From Candidatus Acidulidesulfobacter diazotrophicus (GTDB taxonomy: Bacteria; SZUA-79; Acidulodesulfobacterales; Acidulodesulfobacteraceae): 64,000 nt of DNA. The translations under genes and the position numbers were made by a program. Location: assembly GCA_004195025.1 (NCBI GenBank), contig SGBB01000007.1, forward strand, positions 1-64,000. The letters run 5' to 3'. Below, piece after piece: positions 1-64,000 of this stretch. How positions within the stretch are numbered: position 1 is the stretch's first letter; the number at the start of each line of letters is the position of its first letter. The notes under the pieces are model-generated. The model ran no database searches and had not been told where the DNA came from. It was given only the letters and a program-made list of their open reading frames with translations.

Positions 1-1058
1 TTATCTGTAATTAATTTTGACTCATTTTCATCAAGATTACCTTTTGTTTTATTAAAAAGCATATCTATCGTATCAATCAAATATCTTGCAGTTTTTATAT
101 CTTTTTCATATTTTCCAGTCATAGGATTTGGAAGTTTCCAAAGATAGAACAAAGCTTGAGGATTAAGAGAATAAACAAAAGTAGAAAAATCCGCTTTTAA
201 TTCATCCATATTATTATCATTATCGCTTGCGCTAAATTCGCTTTTCTCATTAACGCCGATTATTTCACTTTTGGCGTTATCATATAATTCTGTTCTTGTT
301 TTTTCTTTAGATCTTCCGTATTTAGCTTTGTCTGCATTATGCATTAAACCTTCAAAATAGGTGTTCGTCAGATCGTATAGTATTATATTTTCTTTAAGCG
401 AAAATAAATCTCTTTCTTTATTTTTTAGATATTCTTCTATTTCTTCTTTATGTTTTAATAATTTATCGGATATTCTGTACAGTCTGTTTAAAGGCAGATG
501 AGTAAAAGAAGTATTAAGAAGCTTTTCAAGTCCGCTTACGCTCTTTAGCCATTTCAGGCTAAAATGCTCGCTTGAAGGATGAACGAGCTTTGCTATAATA
601 GAAACTAAGGCATCTGTTGTATGCTCAGGGCTAAAGCCCAGAGCATACAGGAATTTATCTAATTCCAATTCTTTAATAATTGAATAAGCTATATACTCGG
701 GACCGATAGTTCTGGTATTTAAAATATTTAATGAATTTAAATCTATATTTTCGTAATCAAAAACCTCTATTTTATTTTCTTCCGTATTAATAGTCTTTTT
801 TACTATTAAAGAAGAATAATATACTGCAAGGGATTCTATTTTTTCTTCTGCTGGGATTAAGCATTGCCTGCCGTAAACCAAATCTTCTATTCTGTCGGCT
901 AAGGCTTTAAAATCATTAGTATCTATATCAAGAGTTCCTAAATCTAATATCTTTTTCTGTCTTGGGCCGCTTGAAGTTCTGTACGACTCCATTAGCCTGT
1001 AATATACATAGACTTTATCTGAGTTCTTATTCTTCTTTTCTATACGCTTTATAAACAT
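1..1058 (-). CDS. DDE transposase, IS1634/IS4-like, partial at window edge
   Basis: The frame is open from an ATG at 1058 to the window edge, giving at least 352 residues. The N-terminus (MFIKRIEKKN, then RTSSGPRQKKILDLG) and the later LYDLTNTYFEG and AKYGRSKEK segments match the layout of IS1634-type transposases, where the D of YDLTNTYFEG is the first catalytic acid. An AAGGA ribosome site lies 13 bases before the ATG. After GRSKEK the expected conserved strand is not seen. Instead there are about 100 residues of unfamiliar sequence (KTRTELYDN onward). The rest of the gene and the left end of the element lie outside the window. Family assignment is from remembered motifs. Confidence 0.72.
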   Translation of the reverse strand, partial: MFIKRIEKKNKNSDKVYVYYRLMESYRTSSGPRQKKILDLGTLDIDTNDFKALADRIEDLVYGRQCLIPAEEKIESLAVYYSSLIVKKTINTEENKIEVFDYENIDLNSLNILNTRTIGPEYIAYSIIKELELDKFLYALGFSPEHTTDALVSIIAKLVHPSSEHFSLKWLKSVSGLEKLLNTSFTHLPLNRLYRISDKLLKHKEEIEEYLKNKERDLFSLKENIILYDLTNTYFEGLMHNADKAKYGRSKEKTRTELYDNAKSEIIGVNEKSEFSASDNDNNMDELKADFSTFVYSLNPQALFYLWKLPNPMTGKYEKDIKTARYLIDTIDMLFNKTKGNLDENESKLITD

Positions 1059-1273
1059 AAAATGATATTAGTCCTTCCGTTAATCAAACAAAATAAAAAT
1101 ATTATTAATAATTAGCAATTAATAATTATAACTAATAAATGTAATTATTATATCATATAAATATATTATGTCAAGTAAATAATATATCTATGGGGGACTA
1201 CGAAAATAATTTATATAAAAACACCCGCAAACCCGCATATATTTGTTTAATAATATCTAATTTAGGGGTATTT

Positions 1274-1990
1274 TTAAGGACTTAAGGGATGGAAGTGGTG
1301 AAGTTGGGTTAAGTTAAATTCATCTGATATTTTTTTGCTGAAATTCATCATGTTGTAAAAAAAAACTAATTTTTCATATTCTTTAAATTCATATAAATAC
1401 TTGCATAAATCAAAAAGAAAAGACATGTAGTTAAATTTATAATAATTTTTATCTGTTATAGCGTCGATATTCCTGAATATTTCAATATATGTTAAAATTA
1501 TTTCATTTATATAATTTTTATCAATTGATGTTAAATATTCATATGATGTGATAATTATATTGTAATATTCAGATGTAATTGAATTAATAAATTCGCTAAT
1601 ATTATAATCAATATTAATATTATCTAATTTATTAATGCCGTTAATATTATTAATATTCTTATTAGTGCCGGCAATATCTTTAACGTCTTCAGAATTATTA
1701 GTGTTATTAGTATTATTAACGGCAATATTTTTTTTGTAAACCGATTTAAACTCATTAATTTTATTATGAATATCGTAAGTCTTTTTGAAATTATCAAGAT
1801 GATTTTTTATTGCTTCAAAATCTCCGCTAATATAATAAGATTTTAATAAATTTAATCTTAATTCTATATTTTTATCGTTATCATCATTATCATCATTATT
1901 TTTAGTTAAAAATTCTTCGGCATTTTTTTGAAACGCTTTTATACCTTCATAAAATCTTATTAGCTTATTTAATTCATGATAATAATTCAT
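1274..1990 (-). CDS. hypothetical Asn-rich protein, possible partner of the HNH protein
   Basis: I do not recognise this 238-residue protein. It is predicted mostly helical with an Asn/Asp-rich central stretch (about residues 30-40 and 95-125), has no signal peptide or membrane segment, and ends in LTQLHHFHPLSP. It starts 19 bases after the stop of the HNH-nuclease-like gene on the same strand, so the two are probably co-transcribed. In polymorphic toxin loci the gene directly after a nuclease toxin is often its immunity protein, so that is a possible role by position only. The run of short helices could also be a degenerate repeat protein. Confidence 0.5.
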   Translation of the reverse strand: MNYYHELNKLIRFYEGIKAFQKNAEEFLTKNNDDNDDNDKNIELRLNLLKSYYISGDFEAIKNHLDNFKKTYDIHNKINEFKSVYKKNIAVNNTNNTNNSEDVKDIAGTNKNINNINGINKLDNINIDYNISEFINSITSEYYNIIITSYEYLTSIDKNYINEIILTYIEIFRNIDAITDKNYYKFNYMSFLFDLCKYLYEFKEYEKLVFFYNMMNFSKKISDEFNLTQLHHFHPLSP

Positions 1991-2009
1991 ATTGTTATCT
2001 CCCGTAGAG

Positions 2010-3539
2010 TTATATAATTTTATTGTATGTTGTTAATTCTTTTATAAAATTGTTTAATCCTGCAAAAGCTATTATTTTTTCTTCCTCGTCTAAATTTGTT
2101 AATAAATATATTCTTAAATCTTCATTTGTCTTATAGTCGGTGAATTTTAGTTTTAAAGATTCTTCTTTGTTTATTGCAATTGTCAATCTGCATGAAGAGT
2201 TTGATTCTACGGTTGTTTTAATTTCATTCAATAAAATTTTTTCGGATGTAGAGAGTTTGCCGATTGTATCTAATAAATTTTTTATTTCATTTTCATTTGT
2301 AATATTATGTTTGAAATTGCTGTTGTTTGATTTAATATTTTTTTCAAAATTAAATTCTCTATATTGAGATAAATTTTTGTCAATAAAAATATCGCACGAG
2401 TCAATTAATTTATGATGTTCTTCCTGAAGCGCTATGTAGTTTGAAACATTGTCTGTTCCGCCGTCTTGAAGCTGATTTATATGATGTATTTGGACTGAAC
2501 TTTCTTTTTTAGAAATTATATTTTTTGTATAATTCAACTTTTCATCTTTAAAATCTCTTTTTTTAATATAGTCCCTGACTTTATCCCAGTTAAAATGGGA
2601 TTCTAACTCCATTATTTTTTTATTTTCAATGGAAATTTTTATATTTTTAAATCCATCTATATAATTTTTATAATAATTTAAAGCGCCAAGTAAAGGTTTG
2701 CTGCTATCGGGGAGCGTTCTTGAAATTATGTTTTCAATGTAGTCCGATTTATTTTTCCATATATATACGGAAGGTTTCTCTTTTAAATCATACTTGACTA
2801 TTTTAGCGGTATCATTTAGCTGTAATTTAATATTGTTTTTAATTTCGTTAAAATTATTATTAAAAGCGATATAATTGTTATTATTGCTGTTAATAATATT
2901 ACCGTTAGTCTCATTGTTGTTTTGTTTTGAAATTATTGTAATTTCGCCAGGAACTGTTTTTTGAATATTTATTTTTATACCTTTTTCTTTTAATTCAAAA
3001 TAATTTTTAAGTGTAAAATCGGATAATTTAAATTCATCATTTATACTGTAATTATCTGTAAGTTTTTTATTATTAATGTCGTTTAATTTTTTTTGTGAAA
3101 TTAAGATGTTTTTAACGGCAATGTCCCTGCCGTATTTTGTCATTTCATGAAATTTAATTCCCTGAATTTCGGTTATGCTATTTTCAGAAGTGATATTTTT
3201 CATACTCTTCATACTCTCTATTGTTTTATTATCTATTGCGCCATAAGTTTTACAAAGAAAATCGTTGTCATTTTTTATTATAAAACCTGAATTGCAAAGA
3301 TCTTTAATTTCACCTTCTGCTTCTATTATTTTAGAGCTCCTTATTTTTTCATCGTTAAAAGTTTTAATAGCCTTTATCTTATCGGTTAAATTTTCAAATC
3401 CGACTATTTTATCGGACAATTCACCGATATCTTTTTCAGATATATTAAGATTGCTTTTAATATCATTGTTTTTACCGTTATTTAAATTTTTTAAATTTAG
3501 ATTATTTGATTTTTCTAATACTTTTACGTTTAAATCCAT
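2010..3539 (-). CDS. HNH-nuclease-like protein, possible toxin
   Basis: This 509-residue protein carries an HNH-type motif at about residues 350-385: IHHINQLQDGGTDN, then SNYIALQEEHHKLI. The paired His, the Asn and the final His fit the HHxxPLxxGG...N...H pattern of HNH nucleases found in many bacterial toxins. The roughly 340 residues before it are Asn/Lys-rich with no recognised domain, and about 125 residues follow it. No signal peptide or secretion tag was seen. It is the first gene of a two-gene unit beside a transposase. It could be a toxin, a mobile-element nuclease or a decayed phage-type gene. Confidence 0.6.
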   Translation of the reverse strand: MDLNVKVLEKSNNLNLKNLNNGKNNDIKSNLNISEKDIGELSDKIVGFENLTDKIKAIKTFNDEKIRSSKIIEAEGEIKDLCNSGFIIKNDNDFLCKTYGAIDNKTIESMKSMKNITSENSITEIQGIKFHEMTKYGRDIAVKNILISQKKLNDINNKKLTDNYSINDEFKLSDFTLKNYFELKEKGIKINIQKTVPGEITIISKQNNNETNGNIINSNNNNYIAFNNNFNEIKNNIKLQLNDTAKIVKYDLKEKPSVYIWKNKSDYIENIISRTLPDSSKPLLGALNYYKNYIDGFKNIKISIENKKIMELESHFNWDKVRDYIKKRDFKDEKLNYTKNIISKKESSVQIHHINQLQDGGTDNVSNYIALQEEHHKLIDSCDIFIDKNLSQYREFNFEKNIKSNNSNFKHNITNENEIKNLLDTIGKLSTSEKILLNEIKTTVESNSSCRLTIAINKEESLKLKFTDYKTNEDLRIYLLTNLDEEEKIIAFAGLNNFIKELTTYNKII

Positions 3540-3848
3540 TTTAAATTCCTTTTTTAATTTTTTTGTTTGTTAGATTGTTTAATAAATTATTTTTTATGTA
3601 TAATTTAATTTAACAAAAAAATATTTCATTATTATTAAGCTTTTGTTAAAATTGAATTAAATTAAAATAAAGATTTGATGTAAAAAAAATAGATAAGTAA
3701 ATTAAAATCATAAAATAAAGCTATAAATTTAAACTATAAATTGATAAAATAAATTTACAATTATAAATTAAAATGCGGAAGGGGGGAGGCTCTTAATTAT
3801 TATCTGTTTTTTATATTTAAACAATGATATTTGAGCTATATAATTTTA

Positions 3849-5501
3849 ATGAACATTGCCGAAATTAAGAATAATCTTTTTATCTTTAATACAATGAGCG
3901 GTTTAAAAGAGTTATTTAAACCGATTAATAAAGATAAAGTGTTGATGTATGTCTGCGGTATTACGGCGTATGATTATTCGCATATAGGACATGCAAGAGC
4001 ATATATTACATTTGATATTATTTACCGTTATTTAAGGCATATCGGATTTGATACTGTATATGTAAGGAATTTTACCGATATTGATGATAAAATAATTAAA
4101 AAAGCCAATGAAGAAGGCGTTGCTTTTAATATAATTTCCGAACGTTTTATTGATGAATTTCATAAAGATATGGATTCACTATATGTCGAATCTCCCTCTT
4201 ATGAACCGAAAGCTACGGAAACAGTTGAAGATATGATATTATTTATTAAATCTTTAATAGATAAAGGATTTGCTTATGAAAAAAATAGCGATGTTTTTTT
4301 TAAAGTAAATTCATTTAAAGAATACGGCAAACTGTCGCATAAAAATATTGACGAACTACTGTCCGGCGCAAGGATACCTTTGAATGAGGAAAAAGAAAAT
4401 CCGCTTGATTTTTCTCTATGGAAAAGATCAAAACCGAACGAACCGTTCTGGAAAAGTCCCTGGGGTTCAGGCAGACCAGGCTGGCACATTGAATGTTCGG
4501 CAATGAGCATGAAATTTTTAGGTGAGCAGATTGACATACACGGCGGAGGTTCGGATTTGATATTTCCTCATCATGAAAACGAAATAGCCCAAAGCGAAAG
4601 CTTTACCGGTAAAAAATTTGTAAATTATTGGATTCACAACGGATTTGTCAATATCAACAACGAGAAAATGTCTAAATCACTTAAAAATTATATAACTATA
4701 AGAGACTTACTGAAAGATTATGAACCTGAAGTTATACGATTATTTTTTATGTTCACGCATTACAGGTCTTACATAGATTTTTCGCAAAACGGTCTTGAAA
4801 GCGCAAAACAATCATTAATCAGATTATACGAGACTCTAAATTTATATATTGACATTAAAAACAAAATCGCCGATAAAATTATAAAAATAGATAATTTAGA
4901 TAATTACGATAAAGACAGTTTTGCAAACAAGAAAACCGTTAATAATAATAACAATATGAAAATCAGTGCGAATTACAATTTTAATAACGGCATCAACAAT
5001 ATTAATAATATTAACAATATTAATAATATTAATAATAAATTTAATAAACCAGATTCTGAAATTTCTAATGATAATATAGACGATTATTTAAATGAATTTT
5101 ATAATGCGATGAATGATGATTTTAATACTGCAAGCGCATTGGCAGTTTTATTTAATTTAATTAGAAAAACTAATCAGATAATAAATAATTCACTCGCTAA
5201 AGGATTTATATACGATTATGAGCTGAAATTTTTAGATCAATTTTATAATTTTGTTGCAATAATACAAAATATTTTCGGAATATTAAAAGAAAATCCGCAA
5301 ATATTTTTAGAAAGATATTTAAGAAATTCTGAAAATATTGGATTATCTAATGAAGAAATACAAAACTATATTAATAAAAGAAATGAGTCCAGAAAAAACA
5401 AAGATTATAAATCGGCTGATGAAATACGCAAAATGCTTTCAGATAAAGGAATAATATTAGAAGATACGGGTTTTGAAACAAAATATAAAATTGAGAATTA
5501 A
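3849..5501 (+). CDS. cysS: cysteine--tRNA ligase
   Basis: Charges tRNA-Cys with cysteine in the cytoplasm. The class I signature HIGH is at about residues 45-48 (YSHIGHARAY) and KMSKS at about 273-277 (NEKMSKSLKNY). The zinc ligands are visible as Cys in YVCGITAYDY, Cys in WHIECSAM and the His/Glu of FPHHENE. The ATG at 3849 is preferred over a TTG 18 bases upstream because homologues begin shortly before the LxMYVCG segment, but neither has a good ribosome site. Residues about 363-407, between the catalytic and C-terminal helical parts, are an Asn-rich insert with repeated NNI units that normal CysRS lacks. Otherwise it looks intact at 550 residues. Confidence 0.96.
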   Translation: MNIAEIKNNLFIFNTMSGLKELFKPINKDKVLMYVCGITAYDYSHIGHARAYITFDIIYRYLRHIGFDTVYVRNFTDIDDKIIKKANEEGVAFNIISERFIDEFHKDMDSLYVESPSYEPKATETVEDMILFIKSLIDKGFAYEKNSDVFFKVNSFKEYGKLSHKNIDELLSGARIPLNEEKENPLDFSLWKRSKPNEPFWKSPWGSGRPGWHIECSAMSMKFLGEQIDIHGGGSDLIFPHHENEIAQSESFTGKKFVNYWIHNGFVNINNEKMSKSLKNYITIRDLLKDYEPEVIRLFFMFTHYRSYIDFSQNGLESAKQSLIRLYETLNLYIDIKNKIADKIIKIDNLDNYDKDSFANKKTVNNNNNMKISANYNFNNGINNINNINNINNINNKFNKPDSEISNDNIDDYLNEFYNAMNDDFNTASALAVLFNLIRKTNQIINNSLAKGFIYDYELKFLDQFYNFVAIIQNIFGILKENPQIFLERYLRNSENIGLSNEEIQNYINKRNESRKNKDYKSADEIRKMLSDKGIILEDTGFETKYKIEN

Positions 5502-5574
5502 ATATATTTATGAAAATATAGAATTGATAGTATTATTATAGTGTAATAGCATATCAAAAATATAATTTTAAATA

Positions 5575-5660
5575 CTGATGACCGCCCCGCTCTCGGCTTA
5601 TAGCATTGTGAACAGAAACGGCATGCGTCCCTATTTTCGGAACTTTCCCGCTGAAGCCGG
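5575..5660 (+). repeat. dispersed repeat, module B copy
   Basis: This stretch begins CTGATGACCGCCCCGCTCTC and runs through GAACAGAAACGGCATGCG to CGGAACTTTCCCGC. It matches module B of the family described at 34213-34446 and at 18703, 31364 and 45327. Inside are short inverted repeats such as GAAACG/CGTCC (degraded here) and GGCTTATAGC. The rest of the 345-base gap between cysS and the next gene is A+T-rich. It shows no gene, tRNA or clear terminator. Confidence 0.75.
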
Positions 5661-5846
5661 TTGGGACTTTACGGGGTTTTATTATTTGCATAAGCAGAAA
5701 TGCAGAGTTACTTAGCTATATAACTTATAGAGTTATAGTTTCTATTGCAGAATTAAGGTTAATATATTAAAAAAATATGCAGAATAAGTATCAAGATGGA
5801 CAGTTTACTTATACAATAAAACCGATAAAAATAGAGATTAATAATT

Positions 5847-6059
5847 ATGAATATTAAGGAAATGATAGAAGAATTTTTGGTATGTCCTAAGTGCAAAGGA
5901 CAGCTTGAATTATCTACGATTAATAACAAAACAGAAGAAAGTAATATTTGTGAATATCCTATATTGATTTGCAGAAGCTGCGATGTGTATTATCCTATAG
6001 AAGATGATATACCTGTTTTGTTAATTGACGAAGCAAGAAAATTAGACGGTAATAATTAA
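5847..6059 (+). CDS. Trm112/UPF0434-like zinc-ribbon protein
   Basis: A 70-residue protein with the two-cysteine-pair layout of the Trm112/YcaR (UPF0434) family: LVCPKCKGQLE near residue 11 and LICRSCDVYYPIEDDIPVLL near residue 42. The typical PIxDGIPVLL ending is present as PIEDDIPVLL. In eukaryotes and archaea Trm112 activates methyltransferases; the bacterial role is poorly known. In proteobacteria the gene commonly sits with lipid A/Kdo genes, and here the Kdo transferase gene follows 84 bases downstream. The four cysteines suggest that zinc binding is retained. Confidence 0.85.
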   Translation: MNIKEMIEEFLVCPKCKGQLELSTINNKTEESNICEYPILICRSCDVYYPIEDDIPVLLIDEARKLDGNN

Positions 6060-6143
6060 TATAAAAATATAAATGAAAACCGATAATTTTTATATATAAA
6101 CTTATTTAAATACTTTAGTTCCTTTGTCTTATAAAAAATATAA

Positions 6144-8030
6144 ATGAAAAATGATAATTTATTACGGATTAAATTAAAACAACTATTTGCTTTAGATGTT
6201 AATTTAAAAAAATATATTTTAAACGTAAATGCCGATATTTTAGAATCCTGTTCAAAAAATTTAAACAAAGAAATCCACAAGCCTTATAATTGCAGTAGTC
6301 TAAATTATAAAAAATTTTGGTTTTATGCCGAATCTATAGGGGAAGTTAAAATTGCTCTTTATTTATGCGAATTAATAAAAGAAAATATAAAAGTAAAAAA
6401 TATAAATGTAATGCCTGTTTTTTTTATCAGTGTTAAAACAGTTTCGGCGTATAAAACCTTAAAAAGTTATAATTCTATCAATATTAATACTTCTAATACT
6501 TTTAATAACATAAATAATATTAATATTACAAATGGTATAGATAACGATAATGATATAGGTAATACTTATATTATCAATAACAAAAATATTATTTATAATG
6601 CAGGCAACATTAACAACATTAACAACATCGAAAATATTGATAATTTAAAAAGTCACGTTTACGGTTATAATTATAATAAAAATCATAGCAACAATATTAT
6701 TTTTTTTTATCATCCCATTTATTTTACTTCTATTTTTTTTAAATATTATGTAAATTTAATTCAACCGAATTATTTTATTTCCATAGAACATAGTATCAAT
6801 AATAAATGTGTGGAAGTTTTGTTTAATAATAATAAGAATATTAAAATTTATTTATTAGATTTAAATTTTAAAAAAGAAAGATATTTAAGAAGATATAATT
6901 TATTAAAAAAGCAAATTTTAAACAATATATATATAAATGTGTATGATAAAGAAGATGAAATAAACCTTGAAAATTTGTTTAAAAGCTGCAAAAAAATTAG
7001 CTATAATAATTATTTTAATTATAAAGAAGAAAATAAAAATGACAATGCGGATAAGCTATCGCAAAATAATTTAGTTATTAATGACAATGCAGATAAATTG
7101 ACAAAAAATAATTTAATTTTTAATTACGATGCGGATAAATCATCGCAAAGCAATCTAACGATTTTGGAAATATCGGATTATCCTCTAAAAACTGCATCGT
7201 CTTTTAATAATTTTAGTAGACTTAATAAATTAGCCGATTTGACAAGGGATAAACATACAAGTGAAAATAAATATAAAGAAAATAATGACAATAAGCATAA
7301 AGAGTATAAACATGAAAATACTCATGAGTATGAGTATGAGCACGAGCATGTGCATGAGCATGAATATGAAAATATAGGTAAGCATAAAATAACCGAAAAT
7401 AACAAAAATGTTATCGTCGTTTCCTTTATATCCATTCATAAGAAAGAAGCTGTTTTTTTAATCGGCATATTAAAATCGCTTAATGAAGCCTTTTTTAGTA
7501 AGAATATCAAATTTAAATTTATTTTTGCTCCTAGAAATATTAAGATTATAAAATTAATAAAAAGAAAAGCAGAAAAAGAAAATTTTAAAGTAATTTTTTA
7601 TAAAAAAGATAGAATTAGTATAGAAAAATTTACAAACTATAGCTTTTCTGCAGAAACCGATATTTTAGCAGTAGACGATTATGGAAAATTAGATGAAGTA
7701 TATAGTGTTTCGGATATTGTATATGTCGGCAAAAGTTTATTTAAAGAAGAAAGCGGAGGACATAATATTCTTGAACCTATACTATATTCAAAAGCAGTAA
7801 TTACCGGTCCTTATATAAATAATTTTAAAAATATAGCAGATACTTATATAAAAAATAATGCCGTCAAGATAATTAAAAAAGAAAATTTTTTAATAGAATT
7901 TATTAAATTTATAGAAAATAATAAAGTATGGAGTACAATGGGTGAAATTTCTTTTAATATATTTAAAGAACAGCAAGAAAAAAACGCCGAAAATTTAAAT
8001 TATTTTATAAAAAATGAATTTTTAAACTAA
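6144..8030 (+). CDS. waaA: 3-deoxy-D-manno-octulosonic acid (Kdo) transferase with long inserts
   Basis: Transfers Kdo to lipid A precursor at the inner membrane during lipopolysaccharide synthesis. The N-terminal FWFYAESIGEVKIA contains the catalytic-type Glu of the family's SxGE motif. The C-terminal half has YSVSDIVYVGKSL, then GGHNILEPILYSKAVITGP, the hallmark of WaaA sugar-nucleotide binding. The usual enzyme has about 425 residues; this one has 628. The excess is low complexity: an Asn-rich block at about residues 110-175 and a block at about 290-425 that includes alternating His/Glu/Tyr (HEYEYEHEHVHEHEYE). A typical N-terminal membrane anchor is not obvious. Its stop codon falls in the first unit of a pentanucleotide repeat. 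Confidence 0.88.
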   Translation: MKNDNLLRIKLKQLFALDVNLKKYILNVNADILESCSKNLNKEIHKPYNCSSLNYKKFWFYAESIGEVKIALYLCELIKENIKVKNINVMPVFFISVKTVSAYKTLKSYNSININTSNTFNNINNINITNGIDNDNDIGNTYIINNKNIIYNAGNINNINNIENIDNLKSHVYGYNYNKNHSNNIIFFYHPIYFTSIFFKYYVNLIQPNYFISIEHSINNKCVEVLFNNNKNIKIYLLDLNFKKERYLRRYNLLKKQILNNIYINVYDKEDEINLENLFKSCKKISYNNYFNYKEENKNDNADKLSQNNLVINDNADKLTKNNLIFNYDADKSSQSNLTILEISDYPLKTASSFNNFSRLNKLADLTRDKHTSENKYKENNDNKHKEYKHENTHEYEYEHEHVHEHEYENIGKHKITENNKNVIVVSFISIHKKEAVFLIGILKSLNEAFFSKNIKFKFIFAPRNIKIIKLIKRKAEKENFKVIFYKKDRISIEKFTNYSFSAETDILAVDDYGKLDEVYSVSDIVYVGKSLFKEESGGHNILEPILYSKAVITGPYINNFKNIADTYIKNNAVKIIKKENFLIEFIKFIENNKVWSTMGEISFNIFKEQQEKNAENLNYFIKNEFLN

Positions 8031-8095
8031 ACTAAACTAAACTAAACTAAACTAAACTAAACTAAACTAAACTAAACTAAACTAAACTAAACTAA
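8026..8095 (+). repeat. pentanucleotide microsatellite (ACTAA)14
   Basis: Fourteen perfect tandem copies of ACTAA were counted. The first copy supplies the TAA stop of waaA, so the array starts exactly at the gene end and changes in copy number would not alter the protein. It opens a 436-base gap that also holds an inverted repeat, a dispersed element and a minisatellite before the next gene. Confidence 0.95.
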
Positions 8096-8108
8096 ATTCC
8101 TTAATCCT

Positions 8109-8138
8109 GCATTAGAAACTATTTATAAGTTCTAATGC
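8109..8138. repeat. inverted repeat downstream of waaA
   Basis: The arms GCATTAGAA and TTCTAATGC form a near-perfect stem of about 11 pairs with one bulge, around a short A+T-rich loop. No T-run follows, so it is not a standard intrinsic terminator. It may still act as a transcript 3'-end hairpin for waaA. Confidence 0.5.
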
Positions 8139-8147
8139 TAAATAACT

Positions 8148-8263
8148 CTGGATTCCTGCCTGCGCAGGAATGACAACCAAAAGGTGAAATGATAAAACAC
8201 TCTCAAAGTCATTCCCGCACAGGCAGGAATCCAGAAATATAAATCTCTATCGGCAATTTTGGG
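8148..8263 (+). repeat. dispersed modular repeat, two hairpins plus right terminal repeat
   Basis: Hairpin 1 (CTGGATTCCTGCC/TGCGCAGGAATGAC) is followed by a 34-base spacer, hairpin 2 (GTCATTCCCGCACAGGCAGGAATCCAG), and the right end TCTATCGGCAATTTTGGG at 8246-8263. That right end matches the right termini at 31593, 34446 and 50891. The nested module B and the left terminal repeat are absent here. It is therefore a short derivative of the family whose full copy is at 34213-34446. Confidence 0.8.
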
Positions 8264-8321
8264 AATATATAGCATATATTATTTAATAAATATAAAATAA
8301 AAATATAAAATTTAATAAATA

Positions 8322-8421
8322 AACCAAGCAATAACCAAGCAATAACCAAGCAATAAACAAGCAATAAACCAAGCAATAAACAAGCAATAGACAAGCAATA
8401 GACAAGCAATAGACAAGCAAT
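8322..8421 (+). repeat. minisatellite, 9 copies of an 11-12 bp unit
   Basis: Nine copies of the core CAAGCAAT start at 8325, 8336, 8347, 8358, 8370, 8381, 8392, 8403 and 8414. The linkers are AAC, AAA or AGA-type. The array ends 45 bases before the start of the PHP-domain gene, so copy-number change would alter its 5' leader or promoter spacing. Confidence 0.92.
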
Positions 8422-8466
8422 ATATAACAGACAATAAATAAAAAATTTAATAAACAACAAAACAAA

Positions 8467-9828
8467 ATGTATTTTAATTCTCTATTTTTAATATTAGGCG
8501 CAAGGTATATTATTCTGTTTGCTGTCATCTTATTGGTATTGATTTATGCAAGAATTAAATCATTTAAAATAAAAATCCATTTTTTAGATAATAATTTCTA
8601 TAAAGGACATATAAAATTTTATGATTTAAACGGGATAATCCATTTTCATTCAACATATTCAGACGGTTCAGGCAAAATTGAAAATTTAATTAAAATTGCA
8701 AAAAAACTTAAAGCGGATTTTCTGATTTCATCGGACCATAATACTTTAAAACCTAAGTATGACGGGTTAGAAGGACATTACGGAAATTTATTTTATTTTG
8801 CAGGTGAAGAAATCAATACTGAATTCGGTCATTTTCTTGCATTAGGAATAAAAGACGAAATAAAAAGAGGGGATTATAAAGACGTTCTTTTAAACATAAA
8901 AAAACAAAATGGATTAGGGATTATATGTCATCCGCATAACTGGTGGACTCCGTGGAAAAATTTTTCCGTTTCAGGTTTTAACGGTATAGAAATAATAAAT
9001 TTAGATTCTCAATGGAGAGGGATGAATCCTTTATATATTTTGTTGGTTCTGATTACTTATAAAATAAATAGTTTTTATTCCCTGCATTTTCTTGCGCATA
9101 AACCTAAAAAAACGTTAGAATTTTGGGACAGCGTTCAGAAGCACAATAGGCTGATAACAGGCATAGCATCAATAGATGCTCATTCCAATGTTAAAATTAG
9201 CAAAAACAAAAGAGTAAAGTTTCCAAAATACGAGGAACTTTTTAGTATCGCCAGAACACATCTGATGCTGGATAAAAAATTTTCCGGCAATATAGAAAAA
9301 GACAAAAGTTTAATAATAAAAGCTATTAAAAAAGGTTCTTGCTACTTTTCTTTTGATTTATTCGGAAAGCCCTCAGGTTTTTATTTTGAAGCGGAAACTA
9401 TCGGGCAAAACAACAGGAATGAATATTTCGCAAGCGGAGACACTATAAATTTAAAAAAATTGAAAAATGAAATTCAATATATTAATTTTTATTCAGGGAT
9501 AAATATAAATCATAAAAAGACAAACTATGAAATAATTTTATATAAAAACGGAAAACAATTATATCGAGTTAAAAATAGCGCCCTTGAATTTAAAATTAAG
9601 ATTTCTTATAATAATACAAATATTAAACCGGTTAAATTGACAGATAAATTAAATACTGAAATTAAAAATAAAAACGATGATAATTACGGCATTGAAACAA
9701 TTAAAGATTTTATAAATAATAATAAGCCTGAAAGTTCAAATTTTTACAGAATTGAGATTAATATTATAAAAGGGTATAAAAAAATCACATATCTTTACTC
9801 TAATAATATTGAAATTTTTAGCGAATAA
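8467..9828 (+). CDS. membrane-anchored PHP-domain phosphoesterase
   Basis: A 453-residue protein with one N-terminal membrane segment (about residues 4-26) followed by a PHP metallo-phosphoesterase domain. Metal ligands of the fold are seen in order: HFHSTYSDGSG (HxH and Asp), SSDHNTLKP, AGEEINTEFGHF (Glu and His), CHPHNW and SIDAHSN. The active site therefore looks complete. The last 130 or so residues are a beta-rich or low-complexity tail. The substrate is unknown; related membrane-linked PHP proteins are annotated only generally. The domain most likely faces the periplasm or cytoplasm next to the membrane; orientation cannot be decided by eye. Confidence 0.82.
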   Translation: MYFNSLFLILGARYIILFAVILLVLIYARIKSFKIKIHFLDNNFYKGHIKFYDLNGIIHFHSTYSDGSGKIENLIKIAKKLKADFLISSDHNTLKPKYDGLEGHYGNLFYFAGEEINTEFGHFLALGIKDEIKRGDYKDVLLNIKKQNGLGIICHPHNWWTPWKNFSVSGFNGIEIINLDSQWRGMNPLYILLVLITYKINSFYSLHFLAHKPKKTLEFWDSVQKHNRLITGIASIDAHSNVKISKNKRVKFPKYEELFSIARTHLMLDKKFSGNIEKDKSLIIKAIKKGSCYFSFDLFGKPSGFYFEAETIGQNNRNEYFASGDTINLKKLKNEIQYINFYSGININHKKTNYEIILYKNGKQLYRVKNSALEFKIKISYNNTNIKPVKLTDKLNTEIKNKNDDNYGIETIKDFINNNKPESSNFYRIEINIIKGYKKITYLYSNNIEIFSE

Positions 9829-9879
9829 GTGTATATTACTTATATCAATTTATTTATTCATTAACTATTATTCTATGCT

Positions 9880-11235
9880 ATGACCCCAAACAATATTGAA
9901 AAAATAGATAAAGAATTTGTCTGGCATCCGTTTACGCAGATGCTTGATTGGGAAAAAGAGAACAATATCGTCATAGAAAAAGGCGACGGGATATATCTTT
10001 ACGATATTCACGGAAATAAATATATAGACGGTGTTTCATCATTGTGGGTTAATATACACGGACATAATAATAAAGAATTAAACGATGCTATTAAAGACCA
10101 AATAGATAAAATATCCCATAGCACTTTATTAGGTCTTGCTAATGTGCCGTCTTCGGTTTTAGCGGAAAAACTTATTGAAATAGCTCCTGCAAGCTTAAAA
10201 AAAGTTTTTTATTCCGATTCAGGTTCAACTTCAGTTGAAATTGCAATTAAAGTTGCTTTTCAATATTTCAGGCAAAAAGGTTCAAAATATAAAAATAAAA
10301 AAAAGTTTATCGCTGCGACTTCGGCTTATCACGGTGATACAATAGGCAGCGTTTCCATAGGAGGCATGGAACTTTTTCATTCTATTTACAAACCCCTCCT
10401 TTTTGATACTTTAAGAATAACTTATCCATATTGTTATAGATGTCCGTTTAATTTAAAATATCCTAATTGCGAACTATATTGCGCCAAAGAAGCCGAGAAA
10501 ATAATAACCTATTATGCGGATCAGGCGGCGGCAGTTGTCATTGAACCTATGATTCAGGGAGCGGCGGGTATGATAACTATGCCGGCGGGATATATGAAAA
10601 AAATTGAAAAAGTATGCCATGATAATGAAGTTTTGCTGATTATAGACGAAGTAGCCACCGGTTTTGGAAGAACAGGAAAAATGTTTGCATGCGAACATGA
10701 AGACATTAATCCAGATGCGATGTGTATTGCAAAAGGTATAACAGGAGGCTATCTGCCTATGGCTGCGACCCTTTTTTCTCAAGAAATTTACGACGGGTTT
10801 CTAGCAAATTTTGAAGACAACAAAACTTTTTTTCACGGTCATACATATACGGGAAATCAGCTTGCAGCTGCTGCAGCCGTAAAATCTATAGAACTGTTTA
10901 AAAAAAATAATATTATTAATGCTATTGCTCCAAAAATAGAACATTTTTCAAAACTGCTTAAAGAATTTGATGCACTTAATAATGTAGGGGAAGTTAGAAC
11001 TATAGGTCTTATGGCGGGAATAGAACTTGTTGCCGATAAAAATACTAAAGAACCTTATCCGCAAAAAGATACAATAGGTCATAAAGTAATATTAAAAGCA
11101 AGAGAAAAAGGCGTTATAATAAGACCTCTTGGAGATATTATTGTAATTTTGCCGCCCCTTGTCATAGGAATAAATGAAATTGACGAACTTTTAAGCGTTG
11201 TTTACGATTCTATTAAGGCTGTTACCCAGCAATAA
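9880..11235 (+). CDS. bioA: adenosylmethionine--8-amino-7-oxononanoate aminotransferase
   Basis: Converts KAPA to DAPA in biotin synthesis using S-adenosylmethionine as amino donor, with PLP as cofactor. The N-terminal WHPFTQMLDW is the BioA signature. The class III aminotransferase motif LLIIDEVATGFGRTGKMFA and the PLP lysine in CIAKGITGGYLP (about residue 284) are present, and the 451-residue length is normal. No other biotin gene is in the window, so it stands alone here. The protein has none of the Asn-rich inserts seen in its neighbours. Confidence 0.95.
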   Translation: MTPNNIEKIDKEFVWHPFTQMLDWEKENNIVIEKGDGIYLYDIHGNKYIDGVSSLWVNIHGHNNKELNDAIKDQIDKISHSTLLGLANVPSSVLAEKLIEIAPASLKKVFYSDSGSTSVEIAIKVAFQYFRQKGSKYKNKKKFIAATSAYHGDTIGSVSIGGMELFHSIYKPLLFDTLRITYPYCYRCPFNLKYPNCELYCAKEAEKIITYYADQAAAVVIEPMIQGAAGMITMPAGYMKKIEKVCHDNEVLLIIDEVATGFGRTGKMFACEHEDINPDAMCIAKGITGGYLPMAATLFSQEIYDGFLANFEDNKTFFHGHTYTGNQLAAAAAVKSIELFKKNNIINAIAPKIEHFSKLLKEFDALNNVGEVRTIGLMAGIELVADKNTKEPYPQKDTIGHKVILKAREKGVIIRPLGDIIVILPPLVIGINEIDELLSVVYDSIKAVTQQ

Positions 11236-11442
11236 AATTATATGATTAATTTATAAATAATTTACATAAAATCATTGCTTATTCTGAATTAGTCAGTCAA
11301 CATTTAGTAAATTAAATTAAACAATTAATCTAAATACAGCATTGTTGATTTATGTAATTTTTATCTGGAAGTATATATATAAATTAATACAATATTAATC
11401 AAATGTCTTCTCATAATTAAAATTATCAATTAAAAATCATTA

Positions 11443-12060
11443 ATGAACTCAAGCCTGTTTAAATATTTATCTTCCCTTATAGCTTTTGCTATTTCATTTG
11501 GATATATAGGTATTATATTTTTGATGATTTTAGAAAGCTGCGCTTTGCCTGTTTCTTCCGAAATTGTACTTGGAACTGCAGGTTTTCTCTCAGGGCAAGG
11601 TAAATTTAATTTTTATTTAGTAATTCTGTCCGCAACGGCAGGAACTTTAATAGGTTCTTCGCTGCTTTATCTAATTGGAGTTAAAGGCGGAAGAATATTT
11701 TTAGAAAAATACGGAAAATATTTGCTGATCAGTAAAAAAGATATTGAAAAAGCAGACAAATGGTTTGCAAAATATGGCAGCTTTGCCGTATTTATAGGAA
11801 TAATGCTTCCCGTTATAAAAACGTATATAGGATTTCCGCCCGGCGCTTCTCTTATGAACTATAAAAAATTTGCTGTTTTTGTTGTCGCAGGTTCTCTTAT
11901 ATATAATACGGTCGTTGTTTATCTCGGTTTAAAACTCGGACAAAATATATATTTGATAAAACCGTTTTTTCATAAAATGGGACTGGCTATGATTATAATA
12001 ATATTCATTTTATTTGCCATTTATATATATGCGCATGTTAAGAAAGCTTTCGCAAAATAA
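11443..12060 (+). CDS. DedA family membrane protein
   Basis: A 205-residue integral membrane protein of the DedA/SNARE-associated (VTT) family. Signs are the ESCALPVSSEIVL segment near residue 28, the G-rich re-entrant region GTLIGSSLLYLIGVKGGR, and LPVIKTYIGFPPGASLMNY. Members are linked to membrane homeostasis and to recycling of undecaprenyl phosphate or phosphatidylethanolamine. Four or more membrane segments are visible. The downstream ATPase gene overlaps its 3' end, so the two probably share a transcript. Confidence 0.9.
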   Translation: MNSSLFKYLSSLIAFAISFGYIGIIFLMILESCALPVSSEIVLGTAGFLSGQGKFNFYLVILSATAGTLIGSSLLYLIGVKGGRIFLEKYGKYLLISKKDIEKADKWFAKYGSFAVFIGIMLPVIKTYIGFPPGASLMNYKKFAVFVVAGSLIYNTVVVYLGLKLGQNIYLIKPFFHKMGLAMIIIIFILFAIYIYAHVKKAFAK

Positions 12061-14302
12061 AAATCAGAAAAATAATAACCGTCATATTGCTGCAACAGGA
12101 AGATTTGCCGTAATTGAAGAAATAATACAAAATTTTTATTTTGAGACTGTTAATAAAATATCTTATTCCAAGTATGATATTAATTCAAATATAAATATTA
12201 ACCCCAATATTAATAAAAATTTAAACACTGATGATACAGGTATTAATATTTATACCGATAATGATAGCATTAGTGCCTATGTCAATGCCCATGCCCGTGC
12301 AAACATTAACTATACAGGTGTTTCAAATAAATCAATAAGTTTTAAAAATTTTACCAGAAAAAATATATTATTTTACGCTTTTTTTGTAATTGCTTTAATA
12401 TTCCTGCTCATGCCTTTTCAACGTATTAACAGCATTAATATTCCTTTTTTCATATTCAAAGATTTCATTGTTGTTTTATTTGCACTATTTTTTTTATTGT
12501 ATAAAATATATAAATATAAATATAAAAGCGGTTATGATTATAAAGCTATTAATAATAATGATGATAATTATACCGATAAATATAAATATATTATGCAACG
12601 CGATAATGATAAGCGTTTAAATAATAATTATCATAAAAACAATAATAACAATAATAATAGTCTGAAAACACATAATAACAACGATAATTATTTTAAATTA
12701 GGGATTTTAGATTTTGATAATTATAGGTGCGAAGGTAATTTATATGCAAACCAAAATAGTATTAATATTTATGATAATAATAAATTTAATAATAGCAATA
12801 TAAATAGCAGCAATAATAAAAATATTAATAAAAATTTCAATAATAAATTAATTATAGGAATAGATAGAAAAAAAAGATTTGAACATATTATGATAATATC
12901 GCCGACAGGAGGCGGAAAAACTTCAAAATACATAATACCTTCAATCGAAAACGATGCCTGCTTTGATAATACAAGCGTTTACGCAATAGATATAGACGGA
13001 CCTTATTTATATAATGCCGTTAAAGATAAATGGCTCATTAATAAAAAAAGAATAATCCATTTTGACCCTTACAATACAGATTCAATTCATTTTAATCCTC
13101 TAATAGAAAGATATAATAATTATAATAATAATGAGACTAAAATTATACCTGTAAGCGATGATAAACTTTATGAATTATCTTCTATGATTTTTTACGCCGA
13201 TAATAATGAGCTTAAAGGAGGAGATATTCAAGCGCATAAATATTATTCTAAAAGGAGCGCAGATATTTTATACGGCTGTTTATTGTATATGAAATATAAA
13301 TATGATATTAAATATCTTAATTTAATTACGTCAAAAAAATTTTTTGAAAAAGGATTTAATTTTATAGAAAAGGAAATAAAATCATTTAATGGAGAAAATA
13401 GCAAAAAAATAAAAGAAATTTTTAATAATTTTTTTGAAATTCCTTCCTATGAGAGAGCTAAAATTATTACAGATATTTTAAACGGGCTTGATTTTATCAA
13501 AAACGGTACCGTAGAAGATTCTTTTAAAACAAATGAAAATGTTTTGAACGGCGGAAATTTTTTTACTATAAAAGATTTGTTTGATTATAATAAAGACACT
13601 TTAATCATTGTTGCCGTTCCGAAGGAAAAAATCAATTCAGGCGGCTCAAGACTCATTTCTTTTATTACCGATTTAGTCATTAAAGAAATTTATGAATACA
13701 GGAGAACAATTTTAAGAAATAATGCTAATGAAGATAAAAATACTGATATAAACTTAAATTATAATTATAAAGATATTTTTATATATTTAGATGAATTCCC
13801 TGTTTTAAATATAAATAATTTTGATATAGAGCTCGCAAATTTAAGAAAAACAGGAACAGGAGTGTGTATAAGTTTGCAAGATATTTCATTTTTAAAAAAT
13901 AAATATGGAGATATTTCACTTATAGATTCAAATATAGGAACTCATATCATAATGGGCAATGCAGGTATTGATACTGCCAAGCGTTATTCGGAAAAAATGG
14001 GTCAAAAATATATTTTGCATAAAGAAAAATTTAATATGGGCACCGATAATTATTATAACAATTATTCTCAAAACGAAATTAATACGGATAATGCAGACCA
14101 CCATAATTATGATAATTATAGTAGTTATAATAATAAAATTGATAATATTTTAAATGCTCTCGGAATAATCCGCAAAAGAGAAACTCCTGTAGCTTCGGGG
14201 TTATATCCGCTAATGAATGCCGATGAAATTAAAAATATGGATATAAACGATGTTTTGATTTATTCTAAATTTACGAGACCTTTTATTTTGTCATTAAAGT
14301 GA
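12029..14302 (+). CDS. VirD4/TraG-like coupling ATPase, solitary
   Basis: A protein of about 757 residues. Two membrane segments (about residues 110-165) are followed by a P-loop, IISPTGGGKTSKYIIPSI (about residues 290-306), a Walker B strand IYLDEFPVL (about 585), and CISLQDISFLKNKYG. This order matches type IV coupling proteins (VirD4/TraG/TraD), which pump DNA or protein substrates into secretion channels. Long Asn-rich stretches occur before the P-loop and near the C-terminus. The start is uncertain: ATG at 12029 or 12035, both inside the end of the DedA gene. No relaxase or type IV secretion gene is nearby, so its role is unclear. Confidence 0.72.
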   Translation: MRMLRKLSQNKNQKNNNRHIAATGRFAVIEEIIQNFYFETVNKISYSKYDINSNININPNINKNLNTDDTGINIYTDNDSISAYVNAHARANINYTGVSNKSISFKNFTRKNILFYAFFVIALIFLLMPFQRINSINIPFFIFKDFIVVLFALFFLLYKIYKYKYKSGYDYKAINNNDDNYTDKYKYIMQRDNDKRLNNNYHKNNNNNNNSLKTHNNNDNYFKLGILDFDNYRCEGNLYANQNSINIYDNNKFNNSNINSSNNKNINKNFNNKLIIGIDRKKRFEHIMIISPTGGGKTSKYIIPSIENDACFDNTSVYAIDIDGPYLYNAVKDKWLINKKRIIHFDPYNTDSIHFNPLIERYNNYNNNETKIIPVSDDKLYELSSMIFYADNNELKGGDIQAHKYYSKRSADILYGCLLYMKYKYDIKYLNLITSKKFFEKGFNFIEKEIKSFNGENSKKIKEIFNNFFEIPSYERAKIITDILNGLDFIKNGTVEDSFKTNENVLNGGNFFTIKDLFDYNKDTLIIVAVPKEKINSGGSRLISFITDLVIKEIYEYRRTILRNNANEDKNTDINLNYNYKDIFIYLDEFPVLNINNFDIELANLRKTGTGVCISLQDISFLKNKYGDISLIDSNIGTHIIMGNAGIDTAKRYSEKMGQKYILHKEKFNMGTDNYYNNYSQNEINTDNADHHNYDNYSSYNNKIDNILNALGIIRKRETPVASGLYPLMNADEIKNMDINDVLIYSKFTRPFILSLK

Positions 14303-14316
14303 ATTTAAAAAAATAA

Positions 14317-16260
14317 TTAATAATTTTTTAATTTAATTGCCTGCACCATAGATTTTGCTAAATTTTTATAAAATGAAGAACTCCCGTTTTTTTCTAATTT
14401 TCCATAATATTTAAGCGCATTTTTATAATTTTTGTTTTTCAAATAAATATAGCCTATCTGAGAGAGTTCATATTGAAAATGTTTCCCCGCCGTCTGCAGT
14501 TTGTATGCTTTTTTAAAATTAAACAATGCGTTTTTAAATTCTTTTAATTTATAATAAATAATGCCGGAATAATAAAAACTTGAGTCTAAAATATCAGACT
14601 CTTTTTTTGCATAATTATTTTTTATTATAATATTGAAATAATGCAAAGATTTATTTATCATACCGCCGTTATAATCATCTACGGCTAACAGGTATAATGT
14701 TTTAACATATTCTTTTCCTTTAAGTCTGTTTAAATTTTCTTTAAGAATGTTTAATGTATCTTTTTCAATCCCTAATTTTGTATTATCTTTAATTTTAAGA
14801 TTTAGAGCTTTATTAAATAAAATTTTATTTTTAATTTGAGGCAATTTAATCATATTTGCTAATTTTAGCGAATGTTTGTATTTTTTTGCTTTATAATAAA
14901 TATTAGCTAAATAATATAATGAATTAATATTGGTCTTGTTGTTGTAATATTTATTAGCATAATATATAGCTTTTTTTATATTTCCTTTATTAAATTCTAT
15001 TTTAGAAAGCATATAATATATATTCGGATTTAAATTATTTTTCCCTATTAAAAATGATTTGCGCCTGTATATTTTTATAGCTTTATTATATTGATGTTTT
15101 GAAAAATAATTGTTTATTGCCGTGTATAATAATTTTGAGGCTATTTTCTTATATTTTTTCTTATTTTTTAGACCGGTCTGAAAATTAAATAGAATTCGGC
15201 TTAAATAGTTAAGACTTTTATTATAATTCTTTTTTGCAAAATAATATTTAAATAAATATTTTAGAGCTGATAATTGAATAGAAGGGTAGTTTATATTCTC
15301 AGCTTCAAAATTAACTAATTTTAGACCTGCTTTTATTTGATTTTCTCCAATCAAAGATTCCCCGTATTTCAGTATTGATATATTGTGGTAATAATATATA
15401 CCGCAAACTTTTAAACTATTGCGAAAATCTTTTGAGGCAAAAGCATATTTTTTAAGTTTTAAAAAAATTAATCCTTCAAAATAATTTTTATAACATAAAT
15501 CTTTTTTATCCGGTTTAAAAAGATTTTTAATATTTAAAACTAAAAGCGCTTTTTTAAAATCTGATCTAATATTAACAAGGTAATTCAAGTATATTTCATT
15601 AAATTTATTACCCCTTGTTAATAAAAAACTATCTGCATCAAAAAAATGACGCAAATTTTTACCGCTTAATATTTTTGCAGCTTTTTTATTTTTGTTTGAT
15701 TCAGCGTAAGTTATTCCAAGATAAATTAAAGATTTTAAATTTAATTTTTTCATGTAGCGCAAATTATTATCCGCTTTTATTTTTTCTTTAGTTTTTTTTA
15801 TTAAAAATTTAAAATCTCTAGTGGAACGTCTGACATTATTAAGATTAAAATCGCACTTTGCCATATAATAAATTACGGAATATATTTTTGAATAATCAGG
15901 ATATTTAAAAATAATATGTTGAAAATACGATTTGGCAATTAAAAAATTACTACCGTAATAGTAAATTTTCCCAAGCAAAAAATATGTTTTAGCATTATTT
16001 AATTTATTAAGCGAGTAATTATTCAGAATAAATTTTAATAAACTGTATGATTTAAGATATTGTTCTGATTTATAATAACCCTCGGCTTTTTTGTAAAGAA
16101 TAACGGCTTGACGCTGCGAATTGCCGGTATTGCTTGCAGAAAATGCTTTATGTATAGATATAAAAACAAATAAATAAAAAACCGGAATAAAAACTGCGCA
16201 TATAACAAATATAAATAAAAAATTAGTTCTTTTATGTTCTTTTATTTCTATATTATTCAT
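14317..16260 (-). CDS. membrane-anchored TPR-repeat protein
   Basis: A 647-residue protein with one N-terminal membrane segment or uncleaved signal (about residues 14-38). It is followed by many TPR-like helix pairs, for example AVILYKKAEGYYKSEQYLKS, KYAFASKDFRNSLKVCG and NALKYYGKLEKNG. The repeats probably face the periplasm and serve as a protein-binding scaffold. It ends only 14 bases from the convergent VirD4-like gene. Its position next to a flagellar activator is suggestive, but nothing in the sequence ties it to motility. Confidence 0.7.
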   Translation of the reverse strand: MNNIEIKEHKRTNFLFIFVICAVFIPVFYLFVFISIHKAFSASNTGNSQRQAVILYKKAEGYYKSEQYLKSYSLLKFILNNYSLNKLNNAKTYFLLGKIYYYGSNFLIAKSYFQHIIFKYPDYSKIYSVIYYMAKCDFNLNNVRRSTRDFKFLIKKTKEKIKADNNLRYMKKLNLKSLIYLGITYAESNKNKKAAKILSGKNLRHFFDADSFLLTRGNKFNEIYLNYLVNIRSDFKKALLVLNIKNLFKPDKKDLCYKNYFEGLIFLKLKKYAFASKDFRNSLKVCGIYYYHNISILKYGESLIGENQIKAGLKLVNFEAENINYPSIQLSALKYLFKYYFAKKNYNKSLNYLSRILFNFQTGLKNKKKYKKIASKLLYTAINNYFSKHQYNKAIKIYRRKSFLIGKNNLNPNIYYMLSKIEFNKGNIKKAIYYANKYYNNKTNINSLYYLANIYYKAKKYKHSLKLANMIKLPQIKNKILFNKALNLKIKDNTKLGIEKDTLNILKENLNRLKGKEYVKTLYLLAVDDYNGGMINKSLHYFNIIIKNNYAKKESDILDSSFYYSGIIYYKLKEFKNALFNFKKAYKLQTAGKHFQYELSQIGYIYLKNKNYKNALKYYGKLEKNGSSSFYKNLAKSMVQAIKLKNY

Positions 16261-16469
16261 TTTACTTATTTTTATATGTTTATTTTTAAATTTTATTTAT
16301 TTTTATATATTTTTTATTAAATGATTACTTATTTATATACATTATGGATTAATTAATTAATAATGGTATATATAATTGATAGATTAATATATTATATATA
16401 GATTATATATAGATTATATATAGATAGATAAATTTATACTATGTTTTTAATTATTTGTGTTTGATTTAT

Positions 16470-18047
16470 TTATTTTAAATTATTACTGCGGTATCTTTTT
16501 AATTTTTCAATCAAAGTCGTTCTGTTGATGCCTAATATTTTTGCGGCTTTATCTTTTACGCCGTTAGAAATTTCCAGGGCTTGTTTTATCAGATTTAATT
16601 CAAATTGTTCAACTTCGTTCTTTAAGTTTATAGGGTTGATACTTAAGTCTAATGTATTTATTAAATTATTATTATTATTATTATGATTATCTATTTTGCC
16701 GCCTATATTATTATTTGATGCTGAATTATCTATAGCAGTTTTAATTTCTGTATGTTTTTTTATATTATTTATGTTATTATCGTTTTGATTTAGATTTAAC
16801 CCTTTTTCTAAATAGTAAGTTTTATTAATATCGGAGTTTTTAAAATATTTATCCGGAATTTCATCTTCAGTTATAACACCTTTTTCGTTCAAAACAACAA
16901 GCATTTCTATAATATTTTCTAGTTCTCTGACATTGCCGAACCAGTCGTAGCTCAAAAGAATTTTTACTGCATTTTCAGATATACCGTAAACTAAATTATT
17001 CTTTGCGGAAGCTAATTTTTTCAAGAAATGATATATTAATAAAATTATATCAGATTTTCTTTCCCTTAAAGGTAAAATATATATAGGTATTACATTTATT
17101 CTGTAAAATAAATCTTCCCTGAATAAATTTTTTGCGACGAGTTCTTCTAAATTTTTATTCGTTGCGGTAATAATTCTGCAATCTACTTTTGTCGGTTTTA
17201 TAGAACCGACAGGTTCAATTTCATGTTCCTGTATTACCCTTAAAAGCTTTACCTGAAGGCTGAAATTCATATCGCCTATTTCGTCAAGAAAAATTGTGGA
17301 TTGATTCGCCAGCTCAAATCTACCGGGCTTATCGGCATAAGCTCCGGTAAAAGCGCCTTTTTTATAGCCGAATAATTCGCTTTCTAATAATTCTCCCGGC
17401 ATTGCTCCGCAATTTACGGGTATAATATTTTTTTTATTTCTTTTTGATTTCTGATGAATTAATCTTGCAACTAATTCTTTTCCTGTTCCTGATTCTCCTG
17501 TAATTAAAACATTGCTGTCTGAAAGCGCTATTTTTTTTATGCCGTCAATTATTTTTTTTAATTTATAAGAAATACCGTATATATTTTCTTCTAATTCTAT
17601 GTTAATATCATTTAACAGAGAAGATTCAATATCAATAAATGCACCCGTATTTTTTTTTTTGAAAATTTTTGAATCCACGAAATTTTCATATCGTATATTG
17701 ACGATATTTTGCGGATACAATGCGTGGTCAATTTTATGTTTTATAAGTTCTAGAATATTGTTTTCCGTTAAATTATTAATATCTTCAACATAAACAAAAA
17801 GATTTAAATTTCTTCTGGAGCCTATTTTTGCAATATAAGATATATTTGCTTCATTATATTCAAAAATAATATAAGTTGAATTTTGAAAATGTTTTGGGAG
17901 TTCATTACAATTTTTAAGCAGTTTTATTTTATCTGCAGATAAGGTTTTTAAAAGCGTTTTTTTAATGATAATCCCTGCTTCTTCAGTTTGCGTAATTATA
18001 TATGCAAGGTATTTAAAATTATTTTCTGTTTGACTGCCGCGCATCAT
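16470..18047 (-). CDS. sigma-54-dependent flagellar activator, FlrA/FleQ-like
   Basis: A 525-residue enhancer-binding protein. The first 150 residues form a degenerate receiver-like domain without the usual acidic pocket, as in FleQ/FlrA. The AAA+ domain has GESGTGKELVARLIHQ (about residue 181), the sigma-54 contact loop GAFTGA (about 235) and LDEIGDM. A Fis-type helix-turn-helix closes the protein (VKDKAAKILGINRTTLIEKL). An Asn-rich linker (about residues 420-475) separates the last two. In FleQ-type systems this protein starts the flagellar cascade; four sigma-54 promoters in this window are plausible direct or indirect targets. The divergent NYN gene begins only 22 bases away. Confidence 0.85.
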   Translation of the reverse strand: MMRGSQTENNFKYLAYIITQTEEAGIIIKKTLLKTLSADKIKLLKNCNELPKHFQNSTYIIFEYNEANISYIAKIGSRRNLNLFVYVEDINNLTENNILELIKHKIDHALYPQNIVNIRYENFVDSKIFKKKNTGAFIDIESSLLNDINIELEENIYGISYKLKKIIDGIKKIALSDSNVLITGESGTGKELVARLIHQKSKRNKKNIIPVNCGAMPGELLESELFGYKKGAFTGAYADKPGRFELANQSTIFLDEIGDMNFSLQVKLLRVIQEHEIEPVGSIKPTKVDCRIITATNKNLEELVAKNLFREDLFYRINVIPIYILPLRERKSDIILLIYHFLKKLASAKNNLVYGISENAVKILLSYDWFGNVRELENIIEMLVVLNEKGVITEDEIPDKYFKNSDINKTYYLEKGLNLNQNDNNINNIKKHTEIKTAIDNSASNNNIGGKIDNHNNNNNNLINTLDLSINPINLKNEVEQFELNLIKQALEISNGVKDKAAKILGINRTTLIEKLKRYRSNNLK

Positions 18048-18069
18048 TTTATTTATAATTAAAGGTATT

Positions 18070-18630
18070 ATGATTACAGTAATAATTGACGGATATAATT
18101 TTATATTTAATTCTTATTTTAAAATCAGCGTAAAATCTGAAAAACTACAAGAATTAAGAAATAACGCTATTATTTTACTATCAAGATATTATAATGTAAA
18201 AAAAAATAAAGTGATAGTGGTTTTTGACGGTTATCTGACTCAGGAACCTGCCGAGTCAAAATATAATATAGGTAATATTGAAGTAATTTATTCAAAAAGA
18301 GGGGAAAAAGCTGACGCTGTTATAATGCGCATAGCTGAAAAAATCAGGAATTCCTTAGTTGTTACAAATGATAATGAAATCAAGAGATATGTTGAAAGAT
18401 TAGATAACGTTTCCAGTATAAGCCCCGAGGACTTTAAACTTATAGTAAATAATATTATTATAAATGAAGAAGGGGGGAGTGACAAATATTTAAATGATTA
18501 CGATTTTACCGATGATGCAGGCGATGATTTTTGTAATGAATCCAAACATTCAAGCACTAAAAAGAAAGGTAACCCCCATAGACTTTCTAAAAAAGAAAGA
18601 TTGAAAATGAGAAAAATTAAAAAACTTTAA
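18070..18630 (+). CDS. NYN-domain (YacP/Rae1-like) ribonuclease
   Basis: A 186-residue protein of the PIN-like NYN superfamily. The strand VIIDGYNFIFNSYF holds the first acidic residue. VIVVFDGYLTQEP, GEKADAVIMRIAEK and SLVVTNDNEI supply the other conserved acids. The Lys-rich tail (HRLSKKERLKMRKIKKL) is typical of RNA- or ribosome-binding members. Bacterial YacP/Rae1 proteins cut mRNA on the ribosome, so an RNase role is the best guess. The gene points away from the FlrA-like gene with a 22-base gap, so at least one promoter must lie within the other gene. Confidence 0.8.
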   Translation: MITVIIDGYNFIFNSYFKISVKSEKLQELRNNAIILLSRYYNVKKNKVIVVFDGYLTQEPAESKYNIGNIEVIYSKRGEKADAVIMRIAEKIRNSLVVTNDNEIKRYVERLDNVSSISPEDFKLIVNNIIINEEGGSDKYLNDYDFTDDAGDDFCNESKHSSTKKKGNPHRLSKKERLKMRKIKKL

Positions 18631-18702
18631 TTTTTTAATTAAATTATTACATTAATTCTGCAGCAATAGAACCCATGAATAATATTTCAATAATAAGCAA
18701 TA

Positions 18703-18797
18703 CCTGATTCCCACCTGCGCTGAGGAGTTCCGAAGTAGAAAAACGCACGCCGCTTCAGTTAATGAGGATATAAGCCGAGAGCGAAGCAGTCATCCTG
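18703..18797 (-). repeat. dispersed modular repeat, module B with a degraded hairpin
   Basis: It begins with a degraded hairpin arm (CCTGATTCCCACCTGCGC). Module B follows in inverse orientation, from AGTTCCGAAGTAG through ACGCACGCCG and ATAAGCCGAGAGCGAAG to TCATCCTG. It lies between the 3' ends of the convergent NYN nuclease and fliH genes and has no terminal inverted repeats. See 34213-34446 for the full family. Confidence 0.75.
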
Positions 18798-18832
18798 AAA
18801 ATAAATTTCAATGAAAGTATTAAAAAATTTAT

Positions 18833-19564
18833 TTAACCGGGGATAATTTTATTAAAAGCTTTTTTTATTTGCTGCAGCTGGGTTTCTATTTTAGCATCTA
18901 TTTCGCCAAAATCGGTTTTAATAAAAGTATTTCCCGGTAATAGATTGGTGTCTGATGCAAATGAAATATTTGATTGTATGTTTTTTGACAAATCTTTTGC
19001 TATTTTTGAATTTTTACTAAACGAAGCATAATCGGAAGGGTTTAAATATATAATAATATTGGTAGAATTTGCCGCTTTGTCTATGGCATCCGATATTATA
19101 TTTTTCAAGAAATCATTGTCCGACAATACAGCGGATTTAACTATTTTTTCTGCAATTTTTAATGATAAATCTACAACGTCTTTTGTGACGTCATTATATA
19201 AAATATTTTTAAATTGACCGATTTCCGACGCGATTTGCGTCATATTTTTGACTTCTTTCTCTAAAGATTTGGTAGCTTCAATTTTGCCTTCTGCAAAGCC
19301 TTCTTTATATCCCTTGCTTTTATTTTCTTTAAATATAAGTTCTTCTTTATCCTTAATTGTTTTATCTAATTTTTTTTTATAGCCGTCTATATGGTTTAAA
19401 ATAAATTTTTGAATTGAAGGAGGAATTGATTCCAGCAATATAAGCAGTTCCTCGTCTTCCCCGATATTACCGCTTTTTATAACGTTTGCAAGAATAATTT
19501 TAGATCCGTCGTATATCGTATCGTCTTCTAAATTAACTTCAAAATTTCTTATAACATTTGACAT
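18833..19564 (-). CDS. fliH: flagellar assembly protein FliH
   Basis: FliH is the stator-like regulator of the flagellar export ATPase FliI and tethers it to the C-ring through FliN. The central GYKEGFAEGKIEATKSLEKE helix contains the family's G-x3-G spacing. The C-terminal part (DVVDLSLKIAEKIVKSAV, later TDFGEIDAKIETQLQQI) matches FliH/V-ATPase subunit E-like sequence. At 243 residues it is of normal size. It is the last gene of the minus-strand flgB-flgC-fliE-fliF-fliG-fliH series. The usual next gene, fliI, does not follow; a repeat and a NYN nuclease gene do. Confidence 0.9.
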   Translation of the reverse strand: MSNVIRNFEVNLEDDTIYDGSKIILANVIKSGNIGEDEELLILLESIPPSIQKFILNHIDGYKKKLDKTIKDKEELIFKENKSKGYKEGFAEGKIEATKSLEKEVKNMTQIASEIGQFKNILYNDVTKDVVDLSLKIAEKIVKSAVLSDNDFLKNIISDAIDKAANSTNIIIYLNPSDYASFSKNSKIAKDLSKNIQSNISFASDTNLLPGNTFIKTDFGEIDAKIETQLQQIKKAFNKIIPG

Positions 19565-19604
19565 AATAATTATTATAATTAATCAAAATTTAAATATATA
19601 TTTA

Positions 19605-20606
19605 TTATACAAGTTTTTCGCTTTCAGATTTGACAGTAATACTTATTTTGCCTTCATCTTCTAACCTTCTGGCAATTTTTAATATTTCATGCTGCACTTT
19701 TTCAACTTCAGAAAGTTTTTTTGGACCCATAGCCCCAAGATCGTCCACTATCATTTCCTGAGCTCTTTTTGAAACGTTGGCAAGAATTTTATCTTTAACT
19801 TCATCTGAAGCAGCTTTTAAAGCCATAATTATCTGGTCATGAGAAACTTCACGCAATACAATCTGCATAGATTTATCGTCAATTAAAGCAAGGTCGTCAA
19901 AAGTGAACATTAATTCCCTGATTTTTTCAGCCTCTTCCTTATCTAATTTTTCAATATCGTTCATTATAGGTTCTTCAATAGATTTGTCCATATTATTCAG
20001 GATTTCGGCGACTATTTTAACTCCTCCGACCAATTTGCTTTGGGTAGAGCCGGTAGATTTTAGTTGTTCCTGAAGAACTTCGTCCAGATCTTTTATCACC
20101 CCTGGAGGAATTCTTTCGAGCTTTGCTAATCTGAAAACAACCTGAGATCTTATAGATGAAGGAAGTAAACTTAAGACAGAAGCAGCTTGCATAGGTTCAA
20201 GATGTCCCAATATAAGCGCAATGGTCTGAGGATGTTCGTTCCTCACAAAATCGGCTATAACATGCGGGTCAAGCCATTTTAATGTTTCGAGACCTTCTTC
20301 TTCAATGGGGCCATGTAAATTATCTATTACTTTTTTAGCTTTTTCTGGATCAAGCGATTTTGCTATTAAATTTTTTACATAGTCATCAGCTTTAATAACT
20401 AATCCTACATTGCCGAAGTTTGAATTAAAATCTTTTAATACTAAATCCGAATCTTCTTTTGAAATAGGCGGTAATTGATTCATATATTTAGTTATTTTTT
20501 GAATTTCAACGAGATCTAATTTTCTAAAAATTTCAGAAGCAGCATCTTCACCAATTGAAACAAGGAATACAGCCGCTTTTTCAGCTCCGATGAATTTCTT
20601 AGTCAT
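19605..20606 (-). CDS. fliG: flagellar motor switch protein FliG
   Basis: FliG joins the MS-ring to the C-ring and contacts the stators to produce torque. The 333 residues show the FliG_N start (AEKAAVFLVSIGEDAASEIF), the middle EHPQTIALILGHLEP motif, and a C-terminal domain with MFTFDDLALIDDKSMQ and the charged torque helix IMALKAASDEVKDKI. It begins 2 bases after fliF, with an AAGGGA ribosome site overlapping the fliF end, indicating tight coupling. No low-complexity insert is present. Confidence 0.97.
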   Translation of the reverse strand: MTKKFIGAEKAAVFLVSIGEDAASEIFRKLDLVEIQKITKYMNQLPPISKEDSDLVLKDFNSNFGNVGLVIKADDYVKNLIAKSLDPEKAKKVIDNLHGPIEEEGLETLKWLDPHVIADFVRNEHPQTIALILGHLEPMQAASVLSLLPSSIRSQVVFRLAKLERIPPGVIKDLDEVLQEQLKSTGSTQSKLVGGVKIVAEILNNMDKSIEEPIMNDIEKLDKEEAEKIRELMFTFDDLALIDDKSMQIVLREVSHDQIIMALKAASDEVKDKILANVSKRAQEMIVDDLGAMGPKKLSEVEKVQHEILKIARRLEDEGKISITVKSESEKLV

Positions 20607-20608
20607 TA

Positions 20609-22210
20609 TTATACATCCCTTCCGTTATCTCTTAAAAGGGTTTTAACGTAATTGGTAGCAGATTCAGGATCTGAATGGATTATGTTTACCGCCGTTTCTT
20701 TTAACGTTGGTTCAGGTTTAGGCGGCGCTTGTTCTTTTAATTGAGATATTGCCTCGCCCCTGCGTTCTTCTAAATCAGTCATTTCTTCTTTTTGTTTATA
20801 TGCGGTAATGTAATTTAAAATAGGTTTTAGAATTAATAATATTAAAAGAAGAACCGCTATGAGAATAATGAAATATTTAATTATCAGCATTAAATGCGAT
20901 TTAATAATTGAAATAAAAGTTTTTTTAGAAGGCTTAGGTATATAGACGGAAACTTTTTTAAAAGGCATATTTGCAACTATAACTTTATCTTTAGATAATT
21001 TTGAATATCCTATGGCGGTTTTTACGATATTTTTAAACAAAGCAATCTGGCTTGCGGGTCTCGGCGTATATTTTGTAGTAATTTTCCCTGCTTTATTTTT
21101 TATTTTTTTATACACTCCGTTAACTAAAACAGAAACGTCAATTTTTTGAATAGTTCCCGCAGGATAAGAAATCTTTTCTATTTTTTTTGAAACGTCATAA
21201 TTTGTAATTACTTTTTTTACGTTATTGCGTTTTGGCGTCATAACGGGAATAGGAGTTTTTCCAGGAGGCAGATTTGATTTTGCTCCAGGTATGCCTGATG
21301 GTTTAACCGAGCCTACGGAAGATGATTTATAAGTTTCCTGAGAAGCGATAGCGGTAGTATTTGGATTATATGTTTCTTTAGATTCTATCTTTTTTGAAAA
21401 ATTAACTTTGGCAAATACTTTTGAAACTACATTGCCGCTTCCGACGACAGGTATAAGCATATTGTTAATTTTATTTTCAAGGTTGTGTTCTATTTTTTTA
21501 ACATAACTTAGCTGATAAGTGGAATAAATAAAATTTTTTCTGTGAGGCAAGGAAAGTATCTTGCCGCTGGTATCTACTATGGTAATGTTTTTTGATTTAA
21601 GTCCTTGAACCGAGCTTGCGACAAGATGCATAATTCCGGAAATTTCTTGTCTGTTAAGATGCATTCCCGTATGCAGTTTAATTATGACCGATGCTTTTGC
21701 TGGAATTCTTCGAGTCACAAAAATAGAATGACGCGGCAATACGATGATAACCCTTGAATATTTTACCTGATTAAGCTCGTTGATTGTTCTTTCTAATTCT
21801 CCCTGTAAAGCTCGCTGATATTCTACATGCTGTATAAAATCGGTCATACCTATCTGATATTTGTCAAATATTGAAAATCCGACGCCTTCCTGTCTTGGAA
21901 GCCCCGCGGAAGCAAGTTTAAGCCGAGTGGTATAAACTTTATTTTTGGGAACTAAAATAGTTTTGCCCTGATCTGAAAGCTTATACGGAATTGCGTAAGT
22001 ATGCAGCTTATTGATAATAGCAGATGCGCTTGCAGGGTTTAGATTAGAAAATAAAACACGATATTTAGGAGCGGAGGCGTACATTGCCATAAAATAAATT
22101 GCAGCCAAAACCCCCATTATAAGAACTGCAAATATAATTTTGCGTTCTATTGAAAGATCCGCGTAGAATTTTTTAAATTGAGTTCCAAAATCTTTAAATG
22201 TAGCTGCCAT
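20609..22210 (-). CDS. fliF: flagellar MS-ring protein FliF
   Basis: FliF forms the MS-ring in the inner membrane. Two membrane segments are visible, near residues 25-48 and 440-465. The periplasmic YscJ-type ring domain lies between them (YRVLFSNLNPASASAI, then GVGFSIFDKYQIGMTDFIQ and QRALQGELERTI). The C-terminal cytoplasmic tail ends HSDPESATNYVKTLLRDNG, the FliG-binding segment. Its 533 residues are a usual length. It is in the middle of the minus-strand operon with fliG directly after. Confidence 0.97.
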   Translation of the reverse strand: MAATFKDFGTQFKKFYADLSIERKIIFAVLIMGVLAAIYFMAMYASAPKYRVLFSNLNPASASAIINKLHTYAIPYKLSDQGKTILVPKNKVYTTRLKLASAGLPRQEGVGFSIFDKYQIGMTDFIQHVEYQRALQGELERTINELNQVKYSRVIIVLPRHSIFVTRRIPAKASVIIKLHTGMHLNRQEISGIMHLVASSVQGLKSKNITIVDTSGKILSLPHRKNFIYSTYQLSYVKKIEHNLENKINNMLIPVVGSGNVVSKVFAKVNFSKKIESKETYNPNTTAIASQETYKSSSVGSVKPSGIPGAKSNLPPGKTPIPVMTPKRNNVKKVITNYDVSKKIEKISYPAGTIQKIDVSVLVNGVYKKIKNKAGKITTKYTPRPASQIALFKNIVKTAIGYSKLSKDKVIVANMPFKKVSVYIPKPSKKTFISIIKSHLMLIIKYFIILIAVLLLILLILKPILNYITAYKQKEEMTDLEERRGEAISQLKEQAPPKPEPTLKETAVNIIHSDPESATNYVKTLLRDNGRDV

Positions 22211-22398
22211 TTGTATTATTTTTGTATTATTATTATATAGGTATAGATTAGTTTATAAAAATTTATAAGTAAAAATTATGGTTATTTATAAATAAAAATA
22301 AATAAATAAAAATTAAATTAAAAATTATTATTTTAAAAAAAATTGATGAGAATAAATTGTGAGTATAAATATAATATATAATATAAAAACAAAAAATT

Positions 22399-22731
22399 TT
22401 AAACCTGCATATTTATAACTGTGTTGTAAGCCGTAATAATTTTATTTCTCATCTGCATCATAAGTTCAAAAGAATCATTTGCCTTTTCTACGTCAATCAT
22501 AGCCTGATGTATATTTGAAGATTTTCCTGAGGCTATTAATTCCGTTTGCTTATTTGCGTCAGTCTGTATATTATTGACCTTGTCTATATAGCCTGAAAGC
22601 GTATTTGAAAAGCTGCCTGCGCCGTTTCCGTTTGAAGAGGAAGAAGCTGCGGCAGAATTAGGATTAGCTATATCGTTCGGATTTAATTCTTTTATAGAAT
22701 TAATATTTATGCTGTTTATCGGGATTGCCAT
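22399..22731 (-). CDS. fliE: flagellar hook-basal body protein FliE
   Basis: FliE joins the MS-ring to the rod. The 110-residue protein ends with the family signature (VEKANDSFELMMQMRNKI, then AYNTVINMQV) and starts with a short Asn/Ser-rich segment. Its place between flgC and fliF is the classic gene order. Gaps of 188 to 243 A+T-rich bases flank it with no other gene, somewhat loose for this operon. Confidence 0.95.
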   Translation of the reverse strand: MAIPINSININSIKELNPNDIANPNSAAASSSSNGNGAGSFSNTLSGYIDKVNNIQTDANKQTELIASGKSSNIHQAMIDVEKANDSFELMMQMRNKIITAYNTVINMQV

Positions 22732-22974
22732 AATAAGTCTCCAAATGTATATTTTAAAATTATTTATGCAGTTTTTGTTTAGTTTATTTTAAGTTATTTT
22801 TATATTTAACTATTTTTTATTTTTATTTAAATTATATTTATTATTTAAATAAAGTTTATTATTTTTTTATTTTAATTTAATACATTAATGAATACATTAA
22901 ATATATATTATTATTTTATAAGTTATTTAACTGAGTGTCAAATTTTTAACGTCAAATTTTTAGTTAATTTTTAG

Positions 22975-23367
22975 TTAAATTTTTAAAGATGTTTGAGACA
23001 TCGCTTTAGATTCGGCTATTACTTGAGCATCTGCCTGATAGGCTCTTGTTGCAGAAATCATATTAACCAATTCCCTAATAGACGAAATATTCGGAATCTT
23101 AACGTAGCCCGCTCTATTTGCTAAAGGATTTGAAGGGTCGTATTTTAAAGTAAACGGATGATTTGCATTTTCTATTTTATCAACCTCAACCCCAAAATAA
23201 TTACCGAAACTTGTAGTCTTAAATAGAGGCTCTTTTTTTACATACGGCAAACCGTTTCCCGCATTGTCGGTATTAATATTGGCAAGGTTTGACGATATTA
23301 CATTCATTCTGATTCTTTCGGCATTTAATCCTTCAGCTGCAATTTTTAATGAAACATTAAAACTCAT
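22975..23367 (-). CDS. flgC: flagellar basal-body rod protein FlgC
   Basis: A proximal rod subunit. The N-terminal LKIAAEGLNAERIRMNVIS followed by SNLANINT is the rod/hook D0 signature. The C-terminal NMISATRAYQADAQVIAESK matches FlgC, and the 130-residue length is standard. It lies between flgB and fliE on the same strand. The 243 bases after it hold no gene. Confidence 0.95.
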   Translation of the reverse strand: MSFNVSLKIAAEGLNAERIRMNVISSNLANINTDNAGNGLPYVKKEPLFKTTSFGNYFGVEVDKIENANHPFTLKYDPSNPLANRAGYVKIPNISSIRELVNMISATRAYQADAQVIAESKAMSQTSLKI

Positions 23368-23413
23368 ATCGGTATCCTCATTTTATATTAATTTATATTA
23401 ATATAAATATAAA

Positions 23414-23501
23414 TTTTTTATTTTAATTTATTTTAATTTTAGTTTATTTTTTATTTTAATTTATTTTAATTTTAGTTTATTTTTTATTTTAATTTTAGTT
23501 T
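23414..23501. repeat. A+T-rich tandem repeat before flgC
   Basis: A unit of about 33 bases (core TTTAATTTTAGTTTATTTTT) occurs twice and then in part, with AGTTTA at 23441, 23474 and 23496. It lies in the 214-base gap between flgB and flgC, in the leader of flgC. The rest of the gap is A+T-rich without recognisable sites. Confidence 0.7.
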
Positions 23502-23581
23502 ACCATTTTAAGAGTATTATTTTACAATATTAATTAATTATCTAAACCGTTAAATTATTAAAGAATTCAACTAAGTTAAAG

Positions 23582-24001
23582 TTAAGGAGCAGTTTGCGTA
23601 ATAACATAATTCAGCATTGAAAATTTTTTAGTCAATAATCCTGCAACAGCTTGAAATCTTATTGCATTTGAAGACATTTCTGCCATTTGGGAGCTTAAGT
23701 TTACTGTATTGCCGTCCAATGCAGGTACAGATTGAACTTTTTGTTTTTCAACAAAGGCATTTCCAAAACTTTCAGAATTATTAAGACCTAAATTTGTAAA
23801 ATCTTTAGGACTGTTTGTCTTTAGCTTAAGCGAACTGCCTGAATTAACAATGTCTTGCATTACTTTTTCGAAATTAACTGTTTTTTCCTTATATCCCGGC
23901 GTATTGGCATTGGCTATATTGGAAGCTATAACATTCTGTCTTTCGCTCAGGACATTTAAACTGTCATCCAATGTGCTGTATATTTTTCCAAAAAGTTCCA
24001 T
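23582..24001 (-). CDS. flgB: flagellar basal-body rod protein FlgB
   Basis: A proximal rod subunit and first gene of the minus-strand series to fliH. The signature LSERQNVIASNIANANTPGY sits near residues 19-38, and the C-terminus is a typical amphipathic D0 helix. At 139 residues it is normal. A strong sigma-54 promoter match lies 110 bases upstream, so the operon probably starts here. Confidence 0.96.
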   Translation of the reverse strand: MELFGKIYSTLDDSLNVLSERQNVIASNIANANTPGYKEKTVNFEKVMQDIVNSGSSLKLKTNSPKDFTNLGLNNSESFGNAFVEKQKVQSVPALDGNTVNLSSQMAEMSSNAIRFQAVAGLLTKKFSMLNYVITQTAP

Positions 24002-24110
24002 TTTGACCTTTAGTAATTAATAGTGATAGTATTAAATAGTAATAAAATAAATATTAAATATAATAAAGTATATCGTATATTTTTTAACTAAAAAGTTCAA
24101 TATTAAAATA

Positions 24111-24126
24111 TGCAAAATCTATGCCA
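24111..24126 (-). promoter_or_regulatory. sigma-54 promoter of the flgB operon
   Basis: On the minus strand this reads TGGCATAGATTTTGCA. It has GG and GC exactly 10 bases apart, fitting the -24/-12 consensus TGGCAC-N5-TTGC. It lies 110 bases before flgB. Expression would need a sigma-54 activator such as the FlrA- or FlrC-like proteins encoded nearby. Confidence 0.8.
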
Positions 24127-24280
24127 TATAATTTAATTTAACCAAATTAAAAATACACAGAATATATGCCGTATAATTTAACCAAAGAAACCTCTTTCGT
24201 AAAGCAGAGATGCTTACTAATAGATTATGAAGTTCTCTAATCTGACAAAGATATATTTACATAGTTTACATAAACATAGT

Positions 24281-25537
24281 TTACATAGGAAGATAAACGC
24301 TTATTTTAGCGCCGTCGGCAGAATTTTCTGCATTTATGTAGCCGCCGTGCAATATAGCATTATTTAAAGCTATTGATAGTCCCAAACCTGTCCCGCCGCT
24401 TTTTTTTGTGGAAAAAAAGGGAGTAAATATTTTATCCATATTTTCTTTTTCAAATCCTTTGCCGTTATCCTTAAATGTTATACAAATATAGTCGGTATCA
24501 TTTGAATCGTTTTTTATTATTGTACTGTTTATATTAATTATGCCGTTATTTTCAGGAACGGATTGGCAAGCGTTAATTATAATATTTAAAAAACTCTGCG
24601 TTAATAAATTTTTATCTCCGTTAATAAAAAGATCCCTATCAATATTTTCATCAACGGTAATATTTTTTTGTTTTACAATATATGATGCGAATAAAATTGA
24701 ATTGTTGCAAATATCATACAAATTTTGTTTTGAAATATCAGGTTTTATATTTTTTGAAAATTCAAGCAGATTGGTAATTGTGGTGTTCATATTTTTGACG
24801 GCGGAAATTATATAGGAAATAATTTCCTTATGTTTTTCGTCTTTTAATTCTGTTGATAAAATAGATGCGAATAATTCTACAGAGCCTAAAGGATTTCTTA
24901 TTTCATGAGCTATTTTTGCCGACATTTCTCCTATTTCGGCAAGTCTTTTTGTTTTTTTAATTTCCTCTATATTTTGAAAAATAAATATTCTGCCTGAAAA
25001 TTTTTTATTTTTCCCGTATAAAATTTTAATATAGGCAAAGATAGGAATGGATTTGCTTTTTGAAATAGCCATTGTTTTTTCAATAGGATTAAAGATAGGT
25101 TTTATAAAATCCTCAAGTGTTGCTTTTTCAAAAAAGATGTATAAAAATTCATTTATATCTTTATTTAAATATTTAATTAAATTATTTTGTGAAATAAGCG
25201 CCGTTAAATATTTATTTATAAATGTTATTTTATTTGATTCATTGGTAATTATAACTCCTAAAGGCATGCTTTCTAGAACCGCATTTAAATTTTCTTTTAA
25301 ATCTATTATTTTTTCTTCTAAGCTGTTGTAATAGTTGGAAAGTTTTACGGAAGCCAGTTCAAAAGATTTAAAAGCTTTTTCTAAAGATTCTTTGTCTGGA
25401 TTAATAGTGAACGGTTCTAAAATAATCTCCGGATTAATATCTATTTTAATATCGGCTCTGCCGTTAACATCGTTATCATCATTATTATCACCATTAATAG
25501 TGCTAATTTTATTATTTTTATCGGTAATCATAATCAA
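24281..25537 (-). CDS. PAS-domain sensor histidine kinase, FlrB/FleS-like
   Basis: A 418-residue kinase without membrane segments. A PAS-like region (about residues 90-190; GVIITNESNKITFINKYL) precedes the phospho-accepting helix AHEIRNPLGSVELFA (His near residue 211). The ATPase domain has the N box NIIINACQSVPENN and the G boxes DNGKGFEKEN and GGTGLGLSIA. Soluble PAS kinases paired with an NtrC-type regulator control the second tier of flagellar genes in FlrBC/FleSR systems. It is divergent from the FlrC-like gene, with a 209-base gap between them. Confidence 0.85.
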   Translation of the reverse strand: MIMITDKNNKISTINGDNNDDNDVNGRADIKIDINPEIILEPFTINPDKESLEKAFKSFELASVKLSNYYNSLEEKIIDLKENLNAVLESMPLGVIITNESNKITFINKYLTALISQNNLIKYLNKDINEFLYIFFEKATLEDFIKPIFNPIEKTMAISKSKSIPIFAYIKILYGKNKKFSGRIFIFQNIEEIKKTKRLAEIGEMSAKIAHEIRNPLGSVELFASILSTELKDEKHKEIISYIISAVKNMNTTITNLLEFSKNIKPDISKQNLYDICNNSILFASYIVKQKNITVDENIDRDLFINGDKNLLTQSFLNIIINACQSVPENNGIININSTIIKNDSNDTDYICITFKDNGKGFEKENMDKIFTPFFSTKKSGGTGLGLSIALNNAILHGGYINAENSADGAKISVYLPM

Positions 25538-25746
25538 CTGTATTATTTACTAATTATTATTATATTTAAGTTATATTATTTATTGCTAATTTTGCAATTT
25601 TCTTAATGCGTTTATGCGTTTCTCAATTTGTTTTCTTAGATATTGTATCATAATTTATATTTATATTTATACTGTTATATATTGTATAATTATATTATAT
25701 TGATTATCTTAAATCTGATAATTTTTATTGGCGGAGTATAGTATAA

Positions 25747-27603
<1,857 letters not shown>

Positions 27604-27621
27604 ATATCATAATATAACCGT

Positions 27622-27663
27622 CTTTAATCCTTATATAATATGTATATTATATAAGGATTAAAG
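27622..27663. terminator. 42-bp perfect palindrome, possible bidirectional terminator
   Basis: Two identical 20-base arms (CTTTAATCCTTATATAATAT and its reverse complement) are separated by GT only. It begins 19 bases after the FlrC-like stop codon. No T-run follows the stem on either strand, so a standard intrinsic terminator is not certain. An RNA hairpin stabilising the transcript end, or a protein-binding palindrome, are alternatives. Confidence 0.55.
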
Positions 27664-27729
27664 TAACCGTATATAGCCGTGAATTAACAATATATGATAT
27701 GATATGATATGATATAAAAAATAAAAACT

Positions 27730-27757
27730 CAAAATTGCCGATAGAAAAGTTTATTTT
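27730..27757 (+). repeat. left-end remnant of the dispersed repeat family
   Basis: CTCAAAATTGCCGATAGA followed by AAAGTTTATTTTGG matches the left end of the full element at 34213 with one mismatch in about 28 bases. Nothing of the inner hairpins or right end follows. It lies in the 250-base gap before the MNT gene. Confidence 0.7.
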
Positions 27758-27853
27758 GGGAAAAAGCAGAATATTGCGAATAAAAAATTATAGTTTTAAA
27801 ATAGCAGCTTATATTAACTTAGTATTAACTTATATTAATTCTTACAAATTATT

Positions 27854-28153
27854 ATGAATACGCAGCTAAGATATAAAGAAAATGAATTAGAAAAAATTAT
27901 AGACATAATTAAACAATACGATAATACAGCTGAAATTATTTTTTTCGGTTCCAGGACAGATCTTTCAAAAAGAGGCGGAGATATTGATATTATGATAAAA
28001 TTACACAATATTGACAATATTATTAAAAGAAAAATTAGAGTTGAATTGATAAAAGCGATAGGAGATAGAAAAATTGATTTAATATTAACGGAAGATATCA
28101 ACAAAAACGCCTTTATAAAAAATATTTATCATACAGGAATAAAATTTGATTAA
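27854..28153 (+). CDS. MNT-type nucleotidyltransferase, antitoxin of an MNT-HEPN pair
   Basis: A 99-residue minimal nucleotidyltransferase. The motif FFGSRTDLSKRGGDIDIMI (about residues 30-48) gives the GS and DxD elements, and the third acid is in RKIDLILTED. The catalytic residues therefore look intact. In MntA-HepT type systems this enzyme adds AMP to the HEPN toxin and silences it. The HEPN-like gene starts 7 bases downstream, the usual arrangement. The pair is inserted between flagellar genes. Confidence 0.85.
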   Translation: MNTQLRYKENELEKIIDIIKQYDNTAEIIFFGSRTDLSKRGGDIDIMIKLHNIDNIIKRKIRVELIKAIGDRKIDLILTEDINKNAFIKNIYHTGIKFD

Positions 28154-28160
28154 AATTATT

Positions 28161-28607
28161 ATGAGCAAAAACATTGAAATATTCAAAGAAAATTTTGAAA
28201 TTTTTGCAAAAACAATTAATTGGCTTGATATATCTTATAAAAAATGTAATAAAACCGGCATTAAAAATAAATACACAAAAAATGAATTGGAAGCTTTTGA
28301 AGCATTATGCGCCAGATTTGGCAGATCTATAGATGTTTTTATAAATAAATTTCTCAGGGGTCTTGATATATTGGAACTTGAAAACATAGAAACAAAATTG
28401 GATATCGTGTTTAGGGCGGAAAAAAGGGGTTTTGTAGATTCTGCAGATGATTTAATAGCAATGAAAGATTTAAGGAATGAGATTGTACTTGAATATTTAG
28501 AAGATTCAATAATAAGCAAGTTTGATGAGGTTCTTAAATATTCCTTGCAAATGTTAATGATTTACGATAAAGCTAAAAAATACTGTCTAAAAAAAGAATA
28601 TATATAA
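28161..28607 (+). CDS. HEPN-like protein of an MNT-HEPN pair, catalytic His replaced
   Basis: A 148-residue all-helical protein. EAFEALCARFGRSIDVFINK and RAEKRGFVDSADDL, then MKDLRNEIVLEY, resemble the HEPN proteins encoded beside MNT enzymes. Family members have an RNase motif R-x4-6-H, typically read as RNEIAHEY. Here Arg is at about residue 105, but the His position (about 110) is Leu (codon CTT). The protein may therefore lack RNase activity. The ATG at 28161 is preferred over an upstream TTG at 28146, which would overlap the MNT stop. Confidence 0.72.
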   Translation: MSKNIEIFKENFEIFAKTINWLDISYKKCNKTGIKNKYTKNELEAFEALCARFGRSIDVFINKFLRGLDILELENIETKLDIVFRAEKRGFVDSADDLIAMKDLRNEIVLEYLEDSIISKFDEVLKYSLQMLMIYDKAKKYCLKKEYI

Positions 28608-28666
28608 TATTTCAAGTAATTTTCTTTATAATAATAGTCGTAATTTTTTTAAGTTAAAATAAAATA

Positions 28667-28682
28667 CGGCACGGATATTGCT
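28667..28682 (+). promoter_or_regulatory. sigma-54 promoter of flgD-flgE
   Basis: The sequence CGGCACGGATATTGCT matches the -24/-12 consensus GGCACG-N4-TTGCW almost completely, with GG and GC spaced by 10 bases. It is the best sigma-54 match seen in the window. It lies 134 bases before the flgD start, leaving a leader of about 120 bases with two small palindromes. Confidence 0.85.
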
Positions 28683-28739
28683 TAACATATAATATGATAA
28701 TATAATATGATAATACTGGAACGTAAATATAAATATAAA

Positions 28740-28792
28740 GGAAAATTTTTCCGCAAATTAACAATAAATAATAAAAAAAAGGAAAAATTTTC
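28740..28792. promoter_or_regulatory. paired GAAAANTTTTC palindromes in the flgD leader
   Basis: GGAAAATTTTTCC at 28740-28752 and GAAAAATTTTC at 28782-28792 share the palindrome GAAAANTTTTC, with centres 41 bases (about four helical turns) apart. They lie between the sigma-54 promoter and the GGAGG ribosome site of flgD, so they could be operator sites or transcript hairpins. In such an A+T-rich genome chance is possible. Confidence 0.35.
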
Positions 28793-28815
28793 ATAAATAA
28801 TATGGAGGAAATAAA

Positions 28816-29544
28816 ATGTCCGTAAATTCTCTTTTTGGGGCGCCGACCACAGCTGCTTCAACAATACCTAGTGCGTCTTCAACATCGTCTCAAGCGGCAG
28901 CGCCGTCAAATATGTACGGTTCGGCATCATCGTCAAGCAACAGCAATTTGATAAGCGAGAGTTCTTTTATGACTTTAATGGTTAAAGAACTTCAAAATCA
29001 AAATCCTCTTCAGCCTATGTCTAATACGCAATTTATTTCTGAGTTAGCTCAGTTTAATTCTATGAATGAACTAAGCACGATGAATACATCTATGAGCAGT
29101 TTAGTTTCTTCTGAAAATCAGGCGGCAATGGGCAGCGCCGTTAATTTAGTCGGTAAAACCGTTCAGGCAAACGGAAATTCTTTGCAATACGGCGGCAGCG
29201 GAACGGTTAATTTAGCTTATTCGCTTCCTCAAAATTCAGCAAACACTTCAATGGATATATATAATAGTTCAGGCAATCTTGTATATAACACAAATTTAGG
29301 CGCAGAAACCGCGGGTAGCCAGAGCTTTGACTGGAATGGAATGACTAATTCAGGAACGCAGGCTCCACAAGGAAATTACTCATTTTCGGTTAATGCTTCC
29401 GATTCGTCGGGCAATTCTATAACGGCGCAAACTATGGCAGGCGGAACCGTAACGGGAATAACTTCTTCAAACAGCGGAGCGGTAGAGCTTGAGCTTAACA
29501 ACGGAACTACTGTGCCTTTATCAAGCGTTCAAGGCATCAGCTAA
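28816..29544 (+). CDS. flgD: flagellar hook cap protein FlgD
   Basis: FlgD caps the growing hook and guides FlgE assembly. The signature SSFMTLMVKELQNQNPLQPM followed by SNTQFISELAQFNSMNEL is at about residues 54-95. The C-terminal part has the Ig-like and Tudor-like features (SQSFDWNGMTNSG, PQGNYSF). A GGAGG ribosome site is 8 bases before the ATG. The 242-residue length is normal. The first 45 residues are Ser/Ala-rich. It probably forms an operon with flgE, 64 bases downstream, from the sigma-54 promoter at 28667. Confidence 0.96.
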   Translation: MSVNSLFGAPTTAASTIPSASSTSSQAAAPSNMYGSASSSSNSNLISESSFMTLMVKELQNQNPLQPMSNTQFISELAQFNSMNELSTMNTSMSSLVSSENQAAMGSAVNLVGKTVQANGNSLQYGGSGTVNLAYSLPQNSANTSMDIYNSSGNLVYNTNLGAETAGSQSFDWNGMTNSGTQAPQGNYSFSVNASDSSGNSITAQTMAGGTVTGITSSNSGAVELELNNGTTVPLSSVQGIS

Positions 29545-29608
29545 TTTATTAATTTATTAAATAAAAAATAAAAAAAATTAAATATTTTTTTAGGCAGGAG
29601 AAAACAAA

Positions 29609-31327
29609 ATGTCAGCTAATGCTCTTTTTACAGCAGTTTCAGGATTAAACGCCAACCAGACATATCTGGGAGTTATAGGAAACAATATTGCAAACTCTAA
29701 TACTATCGGTTTTAAAAGCTCCAATCCGATATTTGAAAATCTTGTCAGTCAGACTTTAAGCGGAACATCAAGTTCGCAGGAAGGACTCGGCACAAATTTA
29801 TATTCTATTCAGCAGCAATTTGGACAGGGGGCGTTACAGACGACTTCAAATCCGCTTGATATGGCTGTTGACGGAAACGGATTTTTTATTGTAAAAGCTC
29901 CTAACGGAACTCAATATTATACAAGAAACGGTCAATTTTCAGAAAATAATAACGGAAATATTGTAGATCCTACCGGAAATATAGTCCAGGGTTATGCGCT
30001 AAATTCTTCCGGTGTCGCAACATCAGGTTCTCCCCAAAATATAAGTCTTAACACGGGGGCGATAGCTCCTCAAGCTACTACCACTGCAACTTTGACGGCA
30101 AATCTCAATTCAACTATATCGCCGCAAACAACTCCTACTACAACGACAGGGACATTTGCAGGGGGTTATCTTACATCTTCGGCAGCAGCAGGGTCAACAA
30201 CCATTACTGTTAACTCTGCCACAAATTTTAGCGCAACATCCGGTAATGCCGCTAATTCAATTCTTATAGGCAACGGTGATGGAACCAATAATCTTTATAC
30301 CATTAAATCTATTACCGGCAATACTATTACATTAAATCAACCTCTTTCAAGTTCTATTCTTCAAAATACTGCGGTTTCACAAAATACATTAGGGTTAACA
30401 AGTATGTCGGGTATATCGCAAGGGGATTCTATACAGATAAATGCTAACGGAACAGCTGCAAGCTCAACAGTTGACCCTTACCAATTTTTAAATACGGTTG
30501 CAAGCGTTAGTACGACGGCTAGCACTGTTAATTTATCTAACGCTATGCCGCTTCCGTCGGCAGGTTTCACTGCAGGAGGCGGTGTTATAGCAGGTCCTTC
30601 TTCCGATTATTATTCTACTACGATAAATACTTACGATTCTTTAGGAAACGCCTTACCTTTAAATGTTACTTTTGCTCCGTCATTTTCAACGGCGGGCAAT
30701 TGGAATGTTTATTATTCCTTTAACGGAACAGCGGCGCAAAGACAGTCGCTTTCTGCAACAGCCCCGGATGTTACTTTTAATTCTAACGGTCAGATTACGT
30801 CAGGAGCTTCTCAAACATTAACTGATGCGCCAACTTATGTGAGCCCTTCTACGACTACGCTTCCCGATGGAGCAACTGAGCCTTTAAATGTTGCTTTAAA
30901 CTTGACTAATCTTACCCAGTATGCAGCAACATCGGCGACGACATCATTTATTCAAGACGGTTATTCTACGGGGACGCTTACAAGTTTTACGGTAGATAAA
31001 TCAGGAAGAATATCAGGACTATTTTCAAACGGACAGACTAAATATTTATATCAGGTAGCGCTTGCTAATTTTATTGCTCCGACTGGTTTAGTATCTGAAG
31101 GCAACAGTCTTTATTCTCAGAGTTATTCTTCGGGGCAGCCTGCAATAGGGACCGCTCAGACGGGAAATTTCGGATATATTACCGATTCAGCGTTAGAGCA
31201 GTCTAATGTAAACATTTCAACACAGTTTACAAATATGATAATAGCGCAAAACGCTTATGTGGCAAATTCAAAAGTGCTGACTACAGAAAACGCGATGCTG
31301 ACATCGCTTGAACAAGCAATACCATAA
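29609..31327 (+). CDS. flgE: flagellar hook protein FlgE
   Basis: The hook subunit. The N-terminal FTAVSGLNANQTYLGVIGN and NIANSNTIGFKSS form the D0/D1 signature. The C-terminal DSALEQSNVNISTQFTNMI plus TTENAMLTSLEQA is the matching D0 helix. At 572 residues it is longer than the common 400-residue FlgE, with an enlarged Ser/Thr/Gly-rich surface region (about 150-400). AGGAG stands 10 bases before the ATG. Codon use is less A+T-biased than in the neighbours, as expected for a highly expressed structural gene. Confidence 0.96.
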   Translation: MSANALFTAVSGLNANQTYLGVIGNNIANSNTIGFKSSNPIFENLVSQTLSGTSSSQEGLGTNLYSIQQQFGQGALQTTSNPLDMAVDGNGFFIVKAPNGTQYYTRNGQFSENNNGNIVDPTGNIVQGYALNSSGVATSGSPQNISLNTGAIAPQATTTATLTANLNSTISPQTTPTTTTGTFAGGYLTSSAAAGSTTITVNSATNFSATSGNAANSILIGNGDGTNNLYTIKSITGNTITLNQPLSSSILQNTAVSQNTLGLTSMSGISQGDSIQINANGTAASSTVDPYQFLNTVASVSTTASTVNLSNAMPLPSAGFTAGGGVIAGPSSDYYSTTINTYDSLGNALPLNVTFAPSFSTAGNWNVYYSFNGTAAQRQSLSATAPDVTFNSNGQITSGASQTLTDAPTYVSPSTTTLPDGATEPLNVALNLTNLTQYAATSATTSFIQDGYSTGTLTSFTVDKSGRISGLFSNGQTKYLYQVALANFIAPTGLVSEGNSLYSQSYSSGQPAIGTAQTGNFGYITDSALEQSNVNISTQFTNMIIAQNAYVANSKVLTTENAMLTSLEQAIP

Positions 31328-31363
31328 TATAATATAGTTATTGCAAAATAGCAAAGAGTTATC

Positions 31364-31593
31364 TAAAATTGCAGGTAGAGATTTATAGTTCTGGATTCCC
31401 GCTTTCGCGGGAATGACTTTGAAAAATTTTAAAAGTTCACCCGTTAGGTGTCATTCCTGCGAAAGCAGGAAAGTTCCGAAAGTAGAAACGCACGCCGTTT
31501 CTGTTCATGAGGCTATAAGCCGAGAGCGAAGCGGTTATCCTGCGTTATTAATGCATTGCAGTATATTTAACAATCTCTATCGGCAATTTTGGG
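31364..31593 (+). mobile_element. MITE-like modular repeat, full-length copy with module B on the right
   Basis: The left end AAAATTGCAGGTAGA (a decayed terminal repeat) leads through TCTGG to a hairpin (ATTCCCGC/GCGGGAATGAC). Next come a conserved spacer with TTTTAAAAGTTCACCCGT, a second hairpin (TCATTCCTGC/GCAGGA), module B in reverse orientation, and the right end ATTAATGCATTGCAG...TCTATCGGCAATTTTGGG. TATCT stands on both sides and may be a target duplication. It fills most of the 377-base gap between flgE and fliK. A 67-codon frame inside it (31413-31616) is not a gene. Confidence 0.75.
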
Positions 31594-31704
31594 ATATCTT
31601 CAACACTGTAATATAAAGATAATTATTTCTATAAGCCTAACTATCCTCCCTTTTTAAGGAAGAGAGTTAGAAATTAATATAAAAATAAAATAAGTGAAAT
31701 AAAA

Positions 31705-33669
31705 ATGCTGAATAATTTTAATATATTGCAAACCGGAGCAGGTATTATCGGTTCTAATTTCAACAATACAGAAGGTAATTTGCCGCAAAATTCATTGTCG
31801 GCATATATCGGTAATTCTGCCGATTCCGAATTCAGCAATATGCTGAATAATTTTAATTTGTCATTAGAAAATCACAATAATAGCTATTCAAGTATTACTT
31901 CAAATAATTCTTCAGCTAACGATAGTTTTCTGCAGGCAAATTTGTCGGAAAATAACGGCGGCAATAATACTGCAAATACCGAAAATACGGCATATACGGG
32001 CAGCGCTTCATATCCGAACGGTTCAATAAACAATATGCAAGTTTCAACTGTTTCTAATCAGAATAATTATTATAATAATTATGGCAGAGGCAATATTATT
32101 TCAGAGAACCCTGAAAATAATTCAGCTAATAATAATTCTATTCAAAATAATGCAAATCCGGCTTATTCCGAAGAGCAGGCGCAATCTTCAAGCGCTTCAG
32201 ATTCTACTTCGCATACTACCGGTTCAAATAGCATCGCAGGAAATAATGATAAACCTGCGCATCATAAGCTTAATACTGGGCAAAACAGTAATTTATCCCA
32301 AAAAAATGATATGTATACTGCCGCTTTTAATAATGATAATAGTTTACATAGCAAAACGAGAGAAATATCAAATTCTAATAGCGGCAATATAGAATCAGAA
32401 CATAAATTTACAGGTAAGAACCATAATAATTCTAAAAATGATATTAATACCAAAAATAGCGCAGATATAAACATAAATTCCGTCAACAGCAAAATAAGCA
32501 AACATAAAATTATCGATAATAACAGCAATAATAAGGACAATGAAATAAATACTGCCGATAACGGCAACAGCAAAAATAGCGGAAATAATATCAGCAAAAC
32601 GGATGCAAATGATATAACGGCTATTAACAATAACAATGCCGAATCCGCCGATAATAGCCCTTTAGGTAAGTCTTTAAGCGCGGACGGCGGTAAAAACACA
32701 AATAATTTGGAACATAAAAAAATTAATAATATCAATGACGCCGTTAAAAATGAAAGCGGTAATATTAACAATAACGGTAATAAAAATAATAGTAATATAA
32801 ATGCGGATATGTCACATAATGCTGATACTTCAAATACCGACGCCGCACATAAAAATAAAATAAATGACGGCAAAAACATTAACGACGGAAATATTACAAA
32901 CATAAATTCAAATTCTGGCTCATCTTCTAAATCACAGCTTAACAATGCCGAATTATCGGCTTTAGCCGCCAATATTTACGAAAAAAGCAAAATAGAATCT
33001 AATAAATTAAACGGCGCCGAAAATAAAACAAATAAAATAAATTTGTTAAATGATAAAAATTCAGAAATTAATATATTGAACGGCGGACTGCCACAGTCCG
33101 AATCTTCAAACAGCGGCGGCGCAGGGGGGTTAGGTTCTAATTTTTCAAACGAATTATCCGCCGGTTTAAATAATGATATTCATAATGCCGATAACGGCAG
33201 TTCAACGCCGGGGTCTATTACTGCAAGCACTCTGTCGGTTATGCTCAGGAAAAATATGCAGTCTGCCGTTATAACGCTAAAACCTGCTTCGCTCGGCAGC
33301 ATTAAAATTAATCTTGCAATTACAGGCGCAGGCAAAGACGAAATAAACGGAATAAACGGATTAAACAAATTAATTACAGTTAATATTGTAACGCAGACTA
33401 ATGAAGCAAAAACTATTTTACAGTCTTCCGCCGCTAATTTAACCGACGGACTTAAAAATCAAGGATTTACGGGTGTTAATTTAAATATCAGTTCAGGATT
33501 TAATAGTAGCGGCAGAGATAATGCAAATGCCGAAAATTCAAAAAACAGCGGCAAAAATTATGCTTCCGCTTCAAACAGCGGAAATGCAGGCGCATTGGCA
33601 GGCGATGTAATAAATAACGGCATATTACCGATGCTCCGCGCAAATTCTATTATTGATTATTTTGTTTAA
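31705..33669 (+). CDS. fliK: flagellar hook-length control protein FliK
   Basis: FliK measures hook length and switches export specificity through FlhB. The first 500 of 654 residues are Asn/Ser-rich and presumably unfolded (ruler-like). The C-terminal Flg_hook domain is at about residues 510-600: MQSAVITLKPASLGSIKINL, then TNEAKTILQSSAANLTDGLK. It follows flgD and flgE, the usual order. The extreme Asn content (runs such as NNNSIQNNANP) is typical of this window. Long antisense frames across it are composition artefacts. Confidence 0.88.
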   Translation: MLNNFNILQTGAGIIGSNFNNTEGNLPQNSLSAYIGNSADSEFSNMLNNFNLSLENHNNSYSSITSNNSSANDSFLQANLSENNGGNNTANTENTAYTGSASYPNGSINNMQVSTVSNQNNYYNNYGRGNIISENPENNSANNNSIQNNANPAYSEEQAQSSSASDSTSHTTGSNSIAGNNDKPAHHKLNTGQNSNLSQKNDMYTAAFNNDNSLHSKTREISNSNSGNIESEHKFTGKNHNNSKNDINTKNSADININSVNSKISKHKIIDNNSNNKDNEINTADNGNSKNSGNNISKTDANDITAINNNNAESADNSPLGKSLSADGGKNTNNLEHKKINNINDAVKNESGNINNNGNKNNSNINADMSHNADTSNTDAAHKNKINDGKNINDGNITNINSNSGSSSKSQLNNAELSALAANIYEKSKIESNKLNGAENKTNKINLLNDKNSEINILNGGLPQSESSNSGGAGGLGSNFSNELSAGLNNDIHNADNGSSTPGSITASTLSVMLRKNMQSAVITLKPASLGSIKINLAITGAGKDEINGINGLNKLITVNIVTQTNEAKTILQSSAANLTDGLKNQGFTGVNLNISSGFNSSGRDNANAENSKNSGKNYASASNSGNAGALAGDVINNGILPMLRANSIIDYFV

Positions 33670-33723
33670 GTTTTAGATTTAAATATAATTATAGATTTAA
33701 ACTAAAGTAAAGGTTTGAAAATA

Positions 33724-34161
33724 ATGCCGTTTAAATTTAATAACATTTTAGAGTATAGAAAATTAATAGAAGATAAATCCTATGTTGAATTTTCAAAAGT
33801 TCAAAAAGAATATATTAAAATTAATTTGAATATAAATAATATTAAAAATAAAATAGAAGACTTTAAATTGAACTATTCTAAGAATGCTTCAGGCATTTCA
33901 TCTATTAATGATTTTTTGATTTTAGAAAGCGGATATCAAGGATTAATGAATAGTTTAGATACAACGCTTAGAGAAAAAGATATTATTGAAAAAGAATTGG
34001 AAAAAAAAAGATTATATCTGTTACAATCCAAAATAGAATTTGAAAAAATAAAAAAATTGAAAGATAAATATCTTGCTATTGATAAATTAAATTTAATTAA
34101 AAAAGAAGAAATGATACTAAATGATTTAACATCAAATAAATATAACACTGAACAAAATTAA
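33724..34161 (+). CDS. fliJ: flagellar export chaperone FliJ
   Basis: A coiled-coil protein of about 145 residues starting MPFKFNNILEYRKLIEDKS, the typical FliJ opening, with heptad-rich helices throughout (EKDIIEKELEKKRLYLLQSK). FliJ acts as the central stalk of the FliI export ATPase and escorts chaperones. The ATG at 33724 has AAAGG about 10 bases upstream and is chosen over a TTG nine bases earlier. fliJ normally follows fliI; here it follows fliK and no fliI is present. Confidence 0.8.
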   Translation: MPFKFNNILEYRKLIEDKSYVEFSKVQKEYIKINLNINNIKNKIEDFKLNYSKNASGISSINDFLILESGYQGLMNSLDTTLREKDIIEKELEKKRLYLLQSKIEFEKIKKLKDKYLAIDKLNLIKKEEMILNDLTSNKYNTEQN

Positions 34162-34212
34162 AATATTCATATTCTAATTATAAAAAATTTATATAGAATA
34201 ATATTATTTATC

Positions 34213-34446
34213 CTCAAAATTGCCGATAGAAAAGTTTATTCTGGATGACCGCTTCGCTCTCGTGCCTAACGACACTCGTGAACAGAAACGGCATGCGTTT
34301 CTATCTTCGGAACTTTCCCGCCTACGCGGGAATGACGTTGAGGAATTTTAAAAGTTCACCCATTGGATGTCATTCCTGCGAAAGCAGGAATCCAGCGTTA
34401 TTAATGCATTGCGGTATATTTAACAATCTCTATCGGCAATTTTGGG
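34213..34446 (+). mobile_element. MITE-like modular repeat, best full-length copy
   Basis: Terminal inverted repeats CAAAATTGCCGATAGA (34215-34230) and TCTATCGGCAATTTTG (34429-34444) bound the element. Inside, in order: TTTATTCTGG, module B in forward orientation (GACCGCTTCGCTCTCG to TCGGAACTTTCC), a hairpin (CCCGCCTACGCGGGAATGAC), the spacer TTTTAAAAGTTCACCCAT, a second hairpin (TCATTCCTGCGAAAGCAGGA) and ATTAATGCATTGCGG. TTTATC lies on both flanks and could be a 6-base target duplication. There is no transposase frame. A 74-codon frame inside (34245-34469) is not a gene. It fills most of the 370-base gap after fliJ. Confidence 0.8.
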
Positions 34447-34531
34447 TTTATCTGATGCTTTTGACTTAAATATAATTTAAATATATAATTAATATAAAAT
34501 ATTTTAACAAATAAAATTAACTATTAACTAT

Positions 34532-34960
34532 ATGGTTTGTAGCGTTAATAAAGAATATAAATATATATTTTTTTCTTTTTCAATTTTTTTATTTTTTTTA
34601 ATTCTTTTATTATTTCAATTTTATTTAACCGTCGGAAATGTTTATGCATCAAAGTTAAGCACTGAACAATCTAAAATTAAAATTTTAAAAGAACAGATAA
34701 AAACCGAGTTAAACGAACTAAAAAAAATAGAAACTAAAATAAGTACCATAAAAGCTTCGCAGAAATCTACAGTTAAAAACCTTATTATTGTCTATTCATC
34801 TATGAGTTCTAAAAAAGCAGCTGCAATATTGCCCCATGTAAACAGGCAGCTGGCTATTTACATACTGTCTCATATGAATCCCAAAGCTGCCTCGTCAATA
34901 ATTTCACGTATGAAAACAAAATCCGCCGTTTTTTTTACAAACAGCATTGCAGGAAAATAA
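34532..34960 (+). CDS. MotE-like flagellar protein (MgtE-N related)
   Basis: A 142-residue protein with an N-terminal membrane segment or signal (about residues 12-36), a coiled coil (SKIKILKEQIKTELNEL) and a C-terminal MgtE-N-like helical part (VYSSMSSKKAAAILPHVN, then ILSHMNPKAASSIISRM). Proteins of this type (MotE in rhizobia) occur in flagellar operons, and MotE assists the stator protein MotC in the periplasm. It sits between fliJ and fliL. A 26-base copy of its 3' end recurs downstream. Confidence 0.78.
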   Translation: MVCSVNKEYKYIFFSFSIFLFFLILLLFQFYLTVGNVYASKLSTEQSKIKILKEQIKTELNELKKIETKISTIKASQKSTVKNLIIVYSSMSSKKAAAILPHVNRQLAIYILSHMNPKAASSIISRMKTKSAVFFTNSIAGK

Positions 34961-35044
34961 TTTTACATTTTTTTAATATATAAATTAATAAAAATAAATT
35001 AGCCTATTTTTTTCTCTTGCATTGCAGGAAAATAATTTTACATT
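34944..35044 (+). repeat. 26-bp direct repeat copying the 3' end of the MotE-like gene
   Basis: GCATTGCAGGAAAATAATTT plus TACATT occurs at 34944-34969, across the stop codon of the MotE-like gene, and again at 35019-35044. The two are 75 bases apart with 49 unrelated bases between them. The second copy has no open frame. This lies in a 312-base gap that otherwise holds only the sigma-54 promoter and leader of fliL. Confidence 0.85.
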
Positions 35045-35200
35045 ATTATTTCAATATATTTTTAATATTAGTATATAGAAAAATACTAGTTGTCAAAAAT
35101 ATGACATTATGATATATAGTATTTTAATATCTATCATAATATATTAAATGTTTTATATTAAAACATAAATTTATCAATAATATTGAATACATTTAGCTAA

Positions 35201-35216
35201 TGGCATAATTGTTGCA
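35201..35216 (+). promoter_or_regulatory. sigma-54 promoter of fliL
   Basis: TGGCATAATTGTTGCA matches the -24/-12 pattern with GG and GC 10 bases apart. It lies 57 bases before the fliL start and probably serves the long series beginning with fliL and fliM. Confidence 0.82.
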
Positions 35217-35272
35217 ATTATATTGAAAATATTTTGTATTAAAATTTTGGTACATACGGGAGGAATTATATA

Positions 35273-35815
35273 ATGGCGGGTGAAAAGCCAAATGGCAGTA
35301 AAGAAATGGGTGGAGACGACAGCGAATTGTCATCTATTGAGGGTTTAGATTCTAAAAAAATTAAAAATAAATCAGGATTAAAAAAAATTATTTTTATAGT
35401 CGTTCCCATATTAATATTACTTGGCGGCGGTTTTGCAGTGTATCATTTTATTTTATCTAAACCTGCAGGCAAGGTTGCGCCTACTGCAATAAACGTTAGA
35501 AAAAATATTACGCCGGGAAACATGATAGAACTTAAACCGTTTTTGACAAATCTTGCAAATAAAAATTCTTCAAGCTATGTTAAGGCTTCAATAACTGTAG
35601 AACTTAAACCCGGAGGTAATGCAGGACTTTTTAAACAGCTTACCCCTCAAATAAGAAACAGTATAATTATGATATTAAGTTCAAAAACATCCCATGAAAT
35701 TAACACCCCTGCAGGGATAACTGCTTTAAGGCATCAAATAGCAAGAAGCCTTAACAGAATTTTAGGACGAGGGCAGGTTGTCAGTGTTTATTTTAATAAT
35801 TATTTAGTGCAGTAA
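35273..35815 (+). CDS. fliL: flagellar basal body-associated protein FliL
   Basis: A single-pass inner-membrane protein (segment about residues 36-60: IIFIVVPILILLGGGFAVY) with a periplasmic stomatin-like domain. The motif LKPFLTNLANKNSSSYVKAS, then ELKPGG, is typical. FliL surrounds the stator and supports torque. A GGGAGG ribosome site precedes the ATG. It is 180 residues long and is the first gene after the sigma-54 promoter. Confidence 0.92.
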   Translation: MAGEKPNGSKEMGGDDSELSSIEGLDSKKIKNKSGLKKIIFIVVPILILLGGGFAVYHFILSKPAGKVAPTAINVRKNITPGNMIELKPFLTNLANKNSSSYVKASITVELKPGGNAGLFKQLTPQIRNSIIMILSSKTSHEINTPAGITALRHQIARSLNRILGRGQVVSVYFNNYLVQ

Positions 35816-35964
35816 TTTTAATTATTTAATGATTTAATTTATTTTTTAATTTTAATTTTAATGTAATTTGACTTGTTTTAATTTATTCCAATTTAATTTA
35901 ACTTAAGTTGACTTAACTTAGTTTATTTTTATAATGTTTGTTATTCTAAAATTAATTTAATATT

Positions 35965-36966
35965 ATGGCTGATGTTTTATCTCAAGAAGAAGTAAATGCG
36001 CTGTTAAGGGGTATATCTTCAGGCGCTATAGAAGCTGAAAAAAAACCTGAACAAACAGGCGGGGTAAGGTCTTATGATTTGACATCTCAGGACAGGATAG
36101 TTCGCGGCCGTATGCCTACACTAGAAATTATAAACGAAAGATTTGCAAGACTTCTCAGAAATAATTTAACTTCAACATTGAGAAAAGTTGCCGAAGTAAC
36201 ATGGACTTCCGTTGATATGCAAAAATTCGGCGAATTTCTAAAAAATATACCGCTTCCGACAAGCCTTACAATTTTTAAAATGCCTCCGCTACGCGGATTT
36301 GGAATATTTGTTCTTGATGCGCGGCTTGTTTATAATCTTATAGATATTTTTTTTGGCGGCAATACCGATCTTCATGTGAAAGTTGAAGGCAGAGATTTTT
36401 CGCCTATAGAAAATAGATTGATAAAAAAAGTTATTGATATGGCATTTGCCGATATTAAAGAGGCATGGAAACCCGTCAGTCCCGTTGAGCTGGAATTTCA
36501 AAGAAGTGAAATTAACCCGCAGTTTGCTACTATCGTTACTCCTACCGAAGTAGTTATAGTAAACAGATTTGAAGTGGATATTGAAGGCGCTGTTTCAAGA
36601 TTTATGATTTGTCTGCCTTATTCAATGATTGAGCCTGTTAAAGAAAAATTATACAGCGGTTTTCAAAGCGAGCAATTAGAAGTAGATTCAAGATGGATAC
36701 AAAGGTTTAAAGAAAGACTGAAAGAATCTGATTTAAATATAAGAATTGAACTTGGCAGAACTGAAATTAAGACAAGAGATTTTTTAAATATAAAAAAAGG
36801 CGATGTTCTTGTTCTTGACAAACAAGTTATAGAACCTTTGGTTGTAAGAGTAGAAAATATACCGAAATACTTAGCTTATCCGGGCAAAATGCAAAATCAG
36901 CTTGCAGTAAAATTAATTTCATCTATTCCAATAGAAAAAGAGGGGTATTACGATGAGTCAAACTGA
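35965..36966 (+). CDS. fliM: flagellar motor switch protein FliM
   Basis: A C-ring protein that receives phosphorylated CheY. The N-terminal LSQEEVNALLRGISSG is the CheY-binding helix. The CheC-like middle domain (LRGFGIFVLDARLVYNLID, FFGG) and the C-terminal SpoA domain (IRIELGRTEIKTRDFLNIK) are complete in 333 residues. It overlaps fliN by 14 bases, implying translational coupling. A gap of 149 bases without visible sites separates it from fliL. Confidence 0.97.
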   Translation: MADVLSQEEVNALLRGISSGAIEAEKKPEQTGGVRSYDLTSQDRIVRGRMPTLEIINERFARLLRNNLTSTLRKVAEVTWTSVDMQKFGEFLKNIPLPTSLTIFKMPPLRGFGIFVLDARLVYNLIDIFFGGNTDLHVKVEGRDFSPIENRLIKKVIDMAFADIKEAWKPVSPVELEFQRSEINPQFATIVTPTEVVIVNRFEVDIEGAVSRFMICLPYSMIEPVKEKLYSGFQSEQLEVDSRWIQRFKERLKESDLNIRIELGRTEIKTRDFLNIKKGDVLVLDKQVIEPLVVRVENIPKYLAYPGKMQNQLAVKLISSIPIEKEGYYDESN

Positions 36967-37666
36967 GCAGCAGGAAGAAGAAAAAAATAAAAAAACTAAT
37001 GAAGCATCAGAATCGTCTTCCATAAATGAAAATGAAAATAAAGATAAAGATAAAACTGCGGATGATAACATTTCATGGGATGACGCATTTAAAGAAGAAG
37101 CGGAATCAGGGAGCGGCAAAAACGATAGCAAAGACAAAGAAATCGGAGGCGCAGATAACGGAGGAGGCGCTGCTGAACAGAAAAAGGAAACTGAATCTGT
37201 TGACGACATTTCCTGGGATGATGCGTTTGAAGAAGCAAAAGCAGAGAACCCTCAGGATAAGCAAGATAGCGCAGAATCTGCCAACCTAAATGATGAAAAT
37301 AAAGTATCGGATGAAAAAGAAAAAAATAAATCAGGTTCAAAAAATAAATTTAATGTTAAAAAAGTTGAGTTTGCTTCATTTGATGTTAACGATAAAACTT
37401 CGGAACCGCCTAAAAATCTTGAATTTATTCTTGATATACCCCTCAGTATATCTGTTGAATTAGGCAGAACTAAAATGGTTATTAACGATATGCTTCAATT
37501 AGGTCAAGGCTCTGTTATAGAACTTGATAAACTGGCAGGAGAACCTTTGGAAGTATATGTCAATAATAAACTAATGGCTAAAGGTGAAGTAGTTCTTGTA
37601 AACGATAAATTCGGCGTGAGATTAACAGATATAATCAGTCCAATAGAAAGGGTCCAAAAATTATGA
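36953..37666 (+). CDS. fliN: flagellar motor switch protein FliN with extended N-terminus
   Basis: The C-terminal 85 residues are a clear FliN/SpoA domain (LDIPLSISVELGRTKMVIND, QGSVIELDKLAGEPLEVYVN, KFGVRLTDI). FliN builds the bottom of the C-ring, docks FliH for export and contacts CheY. FliN is usually 100-140 residues; this one is 237 because of an acidic, Ser/Lys-rich N-terminal region. That region holds two copies of ISWDDAF, near residues 40 and 86, resembling the single N-terminal LWAEAL-type motif of enterobacterial FliN. It starts inside the fliM end and overlaps fliO by 4 bases. Confidence 0.93.
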   Translation: MSQTEQQEEEKNKKTNEASESSSINENENKDKDKTADDNISWDDAFKEEAESGSGKNDSKDKEIGGADNGGGAAEQKKETESVDDISWDDAFEEAKAENPQDKQDSAESANLNDENKVSDEKEKNKSGSKNKFNVKKVEFASFDVNDKTSEPPKNLEFILDIPLSISVELGRTKMVINDMLQLGQGSVIELDKLAGEPLEVYVNNKLMAKGEVVLVNDKFGVRLTDIISPIERVQKL

Positions 37667-39003
37667 GAAAGCTTTTTCTAGTATTTATATCTATTATATT
37701 TATATTAATTATATCAATATCGTCATCGTCAAAAAAATGTTATGCTGCGGGCAAAATTCCGTCAAATTTTTTAATTCAAAAAATTTTAGTCACAAAAAAT
37801 AATAACGGCAAATACTTTTTATGGCTAAAATTTAATAATGATATTGTCAAAAAATTAAACCCTCAATATAAATTATATAATTACGGTTTTCAATTAAAAT
37901 TTCCGAATACGGGATTTCATTTTAAATCTAAATTTTTAAAGTATAATAATCATTTAATTTCAGGCATAGAATTAATTCATGGCAAAAAAAATAAAACCGA
38001 TGTCACTGTCTATTTCAAAAAAGGAATAAAAGTTAATCAGAAAGATATAGAGGAGTCTATTTATAAAGATTATTACATTATTAAAATAAATCATAATTTT
38101 GCAGATAATATATTTAAAAATATAGGTAAAAAAACATCATCGGCAGATAAACTTACATTATTAAAAAGCAGCTTTAAAAAAATAAATAAAAACGGCAATA
38201 AGTTTAACAATAAAAACGCTAGTTTAAAAAATAAATTAAATCCTCTATATAATATAAAAAATAATAAAAAAATTTTAAATAAACAGCCTGCAAAAATGAA
38301 TTTTAATTTTGGATTTGAAATTATAAAAACTATATTTTCATTGCTTCTTGTTTTAGGTTTTATTTATGCCATTTATTATTTACTGACCAAATTTAAAGGC
38401 AAAATCTCTAATATTAAAAAAAATCAAAACAGCATACGAATTTTATCTTCTGTTAATATAGGATTTAAAAAATCTTTAATATTAGCTTCAGTTAACAGTC
38501 AGCTTTTTTTAATAGGAGTTTCTCCTACAAATATGCAGGTAATAGGACATATTAAAGACAATGAAAATAATAATAATATTGAGGCAAACAGTGCCGATGC
38601 TTTAAATGACGCATTAAATATTAACGATAAAAATAATGCCAGTATTTATAATAATAATAATATAGACAAATCAGATGATGAAAAAAATATTTCAATTAAT
38701 AATAACATCAGCAATGATAATGGTAACAATTATAAAGATGAAGATATTTATAAAAATAATTTTGGCGCAAAAAATAATTTTAATACCTTTTTAAAACAGC
38801 ATATCGGTGCATTGTCAAACGATAAAAGCAAAAACGAAGACGGCTCACTGCCTGTCGGGGATAATAGCGATGAATCTTCAGAATATAAAATAAGAAATAT
38901 TTCCGAAGCAAGAATTAAAAATAAAGCGGATAATGTTTTTTTTGACATTGAAAAAAAAATAAAAGGATTAATGGAAAATAACTATATAAGAAAAAACAAA
39001 TGA
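37663..39003 (+). CDS. fliO: flagellar biosynthetic protein FliO, enlarged
   Basis: FliO helps assemble the FliP ring of the export gate. A signal peptide (about residues 1-29) leads to a periplasmic AMIN-like beta domain (about 35-150) and then the membrane segment IKTIFSLLLVLGFIYAIYYL (about 222-242). The cytoplasmic SIRILSSVNIGFKKSLILAS part and LFLIGVSPTNMQVIG are the FliO core. Typical FliO has 100-200 residues; this has 446, including an Asn-rich C-terminal tail of about 150. Its place between fliN and fliP supports the call. Confidence 0.85.
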   Translation: MRKLFLVFISIIFILIISISSSSKKCYAAGKIPSNFLIQKILVTKNNNGKYFLWLKFNNDIVKKLNPQYKLYNYGFQLKFPNTGFHFKSKFLKYNNHLISGIELIHGKKNKTDVTVYFKKGIKVNQKDIEESIYKDYYIIKINHNFADNIFKNIGKKTSSADKLTLLKSSFKKINKNGNKFNNKNASLKNKLNPLYNIKNNKKILNKQPAKMNFNFGFEIIKTIFSLLLVLGFIYAIYYLLTKFKGKISNIKKNQNSIRILSSVNIGFKKSLILASVNSQLFLIGVSPTNMQVIGHIKDNENNNNIEANSADALNDALNINDKNNASIYNNNNIDKSDDEKNISINNNISNDNGNNYKDEDIYKNNFGAKNNFNTFLKQHIGALSNDKSKNEDGSLPVGDNSDESSEYKIRNISEARIKNKADNVFFDIEKKIKGLMENNYIRKNK

Positions 39004-39015
39004 GCTAAAAAATAA

Positions 39016-39729
39016 ATGAAAATTTTAAAAAAAATTAGATTAAACGGAACAAATTTAATTGCTTTGCCCGTTATTGCTCTAACCAAGCATCCGCACCATT
39101 CTGAAGTTTCTATGCTTATTCAGATTCTTCTTATCTTTACGGTTGTTTCCATTGCCCCGTCTATTTTAATAATGATGACGTCATTCGTTAGAATAGTCGT
39201 AGTTCTTTCTTTTTTAAGAACATCGCTCGGAGTTCAGCAGATGCCGCCTAATCAGGTAATAATCGGGCTCAGCCTTTTCCTTACGTTTTTTGTAATGGCT
39301 CCTGTAATTAATAATATATATCATAATGCATACATACCCTATACAAGTAATAAAATAGGAATTAAAAAGGCATATACATTAGGCGTAAAGCCGCTAAAAA
39401 AATTTATGCTCAGGCAAACAAGAATGAAAGATCTTGAGCTTTTTGTCAAAATGGCAAAAATAAAAAAAATAAAATCTCCAAAAAATGTTCCTATGTATGT
39501 ACTTGTCCCTGCTTTTGTTATAAGCGAACTGACTACAGCTTTTGAAATTAGTTTTTTAATTTACCTGCCGTTTTTAATCATAGATTTGGTGGTATCCAGC
39601 TTGCTAATGTCTATGGGTATGATGATGCTGCCGCCTACGATGATTTCTTTGCCTTTCAAATTGATGCTTTTTGTTCTTGTCAACGGGTGGTATTTAGTCG
39701 TCGGTTCATTAGTTCAGAGTTTTAAATAA
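39016..39729 (+). CDS. fliP: flagellar export gate protein FliP
   Basis: A core subunit of the export gate with FliQ and Fli[21 protein letters not shown] followed by [20 protein letters not shown] is the family signature. The C-terminal [19 protein letters not shown]-type segment (read as [20 protein letters not shown]) is also present. Four membrane helices can be seen in 237 residues. The gene is 12 bases after fliO. Confidence 0.97.
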
Positions 39730-39846
39730 CTTATATGTATATTATTAAAGTAAATTATTATCCACATTATTTAATGCCTGATTTATAGTTGTTATATTAT
39801 TAAAATATTAAGGTATTAAATTATTATTAATCGGTAAATTTATTTT

Positions 39847-40125
39847 ATGTCTATCGAATTTGTAAATTTCATTATACAGAAAGTGATATTGACAGTTTTA
39901 TACTTAAGCGCTCCGCCCCTTATCGCAAGTCTGGCGATAGGGCTTATTATAAGTATTTTTCAGGCGGTTACTCAATTACAGGATCAGACTATTACTTTTG
40001 TTCCTAAAATCATAGTAGTTATTTTCGTTTTGCTAATTTTCGGTCCATGGATGCTAAATATTTTAGTTGATTTTACCACGGCTATTTTTATTCATTTTCC
40101 CTCTTATATTAGAGGAGGAAGCTAA
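39847..40125 (+). CDS. fliQ: flagellar export gate protein FliQ
   Basis: A 92-residue two-helix membrane protein. APPLIASLAIGLIISIFQAV with TQLQDQTITFVPKI is the FliQ signature. It follows fliP by 117 A+T-rich bases and precedes fliR by 6 bases, as in most flagellar operons. Confidence 0.96.
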   Translation: MSIEFVNFIIQKVILTVLYLSAPPLIASLAIGLIISIFQAVTQLQDQTITFVPKIIVVIFVLLIFGPWMLNILVDFTTAIFIHFPSYIRGGS

Positions 40126-40131
40126 AGAAAT

Positions 40132-40914
40132 ATGATAGAAATTCACAGGTATCTATTAATTGAATTTATGCTTATATTTTTTAGAGTCATGTCTATGATC
40201 GTTATTTTGCCTTTTATCGGAAGTTCCGCGGTTCCTAACTGGGTTAAGATAGGAACGGCTTTTTTTATATCTGTTATTATGTATCCGTTAGTGGTAAAAA
40301 TTCAGATTATTCCGCATATTTCGCTGCCGGTTATTGTTTTATTGATTCTTTCCCAAATTATAATCGGTCTTATATTAGGATTTTTAGTGTTAATAATATT
40401 CAGCGGCGTTGAACTTGCGGGGCAATTTGCAGGTTTTCAGATAGGCTACGGCATGATGAGTCTCATAAATCCGTTGATTTCTGAAGACCAAGTTTCTTTA
40501 CTTGCAAATATGCAGAATTTTATAGCGTTGATGATTTTTTTAATTTCAGATGCATATTTTATAGTTTTAGACGGTCTTTATAAAAGTTTTCAAGTTATCC
40601 CTTTAACTTTTTTTAAATTTTCTCCGTATCTTTTTAAATATTTAGTAGAGAAAGGCAATGATATTTTCGTCATAGGATTTGAACTCAGCATACCTTTAGT
40701 TATTGTTGCCTTATTTGCAAATATAGTTATCGCAATAATGGGACGCTTAGCCCCTCAATTTAATATTTTTGCGGTAGGTTTCCCGATGATTATTATTGCT
40801 GGACTTGTATTTATGTTTTTATTTATGCCTTATTTCAGCAATTATATTATTTTTTTATTTCATGGTCTTAAAAGCGAATATATAACGGTATTAAATTTAA
40901 TAGCTGCAAAATAA
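40132..40914 (+). CDS. fliR: flagellar export gate protein FliR
   Basis: A 260-residue polytopic membrane protein closing the FliPQR gate. FFRVMSMIVILPFIGSSAVP and the middle GVELAGQFAGFQIGYGM are characteristic, as is APQFNIFAVGFPM. It sits between fliQ and flhB with 6- and 12-base gaps. Sequence and context agree well. Confidence 0.96.
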   Translation: MIEIHRYLLIEFMLIFFRVMSMIVILPFIGSSAVPNWVKIGTAFFISVIMYPLVVKIQIIPHISLPVIVLLILSQIIIGLILGFLVLIIFSGVELAGQFAGFQIGYGMMSLINPLISEDQVSLLANMQNFIALMIFLISDAYFIVLDGLYKSFQVIPLTFFKFSPYLFKYLVEKGNDIFVIGFELSIPLVIVALFANIVIAIMGRLAPQFNIFAVGFPMIIIAGLVFMFLFMPYFSNYIIFLFHGLKSEYITVLNLIAAK

Positions 40915-40926
40915 AAAAATATAACT

Positions 40927-42015
40927 ATGGCAGATAAATCGGAACAGACTGAACAGCCCACCCCTAAAAAAATACAGGACGCCAGAAAAAAAGGGCAGGT
41001 GATGAAATCAAGGGAAGTCAGTACTGCTTTTGCCTTAACGGTAATATTTATATATTTGTCATTTAATATAGGACATATCGGAAATATAATTGAAGGGAAA
41101 ATGGTTTACTTTTTTTCTAATGCTTCCGCCATAGAACTTACAAAGGCAGGCACTCTCAATGTTTTATACAATATTGTTTATACCGTTCTTTTTGCTATAC
41201 TGCCTTTAATAATAATTATTTTTTTAGCTTCTATAGCTTCAAATTTAGCGCAGGTAGGATTCATATTGACATTTGAACCGCTTATTCCTGATTTTAACAA
41301 GATAAATCCTATCACAGGTATTCAGAGATTTTTTTCGTTTCAATCGGTAAATGAATTTTTAAAATCATTTGTAAAATTTTTTATTATTATTTTAGTAGCC
41401 TATTTTTCAGCTATCGGCTATCTTCATAAATTATTTACTTTACAGTATGCCGATGCGGAAGAAAATATGATTTTTATTATGAAACTTTTATCCAAAGTTT
41501 TTTTTAATATTATTGCCGTTATGATAATTTTGAGCATAATAGATTTTTTTATTCAAAAATGGCAATATACTAAAAGTCTTATGATGAGCAAACAGGAAGT
41601 AAAAGATGAAATGAAACAGTATGAGGGAAATCCTCAAGTAAAAAATAAATTAAGAAAAATGCAAAGAGAAATATCGCGCAGAAAAATATTAAAAGAAGTT
41701 AAAGGCGCGCATGTCGTTATAACAAATCCTACGCATTTTGCAGTTGCGTTAAAATATGAAAACAAAAAACATAAAGCGCCGGTAGTTGTCGCAAAAGGAG
41801 CCGATAATATGGCATTTTTAATAAAAAAAATTGCCTCAGACAATGAAATCCCCGTTATTGAAAATAAATATATTGCAAGGTCTCTTTATGAAATATGCGA
41901 ACCGGGAGATTATATACCGGACGCTTTATATAAAGCTGTTGCTGAAATACTTGCCCATTTGTATTCAACAAATTTAAAATTTAAGAAAATTTGGAGTATG
42001 AACAATAATGGCTAA
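40927..42015 (+). CDS. flhB: flagellar export switch protein FlhB
   Basis: FlhB controls the switch from hook to filament export. The opening KSEQTEQPTPKKIQDARKKG is canonical. Four membrane helices follow, then the cytoplasmic domain with the self-cleavage motif NPTH (near residue 267; VVITNPTHFAVALKY). The enzyme is 362 residues and looks active. It overlaps flhA by 8 bases. A separate homologue of its C-terminal part is encoded at 58503. Confidence 0.97.
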   Translation: MADKSEQTEQPTPKKIQDARKKGQVMKSREVSTAFALTVIFIYLSFNIGHIGNIIEGKMVYFFSNASAIELTKAGTLNVLYNIVYTVLFAILPLIIIIFLASIASNLAQVGFILTFEPLIPDFNKINPITGIQRFFSFQSVNEFLKSFVKFFIIILVAYFSAIGYLHKLFTLQYADAEENMIFIMKLLSKVFFNIIAVMIILSIIDFFIQKWQYTKSLMMSKQEVKDEMKQYEGNPQVKNKLRKMQREISRRKILKEVKGAHVVITNPTHFAVALKYENKKHKAPVVVAKGADNMAFLIKKIASDNEIPVIENKYIARSLYEICEPGDYIPDALYKAVAEILAHLYSTNLKFKKIWSMNNNG

Positions 42016-44107
42016 GAATAATAGGGCTGCAGGCGATAATTTTATATTAAAGAATTCGGATATTATTCTTGCTTTGATGTTTTTTATGGTAATTATCCTT
42101 ATGGTTCTTCCTATAACCACTTGGATGCTTGATATTTTTCTTACTTTATCTATTTCTTTTTCTATTGTAGTTCTTTTAATTTCTATTTATGTTTTAAGAC
42201 CGCTTGAATTTTCGACATTTCCTACGATACTTTTATTTTCTACGGTATTTAGGCTGTCATTAGAAATAGCGGCTACAAGACTAATCTTGCTGTACGGATA
42301 TAAAGGAACCGATGCGGCAGGTATTGTCATACAGTCCTTCGGAAGTTTTATAGTAGGCGGGAATTATGCAGTCGGAATAGTCATCTTTATAATTTTTATA
42401 GTTATTAACTTTTTAGTCGTCACCAAAGGCGCGGGCAGGGTGGCTGAAGTTGCCGCAAGATTTACATTAGACGCTATGCCGGGAAAACAGATGTCAATAG
42501 ACGCAGAATTAAATTCCGGTCTCATAAACGATCAGGAAGCAAGGCAAAAAAGATCGGATATTATAAAAGAAGCTGATTTTTACGGGTCTATGGACGGTGC
42601 CAGTAAATTTGTCAGAGGCGATGTAATAGCTGCTATCGTTATTATTGTAATCAATATTATAGCAGGTCTTTTAATAGGTATTTTTCAGCACCATTTATCT
42701 TTAGCTAAAGCTGCCAATTATTATACATTGCTGACTGTCGGAGAAGGTCTTGTAGCGCAGATACCGGCTCTTATAGTTTCTACCGCAAGCGGTATCATTA
42801 TAACAAGGGCAAGCAGAGAAACTAATCTTTCAAAAGAATTTTCAAAACAGTTTTCTTCTTATCCCCGCGCTTTATACACTGCCGCAGGTATTTTATTCTT
42901 TTTCGGCGTTATTCCGGGACTTCCTCACTGGCCGTTTATTTTATTGGCTCTAATTGTTGCCGTTACAGCTTTTTTAATTTCCAAAGAAAACATCAGAAAA
43001 AAGATTGATATAGACAAAAAGGCTGTAGAAGAAAAGAAAGCAGTTCCTGAATCACAGATTATTGAAAGCGTTATGCAGGTTGATATGATGGAATTAGAAG
43101 TCGGATACGGACTGATTTCTTATGTAGATTCTTCAAGAAACGGAGAACTTCTTGAAAGAATAAAAGGTCTTAGAAAACAAATAGCGGCAGACCTTGGAAT
43201 GATTGTGCCGCCTATTCATATTAAAGATAATTTAGCTTTAAAACCTAATGAATATGTTATTTTAATAAAGGGGGTAGAAGTATCAAGATTTGAGATAATG
43301 CCGGCTAAATTTTTAGCTATGAACCCGGGTAATGCGACAGAAAATATTCCCGGAACGGTAACTAAAGAACCTGCGTTTAATCTGCCTGCATTATGGATTG
43401 ACGAAAACGAAAAGCAAAGAGCGCAATTGGCAGGCTGGACAGTTGTTGAAATTCCGGCTGTAATAGCAACCCATATTGTTGAAATAATAAAACAGAATGC
43501 AGCAGAACTGCTAACCCGGCAGGATACGCAAAAACTTCTTGATATATTATCGGCAAAATATCCAAAAGTTGTAGATGAACTCATACCTAATGTTTTATCT
43601 TTAAGCACTGTTCAGAAAATATTAGAAAATTTATTATCCGAAGGTATTCCGATAAAAGATATGCTTACTATTATTGAAACTTTGCACGATTACGGGAGTA
43701 ATATAAAAGACCCTCTATTGCTAACTGAATACGTAAGAAGCGCGCTAAAAAGGACAATTACTAAAACAATTTTAGATCAGGACGGGTCAATAAAAGTTAT
43801 AACGCTAGGCAAAAATTTTGAATCAACCATGCTTAATGAATATAAAAAAGCTAAAGAGCTTGGAGTTTATTCAGCAATTGAGCAGCCTGTCTATCAAAAG
43901 ATTATAGGCGTAGTCAAAGATCAAGCCAAAAAGGCTTTAGACGGAGGGCATACGCCCGTTATACTTACTTCGCCGGCTATAAGACTTTTTGTAAAAAATA
44001 TTTTAAAAGATATTATTCCGGGCATAGTCGTTGTTTCATCTGCAGAAATTGCTCCTAATATTAAATTGCAGTCTATAGGTAATATGGAGATAGATTATGC
44101 AAATTAA
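42008..44107 (+). CDS. flhA: flagellar export gate protein FlhA
   Basis: The largest export gate component, 699 residues. The membrane half has RPLEFSTFPTILLFSTVFRL followed by SLEIAATRLIL, and the FHIPEP-type signature region GRVAEVAARFTLDAMPGKQM. The cytoplasmic half contains the chaperone-docking domain (PALWIDENEKQRAQLAGW). The stop overlaps the flhF start by 11 bases. No low-complexity insert is present, in contrast to many neighbours. Confidence 0.97.
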   Translation: MAKNNRAAGDNFILKNSDIILALMFFMVIILMVLPITTWMLDIFLTLSISFSIVVLLISIYVLRPLEFSTFPTILLFSTVFRLSLEIAATRLILLYGYKGTDAAGIVIQSFGSFIVGGNYAVGIVIFIIFIVINFLVVTKGAGRVAEVAARFTLDAMPGKQMSIDAELNSGLINDQEARQKRSDIIKEADFYGSMDGASKFVRGDVIAAIVIIVINIIAGLLIGIFQHHLSLAKAANYYTLLTVGEGLVAQIPALIVSTASGIIITRASRETNLSKEFSKQFSSYPRALYTAAGILFFFGVIPGLPHWPFILLALIVAVTAFLISKENIRKKIDIDKKAVEEKKAVPESQIIESVMQVDMMELEVGYGLISYVDSSRNGELLERIKGLRKQIAADLGMIVPPIHIKDNLALKPNEYVILIKGVEVSRFEIMPAKFLAMNPGNATENIPGTVTKEPAFNLPALWIDENEKQRAQLAGWTVVEIPAVIATHIVEIIKQNAAELLTRQDTQKLLDILSAKYPKVVDELIPNVLSLSTVQKILENLLSEGIPIKDMLTIIETLHDYGSNIKDPLLLTEYVRSALKRTITKTILDQDGSIKVITLGKNFESTMLNEYKKAKELGVYSAIEQPVYQKIIGVVKDQAKKALDGGHTPVILTSPAIRLFVKNILKDIIPGIVVVSSAEIAPNIKLQSIGNMEIDYAN

Positions 44108-45293
44108 AAGATATGAAGTATTAGATATAAAAGAAGCTATTAAGCTTATAAAAAGAGACCTCGGAGAAGATGCCGTTATTATTTCAACAAGGCAGGTTAA
44201 TAAGTCCGAAGAATTCGGTTTTTTCGGTAAACCGTTTTTAGAAGTAGTGGCGGCAGTTGATTATAATGAAGAAATTTCTGTAAACGGCAAAGAAGACAAT
44301 GATAAAAAATTAAATTATGATTTAATAACACCGCTTTATGACGACATAAAATTTCTAAAAGATAACTTTGAAAGCATTGTGGAAGATAAAGTTATTTTTG
44401 TTTTAAATTCAAAGTTTGATGAAGTAAAATCTATACTTGACGAAATAAGATTTTCGGTAGATTCTTTAAAGAAAGAAAAATATAGCTCTAAAATAATAGA
44501 TGAAGAATTATTTTCATATTTAGACAGATTGGGTTTTGACAGAAGAATTTCCGTTAAATTAAATGATATTTTTTTTAAAGATCTTGTGCTTAAAAACTTT
44601 ACGCCAAATGAAAAAATAGAATATTTTTTAAAATTTTTTAAAAAATTAATTGAGCGCAGATTAGAAAAGAAAACCGCGTTGACATCCACTATAGACGGAA
44701 AACTGCTAATTTCTTTAACAGGCAATAACGGCGTCGGAAAAACATCAACAGCTGCAAAATTATGCGCAAAGTATATATTTGAAAAAAACAAACATGTTTC
44801 GCTTTGTTCTCTCGATATTTTAAAAGTAAGCAGCAATGAAGCATTAAAAAATTATGCTAAAAAATTAAAAATAGAGTTTGTGTCTATAAAAAATCCTGAA
44901 GAATTTAAATATTTTATATCAAACGCAGATTCGGATATTATAATTATTGATTCTTTTGGCGTAAACCACAATAATCTTTATCAATTGAATAATCTGGCTA
45001 AATTTTTTGATATTTATAAAGGCAAAATTAAGAATTCGCTTCTTTTGTCGGCTCAGACTAAATCTCATGATGCAATGAGAATTTATAAATCTTTTAATAA
45101 TAAAATAGGTTTAAATTCTTTAATTATAACCAAAGTTGACGAATCATACAGTATAGGAAATCTGGCAGGCATTTTTTTACAGTCTGACTTAACTATTGAT
45201 TATTTGACAAACGGCGAAAATGTTCCCGAAAATATTGAAGAAGCAAAATTAGATAATTTGTATAGTTTATTTTTTCCAAAGCCGGAAATTTGA
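44097..45293 (+). CDS. flhF: FlhF-like SRP-family GTPase with diverged motifs
   Basis: FlhF marks the site of flagellum assembly, often the pole. This 398-residue protein has the FlhF opening (MQIKRYEVLDIKEAIKLIKR, then DAVIISTRQV), a P-loop LTGNNGVGKTSTAAKLCAKY (about residues 207-226) and TKVDE for guanine recognition (about 345). Two catalytic motifs deviate: the DTYR-type motif reads DILK (about residue 240) and the DTAGR-type motif reads DSFGV (about 285). GTP binding may be kept while hydrolysis or dimer activation changes. It lies between flhA and flhG, as expected. Confidence 0.87.
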   Translation: MQIKRYEVLDIKEAIKLIKRDLGEDAVIISTRQVNKSEEFGFFGKPFLEVVAAVDYNEEISVNGKEDNDKKLNYDLITPLYDDIKFLKDNFESIVEDKVIFVLNSKFDEVKSILDEIRFSVDSLKKEKYSSKIIDEELFSYLDRLGFDRRISVKLNDIFFKDLVLKNFTPNEKIEYFLKFFKKLIERRLEKKTALTSTIDGKLLISLTGNNGVGKTSTAAKLCAKYIFEKNKHVSLCSLDILKVSSNEALKNYAKKLKIEFVSIKNPEEFKYFISNADSDIIIIDSFGVNHNNLYQLNNLAKFFDIYKGKIKNSLLLSAQTKSHDAMRIYKSFNNKIGLNSLIITKVDESYSIGNLAGIFLQSDLTIDYLTNGENVPENIEEAKLDNLYSLFFPKPEI

Positions 45294-45326
45294 CGATAAT
45301 TTTAAGTATTCTAATAGTAAGTAATT

Positions 45327-45594
45327 CTGGATTCCTGCTTTCGCAGGAATGACACAAGGAAGGTAAACCGTTAAATTTTAGCTAAGTCATTCCTGCTTTT
45401 GCATGAATGACACAAGGAAGGTAAACCGTTAAATTTTAGCTAAGTCATTCCTGCTTTTGCATGAATGACACAAGGAAGGTAAACCGTTAAATTTTAGCTA
45501 ATTCATTCCTGCGAAAGCAGGAAAGTTCCGAAGATAGAAACGCACGCCGTTTCTATTAACGAGGCTATAAGCCGAGAGCGAAGCGGTCATTCAG
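45327..45594 (+). repeat. dispersed modular repeat with 58-bp tandem units and module B
   Basis: It begins with a hairpin (CTGGATTCCTGC/GCAGGAATGAC). A 58-base unit (GAATGACACAAGGAAGGTAA to the next hairpin arm) then starts at 45347, 45405 and 45463. A last hairpin (CATTCCTGC/GCAGGA) leads into module B in reverse orientation, ending GCGGTCATTCAG. No terminal inverted repeats were found. It fills most of the 396-base gap between flhF and flhG; the last 95 bases are A+T-rich leader. Confidence 0.85.
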
Positions 45595-45689
45595 AATATT
45601 ATATTCTAAATCGGGATTTAGGTAATATTAAATCTAAAGTTTAATAAACAATTAAATTTAACAATATATTAAAATTAATAAAAAAAATT

Positions 45690-46520
45690 ATGAAAAATAG
45701 AAAACGGTTAAATCAGACAAAAATTATATCTGTTACGAGCGGAAAGGGCGGAGTAGGTAAAACTAATCTCGTTTGTAATCTTGCCTATTGTTTTGCTTCT
45801 ATGGGTAAAAAAGTGATGATAATGGATGCAGATTTAAGTCTTGGAAATGTTTCCGTTGTTTTAGGGCTTGCACCTAAGTATAATATATCTAACGTATTAT
45901 ACGGAGATAAGCAGTTGAAAGATATTATTATTTCTGACAAAAACGGTATTTTAGTTTTGCCTGCTTCTTCAGGCATACCGGAATTATCTAATTTGACGGA
46001 AATGCAAAAAATGACATTAATGACAAGATTCGGCGATTTGCTTTCGGATATTGACATGCTGCTTATTGATACAGGAGCGGGTATATCGTCAAATGTAATC
46101 TATTTTAATCTTGCCGCTGGCGAGATAATGGTAGTAATAACTCCAGAACCCACATCAATAACCGATGCATATGCTCTTATAAAAGTAATGAGCACTAAAC
46201 ATGGACAGAAGAATTTTTCTATCATTTTAAATATGGCAAAAAATGAAAAAGAAGCTAAAAGCATATATAAACACTTAAGTATTGTTGCCGATAAATTTCT
46301 TAAGGTTTCTTTAAGCTATGCAGGATTTATATTATATGACGACAATATTTCTAAATCCGTTATTATGCAAAAAACCGCAATGGAACTTTATCCTGAATCA
46401 AAATCGGCGTCATGCTTTAAAAAATTGGCTTATGATATAATTTCTAAAAATGAAAATGATTATTCAGACGGAAATTTGCAATTTTTTTTTAATAATCTTT
46501 TTAAAAATGAAAGAAATTAA
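45690..46520 (+). CDS. flhG: MinD-like ATPase FlhG/FleN
   Basis: FlhG limits flagellar number and partners FlhF. The deviant Walker A is SVTSGKGGVGKTNLVCNLAY near residue 15, followed by DADLSLGNVSVVLGL and LLIDTGAGIS. It is 276 residues long. In well-studied FlhG proteins an N-terminal helix with the motif DQAxxLR stimulates FlhF GTPase; here only MKNRKRLNQTK precedes the first strand, and no such motif is seen. No ribosome site is obvious. It is followed by fliA. Confidence 0.9.
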   Translation: MKNRKRLNQTKIISVTSGKGGVGKTNLVCNLAYCFASMGKKVMIMDADLSLGNVSVVLGLAPKYNISNVLYGDKQLKDIIISDKNGILVLPASSGIPELSNLTEMQKMTLMTRFGDLLSDIDMLLIDTGAGISSNVIYFNLAAGEIMVVITPEPTSITDAYALIKVMSTKHGQKNFSIILNMAKNEKEAKSIYKHLSIVADKFLKVSLSYAGFILYDDNISKSVIMQKTAMELYPESKSASCFKKLAYDIISKNENDYSDGNLQFFFNNLFKNERN

Positions 46521-46537
46521 AATATATTTTATCTTAT

Positions 46538-47254
46538 ATGATTATGATTAAATTAGACGATAAAGCAAAAAAACTTATAGAAGAAAACTTTAAATTAGTC
46601 AATAGCGTTGTCAATTTTATGACACTTAAATATCATGGGATTGTTGACAGAGACGATCTTATTGAATTTGGCATTGAAGGATTAATTGACGCCTCGGTAA
46701 AATATGACCATTCCAAAAACGAAAACTTTAAACAATATGCCGTATCAAGAATTAAGGGTTCAATACTTGATGAAATAAGAAAATTAGACTACTTGACAAG
46801 AAATGCGAGAGAAGCATCAAATAAACTTGAAAAAATTTATACACATCTAGAACAAAAATTGGGCAGAATTCCCGAGGATTTTGAAGCAGCCGAAGAACTC
46901 GGTATAAATTTAAATGAATTCAACGAGTTAATGTATAAAATCAGAGGTTCTTCTTTTATTTCCAATATGGATTTTACAGGAGCGCCGAAAATAGGCAATG
47001 AAAATTTAGAGACAATAGAAAGCAGTGACCCTGCAGCCTATGAAAATCTTATCGTTAATGAGAAAGAGAAAATTTTAAAAAAATATATTGATAATTTAGA
47101 CGATATTGAAAAGAATGTATTAATGATGTATTATTATGATGAGCTTACTTTAAAAAATATCGGAAAAATTCTTAATTTGACCGAATCAAGAATATGTCAG
47201 ATACATTCAAAAGCAATATTAAAATTAAGAACACAATTAAAATCAAATGAATAA
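46538..47254 (+). CDS. fliA: flagellar sigma factor FliA (sigma-28)
   Basis: A 238-residue sigma-70-family protein of the FliA/WhiG group. Region 2 is seen in DRDDLIEFGIEGLIDASVKY and FKQYAVSRIKGSILDEIRKLD, region 3 in NKLEKIYTHLEQKLGRIPED, and region 4 in NLTESRICQIHSKAILKLR. It would transcribe late genes such as flagellin, none of which is in the window. It overlaps the HEAT-repeat gene by 8 bases. An anti-sigma factor gene (flgM) was not found. Confidence 0.95.
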   Translation: MIMIKLDDKAKKLIEENFKLVNSVVNFMTLKYHGIVDRDDLIEFGIEGLIDASVKYDHSKNENFKQYAVSRIKGSILDEIRKLDYLTRNAREASNKLEKIYTHLEQKLGRIPEDFEAAEELGINLNEFNELMYKIRGSSFISNMDFTGAPKIGNENLETIESSDPAAYENLIVNEKEKILKKYIDNLDDIEKNVLMMYYYDELTLKNIGKILNLTESRICQIHSKAILKLRTQLKSNE

Positions 47255-49334
47255 TATATTAGAAAAAATCAGTAAAATATCTTTAGAAAACAAATTTGAA
47301 TTAATTTCAGAAATTGATAAAATACTTGAGCGTGATAACGAAGATGAATTAAATCAATTGACTGGATTATTTGACATCAATAATAATGCCGTTACAGAGA
47401 TTGTATTTAATGCGTTGTCGGGAACCCCCGGTTCTTTATTATTAAATAATATTTTATTTAAAATAATTACGGGAAATTATAATGTTAAAATGCGTTCTAA
47501 CGCTTTTAATATTATTAAAAATAAAGCAAAAATCAACGGAAATTTTTTAATAGATTATTGCGGCAATACCGATATAAAATATAAAATGTTTTTATCTGAA
47601 TTATTAAGATTCGGTAATTTTACCCCCCGCAGCCTTCCTTCAGTTTGTCTAAGAAAATTTTGCGATGACGAAAATGAAATAGTCAGAGCAAATGCCGTAG
47701 AGTCTGTAGGTTTTTTAAAACTGAAACTTGTTCAAACATTAAAAAAAGCTTTAATAAACGGCACGTTTTTAGTTAAAGCTTCCGCAATATTTTCTCTGGG
47801 AGAATTAAAAATAAAATCAACTACCGCAGATCTTAAATATGCGTTCTGGAGCAATAAAGACAATGTTATAAGAAAATTAATAATTGATTCTATAGCTAAA
47901 ATAGACGGTGAAACAGGACTTGATTTTTTAATAGATATTGCAAGTTTAGATTCTGGAAACAAAAGAATTGATAAAATTTATTTGATTAAAAATATTTATA
48001 GAATATATTGCGAAAATTATAAAAATAAAAAAATACAAAATTATATTATAAAAAAAATACAAAATATAAACGCAAAAATAAATATTTTAAAATTAGAATT
48101 TTATGATGATAAATTAACCAAAGAAGCAATTTTATTTTATTTTTCTTTATCTAACCCAAAGAAATCTATTAAAATTTTTAATTTTTTAATGGAGTATCTC
48201 AATAAAAATTTAATAACTGCAGACAATAAAGAATATAAATATATTAAAGAATCTCTAAGAAAAGTTTCTTATCCTGTGTATATAAAAAAATATTTGGAAT
48301 CTATAGGCTTTTCTTTTGAAACAAAGATCGCATCTTCAGGTATTTTTTTTAATTCTTACTCCATTTTGATTGAAATTTTGTCGGAAAATAGAAATTTCAA
48401 CGAACTGTCGAAGCTTTTAAATTATTATAAAAATAAGAAAATGCCTGTTGAATTAAAAATTGCTTTGCTTAATTCATCTGCCTCTATAATTCATTACGGC
48501 GCTCCGAAACTTTCAAAATCAGTATTAAAAAATGCTTTGTTTTTATTAGATGACGTCAGCGGAGATGTTAGAAAAGCTGCTGCAGATTTAATAGGTCAAT
48601 CAAAAAATATTAATTATACAAAAAATATTTACAATAAAGCAATAAACGAAAATTATTTAGATGTCTTAGATTCTTATATAAAAAATATTGTAAATTTAAG
48701 CAATAATAATAAAACTTATTTTAATTTTTTTGTAAATAATCTTAATTCAAATAATATTAAAATTATTGAAATATCGCTGCGTATTATTAAAAAATTTAAA
48801 ATATCTTTAAATAAACCTTTAAATAAAAAAGACACCGCAAATATATATGAGAAATTAAAAAAATTGTCGGGTTTCAAATCCGATAAGATTAAAATATTGC
48901 TCGCGTCGGTCATAGGTAATCTTTCAAACAGTATCTTAGGTATGCTTCAGTATAAGGATGTGTTCTATGATATTTTAATTGATTTGCTTAAAAATAATAA
49001 CAGCGAAGAAATAAAATTTAATTCTTTAGAGTCATTGCTAAAATCAGGTTTTAAAGATTCTAACGTATTTTTTGAAACTATACAGCCACAAAACCGTTCA
49101 AATATGTTCAAATTTAAAGTTATTGAACTTATCGGAAGACTAAAAGATGAAAAAAGTTTTGATAAATTAGTCGACTTTTTGCATAACTCCGATGATATTT
49201 TAATAAAAATAAGTATTTTAAAATCATTATATATTGTTGACGGGATAAGATCAAAATCCGTCATAAAAAATTATTTAACCGATAACAATGAAGATTTAAG
49301 AAACCTTGCAAAAGAGTTAATTGAATCTGATTAA
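47247..49334 (+). CDS. HEAT-repeat protein translationally coupled to fliA
   Basis: A 695-residue helical repeat protein without signal or membrane segment. HEAT/PBS-lyase-like units are visible, e.g. DDENEIVRANAVESVGFLKL, FLVKASAIFSLGELK, DDVSGDVRKAAADLIGQS and SNKDNVIRKLIIDSIAKI (last read as WSNKDNVIRKLIIDSIAKI). Such proteins are binding scaffolds. Its start overlaps the fliA stop by 8 bases, so it is made together with the sigma factor and stands directly before cheR. A role in motility or chemotaxis is therefore likely but unknown. A 31-base copy of its 3' end lies downstream. Confidence 0.72.
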   Translation: MNNILEKISKISLENKFELISEIDKILERDNEDELNQLTGLFDINNNAVTEIVFNALSGTPGSLLLNNILFKIITGNYNVKMRSNAFNIIKNKAKINGNFLIDYCGNTDIKYKMFLSELLRFGNFTPRSLPSVCLRKFCDDENEIVRANAVESVGFLKLKLVQTLKKALINGTFLVKASAIFSLGELKIKSTTADLKYAFWSNKDNVIRKLIIDSIAKIDGETGLDFLIDIASLDSGNKRIDKIYLIKNIYRIYCENYKNKKIQNYIIKKIQNINAKINILKLEFYDDKLTKEAILFYFSLSNPKKSIKIFNFLMEYLNKNLITADNKEYKYIKESLRKVSYPVYIKKYLESIGFSFETKIASSGIFFNSYSILIEILSENRNFNELSKLLNYYKNKKMPVELKIALLNSSASIIHYGAPKLSKSVLKNALFLLDDVSGDVRKAAADLIGQSKNINYTKNIYNKAINENYLDVLDSYIKNIVNLSNNNKTYFNFFVNNLNSNNIKIIEISLRIIKKFKISLNKPLNKKDTANIYEKLKKLSGFKSDKIKILLASVIGNLSNSILGMLQYKDVFYDILIDLLKNNNSEEIKFNSLESLLKSGFKDSNVFFETIQPQNRSNMFKFKVIELIGRLKDEKSFDKLVDFLHNSDDILIKISILKSLYIVDGIRSKSVIKNYLTDNNEDLRNLAKELIESD

Positions 49335-49409
49335 ATAAATAGAATACTGGATTCCTGCTTTCGCAGGAATGACATTCGTTGCAAAAGAGTTAATTGAATC
49401 TGATTAAAT
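49306..49409 (+). repeat. 31-bp direct repeat flanking a hairpin element
   Basis: TTGCAAAAGAGTTAATTGAA plus TCTGATTAAAT occurs at 49306-49336, across the stop of the HEAT-repeat gene, and again at 49379-49409. The 42 bases between contain a hairpin unit (CTGGATTCCTGC/GCAGGAATGAC, 49347-49373) of the dispersed repeat family. The layout looks like insertion of the hairpin with duplication of the gene end. Confidence 0.88.
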
Positions 49410-49503
49410 TTAAATAAATAATAACAATAACAGAAGCGTAAACTTATATTATAATATTCTTTTTCATAGTATTATATTCTAATATCATAAATTATTATAA
49501 ATA

Positions 49504-50373
49504 ATGCAAAATACTTCAAATATAGATTTCAGCGATGAAACTTTTTATAAGATTAGAGATCTTATATATCAGCTCACGGGAATATTTTATAATGAGCAAA
49601 AAAAATATTTAATAGAAACTAGATTGTCAAAAAGATTAACAGATCTTAATTTAACAAATTATGAAGATTATTTTTATCTTCTTAAATATTCTGCAAAACA
49701 ATCTGACGAAATAAAAGAGTTGTTTAACAGTATAACCACAAATGAAACGAGTTTTTTTAGAGATATTCCTCAATTAAAAGTTTTTGAAGATAATGTTTTA
49801 AGGGAAATATTGGAAAAAATTAAAATTAAAGAACAGTCCGCAAATTATTCAAAAAAAATAAGAATATGGAGCGCAGGATGTTCTACAGGAGAAGAGCCTT
49901 TTACGCTGGCGATTATAATTATGGAGCATCTAAGTGAAATTCCGGCAGGCTTCAGTTTTGAAATTATCGGTTCGGATATTAGCGAAAATGTCTTGTCTTC
50001 CGCAAGAAAAGGAATATATAATAGTTATACGCTAAGAAATACTGATTTAAAATTGATAGAAAAATATTTTGACAAAATAGACAATGAACAATTTCAGGTT
50101 AAAAGCAATATTAAAAATATGGTGAGTTTTTATAATATTAACTTAATACATTCTGATTCCATAAAAAAATTAGGGAATTTTGATATAATATTTTGCAGAA
50201 ATGTAATAATATATTTTAATAATGATTCAAAGAAAGTTGTTATATCAAATTTATATGACGCTTTAAAAAATAGCGCATATTTATTTTTAGGACATTCAGA
50301 ATCTTTACACTTTATTTCAAGTTCATTTAAATTGGTCGGTTTCGGGAAAACTCCACTTTATATAAAAGAATGA
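49504..50373 (+). CDS. cheR: chemotaxis protein methyltransferase CheR
   Basis: Methylates glutamates of chemoreceptors using S-adenosylmethionine. The N-terminal helical domain (IRDLIYQLTGIFYNEQKKYL) and ITTNETSFFRD are typical. SAM binding is seen in IRIWSAGCSTGEEPFTLAII, with IIGSDISENVLSSARKGIY and FDIIFCRNVIIYF. The 289-residue length is normal. It opens the chemotaxis block, 17 bases before a CheY-like gene. Confidence 0.96.
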   Translation: MQNTSNIDFSDETFYKIRDLIYQLTGIFYNEQKKYLIETRLSKRLTDLNLTNYEDYFYLLKYSAKQSDEIKELFNSITTNETSFFRDIPQLKVFEDNVLREILEKIKIKEQSANYSKKIRIWSAGCSTGEEPFTLAIIIMEHLSEIPAGFSFEIIGSDISENVLSSARKGIYNSYTLRNTDLKLIEKYFDKIDNEQFQVKSNIKNMVSFYNINLIHSDSIKKLGNFDIIFCRNVIIYFNNDSKKVVISNLYDALKNSAYLFLGHSESLHFISSSFKLVGFGKTPLYIKE

Positions 50374-50390
50374 TTAATAATTAGAAAATT

Positions 50391-50789
50391 ATGAAAATAT
50401 TGAAAAACCAAAATTTTAATAAAAGTTTGAAAGCTAAAACTATTCTTATAGTTGAAGATTCTATAGTAGTTATTAAGCTGCTGTCTTTATCTTTTGCTAA
50501 AGAAGGTTTTAGAGTACTGACGGCGGAAGACGGATTTGAAGCATTAGAGATTGCTATTAAAAACGATATAGATTTAATTATTACCGATCTTAATATGCCT
50601 CAGATGGACGGTATTACGCTTTTAAAAAATTTAAAAGAAAATGAAGATACTAAAAACATTCCGGTGATTCTTATGTCTTCAATGGAACCAAAGGAAGATG
50701 AACTTAAAAACAGTTACGCATTTTTGCAAAAACCTTTTAAGGAATCAGATTTATTGAAGATTTCTAAAAAAGCTTTAAATATTGATTGA
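50391..50789 (+). CDS. CheY-like response regulator
   Basis: A stand-alone receiver of 132 residues. ILIVEDSIVVIKLL gives the acidic pair, IITDLNMPQMDGITLLKNLK the phospho-Asp, VILMSSMEP the switch Ser/Thr region and LQKPF the conserved Lys. The first 15 residues are a basic extension. It is coupled to cheR. It could be a second CheY or act with the HEAT protein; it is less like canonical CheY than the gene at 50999. Confidence 0.88.
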   Translation: MKILKNQNFNKSLKAKTILIVEDSIVVIKLLSLSFAKEGFRVLTAEDGFEALEIAIKNDIDLIITDLNMPQMDGITLLKNLKENEDTKNIPVILMSSMEPKEDELKNSYAFLQKPFKESDLLKISKKALNID

Positions 50790-50845
50790 TTATATTAATA
50801 TTTTGTTATAATATTTTAAAATATATATTTTTTGTTTATTATATT

Positions 50846-50891
50846 TTAATGCATTGCGGTATATTTAACAATCTCTATCGGCAATTTTGGG
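50846..50891 (+). repeat. right-end remnant of the dispersed repeat family
   Basis: TTAATGCATTGCGGTATATT followed by TAACAATC and TCTATCGGCAATTTTGGG is identical or nearly so to the right ends at 31546-31593 and 34399-34446. Nothing of the inner modules is present. It lies in the 200-base gap before cheY. Confidence 0.85.
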
Positions 50892-50998
50892 ATTATAAGT
50901 TATATTGCTAATTTTTAAAAATAGTATATTATTACAGAATATTTTGTTTTATTTTTTAAAAGTTTAAAATTGTAAAAAATCTTAAGGGGTTGAAACTT

Positions 50999-51382
50999 AT
51001 GGCTTTGGATTTATCAATGAAGATTCTGGTTGTGGACGATTTTTCAACAATGAGAAGAATAATAAAAAATATATTAAAACAGATAGGATTTACCGATATT
51101 GACGAAGCAGAAAACGGACAGGTAGCTCTTTCAAAAATAAATGATAATAACTATGATTTAGTTGTATCTGATTGGAATATGCCTGAGATGACAGGCATAG
51201 AACTTTTAAAAGCAGTCAGGGCAAATGAAGCGATAAAAGATACTCCGTTTTTAATGGTTACGGCTGAAGCAAAAAAAGAAAATGTAGTGGAGGCAGTTAA
51301 AGCCGGCGTTAATAATTATATTGTCAAACCCTTTACCGCCGAAGTGCTTCAAGAAAAAATAGAAAAAATATTTCCTGATTAA
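50999..51382 (+). CDS. cheY: chemotaxis response regulator CheY
   Basis: A 127-residue receiver close to canonical CheY: ILVVDDFSTMRRIIKNIL (acid pair), LVVSDWNMPEMTGIELLKAV (phospho-Asp), FLMVTAEA (switch Thr) and YIVKPF (Lys). Phosphorylated CheY binds FliM and FliN to reverse or slow rotation. The ATG at 50999 is chosen because AAGGGG stands about 9 bases upstream; a TTG nine bases earlier overlaps that site. cheA follows. Confidence 0.94.
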   Translation: MALDLSMKILVVDDFSTMRRIIKNILKQIGFTDIDEAENGQVALSKINDNNYDLVVSDWNMPEMTGIELLKAVRANEAIKDTPFLMVTAEAKKENVVEAVKAGVNNYIVKPFTAEVLQEKIEKIFPD

Positions 51383-51451
51383 ACGACTTTATTTTGCCGT
51401 AATTATAATTAATATAATTAATTTTAATTCTTAATTTTTTTGAGGTTATAT

Positions 51452-53722
51452 ATGATTGACGATTCAATGAAAGAAATTATAAACGATTTCGTTCAAGAAG
51501 CGTTAGAATTGCTTGATACCTTAAGCGAAAATTTTATTGAGCTGGAAAAAAATCCCGAAGATAAAGAACTTTTAAATACCATTTTTAGAGCAGCCCATAC
51601 GATTAAAGGTTCGGCAGGATTTCTCGGTTTTCAGAATCTTGTTGAACTTGCGCATAGCGCCGAAAATATTTTAAACAAATTAAGACAGGGTGAAATTAAA
51701 CTAACATCGGACATGATGGATTATCTGCTTAAAACTATGGATATTTTAACGCTTATGATTAGAAATATTAATGATACCGGCGAAGAAGGAAATTTTGACA
51801 ACGCCGAAATTATTAATAAGCTTAATATGCTTGCATTAGATGAAGGCGGAGCCGGCAATACAGCTGCAGCTGCCGAACTGAATACTGCGGCAGAAGATAT
51901 TGAAAAAAAAGCGGAGGCAGAAGCACAAATAAAAATTCAAGAACAAAATGAAGAAAAGGCTAAAAAAAAAGAAAACCATGAAGATAAAGATAATAAAATT
52001 GAAGAAATAAAACTTGAAGAACCTTTAAATCCGACCAATAAGGCAAATAATGAAAAACATCCTAAGCGAAAAGTTAGAAATCTCGGAGATATTTTATTAG
52101 AAGATAATTTAATGTCATCCGACGAGCTTTCTCAAATATTAAAAGAAAAAGAGAAAGAAGAAAAAAAAATAGAATCTATAGAAATAGATTCTATTTCTAA
52201 TATAGCCAATATGGAAGGAACTGCCGGCGGTAAGGAAGATAATAATGAGAAAGAAGAAAAAACTCAGGAGATAGAAACTTATTCTGATGCCGATATTAAA
52301 GAAGAAAATATTATTAATAAAACTAATAATCATGAAGATTCAAATAAAACTGTAAAATTAAATGATTCGGAGAAACAAACTCCGCCTCTGCATCTGTCTC
52401 CGCCGTCTATTCCTGCCGAATCTAAAAAAACTGATTCAGCGGCTCAGGTATTGTCTAATATCGTTCCTCCTCAGCCTCAAATGCATCCGACTGTTTCCGT
52501 GTCTGCGGAAACTACTATAAGAGTAGATGTTGAAAGATTAGATAATGTCATGAATTTAGTCGGTGAATTGGTGTTGTCTCGAAATAGAATATTTAATATA
52601 GCTTCAAAATTAGAATTTAAATATCCTGAAGATGAATTCACAGAAAGCTTAATACAGGTTGTTTCTAATTTAAATCTTATAACTACGGATTTACAGCTTG
52701 CGGTTATGAGAACAAGAATGCAGCCCGTTAAAAAAGTATTTAGCAAATTTCCCAGAATGGTTAGAGATTTATCTAAAGAATTAGGAAAAGAAATAGAATT
52801 AAATATAGCGGGAGAAGAGACGGAACTAGATAAATCGGTAATTGAAGAAATAGGCGATCCGCTTGTTCATCTTATAAGAAATAGTATAGACCACGGCATA
52901 GAAATGCCTGAAGATAGAATTAAAGCAGGAAAACCGAAAGCAGGTTCAATTAAATTGTCGGCTGAACATGAAGGAAATTATATTATCATAGAAGTTTCGG
53001 ACGACGGTAAAGGTATGGACCCGAATATTTTAAGAAAAAAAGCCATTGAAAAAGGGTTGATTGACGAAAAAACAGCTTTTAGTATTTCTGATAAAGATGC
53101 GTTAAGTCTTATTTTTGCTCCGGGTTTCAGCACGAAAGACAAAGTTACCGAAATTTCAGGCAGAGGCGTCGGAATGGATGTTGTAAAAACTAACATTCAA
53201 AAACTTAACGGCATTATAGATATTGAATCTGAAAAAGGCAAAGGTTCTGATATTATTCTCAAACTTCCTTTAACCGTTGCAATAATCCAGACGCTAATAA
53301 TAGGAATAGAAGACGAAATATTTGCAATTCCTTTAAATTCGGTTGTAGAAACTTTAAGGATATCTGAATCGTCAATACAAACTATAGATAATCACGAAGT
53401 AATCAATTTAAGAAAATCTGTTTTGTCTTTATTGCGCTTAAGCGAAGAATTCGGTATTGAAAGCGCATCCGGAAGCGTATCTGAAGGTAAGACAAAAGTT
53501 TTGTCAAATAAAGAAGTATATGTGGTTGTCGTCGCTCTTGCAGAAAAAAGAATAGGTATAGTAGTAGATACTCTTTACGGGCAGGAAGAGGTAGTTATAA
53601 AATCTTTAGGAGACTATCAATTTGGCTACAAAGGCATATCGGGAGCGACTATTACAGGCGACGGAAAAGTAGTTCTTATCATGGACATTGCTTCAATGAT
53701 TGATATTTTACAAAAAAGGTAA
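51452..53722 (+). CDS. cheA: chemotaxis histidine kinase CheA
   Basis: A central chemotaxis kinase of about 756 residues. The Hpt domain carries the phospho-His in FRAAHTIKGSAGFLGF (about residue 48). A charged linker of about 200 residues replaces an obvious P2 domain and contains NLGDILLEDNLMSSDELSQI, a small module seen in some CheA proteins. Dimerisation (RLDNVMNLVGELVLSRNRIF), ATPase (PLVHLIRNSIDHGIEMPEDR; VSDDGKGMDP; ISGRGVGMDVV) and CheW-like domains complete it. ATG at 51452 with GAGG just upstream is preferred over a TTG at 51440. Confidence 0.95.
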   Translation: MIDDSMKEIINDFVQEALELLDTLSENFIELEKNPEDKELLNTIFRAAHTIKGSAGFLGFQNLVELAHSAENILNKLRQGEIKLTSDMMDYLLKTMDILTLMIRNINDTGEEGNFDNAEIINKLNMLALDEGGAGNTAAAAELNTAAEDIEKKAEAEAQIKIQEQNEEKAKKKENHEDKDNKIEEIKLEEPLNPTNKANNEKHPKRKVRNLGDILLEDNLMSSDELSQILKEKEKEEKKIESIEIDSISNIANMEGTAGGKEDNNEKEEKTQEIETYSDADIKEENIINKTNNHEDSNKTVKLNDSEKQTPPLHLSPPSIPAESKKTDSAAQVLSNIVPPQPQMHPTVSVSAETTIRVDVERLDNVMNLVGELVLSRNRIFNIASKLEFKYPEDEFTESLIQVVSNLNLITTDLQLAVMRTRMQPVKKVFSKFPRMVRDLSKELGKEIELNIAGEETELDKSVIEEIGDPLVHLIRNSIDHGIEMPEDRIKAGKPKAGSIKLSAEHEGNYIIIEVSDDGKGMDPNILRKKAIEKGLIDEKTAFSISDKDALSLIFAPGFSTKDKVTEISGRGVGMDVVKTNIQKLNGIIDIESEKGKGSDIILKLPLTVAIIQTLIIGIEDEIFAIPLNSVVETLRISESSIQTIDNHEVINLRKSVLSLLRLSEEFGIESASGSVSEGKTKVLSNKEVYVVVVALAEKRIGIVVDTLYGQEEVVIKSLGDYQFGYKGISGATITGDGKVVLIMDIASMIDILQKR

Positions 53723-53738
53723 TTTTAATATTTATAAA

Positions 53739-53788
53739 AAATTGCAAAATTCTCTTCTTCTTAATGGAAATAGGAAGTTTTGCAATTT
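53739..53788. terminator. stem-loop between cheA and cheB
   Basis: The arms AAATTGCAAAA (53739-53749) and TTTTGCAATTT (53778-53788) form an 11-pair perfect stem around a 28-base loop, followed by an A-rich stretch rather than a T-run. It lies 17 bases after the cheA stop and 42 bases before cheB. It could be an attenuating or mRNA-processing hairpin. Confidence 0.5.
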
Positions 53789-53829
53789 GTTAAAAAATAG
53801 TTCATTTTATGTTCGGAGGATTTAGTTAG

Positions 53830-54999
53830 ATGCCTGAAAAAATTATAAGAGTTCTTATTGTTGACGATTCCGCATTTATGCGAAGGGCAATATCTTCTTT
53901 ACTAGAAGATGAACACGATATAAATGTTATAGGTCAGGCAAAAGACGGGGAGGATGCCGTCAAACAGGTAGCAGATCTTAAACCTGATATTGTCACAATG
54001 GATATTGAAATGCCTAAAATGGACGGGCTGACGGCTCTTAAAATTATAATGGAAAAAAATCCATTGCCTGTGATTATGTTGAGTTCGCTTACCGAAGAAG
54101 GAGCTAAAGCTACACTGGATGCATTAGATTACGGCGCTGCAGATTATATACCTAAAAATCTTTCAAATGTTTCATTAAATATTATAAAAATTAAGGATGA
54201 TTTAATTTCAAAAATAAGAGCGATTACTGCCAATAAAATTATTTATGGGGCTAAATCTGTTAGACCGTCATTTGAAAATAACGAACAAATTATATATGAA
54301 ATAAATAAAAATAAAATACAAAATGGCGATAATTCAGGTAAAACATTATATAATAACAATATTAATTTAAATCATAAATCATATTCAAAAAAAGAGATAG
54401 TAGCTATCGGCTCTTCTACGGGCGGTCCGAAAGCTTTGCAGGAAGTTATACCATTACTTCCTGCCGATTTTCCGATTCCGTTACTGTTAGTTCAACATAT
54501 GCCTAAAGCTTTTACAGGTCCGTTTGCTCAAAGGCTGTCAAGTATTTCGCATATAAAAGTAATAGAAGCTGCGGGGGATGAAATTGTTAAACCTGGAATA
54601 GCTTATCTTGCTCCCGGAGATAAGCATCTCAGTGTTAAAAAAGATGTAAGAGACGGAAGTATGAGAATATTTGTTTCCGAAGAGCCTAAATATCTTATTA
54701 ATAGACCGTCCGTTACGGTAATGATGAAATCCGTAGCAGTAGAATATCATGAAAAATCTATTGCCGTGATACTGACGGGTATGGGTTCGGACGGATTAGA
54801 CGGAATGGCTGCTATAAAAAAATACGGCGGCAGCACTATTGCTCAGAATGAAGCTACATGTGTTGTTTACGGTATGCCTAAGGCAGTAGTCGATGCAGGT
54901 ATTGTAGATAAAGTTCTTCCTATATATAAAATAGCGGAAGAAATTATAAAAGAAAGCAATTGGTCGATTAATAATCACACAGCTGAAAACATTGATTAG
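53830..54999 (+). CDS. cheB: chemoreceptor methylesterase CheB
   Basis: Removes receptor methyl groups and deamidates glutamines. The receiver domain (VLIVDDSAFMRRAISSLL; IVTMDIEMPKMDGLTALKII) is joined by an Asn/Lys-rich linker (about residues 140-190) to the catalytic domain. There the Ser is in AIGSSTGGPKALQEV, the His in LLVQHMPKAFTGPFAQRL and the Asp in LTGMGSDGLDGM. At 389 residues it is slightly long because of the linker. GGAGG precedes the ATG. Confidence 0.96.
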   Translation: MPEKIIRVLIVDDSAFMRRAISSLLEDEHDINVIGQAKDGEDAVKQVADLKPDIVTMDIEMPKMDGLTALKIIMEKNPLPVIMLSSLTEEGAKATLDALDYGAADYIPKNLSNVSLNIIKIKDDLISKIRAITANKIIYGAKSVRPSFENNEQIIYEINKNKIQNGDNSGKTLYNNNINLNHKSYSKKEIVAIGSSTGGPKALQEVIPLLPADFPIPLLLVQHMPKAFTGPFAQRLSSISHIKVIEAAGDEIVKPGIAYLAPGDKHLSVKKDVRDGSMRIFVSEEPKYLINRPSVTVMMKSVAVEYHEKSIAVILTGMGSDGLDGMAAIKKYGGSTIAQNEATCVVYGMPKAVVDAGIVDKVLPIYKIAEEIIKESNWSINNHTAENID

Positions 55000-55159
55000 A
55001 ATCGGCAGAAAAAAAGGTCGGATTAATTACTTTCCGTATATTTGTTTAATATGATATATGATATTATTACGATATATTGAGACGGAAAAAATCTGACTCC
55101 ACTTTTTTTAATAAATATAAATATAAATATAAATATATTATCTTAGGAGGTTTATTTTT

Positions 55160-55675
55160 ATGGAGCAAGAAGCAATTAATTTGCCGAAAGATAAAAAAGC
55201 TGATAAAAATACCGGCGCAGACGAAATAATACAATTAGTCACATTCACGTTGGGCAGCGAAGAATTTGCTTTAGACATATTAAAAGTTCAAGAAATCAAC
55301 AGGATGGTAGAAATAACTAAAGTTCCTAAAGCGCCTAATTTTGTCGAAGGAGTCATAAATCTGCGGGGTAAAGTTATTCCTATAGTAGATATAAGGAAAA
55401 AATTTCATTTAAATTTGAAAGAATCCACAAAAGATACAAGAATTATTGTTGTAAATATATTGGGTAAAACCATAGGTCTTATAGTTGATAGCGTATCCGA
55501 AGTTTTACGAATTAATTCAAATACTATTCAGCCTCCCCCTCCGCTTGTTGCAGGTTTAGATTCCGATTATATAAAAGGCGTAGGCAAACTTGACGACAGA
55601 CTTATTATACTTCTTGATATAGATAAAATTTTTACAACGGGCGAGCATCGTTTAATTGAGTCAACTATCAAATAA
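55160..55675 (+). CDS. cheW: chemotaxis coupling protein CheW
   Basis: Couples receptors to CheA. The 171-residue protein has a short basic/acidic leader and then a complete CheW fold: LVTFTLGSEEFALDILKVQE, KAPNFVEGVINLRGKVIPIV and DIRKKF are diagnostic, with TIGLIVDSVSEVLRI near the end. AGGAGG lies about 10 bases before the ATG. The 160 bases before it hold no other feature. Confidence 0.95.
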   Translation: MEQEAINLPKDKKADKNTGADEIIQLVTFTLGSEEFALDILKVQEINRMVEITKVPKAPNFVEGVINLRGKVIPIVDIRKKFHLNLKESTKDTRIIVVNILGKTIGLIVDSVSEVLRINSNTIQPPPPLVAGLDSDYIKGVGKLDDRLIILLDIDKIFTTGEHRLIESTIK

Positions 55676-55694
55676 ATAATCATATAAAACATTT

Positions 55695-56498
55695 ATGATT
55701 TGTAAAAAAAGACCGTTTATTTATGCAATTGCAAATCAAAAAGGAGGGGTTGGAAAAACTACTACCGCATTAACTCTTGCGAGTTCTTTATCTATTTTAG
55801 AGCAAAATGTTTTATTGATAGATATTGACCCTCAGGCGAGTTTAACTAATCACTTAGCTATTGAACCAGAAATGGTTGAAAATTCTATAGGCAGTTTGCT
55901 TGTTTCAGAAACATCGGATATTGAACAATTTATTATTAAAAAATATAAAATTAAAGGTGGCGGAGGTATTGACATTATACCTTCCAATATTAATCTTGCA
56001 AAAATAGAATCAAATCTCTCGGCTTCCAATGGAGGAGGGTTGCAATTAAAAGAAAAATTAAAGTATTTGCCTGATTATTACGATTATGTTATAATAGATT
56101 CGTCTCCCGCTTTAAGCGTGCTTTTAATTAGCGCTATCGCAGCATGCGACGGTATAATAATACCAGTCGTAGCTGATTATTTATCGGTAAGAGGGGTAGA
56201 ATTGCTTATAAAAACTATACAAAAGGTGGAAAATGCGCTTAATGTAAAGCGCGATTATAAACTTTTAATAACTATGTTCGATAAAAGAACAAATTCATCT
56301 TTAAAGTCTTTGAATTATTTTAAAAATAATTACAAAGAGAATAGTTTTGATAATTTCATAAATGCAGACACAAAATTTAAAGATGCAAGTTTTATTAAAA
56401 AACCTTTAACTTATTATGAAGTTAGGTCTCGCGGATCTATTGATTATCTACTCATAGCTCGCGAGATTCTAAGTGCTTCGGCAAAAGGAGGGGAATAA
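55695..56498 (+). CDS. ParA-family ATPase, ParC-like (chemotaxis array positioning)
   Basis: A 267-residue ParA/Soj-type ATPase: IYAIANQKGGVGKTTTALTL (deviant Walker A near residue 10-28), LLIDIDPQASLTNHL and YVIIDSSPALSVL. There is no parB or DNA-site partner nearby. Instead it lies between cheW and a CheW-domain gene. In vibrios the ParA-like ParC and CheW-domain ParP place chemotaxis arrays at the pole, and the gene order here fits that model. A chromosome or plasmid partition role is less likely. It ends 1 base before the next gene. Confidence 0.85.
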   Translation: MICKKRPFIYAIANQKGGVGKTTTALTLASSLSILEQNVLLIDIDPQASLTNHLAIEPEMVENSIGSLLVSETSDIEQFIIKKYKIKGGGGIDIIPSNINLAKIESNLSASNGGGLQLKEKLKYLPDYYDYVIIDSSPALSVLLISAIAACDGIIIPVVADYLSVRGVELLIKTIQKVENALNVKRDYKLLITMFDKRTNSSLKSLNYFKNNYKENSFDNFINADTKFKDASFIKKPLTYYEVRSRGSIDYLLIAREILSASAKGGE

Positions 56499-56499
56499 A

Positions 56500-57291
56500 A
56501 TGCAAAACAATTTTGTAGCAGAAAATTCTTTTACAAAAGAACCTGATCTTATAAGTCCTTGGATCGACAGACTTTTAGTCATAGATAATATAGACAATAT
56601 TATTAAAGAAGATAATGCTGCAAAATCCCCATCTAACATTATATCATTAAACAGCGCTAAATTAAACCAAGGAATATTCTCTGTAAATTCCGAAAATGAT
56701 GAAGATTTAGAAGAAGAAGGCGCCAGAATTTATACGTATCCTGTTAAAAAAATATTAACTGCCGATAATAATAATAATATAGATAATAAAATTTTAAACA
56801 GCTTTGTTTTTGAAAAAAATCTTGAAAAAGAAATTACATATTTAAGTTTCAATATTGATAATTCTTATTTTTCTTTTCCGGTAGAAAATATACTTGAAAT
56901 TATAAGATACATAAAACCTTTTAAGCTATATACAAATAAAATAGAGCTTTTAGGGTTAATTAATCATAGAGGTATTGCTATTCCTATATATGATTTTTTT
57001 GCCGTTAACTCTCATGATTCTTATACTTACGATTCCTATAATAGACTTGCTTTATTTAATGGAAACAGATTTAAATATATAGTAATATGTTCTTATAACG
57101 AAGAAAATTTCGGTTTATGTATAAATAATGCAGGCACAATAAAAAAAATAAAGAATAAAGAGCTGATAACGCCAAATATTATTAAATATAAAAATTCAAA
57201 AAATCTGATCTACAAATTATATGAGAATGAAGAAGGTAAATTTTCTTCAATAATTGAAATGCGGAACCTTTATGATTATCTAAAATTATAA
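56500..57291 (+). CDS. CheW-domain protein, ParP-like
   Basis: A 263-residue protein with a divergent CheW fold at about residues 110-263 (ITYLSFNIDNSYFSFPVENI, IELLGLINHRGIAIPIYDFF, NFGLCINNAGTIKKI). A variable Asn-rich N-terminal half starts MQNNFVAENSF. A strong AAAGGAGGGG ribosome site fixes the ATG at 56500. Paired with the ParA-like gene just before it, it resembles ParP, which joins CheA through a CheW-like domain and ParC through its N-terminus. Primary-sequence similarity could not be tested here. Confidence 0.75.
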   Translation: MQNNFVAENSFTKEPDLISPWIDRLLVIDNIDNIIKEDNAAKSPSNIISLNSAKLNQGIFSVNSENDEDLEEEGARIYTYPVKKILTADNNNNIDNKILNSFVFEKNLEKEITYLSFNIDNSYFSFPVENILEIIRYIKPFKLYTNKIELLGLINHRGIAIPIYDFFAVNSHDSYTYDSYNRLALFNGNRFKYIVICSYNEENFGLCINNAGTIKKIKNKELITPNIIKYKNSKNLIYKLYENEEGKFSSIIEMRNLYDYLKL

Positions 57292-57319
57292 ATAAATAAA
57301 TTGACTTTACCTATGCATT

Positions 57320-57640
57320 ATGGCAGGTATAATAGAAATTCAGCAAATTATAACTAATGCTTCTTTAGTAGAAAAAGTAGCTTCTACCCCTCAAACTTTT
57401 GCAATAAATTCCAATAGTATTTCTAAAGAAAAAAACGACAATACAGGAATAAAAAAATCAGATACCGTAAATGAAACAAATGAAGTTTTAGAGCCTATTG
57501 ACGAAAATTACGGTAATTTTGAAGAAAATAAAGAAGAAGAACAAAAAAAACAAGAAGAACAAGAAGAACAAGAAGAAACCAAAACTAATGCAGGCAGCTC
57601 AGAAAATAATACTCTTCATCATATTAATATTATGGTCTAA
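57320..57640 (+). CDS. small acidic flagellar-locus protein, unknown
   Basis: A 106-residue protein starting MAGIIEIQQIITNASLVEKV and ending NNTLHHINIMV, with a highly charged Glu/Gln/Lys centre (KEEEQKKQEEQEEQEE). No domain is recognised. I recall similar short proteins with a hydrophobic start, charged middle and short beta-like end beside che and flg genes in deltaproteobacterial-type genomes, but cannot verify that. It lies 28 bases after the ParP-like gene and 18 before the FliK-like gene. Confidence 0.6.
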   Translation: MAGIIEIQQIITNASLVEKVASTPQTFAINSNSISKEKNDNTGIKKSDTVNETNEVLEPIDENYGNFEENKEEEQKKQEEQEEQEETKTNAGSSENNTLHHINIMV

Positions 57641-57658
57641 ATTTAATTTATTTAATTT

Positions 57659-58516
57659 ATGAACTTACCGCATGACAACCTTATTAATCAAATAAACTTT
57701 AATACAAACATTAATATATCAAAAATATTAATAAATAAAAGTTTAACTAATTTGTTAGACTCTATAACAGTTAATGATATTATTGATGTTCAATTAGTTG
57801 ACGCAGAAATATCAGGCTCTTTATTTACAGGAATTCTATCTTTTAACGGAAAATTATTTAAAGCCGTAATACCTGAATCTATTTATAACGAGTTTAAAGC
57901 GTCCGCGGCAGCAAACTCTCAATCAGGAGAAAACTTTACATTACAATTAAGCGCAGAATCTATAAACGGTAGTAATGTTATTTTTAAAATAGTTAACGAA
58001 TCGTTAGATCAAAATAACTTAAATCTTTTTAATGCAGTTATTAAAAATATAACCGGTTTAATTAAAGAAAATTTTACAATATTTGCGGATACCAATTTAA
58101 ATTTAAATATAAATATCAACAACTTAACAGCAGATATTAAAAATAATACATTAATTTTAAATTTTGGTTTAAATAATTCAGGCGATTTTGCTTCCGTATT
58201 TATAGTCTCTAGAAAAGAAGAAGATATTAGCAGGAATTCAAATAAGAAAAATAAATTAAATTCTTACGGTTATTTCTTTATGGTTGAAATTCAAATTAAA
58301 CCGCTCGGACTCTTAAAATTGTCTTCTTATTATTTTAACGGCAATTTAGTTTTAAATTTTAAAACATATTCAAAAACTGCAGAAATATTAATAAAACAAA
58401 ATATTAATATATTGAAAGAAGAACTGCTCAAAGATAACATAACTTTAAAAGATATCGGATTTAATAAAAATATTTCAAATGAAGAATTTAACGGTATAAT
58501 AAATGAACAAGCATAA
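57659..58516 (+). CDS. second FliK-like protein (divergent Flg_hook domain)
   Basis: A 285-residue protein. The C-terminal part (about residues 205-270: VEIQIKPLGLLKLSSYYFNG, VLNFKTYSKTAEILIKQNIN, LKEELLKDNITLKDIGF) has the pattern of FliK C-terminal domains: a PLG turn, a beta strand, then a helix of export-switch type. The N-terminal half is Asn-rich with a beta-like segment. It overlaps a FlhB C-terminal homologue by 14 bases. In Bacillus, ylqG and ylqH form a similar pair. The function of such pairs is unclear. Confidence 0.62.
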   Translation: MNLPHDNLINQINFNTNINISKILINKSLTNLLDSITVNDIIDVQLVDAEISGSLFTGILSFNGKLFKAVIPESIYNEFKASAAANSQSGENFTLQLSAESINGSNVIFKIVNESLDQNNLNLFNAVIKNITGLIKENFTIFADTNLNLNININNLTADIKNNTLILNFGLNNSGDFASVFIVSRKEEDISRNSNKKNKLNSYGYFFMVEIQIKPLGLLKLSSYYFNGNLVLNFKTYSKTAEILIKQNINILKEELLKDNITLKDIGFNKNISNEEFNGIINEQA

Positions 58517-58772
58517 TAAAGAATTAACGGCTGTTGCGTTAAAATACGATAAAGATAAAAATAAAGCTCCTGTTTTAATAGCAAAAGGTAAAGGCAAATT
58601 AGCGGAAAAAATTAAAGCCATAGCAAAAGAAAATAATATTCCTATAATAGAAAACAAAGGTCTTGCAGAAATTATAGACAAACTAGAAATTTACGAAGAA
58701 GTCCCCCCTGAACTTTATAAGGTAATAGCTCATATTTTTGCGTTTATCTATAAATTAAATAATAAAATATAA
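58503..58772 (+). CDS. flhX: FlhX, homologue of the FlhB C-terminal domain
   Basis: An 89-residue protein that matches the part of FlhB after its NPTH cleavage site: ELTAVALKYDKDKNKAPVLI, AKGKGKLAEKIKAIAKENN, IPIIENKGLAEIIDKLEIY, EEVPPELYKVIAHIFAFIY. It has no membrane segment and no NPTH. FlhX can partly replace the FlhB C-terminal domain in export switching. It is coupled to the FliK-like gene before it, which suggests a joint function. Confidence 0.85.
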   Translation: MNKHNKELTAVALKYDKDKNKAPVLIAKGKGKLAEKIKAIAKENNIPIIENKGLAEIIDKLEIYEEVPPELYKVIAHIFAFIYKLNNKI

Positions 58773-58796
58773 ATATGCCCGTAATTTATAGATTTA

Positions 58797-59528
58797 TTAC
58801 AACTCTCTGTCTTTAGCCACTATTTCTCTTTGCCTTTTAAATATATATTTAAACATTATATCCTGTTCTTTTGGTTTTAAATTAATTATTTGCACTCCTA
58901 TTTTGTATCTTGTATCTTTTTTTATTGATGCTTTTATTTCAGCCCTTACTATAATGGAAGGAAGGTTGGGAAATTCTAATTTCATATTTTCTATTACTGT
59001 ATGTTTTTCAAAATAAAAATAGGATAAAAAAGAAAACCCCTCACCTGAAATATCATAAATTGTAAAGTTATGGTATTTATTTATCCAAAAAAATGATATT
59101 TTTACAGGTTCCGACATAGAAGGTTCTATTCTGAAAAATTTTCTTTTTTCAATAGAATAAATTTCTAACGGCGTATAAATGTTAAAATTAAAATAATTAT
59201 TATCTTCCGCAAAATTATAGAGTTTAGATAAAAAATAATGATCTTTATCTTTAAAGTTAAAATTAACTTTAAGATAAGTTGAAGACAGCATTTTTAAATT
59301 GCCGTCTTCTGGCATTAAAGAATCAATCATAATAATATCATCGTTAACTTTAATAATATTAGTAGAATAATCGCTATTGTTGTCAGAAGTTTGCAAATCA
59401 GGAACAAAAGGGTAAATTATTAAATTTTTTTTTGTTTGTGCGAAATTTTTTAAAATATTTACTATTTCTTTACTTCGAGAAACAATATCTGTATTAGGAT
59501 TTTCTTTAATTTTTTTTAAATCGAACAT
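58797..59528 (-). CDS. PilZ-domain c-di-GMP receptor, YcgR/FlgZ-like
   Basis: A 243-residue protein with a YcgR-N-like domain (about residues 1-125) and a C-terminal PilZ domain. The c-di-GMP binding arginines are in IEKRKFFRIEPSM (RxxxR), and DISGEGFSFLS corresponds to the DxSxxG motif. Such proteins slow the motor when c-di-GMP is high. It lies between flhX and flgF on the opposite strand, and its start is preceded by a 26-base tandem duplication. Confidence 0.85.
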   Translation of the reverse strand: MFDLKKIKENPNTDIVSRSKEIVNILKNFAQTKKNLIIYPFVPDLQTSDNNSDYSTNIIKVNDDIIMIDSLMPEDGNLKMLSSTYLKVNFNFKDKDHYFLSKLYNFAEDNNYFNFNIYTPLEIYSIEKRKFFRIEPSMSEPVKISFFWINKYHNFTIYDISGEGFSFLSYFYFEKHTVIENMKLEFPNLPSIIVRAEIKASIKKDTRYKIGVQIINLKPKEQDIMFKYIFKRQREIVAKDREL

Positions 59529-59530
59529 AA

Positions 59531-59582
59531 ATATTCAATAGTTATTATTTTAATAGATATTCAATAGTTATTATTTTAATAG
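59531..59582. repeat. 26-bp perfect tandem duplication upstream of the PilZ gene
   Basis: ATATTCAATAGTTATTATTT plus TAATAG is present twice without a gap (59531-59556 and 59557-59582). It begins 2 bases before the PilZ start codon (minus strand), so it covers its leader. Confidence 0.9.
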
Positions 59583-59727
59583 ACATTCAAGATATTTATA
59601 TTAGAATTGCTTAAATATTATAAATTATATTTATATATAATATCAATTTAAAAATAAAATTACATTTAATATCGGCAATTTTTTCCGTTTTTATTTAAAA
59701 ATATGAGAAATTTTTTCCTTAATTAAA

Positions 59728-59743
59728 TGGCATATTTATTGCG
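59728..59743 (+). promoter_or_regulatory. sigma-54 promoter of flgF-flgG
   Basis: TGGCATATTTATTGCG fits the -24/-12 pattern with GG and GC 10 bases apart. It lies 61 bases before flgF. The downstream series flgF, flgG, flgA, flgH, flgI may start here, although flgG has its own 231-base leader. Confidence 0.8.
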
Positions 59744-59803
59744 TATAAATATAATAATAAAAAAAACTAATAAAAAAAACTAATTTTTTTAGGAGATTTA
59801 AAA

Positions 59804-60580
59804 TTGAACGGCGGACTATATATTAATTTAAGCGGAATTATATCGGAAGGCAATAAAATGAATATTATTACTAATAATCTTGCCAATATAAATACCGTCG
59901 GATATAAAAGCGAAGGTTCGGTGTTCGGCGATTTTTTATCCCAAAAAGCTATTAGCGCCGTAAATGCAGGCGATAAAAAACCTCTTGCAGACAATCAATA
60001 TCCTATTATGCTTTACAGTTATAATAATTTTTCTCAAGGAGCGTTAAAACATACAGGAAACAGATTAGATTTAGCTATTTCAGGCAAAGGTTTTTTTGTA
60101 GTTAAAACGCCTGAAGGAATTAAATATACAAGGAACGGTTCTTTCTCGTTAAATAGCGACAATCAGATTGTAACGCAAGAAGGGTATCCTGTTTTAGGCA
60201 CTAACGGAAAACCGATTAGTCTTACTGAAAGGGGCTCAAATATTACGATTACACAGAATGGTATTATAAATATTTTAAATCCGCAAACTGATGAAAATCA
60301 ATATGCAGGTAAAATTGAAACAGTTGATTTTAAAAATCCTTCATTGCTTTCAAGAAACGGCAATACGTTATTTTCAGAGACTAAACAGTCGGGAAAATCA
60401 GCGCTGCTTAAAAATCCAAAAATTGAGCAAGGATATATAGAAGAATCAAATGTCAATGAAATTCAAAGCATGGTTGAACTTATAGATATAAGCCAGGTTA
60501 AATCTACAATGAATAATGTCTTAAAATCATATTCTCAAATTGACAATGTTGCAATAAATACCGTAGGAGCTGCAGTTTAG
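59804..60580 (+). CDS. flgF: flagellar basal-body rod protein FlgF
   Basis: A proximal rod subunit of 258 residues. NGGLYINLSGIISEGNKMNI and NLANINTVGYKSEG form the N-terminal signature; GRLDLAISGKGFFVV-type sequence (read as NRLDLAISGKGFFVV) and the C-terminal EESNVNEIQSMVELIDISQ complete it. The start is TTG: AGGAG lies 8 bases upstream and the next ATG would remove the conserved helix. A sigma-54 promoter precedes it. Confidence 0.94.
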   Translation: MNGGLYINLSGIISEGNKMNIITNNLANINTVGYKSEGSVFGDFLSQKAISAVNAGDKKPLADNQYPIMLYSYNNFSQGALKHTGNRLDLAISGKGFFVVKTPEGIKYTRNGSFSLNSDNQIVTQEGYPVLGTNGKPISLTERGSNITITQNGIINILNPQTDENQYAGKIETVDFKNPSLLSRNGNTLFSETKQSGKSALLKNPKIEQGYIEESNVNEIQSMVELIDISQVKSTMNNVLKSYSQIDNVAINTVGAAV

Positions 60581-60811
60581 TTTAAATATACAGCTTACTA
60601 TTTATTGTCTGTGGAGATACTTATAATTATTTACTTATGTTTATGCTTATGCTTGACATATATATTGCCGCTGTATTTTTGCTATTCTTATCGTATATGT
60701 CTATGCGGGAGTTTTACTTAATTTAAGGTATTTTTAATTTTATAATTCATATGACAATATTATGCTATATGAATTAATTTATATATTTTATATATAAAGG
60801 GAGGGAACAAA

Positions 60812-61597
60812 TTGAGAGCATTATGGACTGCTTCCACTGGTATGGAAGGACAGCAGGTTGAAATAGACAATATAGCAAATAATCTTGCAAATACCAATAC
60901 TACGGGATATAAAGAATCAAGAGTTAATTTTGAAGACCTTTTTTATCAGACTATAAAGTCTCCCGGAGCATATTCATCCGAATATACTCAAGTTCCTACG
61001 GGAATTCAGTTAGGACTTGGCTCTAAAGTCTCGTCTATTGAAAAAGAATTTACACAGGGAGATTTACAGCAAACTTCAAATCCGCTTGATTTAGCAATAG
61101 AAGGTCAAGGTTTTTTTCAGATACAGATGGCAAACGGTCAAACGGCATACACAAGAGACGGAACTTTACAGACTAATTCGCAGGGGCAATTAGTGAACGC
61201 AACGGGTTATACATTAGTTCCGCCTATTACTATTCCTCCGAATGCCACTTCTATAACTATAGCTCAGGACGGCACGGTATCGGCGGCAGTATCCGGTCAA
61301 ACTAATCCTGTTCAGGTGGGAACGATTACGCTGACCAATTTTATTAATCCTGCAGGTTTGAACAGCATAGGACACAATTTATATCTTCAAACATCCGCTT
61401 CAGGTGTTCCTGAAGTCGGAACGCCCGGTCAAAACGGCTTAGGAACCATACAGCAGGGATTCTTAGAGATGTCCAATGTTAATTTAGTAGGACAGATGGT
61501 ATCTATGATTACGGCGCAAAATGCTTATACGATAGATTCAAAAGCTATAACTATTGCAAATCAGATGCTTCAAACAGCTGCATCTTTGGTTCCGTAA
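60812..61597 (+). CDS. flgG: flagellar distal rod protein FlgG
   Basis: The distal rod subunit, 261 residues. The start RALWTASTGMEGQQVEIDNI, ANNLANTNTTGYKESRVNFE and the TSNPLDLAIEGQGFFQI centre are diagnostic, as is the C-terminal EMSNVNLVGQMVSMITAQNA. The start codon is TTG after a strong AGGGAGGG site. A 231-base gap separates it from flgF, without a convincing promoter. Confidence 0.97.
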   Translation: MRALWTASTGMEGQQVEIDNIANNLANTNTTGYKESRVNFEDLFYQTIKSPGAYSSEYTQVPTGIQLGLGSKVSSIEKEFTQGDLQQTSNPLDLAIEGQGFFQIQMANGQTAYTRDGTLQTNSQGQLVNATGYTLVPPITIPPNATSITIAQDGTVSAAVSGQTNPVQVGTITLTNFINPAGLNSIGHNLYLQTSASGVPEVGTPGQNGLGTIQQGFLEMSNVNLVGQMVSMITAQNAYTIDSKAITIANQMLQTAASLVP

Positions 61598-61629
61598 TTA
61601 GATTTTTAAGAGATTAGCAAATATAAACT

Positions 61630-62403
61630 ATGAAATATAAATTTAAATTAAATTTAGTTACAATGTTTCTTTTATCTGTTTTTATTTATGTTAATGCTAA
61701 TAATGTTTACGCATCCGAGACTGCGGCAGGCAAAATTAAAGGCGGAAATTTTCTTTCATCAAAGAGTTTAAAGAATAATATAATTAAATTTTTTTTTAAC
61801 AGTATTCCTTCAGGCTATAAAAATTATGTTAAATATATGCATATTTCAAATTTTAAATTATCTATAAATAATTTTAATAGAATCAATATGCAGAATTATT
61901 TTATAAAATACGATTTTTATAATCAAGGTTTCGCAGGAATGCATACGGCAGTTATTAAACTAATAAGCAAAAGAAACGGCAAACTTATTAAATTATTCTA
62001 TGCCGATTTTAATAATACAATAATTGCGCCGGTTGTTATTTCTTCATGCCCTATAGGAAAATTTCAGATTTTAAATAAAAAAGAGTTAAAAATTAGAAGT
62101 ATTAATATTCCAAATATTTATGGAGGATATAATTTTTATTTAAATAAAACTGCAGGAAAAGAAGCAGTGATTTTTATACCTCAAAATACTCCCATTACTA
62201 AAATAAACTCGGAAAGAAAAAGGATTATTAATTTTGGAGATATTATATCAATAGTTTATAAAAAGTACGGCATAAATATAAAAATTAGAGGAATGGCTCT
62301 GCAAGCCGGCGCTTATGGTCAGCATATAAGAGTAAAAAATCTTGAATCAGGCAATATTATTACAGGTAGGGTAAAAACAAATAAATTGGTTACGGTGAAT
62401 TAA
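61630..62403 (+). CDS. flgA: P-ring assembly chaperone FlgA
   Basis: A periplasmic chaperone for FlgI. The 257 residues begin with a signal peptide (about 1-28, ending NNVYASE) and end in the SAF-like domain: ITKINSERKRIINFGDIISI, IKIRGMALQAGAYGQHIRVK, then LESGNIITGRV, typical for FlgA. The middle is poorly conserved. It lies 32 bases after flgG and 45 before flgH, as usual. Confidence 0.9.
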   Translation: MKYKFKLNLVTMFLLSVFIYVNANNVYASETAAGKIKGGNFLSSKSLKNNIIKFFFNSIPSGYKNYVKYMHISNFKLSINNFNRINMQNYFIKYDFYNQGFAGMHTAVIKLISKRNGKLIKLFYADFNNTIIAPVVISSCPIGKFQILNKKELKIRSINIPNIYGGYNFYLNKTAGKEAVIFIPQNTPITKINSERKRIINFGDIISIVYKKYGINIKIRGMALQAGAYGQHIRVKNLESGNIITGRVKTNKLVTVN

Positions 62404-62448
62404 ATTTAAAATTATAAAAATAAAAAAATATACGAGTGAGTAAAGATT

Positions 62449-63168
62449 ATGAAAAATATGCTGATTTATAAAATTAATAACAATAAGCATAAAAATAAAA
62501 TTATATTTGCCGCAATAATGATTGCAGGCTTATCTTTTACTTTGAGCGGGTGCGCCGGAAATATAACACCTCCTAAATCAATGGTTCCGCCGACCTATGT
62601 TAAACCTACGGCAAAAAATTCTATCATACATAAACAGATAGCAGGTTCTTTATGGACGGGAACATCAGGAGGAACTAATCTATTTACGGATAATAGTGCT
62701 TTTACTTTAAATGAAGTAGTAACTATAATTGTTGATGATCAAACCCAAGCTCAAGATACGTCAGGCACAACATTATCTAAAAATTCATCGGGGAAGGGAA
62801 GTTTTTCGTTTGGCAGTTCTACGTCAAAACCTACAGGATATAACGGTTCTAATGTTGAAAGTTTTAACGGAGGCGGAGGAGTTTCCGATTCCGGTCAGAT
62901 TAATACCACTATAGAGGCACAGGTTGTAAGGGTTTATCCTAACGGAAATTTAGAATTAAAAGGCGAAAGGATAGTTTCTTTGAACAGGGAAAAAAGATAT
63001 ATTTTAATTAAGGGGATAGTAAGACCTATTGATATATCCCCGGGTAATACGGTTCTTTCAAGCCAAATTGCGGATGAAAGAATATGGATTAACGGGCAGG
63101 GTCCCGTCAATTGGCAGCAATCACCAGGCTGGCTGTATCGTATTTTGAATTTCTTATGGCCGTTTTAA
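62449..63168 (+). CDS. flgH: flagellar L-ring lipoprotein FlgH
   Basis: FlgH forms the L-ring in the outer membrane. The lipobox LSGC (Cys near residue 35) follows a hydrophobic signal. GSLWTGTSGGTNLFTDNSAF, NEVVTIIVDD and ARVVRVYPNGNLELKGERIV-type sequence (read as AQVVRVYPNGNLELKGERIV) are characteristic, as is the C-terminal GIVRPIDISPGNTVLSSQIA. The 239-residue length is normal. Its presence requires an outer membrane. Confidence 0.96.
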   Translation: MKNMLIYKINNNKHKNKIIFAAIMIAGLSFTLSGCAGNITPPKSMVPPTYVKPTAKNSIIHKQIAGSLWTGTSGGTNLFTDNSAFTLNEVVTIIVDDQTQAQDTSGTTLSKNSSGKGSFSFGSSTSKPTGYNGSNVESFNGGGGVSDSGQINTTIEAQVVRVYPNGNLELKGERIVSLNREKRYILIKGIVRPIDISPGNTVLSSQIADERIWINGQGPVNWQQSPGWLYRILNFLWPF

Positions 63169-63372
63169 TGTAAATTTTACTAAAAGTAAATATAATTTTA
63201 TATGTTTTCATTTATTATCAATATCTTATATAATAATAACTAATGTATCAATTTAATATTTATATTTAATATAATAATATAATGTTATCAATATTATCTA
63301 TCACTCAATACACACTTTGCGTGTTATTTGTTATGTTAAAATATAATACAATAATATTATCGGAGAAAATAA

Positions 63373-64000
63373 ATGCGAATATTTAATTGTCATGCATTTA
63401 GAAAAAAAGTTGTATTACAATTAAAAAATAATTTTTTAATTTTTTTAATTGTAATATTTAGTCTTTTATTTAATGCCGTTTTATTAAATATAAACAATAA
63501 TTGCGAAGCTGCAACTATAGGTGATATAACTTCAATATACGGAGCTATGAGCAACCCTTTAGTAGGCTATGGTATAGTAGTCGGACTTGACGGAACGGGA
63601 GACCAATGGGGGGTTAATGTAACTCAGCAAAGTATAGTAACTATGCTTTCAAAATTAGGTATAAATACCAATGAGTCGTCATTATATGAAATTAGAGATA
63701 CTGCCGCAGTTATGGTTACGGCAGAGCTGCCTCCTTTTGCGATTCCGGGTCAAAAAATCAATGTAACGGTAGCTTCCATAGGAAACGCAACAAGTTTGCA
63801 GGGCGGTGTTCTTCTGATGTCTCCCATGAAAGGACCTAATGGCAAAGTTTATGCGTTAGCGCAGGGCAGCATTTCTACCGGAGGGAATGTTGCCACAGAT
63901 AATATTATGCCGCTTCCGGGCTACATTCCTGTTTCCGAAAATTTTCAGACTGCAGGCATTATAGATGACGGAGGTATTGTAGAAAAAGGTATTTCTATAG
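63373..64000 (+). CDS. flgI: flagellar P-ring protein FlgI, partial at window edge
   Basis: 209 complete codons of a secreted protein. A signal peptide (about residues 1-45) is followed by GDITSIYGAMSNPLVGYGIV and VGLDGTGDQ, the FlgI start. AVMVTAELPPFAIPGQKINV and LQGGVLLMSPMKGPNGKVYA are conserved FlgI blocks. CGGAG lies 8 bases before the ATG. The remainder is outside the window. The 204-base gap before it has an imperfect ACACAC/GCGTGT hairpin near 63310. Confidence 0.94.
   Translation, partial: MRIFNCHAFRKKVVLQLKNNFLIFLIVIFSLLFNAVLLNINNNCEAATIGDITSIYGAMSNPLVGYGIVVGLDGTGDQWGVNVTQQSIVTMLSKLGINTNESSLYEIRDTAAVMVTAELPPFAIPGQKINVTVASIGNATSLQGGVLLMSPMKGPNGKVYALAQGSISTGGNVATDNIMPLPGYIPVSENFQTAGIIDDGGIVEKGISI

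Follow-up and report, generated by a model that had tools for sequence, protein, structure and literature searches.

Several families of small bacterial repeats share parts of the architecture described here. The CGTC-tagged REP sequences are arranged in inverted dimers with spacers of 20-100 bp (Di Nocera et al. 2013; PMC3733652). According to the same source, they include dRS3 of Neisseria, RPE-4 and RPE-6 of Rickettsia, and the Wolbachia repeats, have no known dedicated transposase, and form some dimers that lie inside longer palindromes. The BOX elements of streptococci are composite small repeats in which the internal module boxB is optional; in S. suis, one and the same boxB lies between different terminal modules, and the module copy number varies between strains (PMC3049150). 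Bacterial MITEs (Correia/NEMIS, RUP, ERIC/IRU) are non-coding, intergenic elements of 100-300 bp with TIRs, target duplications, and strong secondary structure, while Rickettsia palindromic elements (RPE) occur alone in intergenic regions and also in frame within genes (PMC2229807). The acquisition of internal modules by REP dimers, BOX, and MITEs has usually been inferred from static alignments.

The window examined here (64,000 nucleotides, C7:1-64000) belongs to a genome of 2.46 Mb in 47 contigs (G000). The elements at 31364 and 34213 are members of a composite MITE-like family. Read from left to right, both contain a TIR, a short flank, a REP hairpin, the directional spacer, a second REP hairpin in inverted orientation, a long flank, and a second TIR (Table 1). 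They occupy flagellar intergenic gaps, between flgE-like and fliK-like genes (31328-31704) and between a fliJ-like gene and the next ORF (34162-34531), respectively. As is typical of MITEs, the TIRs match each other (17 of 19 bp in the 31364 copy, 16 of 16 bp in the 34213 copy), and the 6-bp target duplication TTTATC of the 34213 copy is single at the empty site of a sister genome. Also, no listed ORF starts and ends inside the elements, which measure 161 bp without the nested module (B), about 230 bp with one B, and 283 bp with two. Folded as single-stranded DNA, whole elements are more stable than shuffled sequences (z -5.6 and -6.8). B folded as RNA, alone or with one arm, was not clearly above shuffle stability (z -0.4 to -1.5), and no Rfam family matched the window above the gathering score.

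Table 1. Component parts of the two elements in the window.
Copy	Feature	Position	Strand	Remark
34213	Element limits	34213-34446		234 bp; flanked by TTTATC duplications
34213	Target site duplication TTTATC	34207-34212	+	Right copy 34447-34452; single at orthologous empty site G061 C191:150391-150396
34213	Left TIR CTCAAAATTGCCGATAGA	34213-34230	+	
34213	CTGGAT, outer tail of left REP arm	34241-34246	+	
34213	Module B, subtype GTGCC-TAAC-GACAC, left arm slot	about 34247-34314	+	Boundaries from filled/empty alignment
34213	Palindrome P AAACGGCATGCGTTT inside B	34286-34300		
34213	Left REP hairpin TTCCCGCCTACGCGGGAATGAC	34315-34336	+	
34213	Directional spacer with TTTTAAAAGTTCACCC	34337-34368	+	Motif at 34346
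34213	Right REP arm without B, GTCATTCCTGCGAAAGCAGGAATCCAG	34369-34395	+	REP reads GTC ATTCCTGC GAAA GCAGGAAT CCAG
34213	Long right flank CGTTATTAATGCATTGCGGTATATTTAACAATC	34396-34428	+	
34213	Right TIR TCTATCGGCAATTTTGGG	34429-34446	-	
31364	Element limits	about 31362-31593		
31364	Left TIR TCTAAAATTGCAGGTAGAGA, degenerate	31362-31381	+	
31364	Left REP arm without B, intact, CTGGATTCCCGCTTTCGCGGGAATGAC	31391-31417	+	
31364	Spacer, orientation as in 34213 copy	31418-31449	+	TTTTAAAAGTTCACCC at 31427
31364	Right REP hairpin GTCATTCCTGCGAAAGCAGGAA	31450-31471	+	
31364	Module B, subtype GGCTTATAGCC, right arm slot	31472-31539	-	P at 31486-31500
31364	ATCCTG, outer tail of right REP arm	31537-31542	+	
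31364	Long right flank	31543-31575	+	
31364	Right TIR TCTATCGGCAATTTTGGG	31576-31593	-	

The TIR was found at 144 sites of the 2.46-Mb genome with at most two mismatches, versus 6 for a reversed-pattern control, and the spacer motif at 37 sites. At least three diverged TIR types were recognized (CCCAAAATTGCCGATAGA, CCTTAATCCTGCGATAGAAA, and CCTTAAATCACCGTTAGAAA), and the TIR sequence CCCAAAATTGCCGATAG is associated with target duplications of 5-6 bp. Six relatives of the 34213 copy lie at other places in the genome; since five of them are 99-100% identical to it and one 94%, this copy spread recently. Profile HMMs for B and for the core were run on 1.31 Mb of the genome, made up of the greater part of contigs C1-C7 and C22 and of regions surrounding matches. 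They yielded 69 B matches and 135 element clusters, 67 with and 68 without a B match; as the sequence covered was roughly half of this genome and, for the sister, 0.41 Mb, in part around matches, these counts are not unbiased frequencies. The relatives, the B matches, and the TIR control place the arrangement far beyond chance.

The REP hairpins, (T/C)GTC-ATTCCCGC-4 nt-GCGGGAAT-CCAG, fit family 1 of the CGTC-tagged repeats, with the C/TGTC tag, an 8-bp stem starting with A-T, a 4-nt loop, and a CCA tail described in the corresponding part of PMC3733652. In contrast to the dimers presented there as predominant, which are head-to-head with the tags outside, the tags face inward across the spacer (the rare 'TT' form of that source). 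The dimer also differs in being enclosed in a TIR element with a target duplication, which offers a concrete route for the spread of REPs. Finally, exchangeable cassettes are located at the stem-tail junction; the passages of PMC3733652 concerned describe none, and no such description was found in the open-access literature searched. For an internal module that is optional and common to different termini, BOX elements are the closest analogue, a likeness of architecture only: boxB is arrayed in tandem between two unlike ends, whereas B fills one of two mirror-image slots, at most once per arm, and switches sides. Unlike the bacterial MITEs listed above, the elements contain an internal REP dimer with interchangeable arm cassettes, and no parental insertion sequence was found in 1.31 Mb.

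A preceding sequence-only reading of the window had described B as interrupting the outer arm of the left hairpin in forward orientation in the 34213 copy and that of the right hairpin in reverse in the 31364 copy, with the spacer unchanged. All of this agrees with our data. The 34213 copy reads CTGGAT, then GACCGC...CGGAAC (B), then TTTCCCGC..GGGAATGAC, and the long-flank motif TTATTAATGCATTGC also has the same orientation in both copies (31545 and 34398). The two Bs belong to different subtypes, GTGCCTAACGACAC in the 34213 copy and GGCTTATAGCC in the 31364 copy. The opposite orientation, taken at first as a sign of movement or of arm exchange, needs no explanation: the orientation of B relative to its arm is constant, and B is 'reverse' in the right arm because the two REP arms are inverted copies of each other.

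The slot of B (about 67-70 bp) is one fixed point in the outer REP arm, between the hairpin stem and the outer tail, and its boundaries are constant at CTGGA^TTCC. Filled junctions read CTGGA-TGACCGC..GGAACT-TTCC, as against CTGGA^TTCC when empty. Within one subfamily, empty copies (C3:173572, C1:295466) read TTTTCTGGA-TTCCTGC, and filled copies (C4:10950, C34:9389) CTGGA-TGACCGC...-TTCCTGC or a close variant; the latter two carry different B subtypes, the remaining sequence being closely similar to that of the empty copies. The TIR-3 pair C5:125353 and C1:184848 repeats this pattern, and a second cassette, K (TTTAAAGCCGCC..GGCGGCTCAT), occupies the slot of B in four TIR-3 elements. All arm states were found, namely none, left, right, and both, the last in C22:9533-9815 and C6:80585-80782 and in the core-less C4:121525 and C6:87605. 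In each of the three TIR types, B was found next to the short flank in some copies and next to the long flank in others. Among 86 B copies with at least 50 model positions from this genome and the sister, 60 agree with the rule that short-flank B lies on the TTTG side of the spacer and long-flank B on the GTC side; 19 are uncallable, and 7 disagree, some with lengthened flanks and three with an inverted spacer. Therefore, B changes side while spacer and flank stay in place, and it is an optional nested module, as first proposed, that changes arm independently of spacer and frame.

Several irregular copies were also noted. Positions 5577-5643 and 18727-18794 of the window hold decayed B-bearing elements with remnants of type-2 TIRs, while a longer array with extra REP units and a reverse B, a multi-REP version of the element, lies next to flhA-region genes (45327-45590). 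At C6:83815-84042 and at C29:119343-119493 of the sister, the spacer is partly duplicated with an unrelated filler of about 30 bp, which suggests template switching or slippage within the core.

The sister species is represented by the MAG SKS5.bin53 (JAJZVN01; G061, the same as G006), which is 88-97% identical to our genome in aligned stretches. Its counterpart of the 34213 site is cleanly empty, with one TTTATC left; what is absent is the whole B-containing element, not B alone. Orthologous empty sites exist for at least eight other B-bearing elements, and many further sites, both with and without B, are occupied in one genome and empty in the other. We saw no B-less element opposite an occupied B site in the other genome, and no gain or loss of B alone at sites common to both species. 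The empty-site comparisons thus reveal transposition of complete composites: an element enters its target as one unit together with its cassette and leaves a target duplication of 5-6 bp, another example of which is GTATTT (6 bp) at the sister element C195:15509. At the site corresponding to 31364, the sister carries a heavily reworked TIR element of about 62 bp without the core and with the long flank on the opposite side.

At two orthologous insertions, the cassette is on opposite arms or a half-element is replaced, so that the swapping of arms by recombination, one of the two explanations in the sequence-only reading, was seen directly. In the common insertion C6:85938 (sister C195:50582), flank-TIR junctions, element orientation, and spacer direction agree, with B in the left arm and K in the right of our genome, versus B in the right arm and an empty left arm in the sister. 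At C6:80585 (sister C195:55616), both species have the left flank, the left TIR, and the left B in common, and the sister has one B; from the spacer on, our genome continues with the right half of a different element, which brings a second, short B and a TIR of type 2, so that the TIRs of this hybrid are mismatched, and the common flank resumes after it. Among 61 elements with two callable TIRs, 7 combine mismatched types, versus 54 with matched ones. Side switch, half-swap, and mixed TIRs are the products expected from recombination between dispersed copies. In the window, a B-less REP-dimer element at 8148-8263 has a type 2 TIR on the left and type 1 on the right and is a recombinant.

The cassettes themselves are 99-100% identical across elements whose flanks are only 28-39% and spacers 30-50% identical. 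For instance, B is identical in C20:33149 and C22:33789, with flanks 39% and spacers 50% alike, and 99% alike in C20:33149 (long side) and C2:171386 (short side). In a nearest-neighbour test, which is coarse given that B is short, neighbours of B were random as to frame, shared at 0.43 (0.37 when shuffled), and as to side, shared at 0.63 (0.55 when shuffled), both with P~0.28; outer flanks track frame (0.91) and side (0.96), and spacers track side (0.85). These comparisons show that the sequence history of the cassette is uncoupled from TIR frame and arm side.

The survey of other genera of the family revealed parts of B on their own. Namely, REP arms and REP monomers carry the first ~36 bp (b1) with the second half missing, and the palindrome P (AAACGGCRTGCGTTT) is present in 21 of 30 family genomes, versus none for a reversed control. 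In these genomes P stands by itself, in some cases within ORFs or immediately in a REP arm, and its stem shows compensatory changes. B is composite, because its parts occur separately in other genera. Since comparison with the sister provides empty sites as well as one side switch and one half-swap at orthologous loci, and the sub-modules are separate in related genera, the route of assembly is directly testable. As an observation in its own right, the palindrome AAACGGC(A/G)TGCGTTT (L273-L301), with covarying outer stem pairs and some copies in ORFs, makes up a separate family of small palindromic repeats. One REP monomer of a related genus, with the first half of B (G012:C3:242216, L254), is apparently read in frame inside an ORF, judged by eye, as Rickettsia palindromic elements are. 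P and this monomer resemble RPE in their occurrence; the difference is that P in the window genome occurs only inside B. In another genus (G012, L063), a REP loop holds an unrelated insert of about 50 bp with its own palindrome (GCATGCCGTTGATGC region).

We consider it rather probable that these are composite MITE-like elements whose arm slots are filled by cassettes exchanged via recombination and which are moved as wholes. A TIR frame of at least three types surrounds the inverted pair of CGTC-type REP hairpins and the directional spacer, each arm slot being either empty or occupied by a hairpin cassette, usually B. Exchange would proceed by homologous recombination or gene conversion among the many dispersed copies, with homology presumably supplied by the REP hairpins and by B itself. 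A B-bearing arm would fit either side, since the arms are inverted copies, and would be reversed automatically on switching; a putative transposase acting in trans would then move the finished composite. In this sense, the repeats resemble a mix-and-match kit, with arm slots empty or holding a hairpin cassette of about 70 bp. Against recombination, cross-frame B pairs keep only about 5 bp of homology outside B on the side of the differing flank, little for ordinary recombination if B was not present in both partners beforehand. Also, only two shared loci show exchange directly, and both genomes are draft or metagenome assemblies in which a repeat-induced chimera at a single locus is possible. 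The changes of arm and partner nevertheless probably arise by recombination.

The other explanation in the sequence-only reading, that B moves on its own into CTGGATTCC, was not supported. All Bs checked within the 1.31 Mb searched belong to an element or to what is left of one (places initially taken as B-only turned out to be degraded elements retaining pieces of TIR or REP), and no site shared with the sister was changed by B alone. In its general form, with B and the related K and P as site-specific mobile hairpins that insert themselves at the REP stem-tail junction in one orientation, self-insertion seems unlikely. It would account for the exact constant boundaries, the filled and empty copies within one subfamily, the several cassettes in one slot (B long, B short, and K), and the near identity of B across unrelated frames and sides, with identity falling at its edges. 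P standing alone in other genera, and directly in REP arms there (L300, L301, L296, L291), points the same way. However, P is inside B in 45 of 45 cases in this genome and was not found outside B in this genome or the sister, the three listed cases being duplicate loci; B is not bordered by a duplication, and no enzyme for it is known. An identical pattern would result from gene conversion between Bs already in place, which two genomes cannot separate from true B mobility. A fuller scheme is just as doubtful: the stem-tail junction would serve as a duplication-free integration slot of fixed orientation for independent hairpins (B, its halves b1 and P, and K), and a transposase in trans would spread the composite, giving three nested levels of mobile hairpins.

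An ancestral presence of B in both arms, with later loss from one or both in separate lineages, is improbable. Elements with two Bs exist, as it predicts, but the paired Bs differ in subtype, and no direct repeat at the edges of B would allow deletion to restore CTGGATTCC exactly. Empty copies are common (68 of 135 clusters without any B), and related genera have B-less copies of 161 bp (L062). Simple inversion of the whole element or core, with B always an integral part, has next to no probability and is refuted for the window copies by the spacer and long flank, which keep their orientation while B changes side, although core inversion occurs rarely (in 3 of 86 B-bearing elements, C5:118002 and sister C138:5366 and C66:6271, spacer and flanks point in opposite directions). 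A candidate whole inversion, C10:70857 versus sister C191:55648, is 88% alike after flipping, but each copy is 95-97% alike to copies of its own genome; two independent insertions seem more likely.

With regard to the recombination model, the enzyme that would move the composites was searched for. No autonomous element or transposase with TIR types 1-3 within 0.7-3.5 kb was detected in 1.31 of 2.46 Mb, and the candidate intervals contained housekeeping genes (Lon, HisA, and CarB-like, judged from translations) and no transposase. Y1 transposase matches are located at C36:3217 (239 aa, RAYT-like) and C21:29717. Mobilization of the REPIN type by RAYT was rejected on the basis of C36:3217: the RAYT-like gene exists, but without surrounding REP, none being present within 1.5 kb of it. 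On either side of this gene (L190) lie simple repeats that are long and AT-rich (TATTATCTA and AAATAAT arrays).

Follow-up and report, generated by a model that had tools for sequence, protein, structure and literature searches.

The flhF gene in the stretch of DNA analysed here (the window, 64,000 nucleotides of contig SGBB01000007.1 from Candidatus Acidulidesulfobacter diazotrophicus) encodes a protein that, as judged from its sequence, is a true FlhF by descent and domain plan but departs from active SRP GTPases in several sequence features. The reading that we favor, with a probability of roughly 0.6, is that FlhF of this clade would act as a hydrolysis-impaired, nucleotide-holding adaptor of FliG that FlhG no longer triggers. 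The purpose of GTP hydrolysis by FlhF has been unsettled, since a hydrolysis-dead laboratory mutant still places flagella; lineages in which catalytic residues have been replaced and the activating helix has been lost therefore offer natural tests of the GTPase cycle against FliG docking. In the literature searched, no report was found of a naturally GTPase-dead or GTPase-impaired FlhF, or of FlhF/FlhG coevolution.

Identity of the FlhF protein and conservation of its altered motifs

The identity of the protein was assessed through profile, structure, and paralogue searches. The SRP54 GTPase domain of Pfam was found in FlhF at 99.9 bits, and the top NCBIfam match was TIGR03499, which began at FlhF residue 1 and scored 142.1 bits, under the cutoff of 174.15; this cutoff was reached in none of the 30 genomes of the order. 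The AF2 model had a mean pLDDT of 78, with most of the G domain above 85, and when it was searched with Foldseek, the first PDB matches were all FlhF NG structures (8r9r, E-value 7e-17; 2px3, 2e-16; and 2px0). Together with the start of the TIGR03499 match, these results gave a plan of an N-terminal FID followed by an NG domain. The gene order flhA-flhF-flhG-fliA, which was used as a mark of FlhF, is present in the window (Table 1). The G+C content of the window is 25-31% (per 8 kb), and fliC and fliD are described as being among the most abundant transcripts in the source order (PMC6776010). A scan with FlhF found no relatives in viral contigs.

Table 1. Flagellar genes of the window and motif positions within flhF
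Feature	Coordinates	Strand	Basis
flhF, GTPase-motif variant, 398 aa	44097..45293	+	ORF call with profile and structure matches
FliG-interaction domain (FID), FlhF residues 1-57	44097..44267	+	FID definition from PMC11236974
P-loop GNNGVGKT, residues 209-216, retained	44721..44744	+	
G2 motif DILK replacing DTxR, residues 240-243	44814..44825	+	
G2-helix Ala249 replacing Gln	44841..44843	+	
G3 motif DSFGV replacing DTAGR, residues 285-289	44949..44963	+	
G4 motif TKVDE, residues 345-349, retained	45129..45143	+	
G5 Gly373-Glu374, Glu replacing the usual Gln	45213..45218	+	
flhG, MinD-like ATPase, 276 aa, without N-terminal DQAxxLR enhancer helix, N-terminus MKNRKRLNQTKIISVTSGKGGVGKT	45690..46520	+	
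flhA, 3' end overlaps the flhF start	42008..44107	+	
fliA (sigma-28)	46538..47254	+	
fliG, product is the expected FID partner	19605..20606	-	
fliM, N-terminus MADVLSQEEVNALL	35965..36966	+	

The initial annotation had read the motifs of this FlhF as DILK and DSFGV, with the P-loop and TKVD kept, and this readout was confirmed in the ORF translation (GNNGVGKTS, DILK, DSFGV, and TKVDES). It had also proposed an alignment of FlhF across the clade and a search for a second flhF. When the genome assembly (98.3% complete) was scanned with PF00448, three SRP-type GTPases were found, namely FtsY, Ffh, and FlhF, and thus no second flhF, canonical or otherwise, was found. FtsY of this genome carries DTFRAAGKEQ and DTAGR, and Ffh carries DIYRPAAILQL and DTAGR; three residues that are gone from FlhF, namely the G2 Arg, the Gln, and the Arg of the latch, are kept in both of these proteins.

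In SRP GTPases, the G2 Asp is described as holding the attacking water, the G2 Arg as contacting the gamma-phosphate, the DTAGR Arg as a latch, and the G2 Gln (Ffh Gln144) as contacting the beta-phosphate and Mg (PMC517823); FtsY in which either the G2 Arg or that of DTAGR was altered was reported to form a complex that was stable but inactive (PMC517823). The guanine-nucleotide binding motifs G1 and G4 are present in the window FlhF, and the G3 pattern DxxG is present as DSFG. The G2 Arg and following Gln of active SRP-type GTPases were not found (DILK...A). FlhG, for its part, has been described as bearing a DQAxxLR helix at its N-terminus, the Gln of which completes the FlhF active site (PMC12826062). 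FlhFs were taken as ordinary when the partner FlhG keeps the DQA motif (n=102, outside the clade, and in part from among the matches listed). In these ordinary FlhFs, the G2 Arg position was R in 99/102 (Lys in the window FlhF), the G2-helix Gln was Q in 102/102 (Ala in the window FlhF), and the G5 Gln was likewise Q in all 102 (Glu in the window FlhF). The telling losses are those of the G2 Arg, replaced by Lys, of the G2-helix Gln, and of the G5 Gln. Because the Arg of DTAGR was R in only 72 ordinary FlhFs and another residue in 30, the change of this G3 Arg to Val is by itself weak evidence. The same holds for the Ile of DILK, since the second G2 residue was T in only 75/102 ordinary FlhFs and is Ile in the genome's own Ffh (DIYR); for the latter reason the Thr-to-Ile change was rejected as a mark of inactivity. 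It is the losses of Arg, Gln, and helix that bear the weight of the case, independently of this change. The stretch VNHNN after G3 was also considered as a new catalytic motif and rejected, given that its His aligns with the His of ordinary FlhFs (DTAGRSHRN).

Conservation was examined in a clade sample of 30 genomes (the set was identical at the family, order, and phylum levels; listed sizes, 0.9-3.0 Mb). FlhA was present in 23/30, and a G-domain FlhF was present in 22 genomes (24 sequences, as two genomes had two each), all of which belong to the 23 with FlhA; in the remaining FlhA genome, G021, FlhA was partial and located at a contig end. With one partial sequence and one from a truncated locus omitted, clade counts were based on 22 of the 24 FlhFs. 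Altered motifs were found in every one of these 22 full sequences, as D-I-[LF]-K and DSFGV in 7/7 genomes of the window's genus and as D[SYFV][LS]K and DTFAV in the other 15. The G2 Arg was replaced by Lys and the G3 Arg by Val in 22/22; the G2 Gln was Thr or Ala in 22/22 and Gln in none; and the G5 Gln was Glu in 20 and Gly in two. The G3 Gly was kept in the window's genus (7/7) and was Ala (DTFA) in the other 15. The Gly, Lys, and Thr of the P-loop, the G2 Asp, the G3 Asp, and the Lys, Asp, and Glu of G4 were invariant in 22/22, as were 38 of the 57 FID positions. When dN/dS was estimated within the genus (7 sequences), values of 0.002, 0.071, and 0.041 were obtained for the FID, the linker/N region, and the G domain, respectively. 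Purifying selection within the genus, combined with the fixed residues, indicates that the G domain, altered as it is, is being preserved. Sequencing or frameshift error was rejected as a source of the altered motifs, as they are conserved across the clade.

FlhG without its activating helix and the survey of FlhF/FlhG pairs

The FlhG of the window, a MinD-like ATPase with a Walker A motif encoded next to flhF, has nine residues ahead of the MinD core, and its best PDB match is 5j1j (Pseudomonas FleN). No DQA-like motif was found before Walker A in any of 25 clade FlhG rows. The loss of the FlhG helix is a partner change that had been overlooked in the initial annotation. When the organism's own 2.46 Mb assembly was searched with a strict DNA pattern for DQAxxLR, 0 sites were found; a reversed control pattern also gave 0 sites, so that patterns of this kind seldom occur in a genome so rich in AT. 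Relocation of the helix to another protein was rejected on the strength of the 0 strict-pattern sites, although a diverged helix would escape the pattern. Because Pseudomonas FleN has been reported without DQAxxLR (PMC12713375), loss of the helix alone was already known. The N-terminus of FliM is described as binding FlhG in other species (PMC11236974).

FlhF/FlhG pairs were then surveyed outside the clade. Set 1 comprised 80 named contigs found via FlhA, 70 of which gave a pair, and set 2 comprised 120 regions downstream of flhA, from many families and among the matches listed, 91 of which gave a pair; matches with too little contig downstream were skipped in set 2. This yielded a total of 161 pairs, all from outside the clade and, for set 2, among the matches listed, in which no two FlhFs were at least 90% identical over 250 residues. 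Each FlhF was scored at 14 canonical motif positions and was called degenerate when 11 or fewer were kept; this score was drawn up once the set 1 motifs and the set 2 FlhF motifs were in view, and ahead of the pairing of set 2 FlhFs with FlhG N-termini. Among the 161 pairs (in part among the matches listed), FlhG was without DQA in 24/24 pairs whose FlhF was degenerate (score of at most 11), and in 35/137 pairs with a higher score, the other 102/137 having DQA (Fisher, 9e-13). When a simpler definition of an "impaired" FlhF was used, FlhG was without DQA in 18/21 impaired pairs versus 43/140 others (2e-6); two "weak" helices, those of L181 and L195, were counted as DQA in the 14-position count and as no DQA in this table. 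No strongly degraded FlhF was seen facing a DQA-type FlhG in the 102 such pairs (among the matches listed). The clade FlhFs, which score 9-11 and adjoin an FlhG without DQA, agree with this outside pattern. In four pairs with a DQA-less FlhG (L053, L064, L069, and L078), FlhF was without the P-loop itself. By eye, some DQA-less FlhGs whose FlhF is motif-intact or only mildly changed (L049, L113, L174, L184, L188, and L258) seem to carry variant helices, and the class of intact FlhFs without a DQA partner may therefore be overstated.

The ten most conserved FID positions were matched equally in both groups (7.7 with DQA versus 8.0 without; p 0.58), and FlhF thus appears to remain under selection while its catalytic center decays. 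Non-motif residues were also lower in pairs without DQA, by 0.6/14 when the columns were picked on all rows and by 2.9/14 when they were picked on DQA rows; the motif effect persisted after regression on these columns (p 1e-6 and 0.02, respectively).

Shared ancestry was addressed with an FlhG-core tree of 157 rows, omitting the 11/161 pairs with an FlhG match below 100 bits, and an FlhA tree of 71 rows; both were quick trees with poor support at depth. By parsimony, the DQA state changed at least 23 times and degeneration at least 13 times on the FlhG-core tree, and at least 14 and 7 times, respectively, on the FlhA tree. A dependent two-trait model, from which L104 was omitted, was favored over an independent one on the FlhG tree (LR 36.6, p 2e-7), on the same tree with the clade removed (LR 34.5), with set 2 only (LR 18.4, p 0.001), and on the FlhA tree (LR 20.2, p 5e-4), and the estimated rate of degeneration was near zero while DQA was present. 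Score cutoffs of 9, 10, and 12 gave p values of 5e-4, 1e-5, and 3e-7, respectively. For the "impaired" definition, the correlation was supported on the FlhG tree (p 0.001) and unsupported on the FlhA tree (p 0.68). A sign test restricted to well-supported branches was not significant on either tree; each test had 6 or 7 independent pairs, and of 6 pairs, ∼2.2 went the same way on the FlhG tree and 2.8 on the FlhA tree, with 0 opposite on both. On the FlhA tree, the DQA-less clade was wider than the degenerate clade at L052/L054/L058 and at L043/L071/L038/L066, which suggests that helix loss came first and decay later.

From these pairs we propose a one-way rule, to which we would give about even odds, whereby loss of the FlhG helix would free the hydrolytic center of FlhF to decay while selection continues to act on the FID, so that a cycling switch would become a static adaptor. 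The events under this rule include one whole phylum (the present clade) and a lineage without the P-loop. Such recurring paired loss suggests that the timer of the switch may be discarded and the docking role kept, and the presence or absence of the FlhG helix would offer a sequence rule for predicting which FlhFs still cycle.

Proposed mechanism and competing explanations

According to the favored reading, the N-terminal FID would bind FliG, and the NG domain would hold GTP-Mg and would probably still pair or dock at the assembly site. With Lys for the G2 Arg, Ala for the G2 Gln, Val at G3, and Glu at G5, the composite active site would be unable to fire efficiently, and FlhG would no longer supply the helix Gln that completes catalysis. 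The first ring parts would then be placed through binding alone, leaving FlhG to act via FliM and transcription. From sequence comparison we infer GTP binding, loss of hydrolysis, FliG binding, and an order in which helix loss precedes catalytic decay. By analogy with the SRP residue roles, the FtsY mutants, and the Vibrio mutant R334A (see below), GTP binding without efficient hydrolysis is to be expected. The initial annotation had suggested that the protein may be a fixed landmark that binds GTP without hydrolyzing it. As to GTP, this suggestion agrees with the retention of the holding residues, the replacement of several catalytic ones in 22/22 FlhFs, the lack of a second FlhF in the genome scan, and the missing FlhG helix; its strict form is weakened by the G2 Asp, which would hold the water, and by the Lys at the Arg position, which remain and make weak or slow hydrolysis possible.

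These same two residues are the starting point for a rather unlikely alternative, in which FlhF would be a working but re-tuned GTPase with a slower cycle, Asp240 positioning the water, Lys243 taking the place of the arginine finger, and the part of the helix being played by some other factor. Asp240 and Lys243 are indeed invariant in 22/22, the P-loop and G4 are intact, the whole G domain is under purifying selection, and three FlhFs outside the clade that are impaired by the same G2 Arg-to-Lys change adjoin a DQA-type FlhG. Against this, the equivalent of Ffh Gln144 is Thr or Ala throughout the clade, the G5 Gln is lost, and the co-catalytic helix has no strict match anywhere in the genome. 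We regard it as improbable that the G domain is instead a structural or GDP-locked scaffold with an uninformative nucleotide state, FlhF acting via its FID and NG surface. The four FlhFs that lost the P-loop, all beside a DQA-less FlhG, would fit such a scaffold, as would the nucleotide-independent binding of NG to HubP described in Shewanella (PMC11236974); the main nucleotide-binding residues are, however, fixed in the clade, and these would be superfluous in a pure scaffold. One clade genome keeps the FID part of FlhF alone, a further point for a scaffold, but FlhA and FliG were not detected in that genome, which is therefore uninformative on working flagella.

Gene decay toward loss, with no particular function left, could be suspected from the clade motif scores, which are below canonical, and from one genus of the phylum in which FlhF is truncated. 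This explanation is highly implausible in view of the G-domain dN/dS within the genus and the retention of a G-domain FlhF in 22/23 genomes with FlhA.

Comparison with known systems

In Shewanella, the role of landmark has been ascribed to HubP rather than to FlhF, which has been described as the FliG adaptor docking there (PMC11236974). The clade FlhF shares the NG fold, the plan of FID and NG, the P-loop, and G4 with the FlhFs of Bacillus subtilis (2px0, 2px3, and 3syn) and Shewanella putrefaciens (8r9r); compared with these proteins, the window FlhF has substitutions at the catalytic Arg and Gln of G2, at the Arg of G3, and at the Gln of G5, and its partner FlhG is without DQAxxLR.

The V. 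alginolyticus mutant R334A and the Pseudomonas aeruginosa mutant R251G are likewise without the putative catalytic arginine, and for R334A, no GTPase activity was reported, together with normal polar localization and flagellation (PMC6092412). These are laboratory point mutants of an otherwise normal protein, whereas the clade FlhF carries several natural changes that are phylum-wide. Another Vibrio mutant, G380A, is one of twelve with reduced function, all of which were insoluble except E440K (PMC6092412). Judging from the spacing of D377 and G380, Vibrio G380 probably corresponds to the G3 Gly; because 15/22 clade FlhFs naturally have Ala there, Vibrio rules may not transfer. Pseudomonas FleN resembles the window FlhG in being an FlhG homolog without DQAxxLR (PMC12713375), but P. 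aeruginosa FlhF was assayed as an active GTPase (PMC12713375), whereas in the clade the FlhF motifs are altered as well. A further likeness is found in the FtsY class II mutants of the Ffh-FtsY pair, in which changes of the Arg in the G2 loop or DTAGR allow the complex and block the activation of hydrolysis (PMC517823); that system is a heterodimer with laboratory Arg-to-Ala changes, and the clade FlhF has Lys and Val instead.

Surroundings of flhF in the window

The direct repeats that occupy the interval between flhF and flhG contain a palindromic core, and the ends of the repeat stretch form a perfect inverted pair of 21 bases. These repeats are listed in the table together with a HEAT-repeat gene and the atypical flhF frames found at other collected loci (L-numbers).

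Features near the window flhF and atypical FlhF frames at collected loci
Feature	Position	Strand	Details
Direct repeats	45331-45523		3 copies, spacing 58 bases, flhF-flhG interval
HEAT-repeat protein	47247-49334		695 aa, immediately 3' of fliA, ahead of cheR
Two-frame FlhF	L034:8024-9393; L148	minus (L148)	overlapping frames, FID + NG
FID-only FlhF	L026:1492-1890 (G027:C17); also L265		FID + linker, 132 codons

Duplicated, split and shortened flhF loci

Two clade genomes each carried two flhA-flhF loci in one bin, G012 (contigs C41 and C76) and G017 (C124 and C153). Either these pairs represent two flagellar systems or the bins are mixed; contamination is 3% in each. Likewise, the two-frame FlhF reflects either a frameshift error or a real two-piece protein.

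The shortened frame lies in G027, a clade genome that is 99% complete; neither FlhA nor FliG was detected in this genome, and no FlhF G domain was found elsewhere in it. The frame apparently overlaps an intact flhG, which is followed by a fliA homolog (54% identical). The sigma-54 activator and the NYN gene at 16470-18630 of the window both have homologs upstream here.

Motif losses in FlhF and its partner FlhG

In the FlhFs of L219 and L220, the FID was undetectable and the G2 Arg was replaced by Lys. Both adjoin a DQA-type FlhG, and they are thus exceptions to the simple rule linking impaired FlhF to DQA-less FlhG. At L053, L064, L069, and L078, the P-loop itself was destroyed (S....GQ[ST]), and these FlhFs may have lost even nucleotide binding; the adjoining FlhGs are all DQA-less. 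Bacteriovoracaceae appears in the titles of three of these records, and the remaining one clusters with them.

The mirror image of this pairing is seen at L062, L076, L079, L085, L094, L101, L104, and L110, where FlhG kept DQAxxL but its Walker A was not intact, GK[ST] being absent from the corresponding position, and the motifs of the neighboring FlhF were intact. These FlhGs look as if they were reduced to an activator role.
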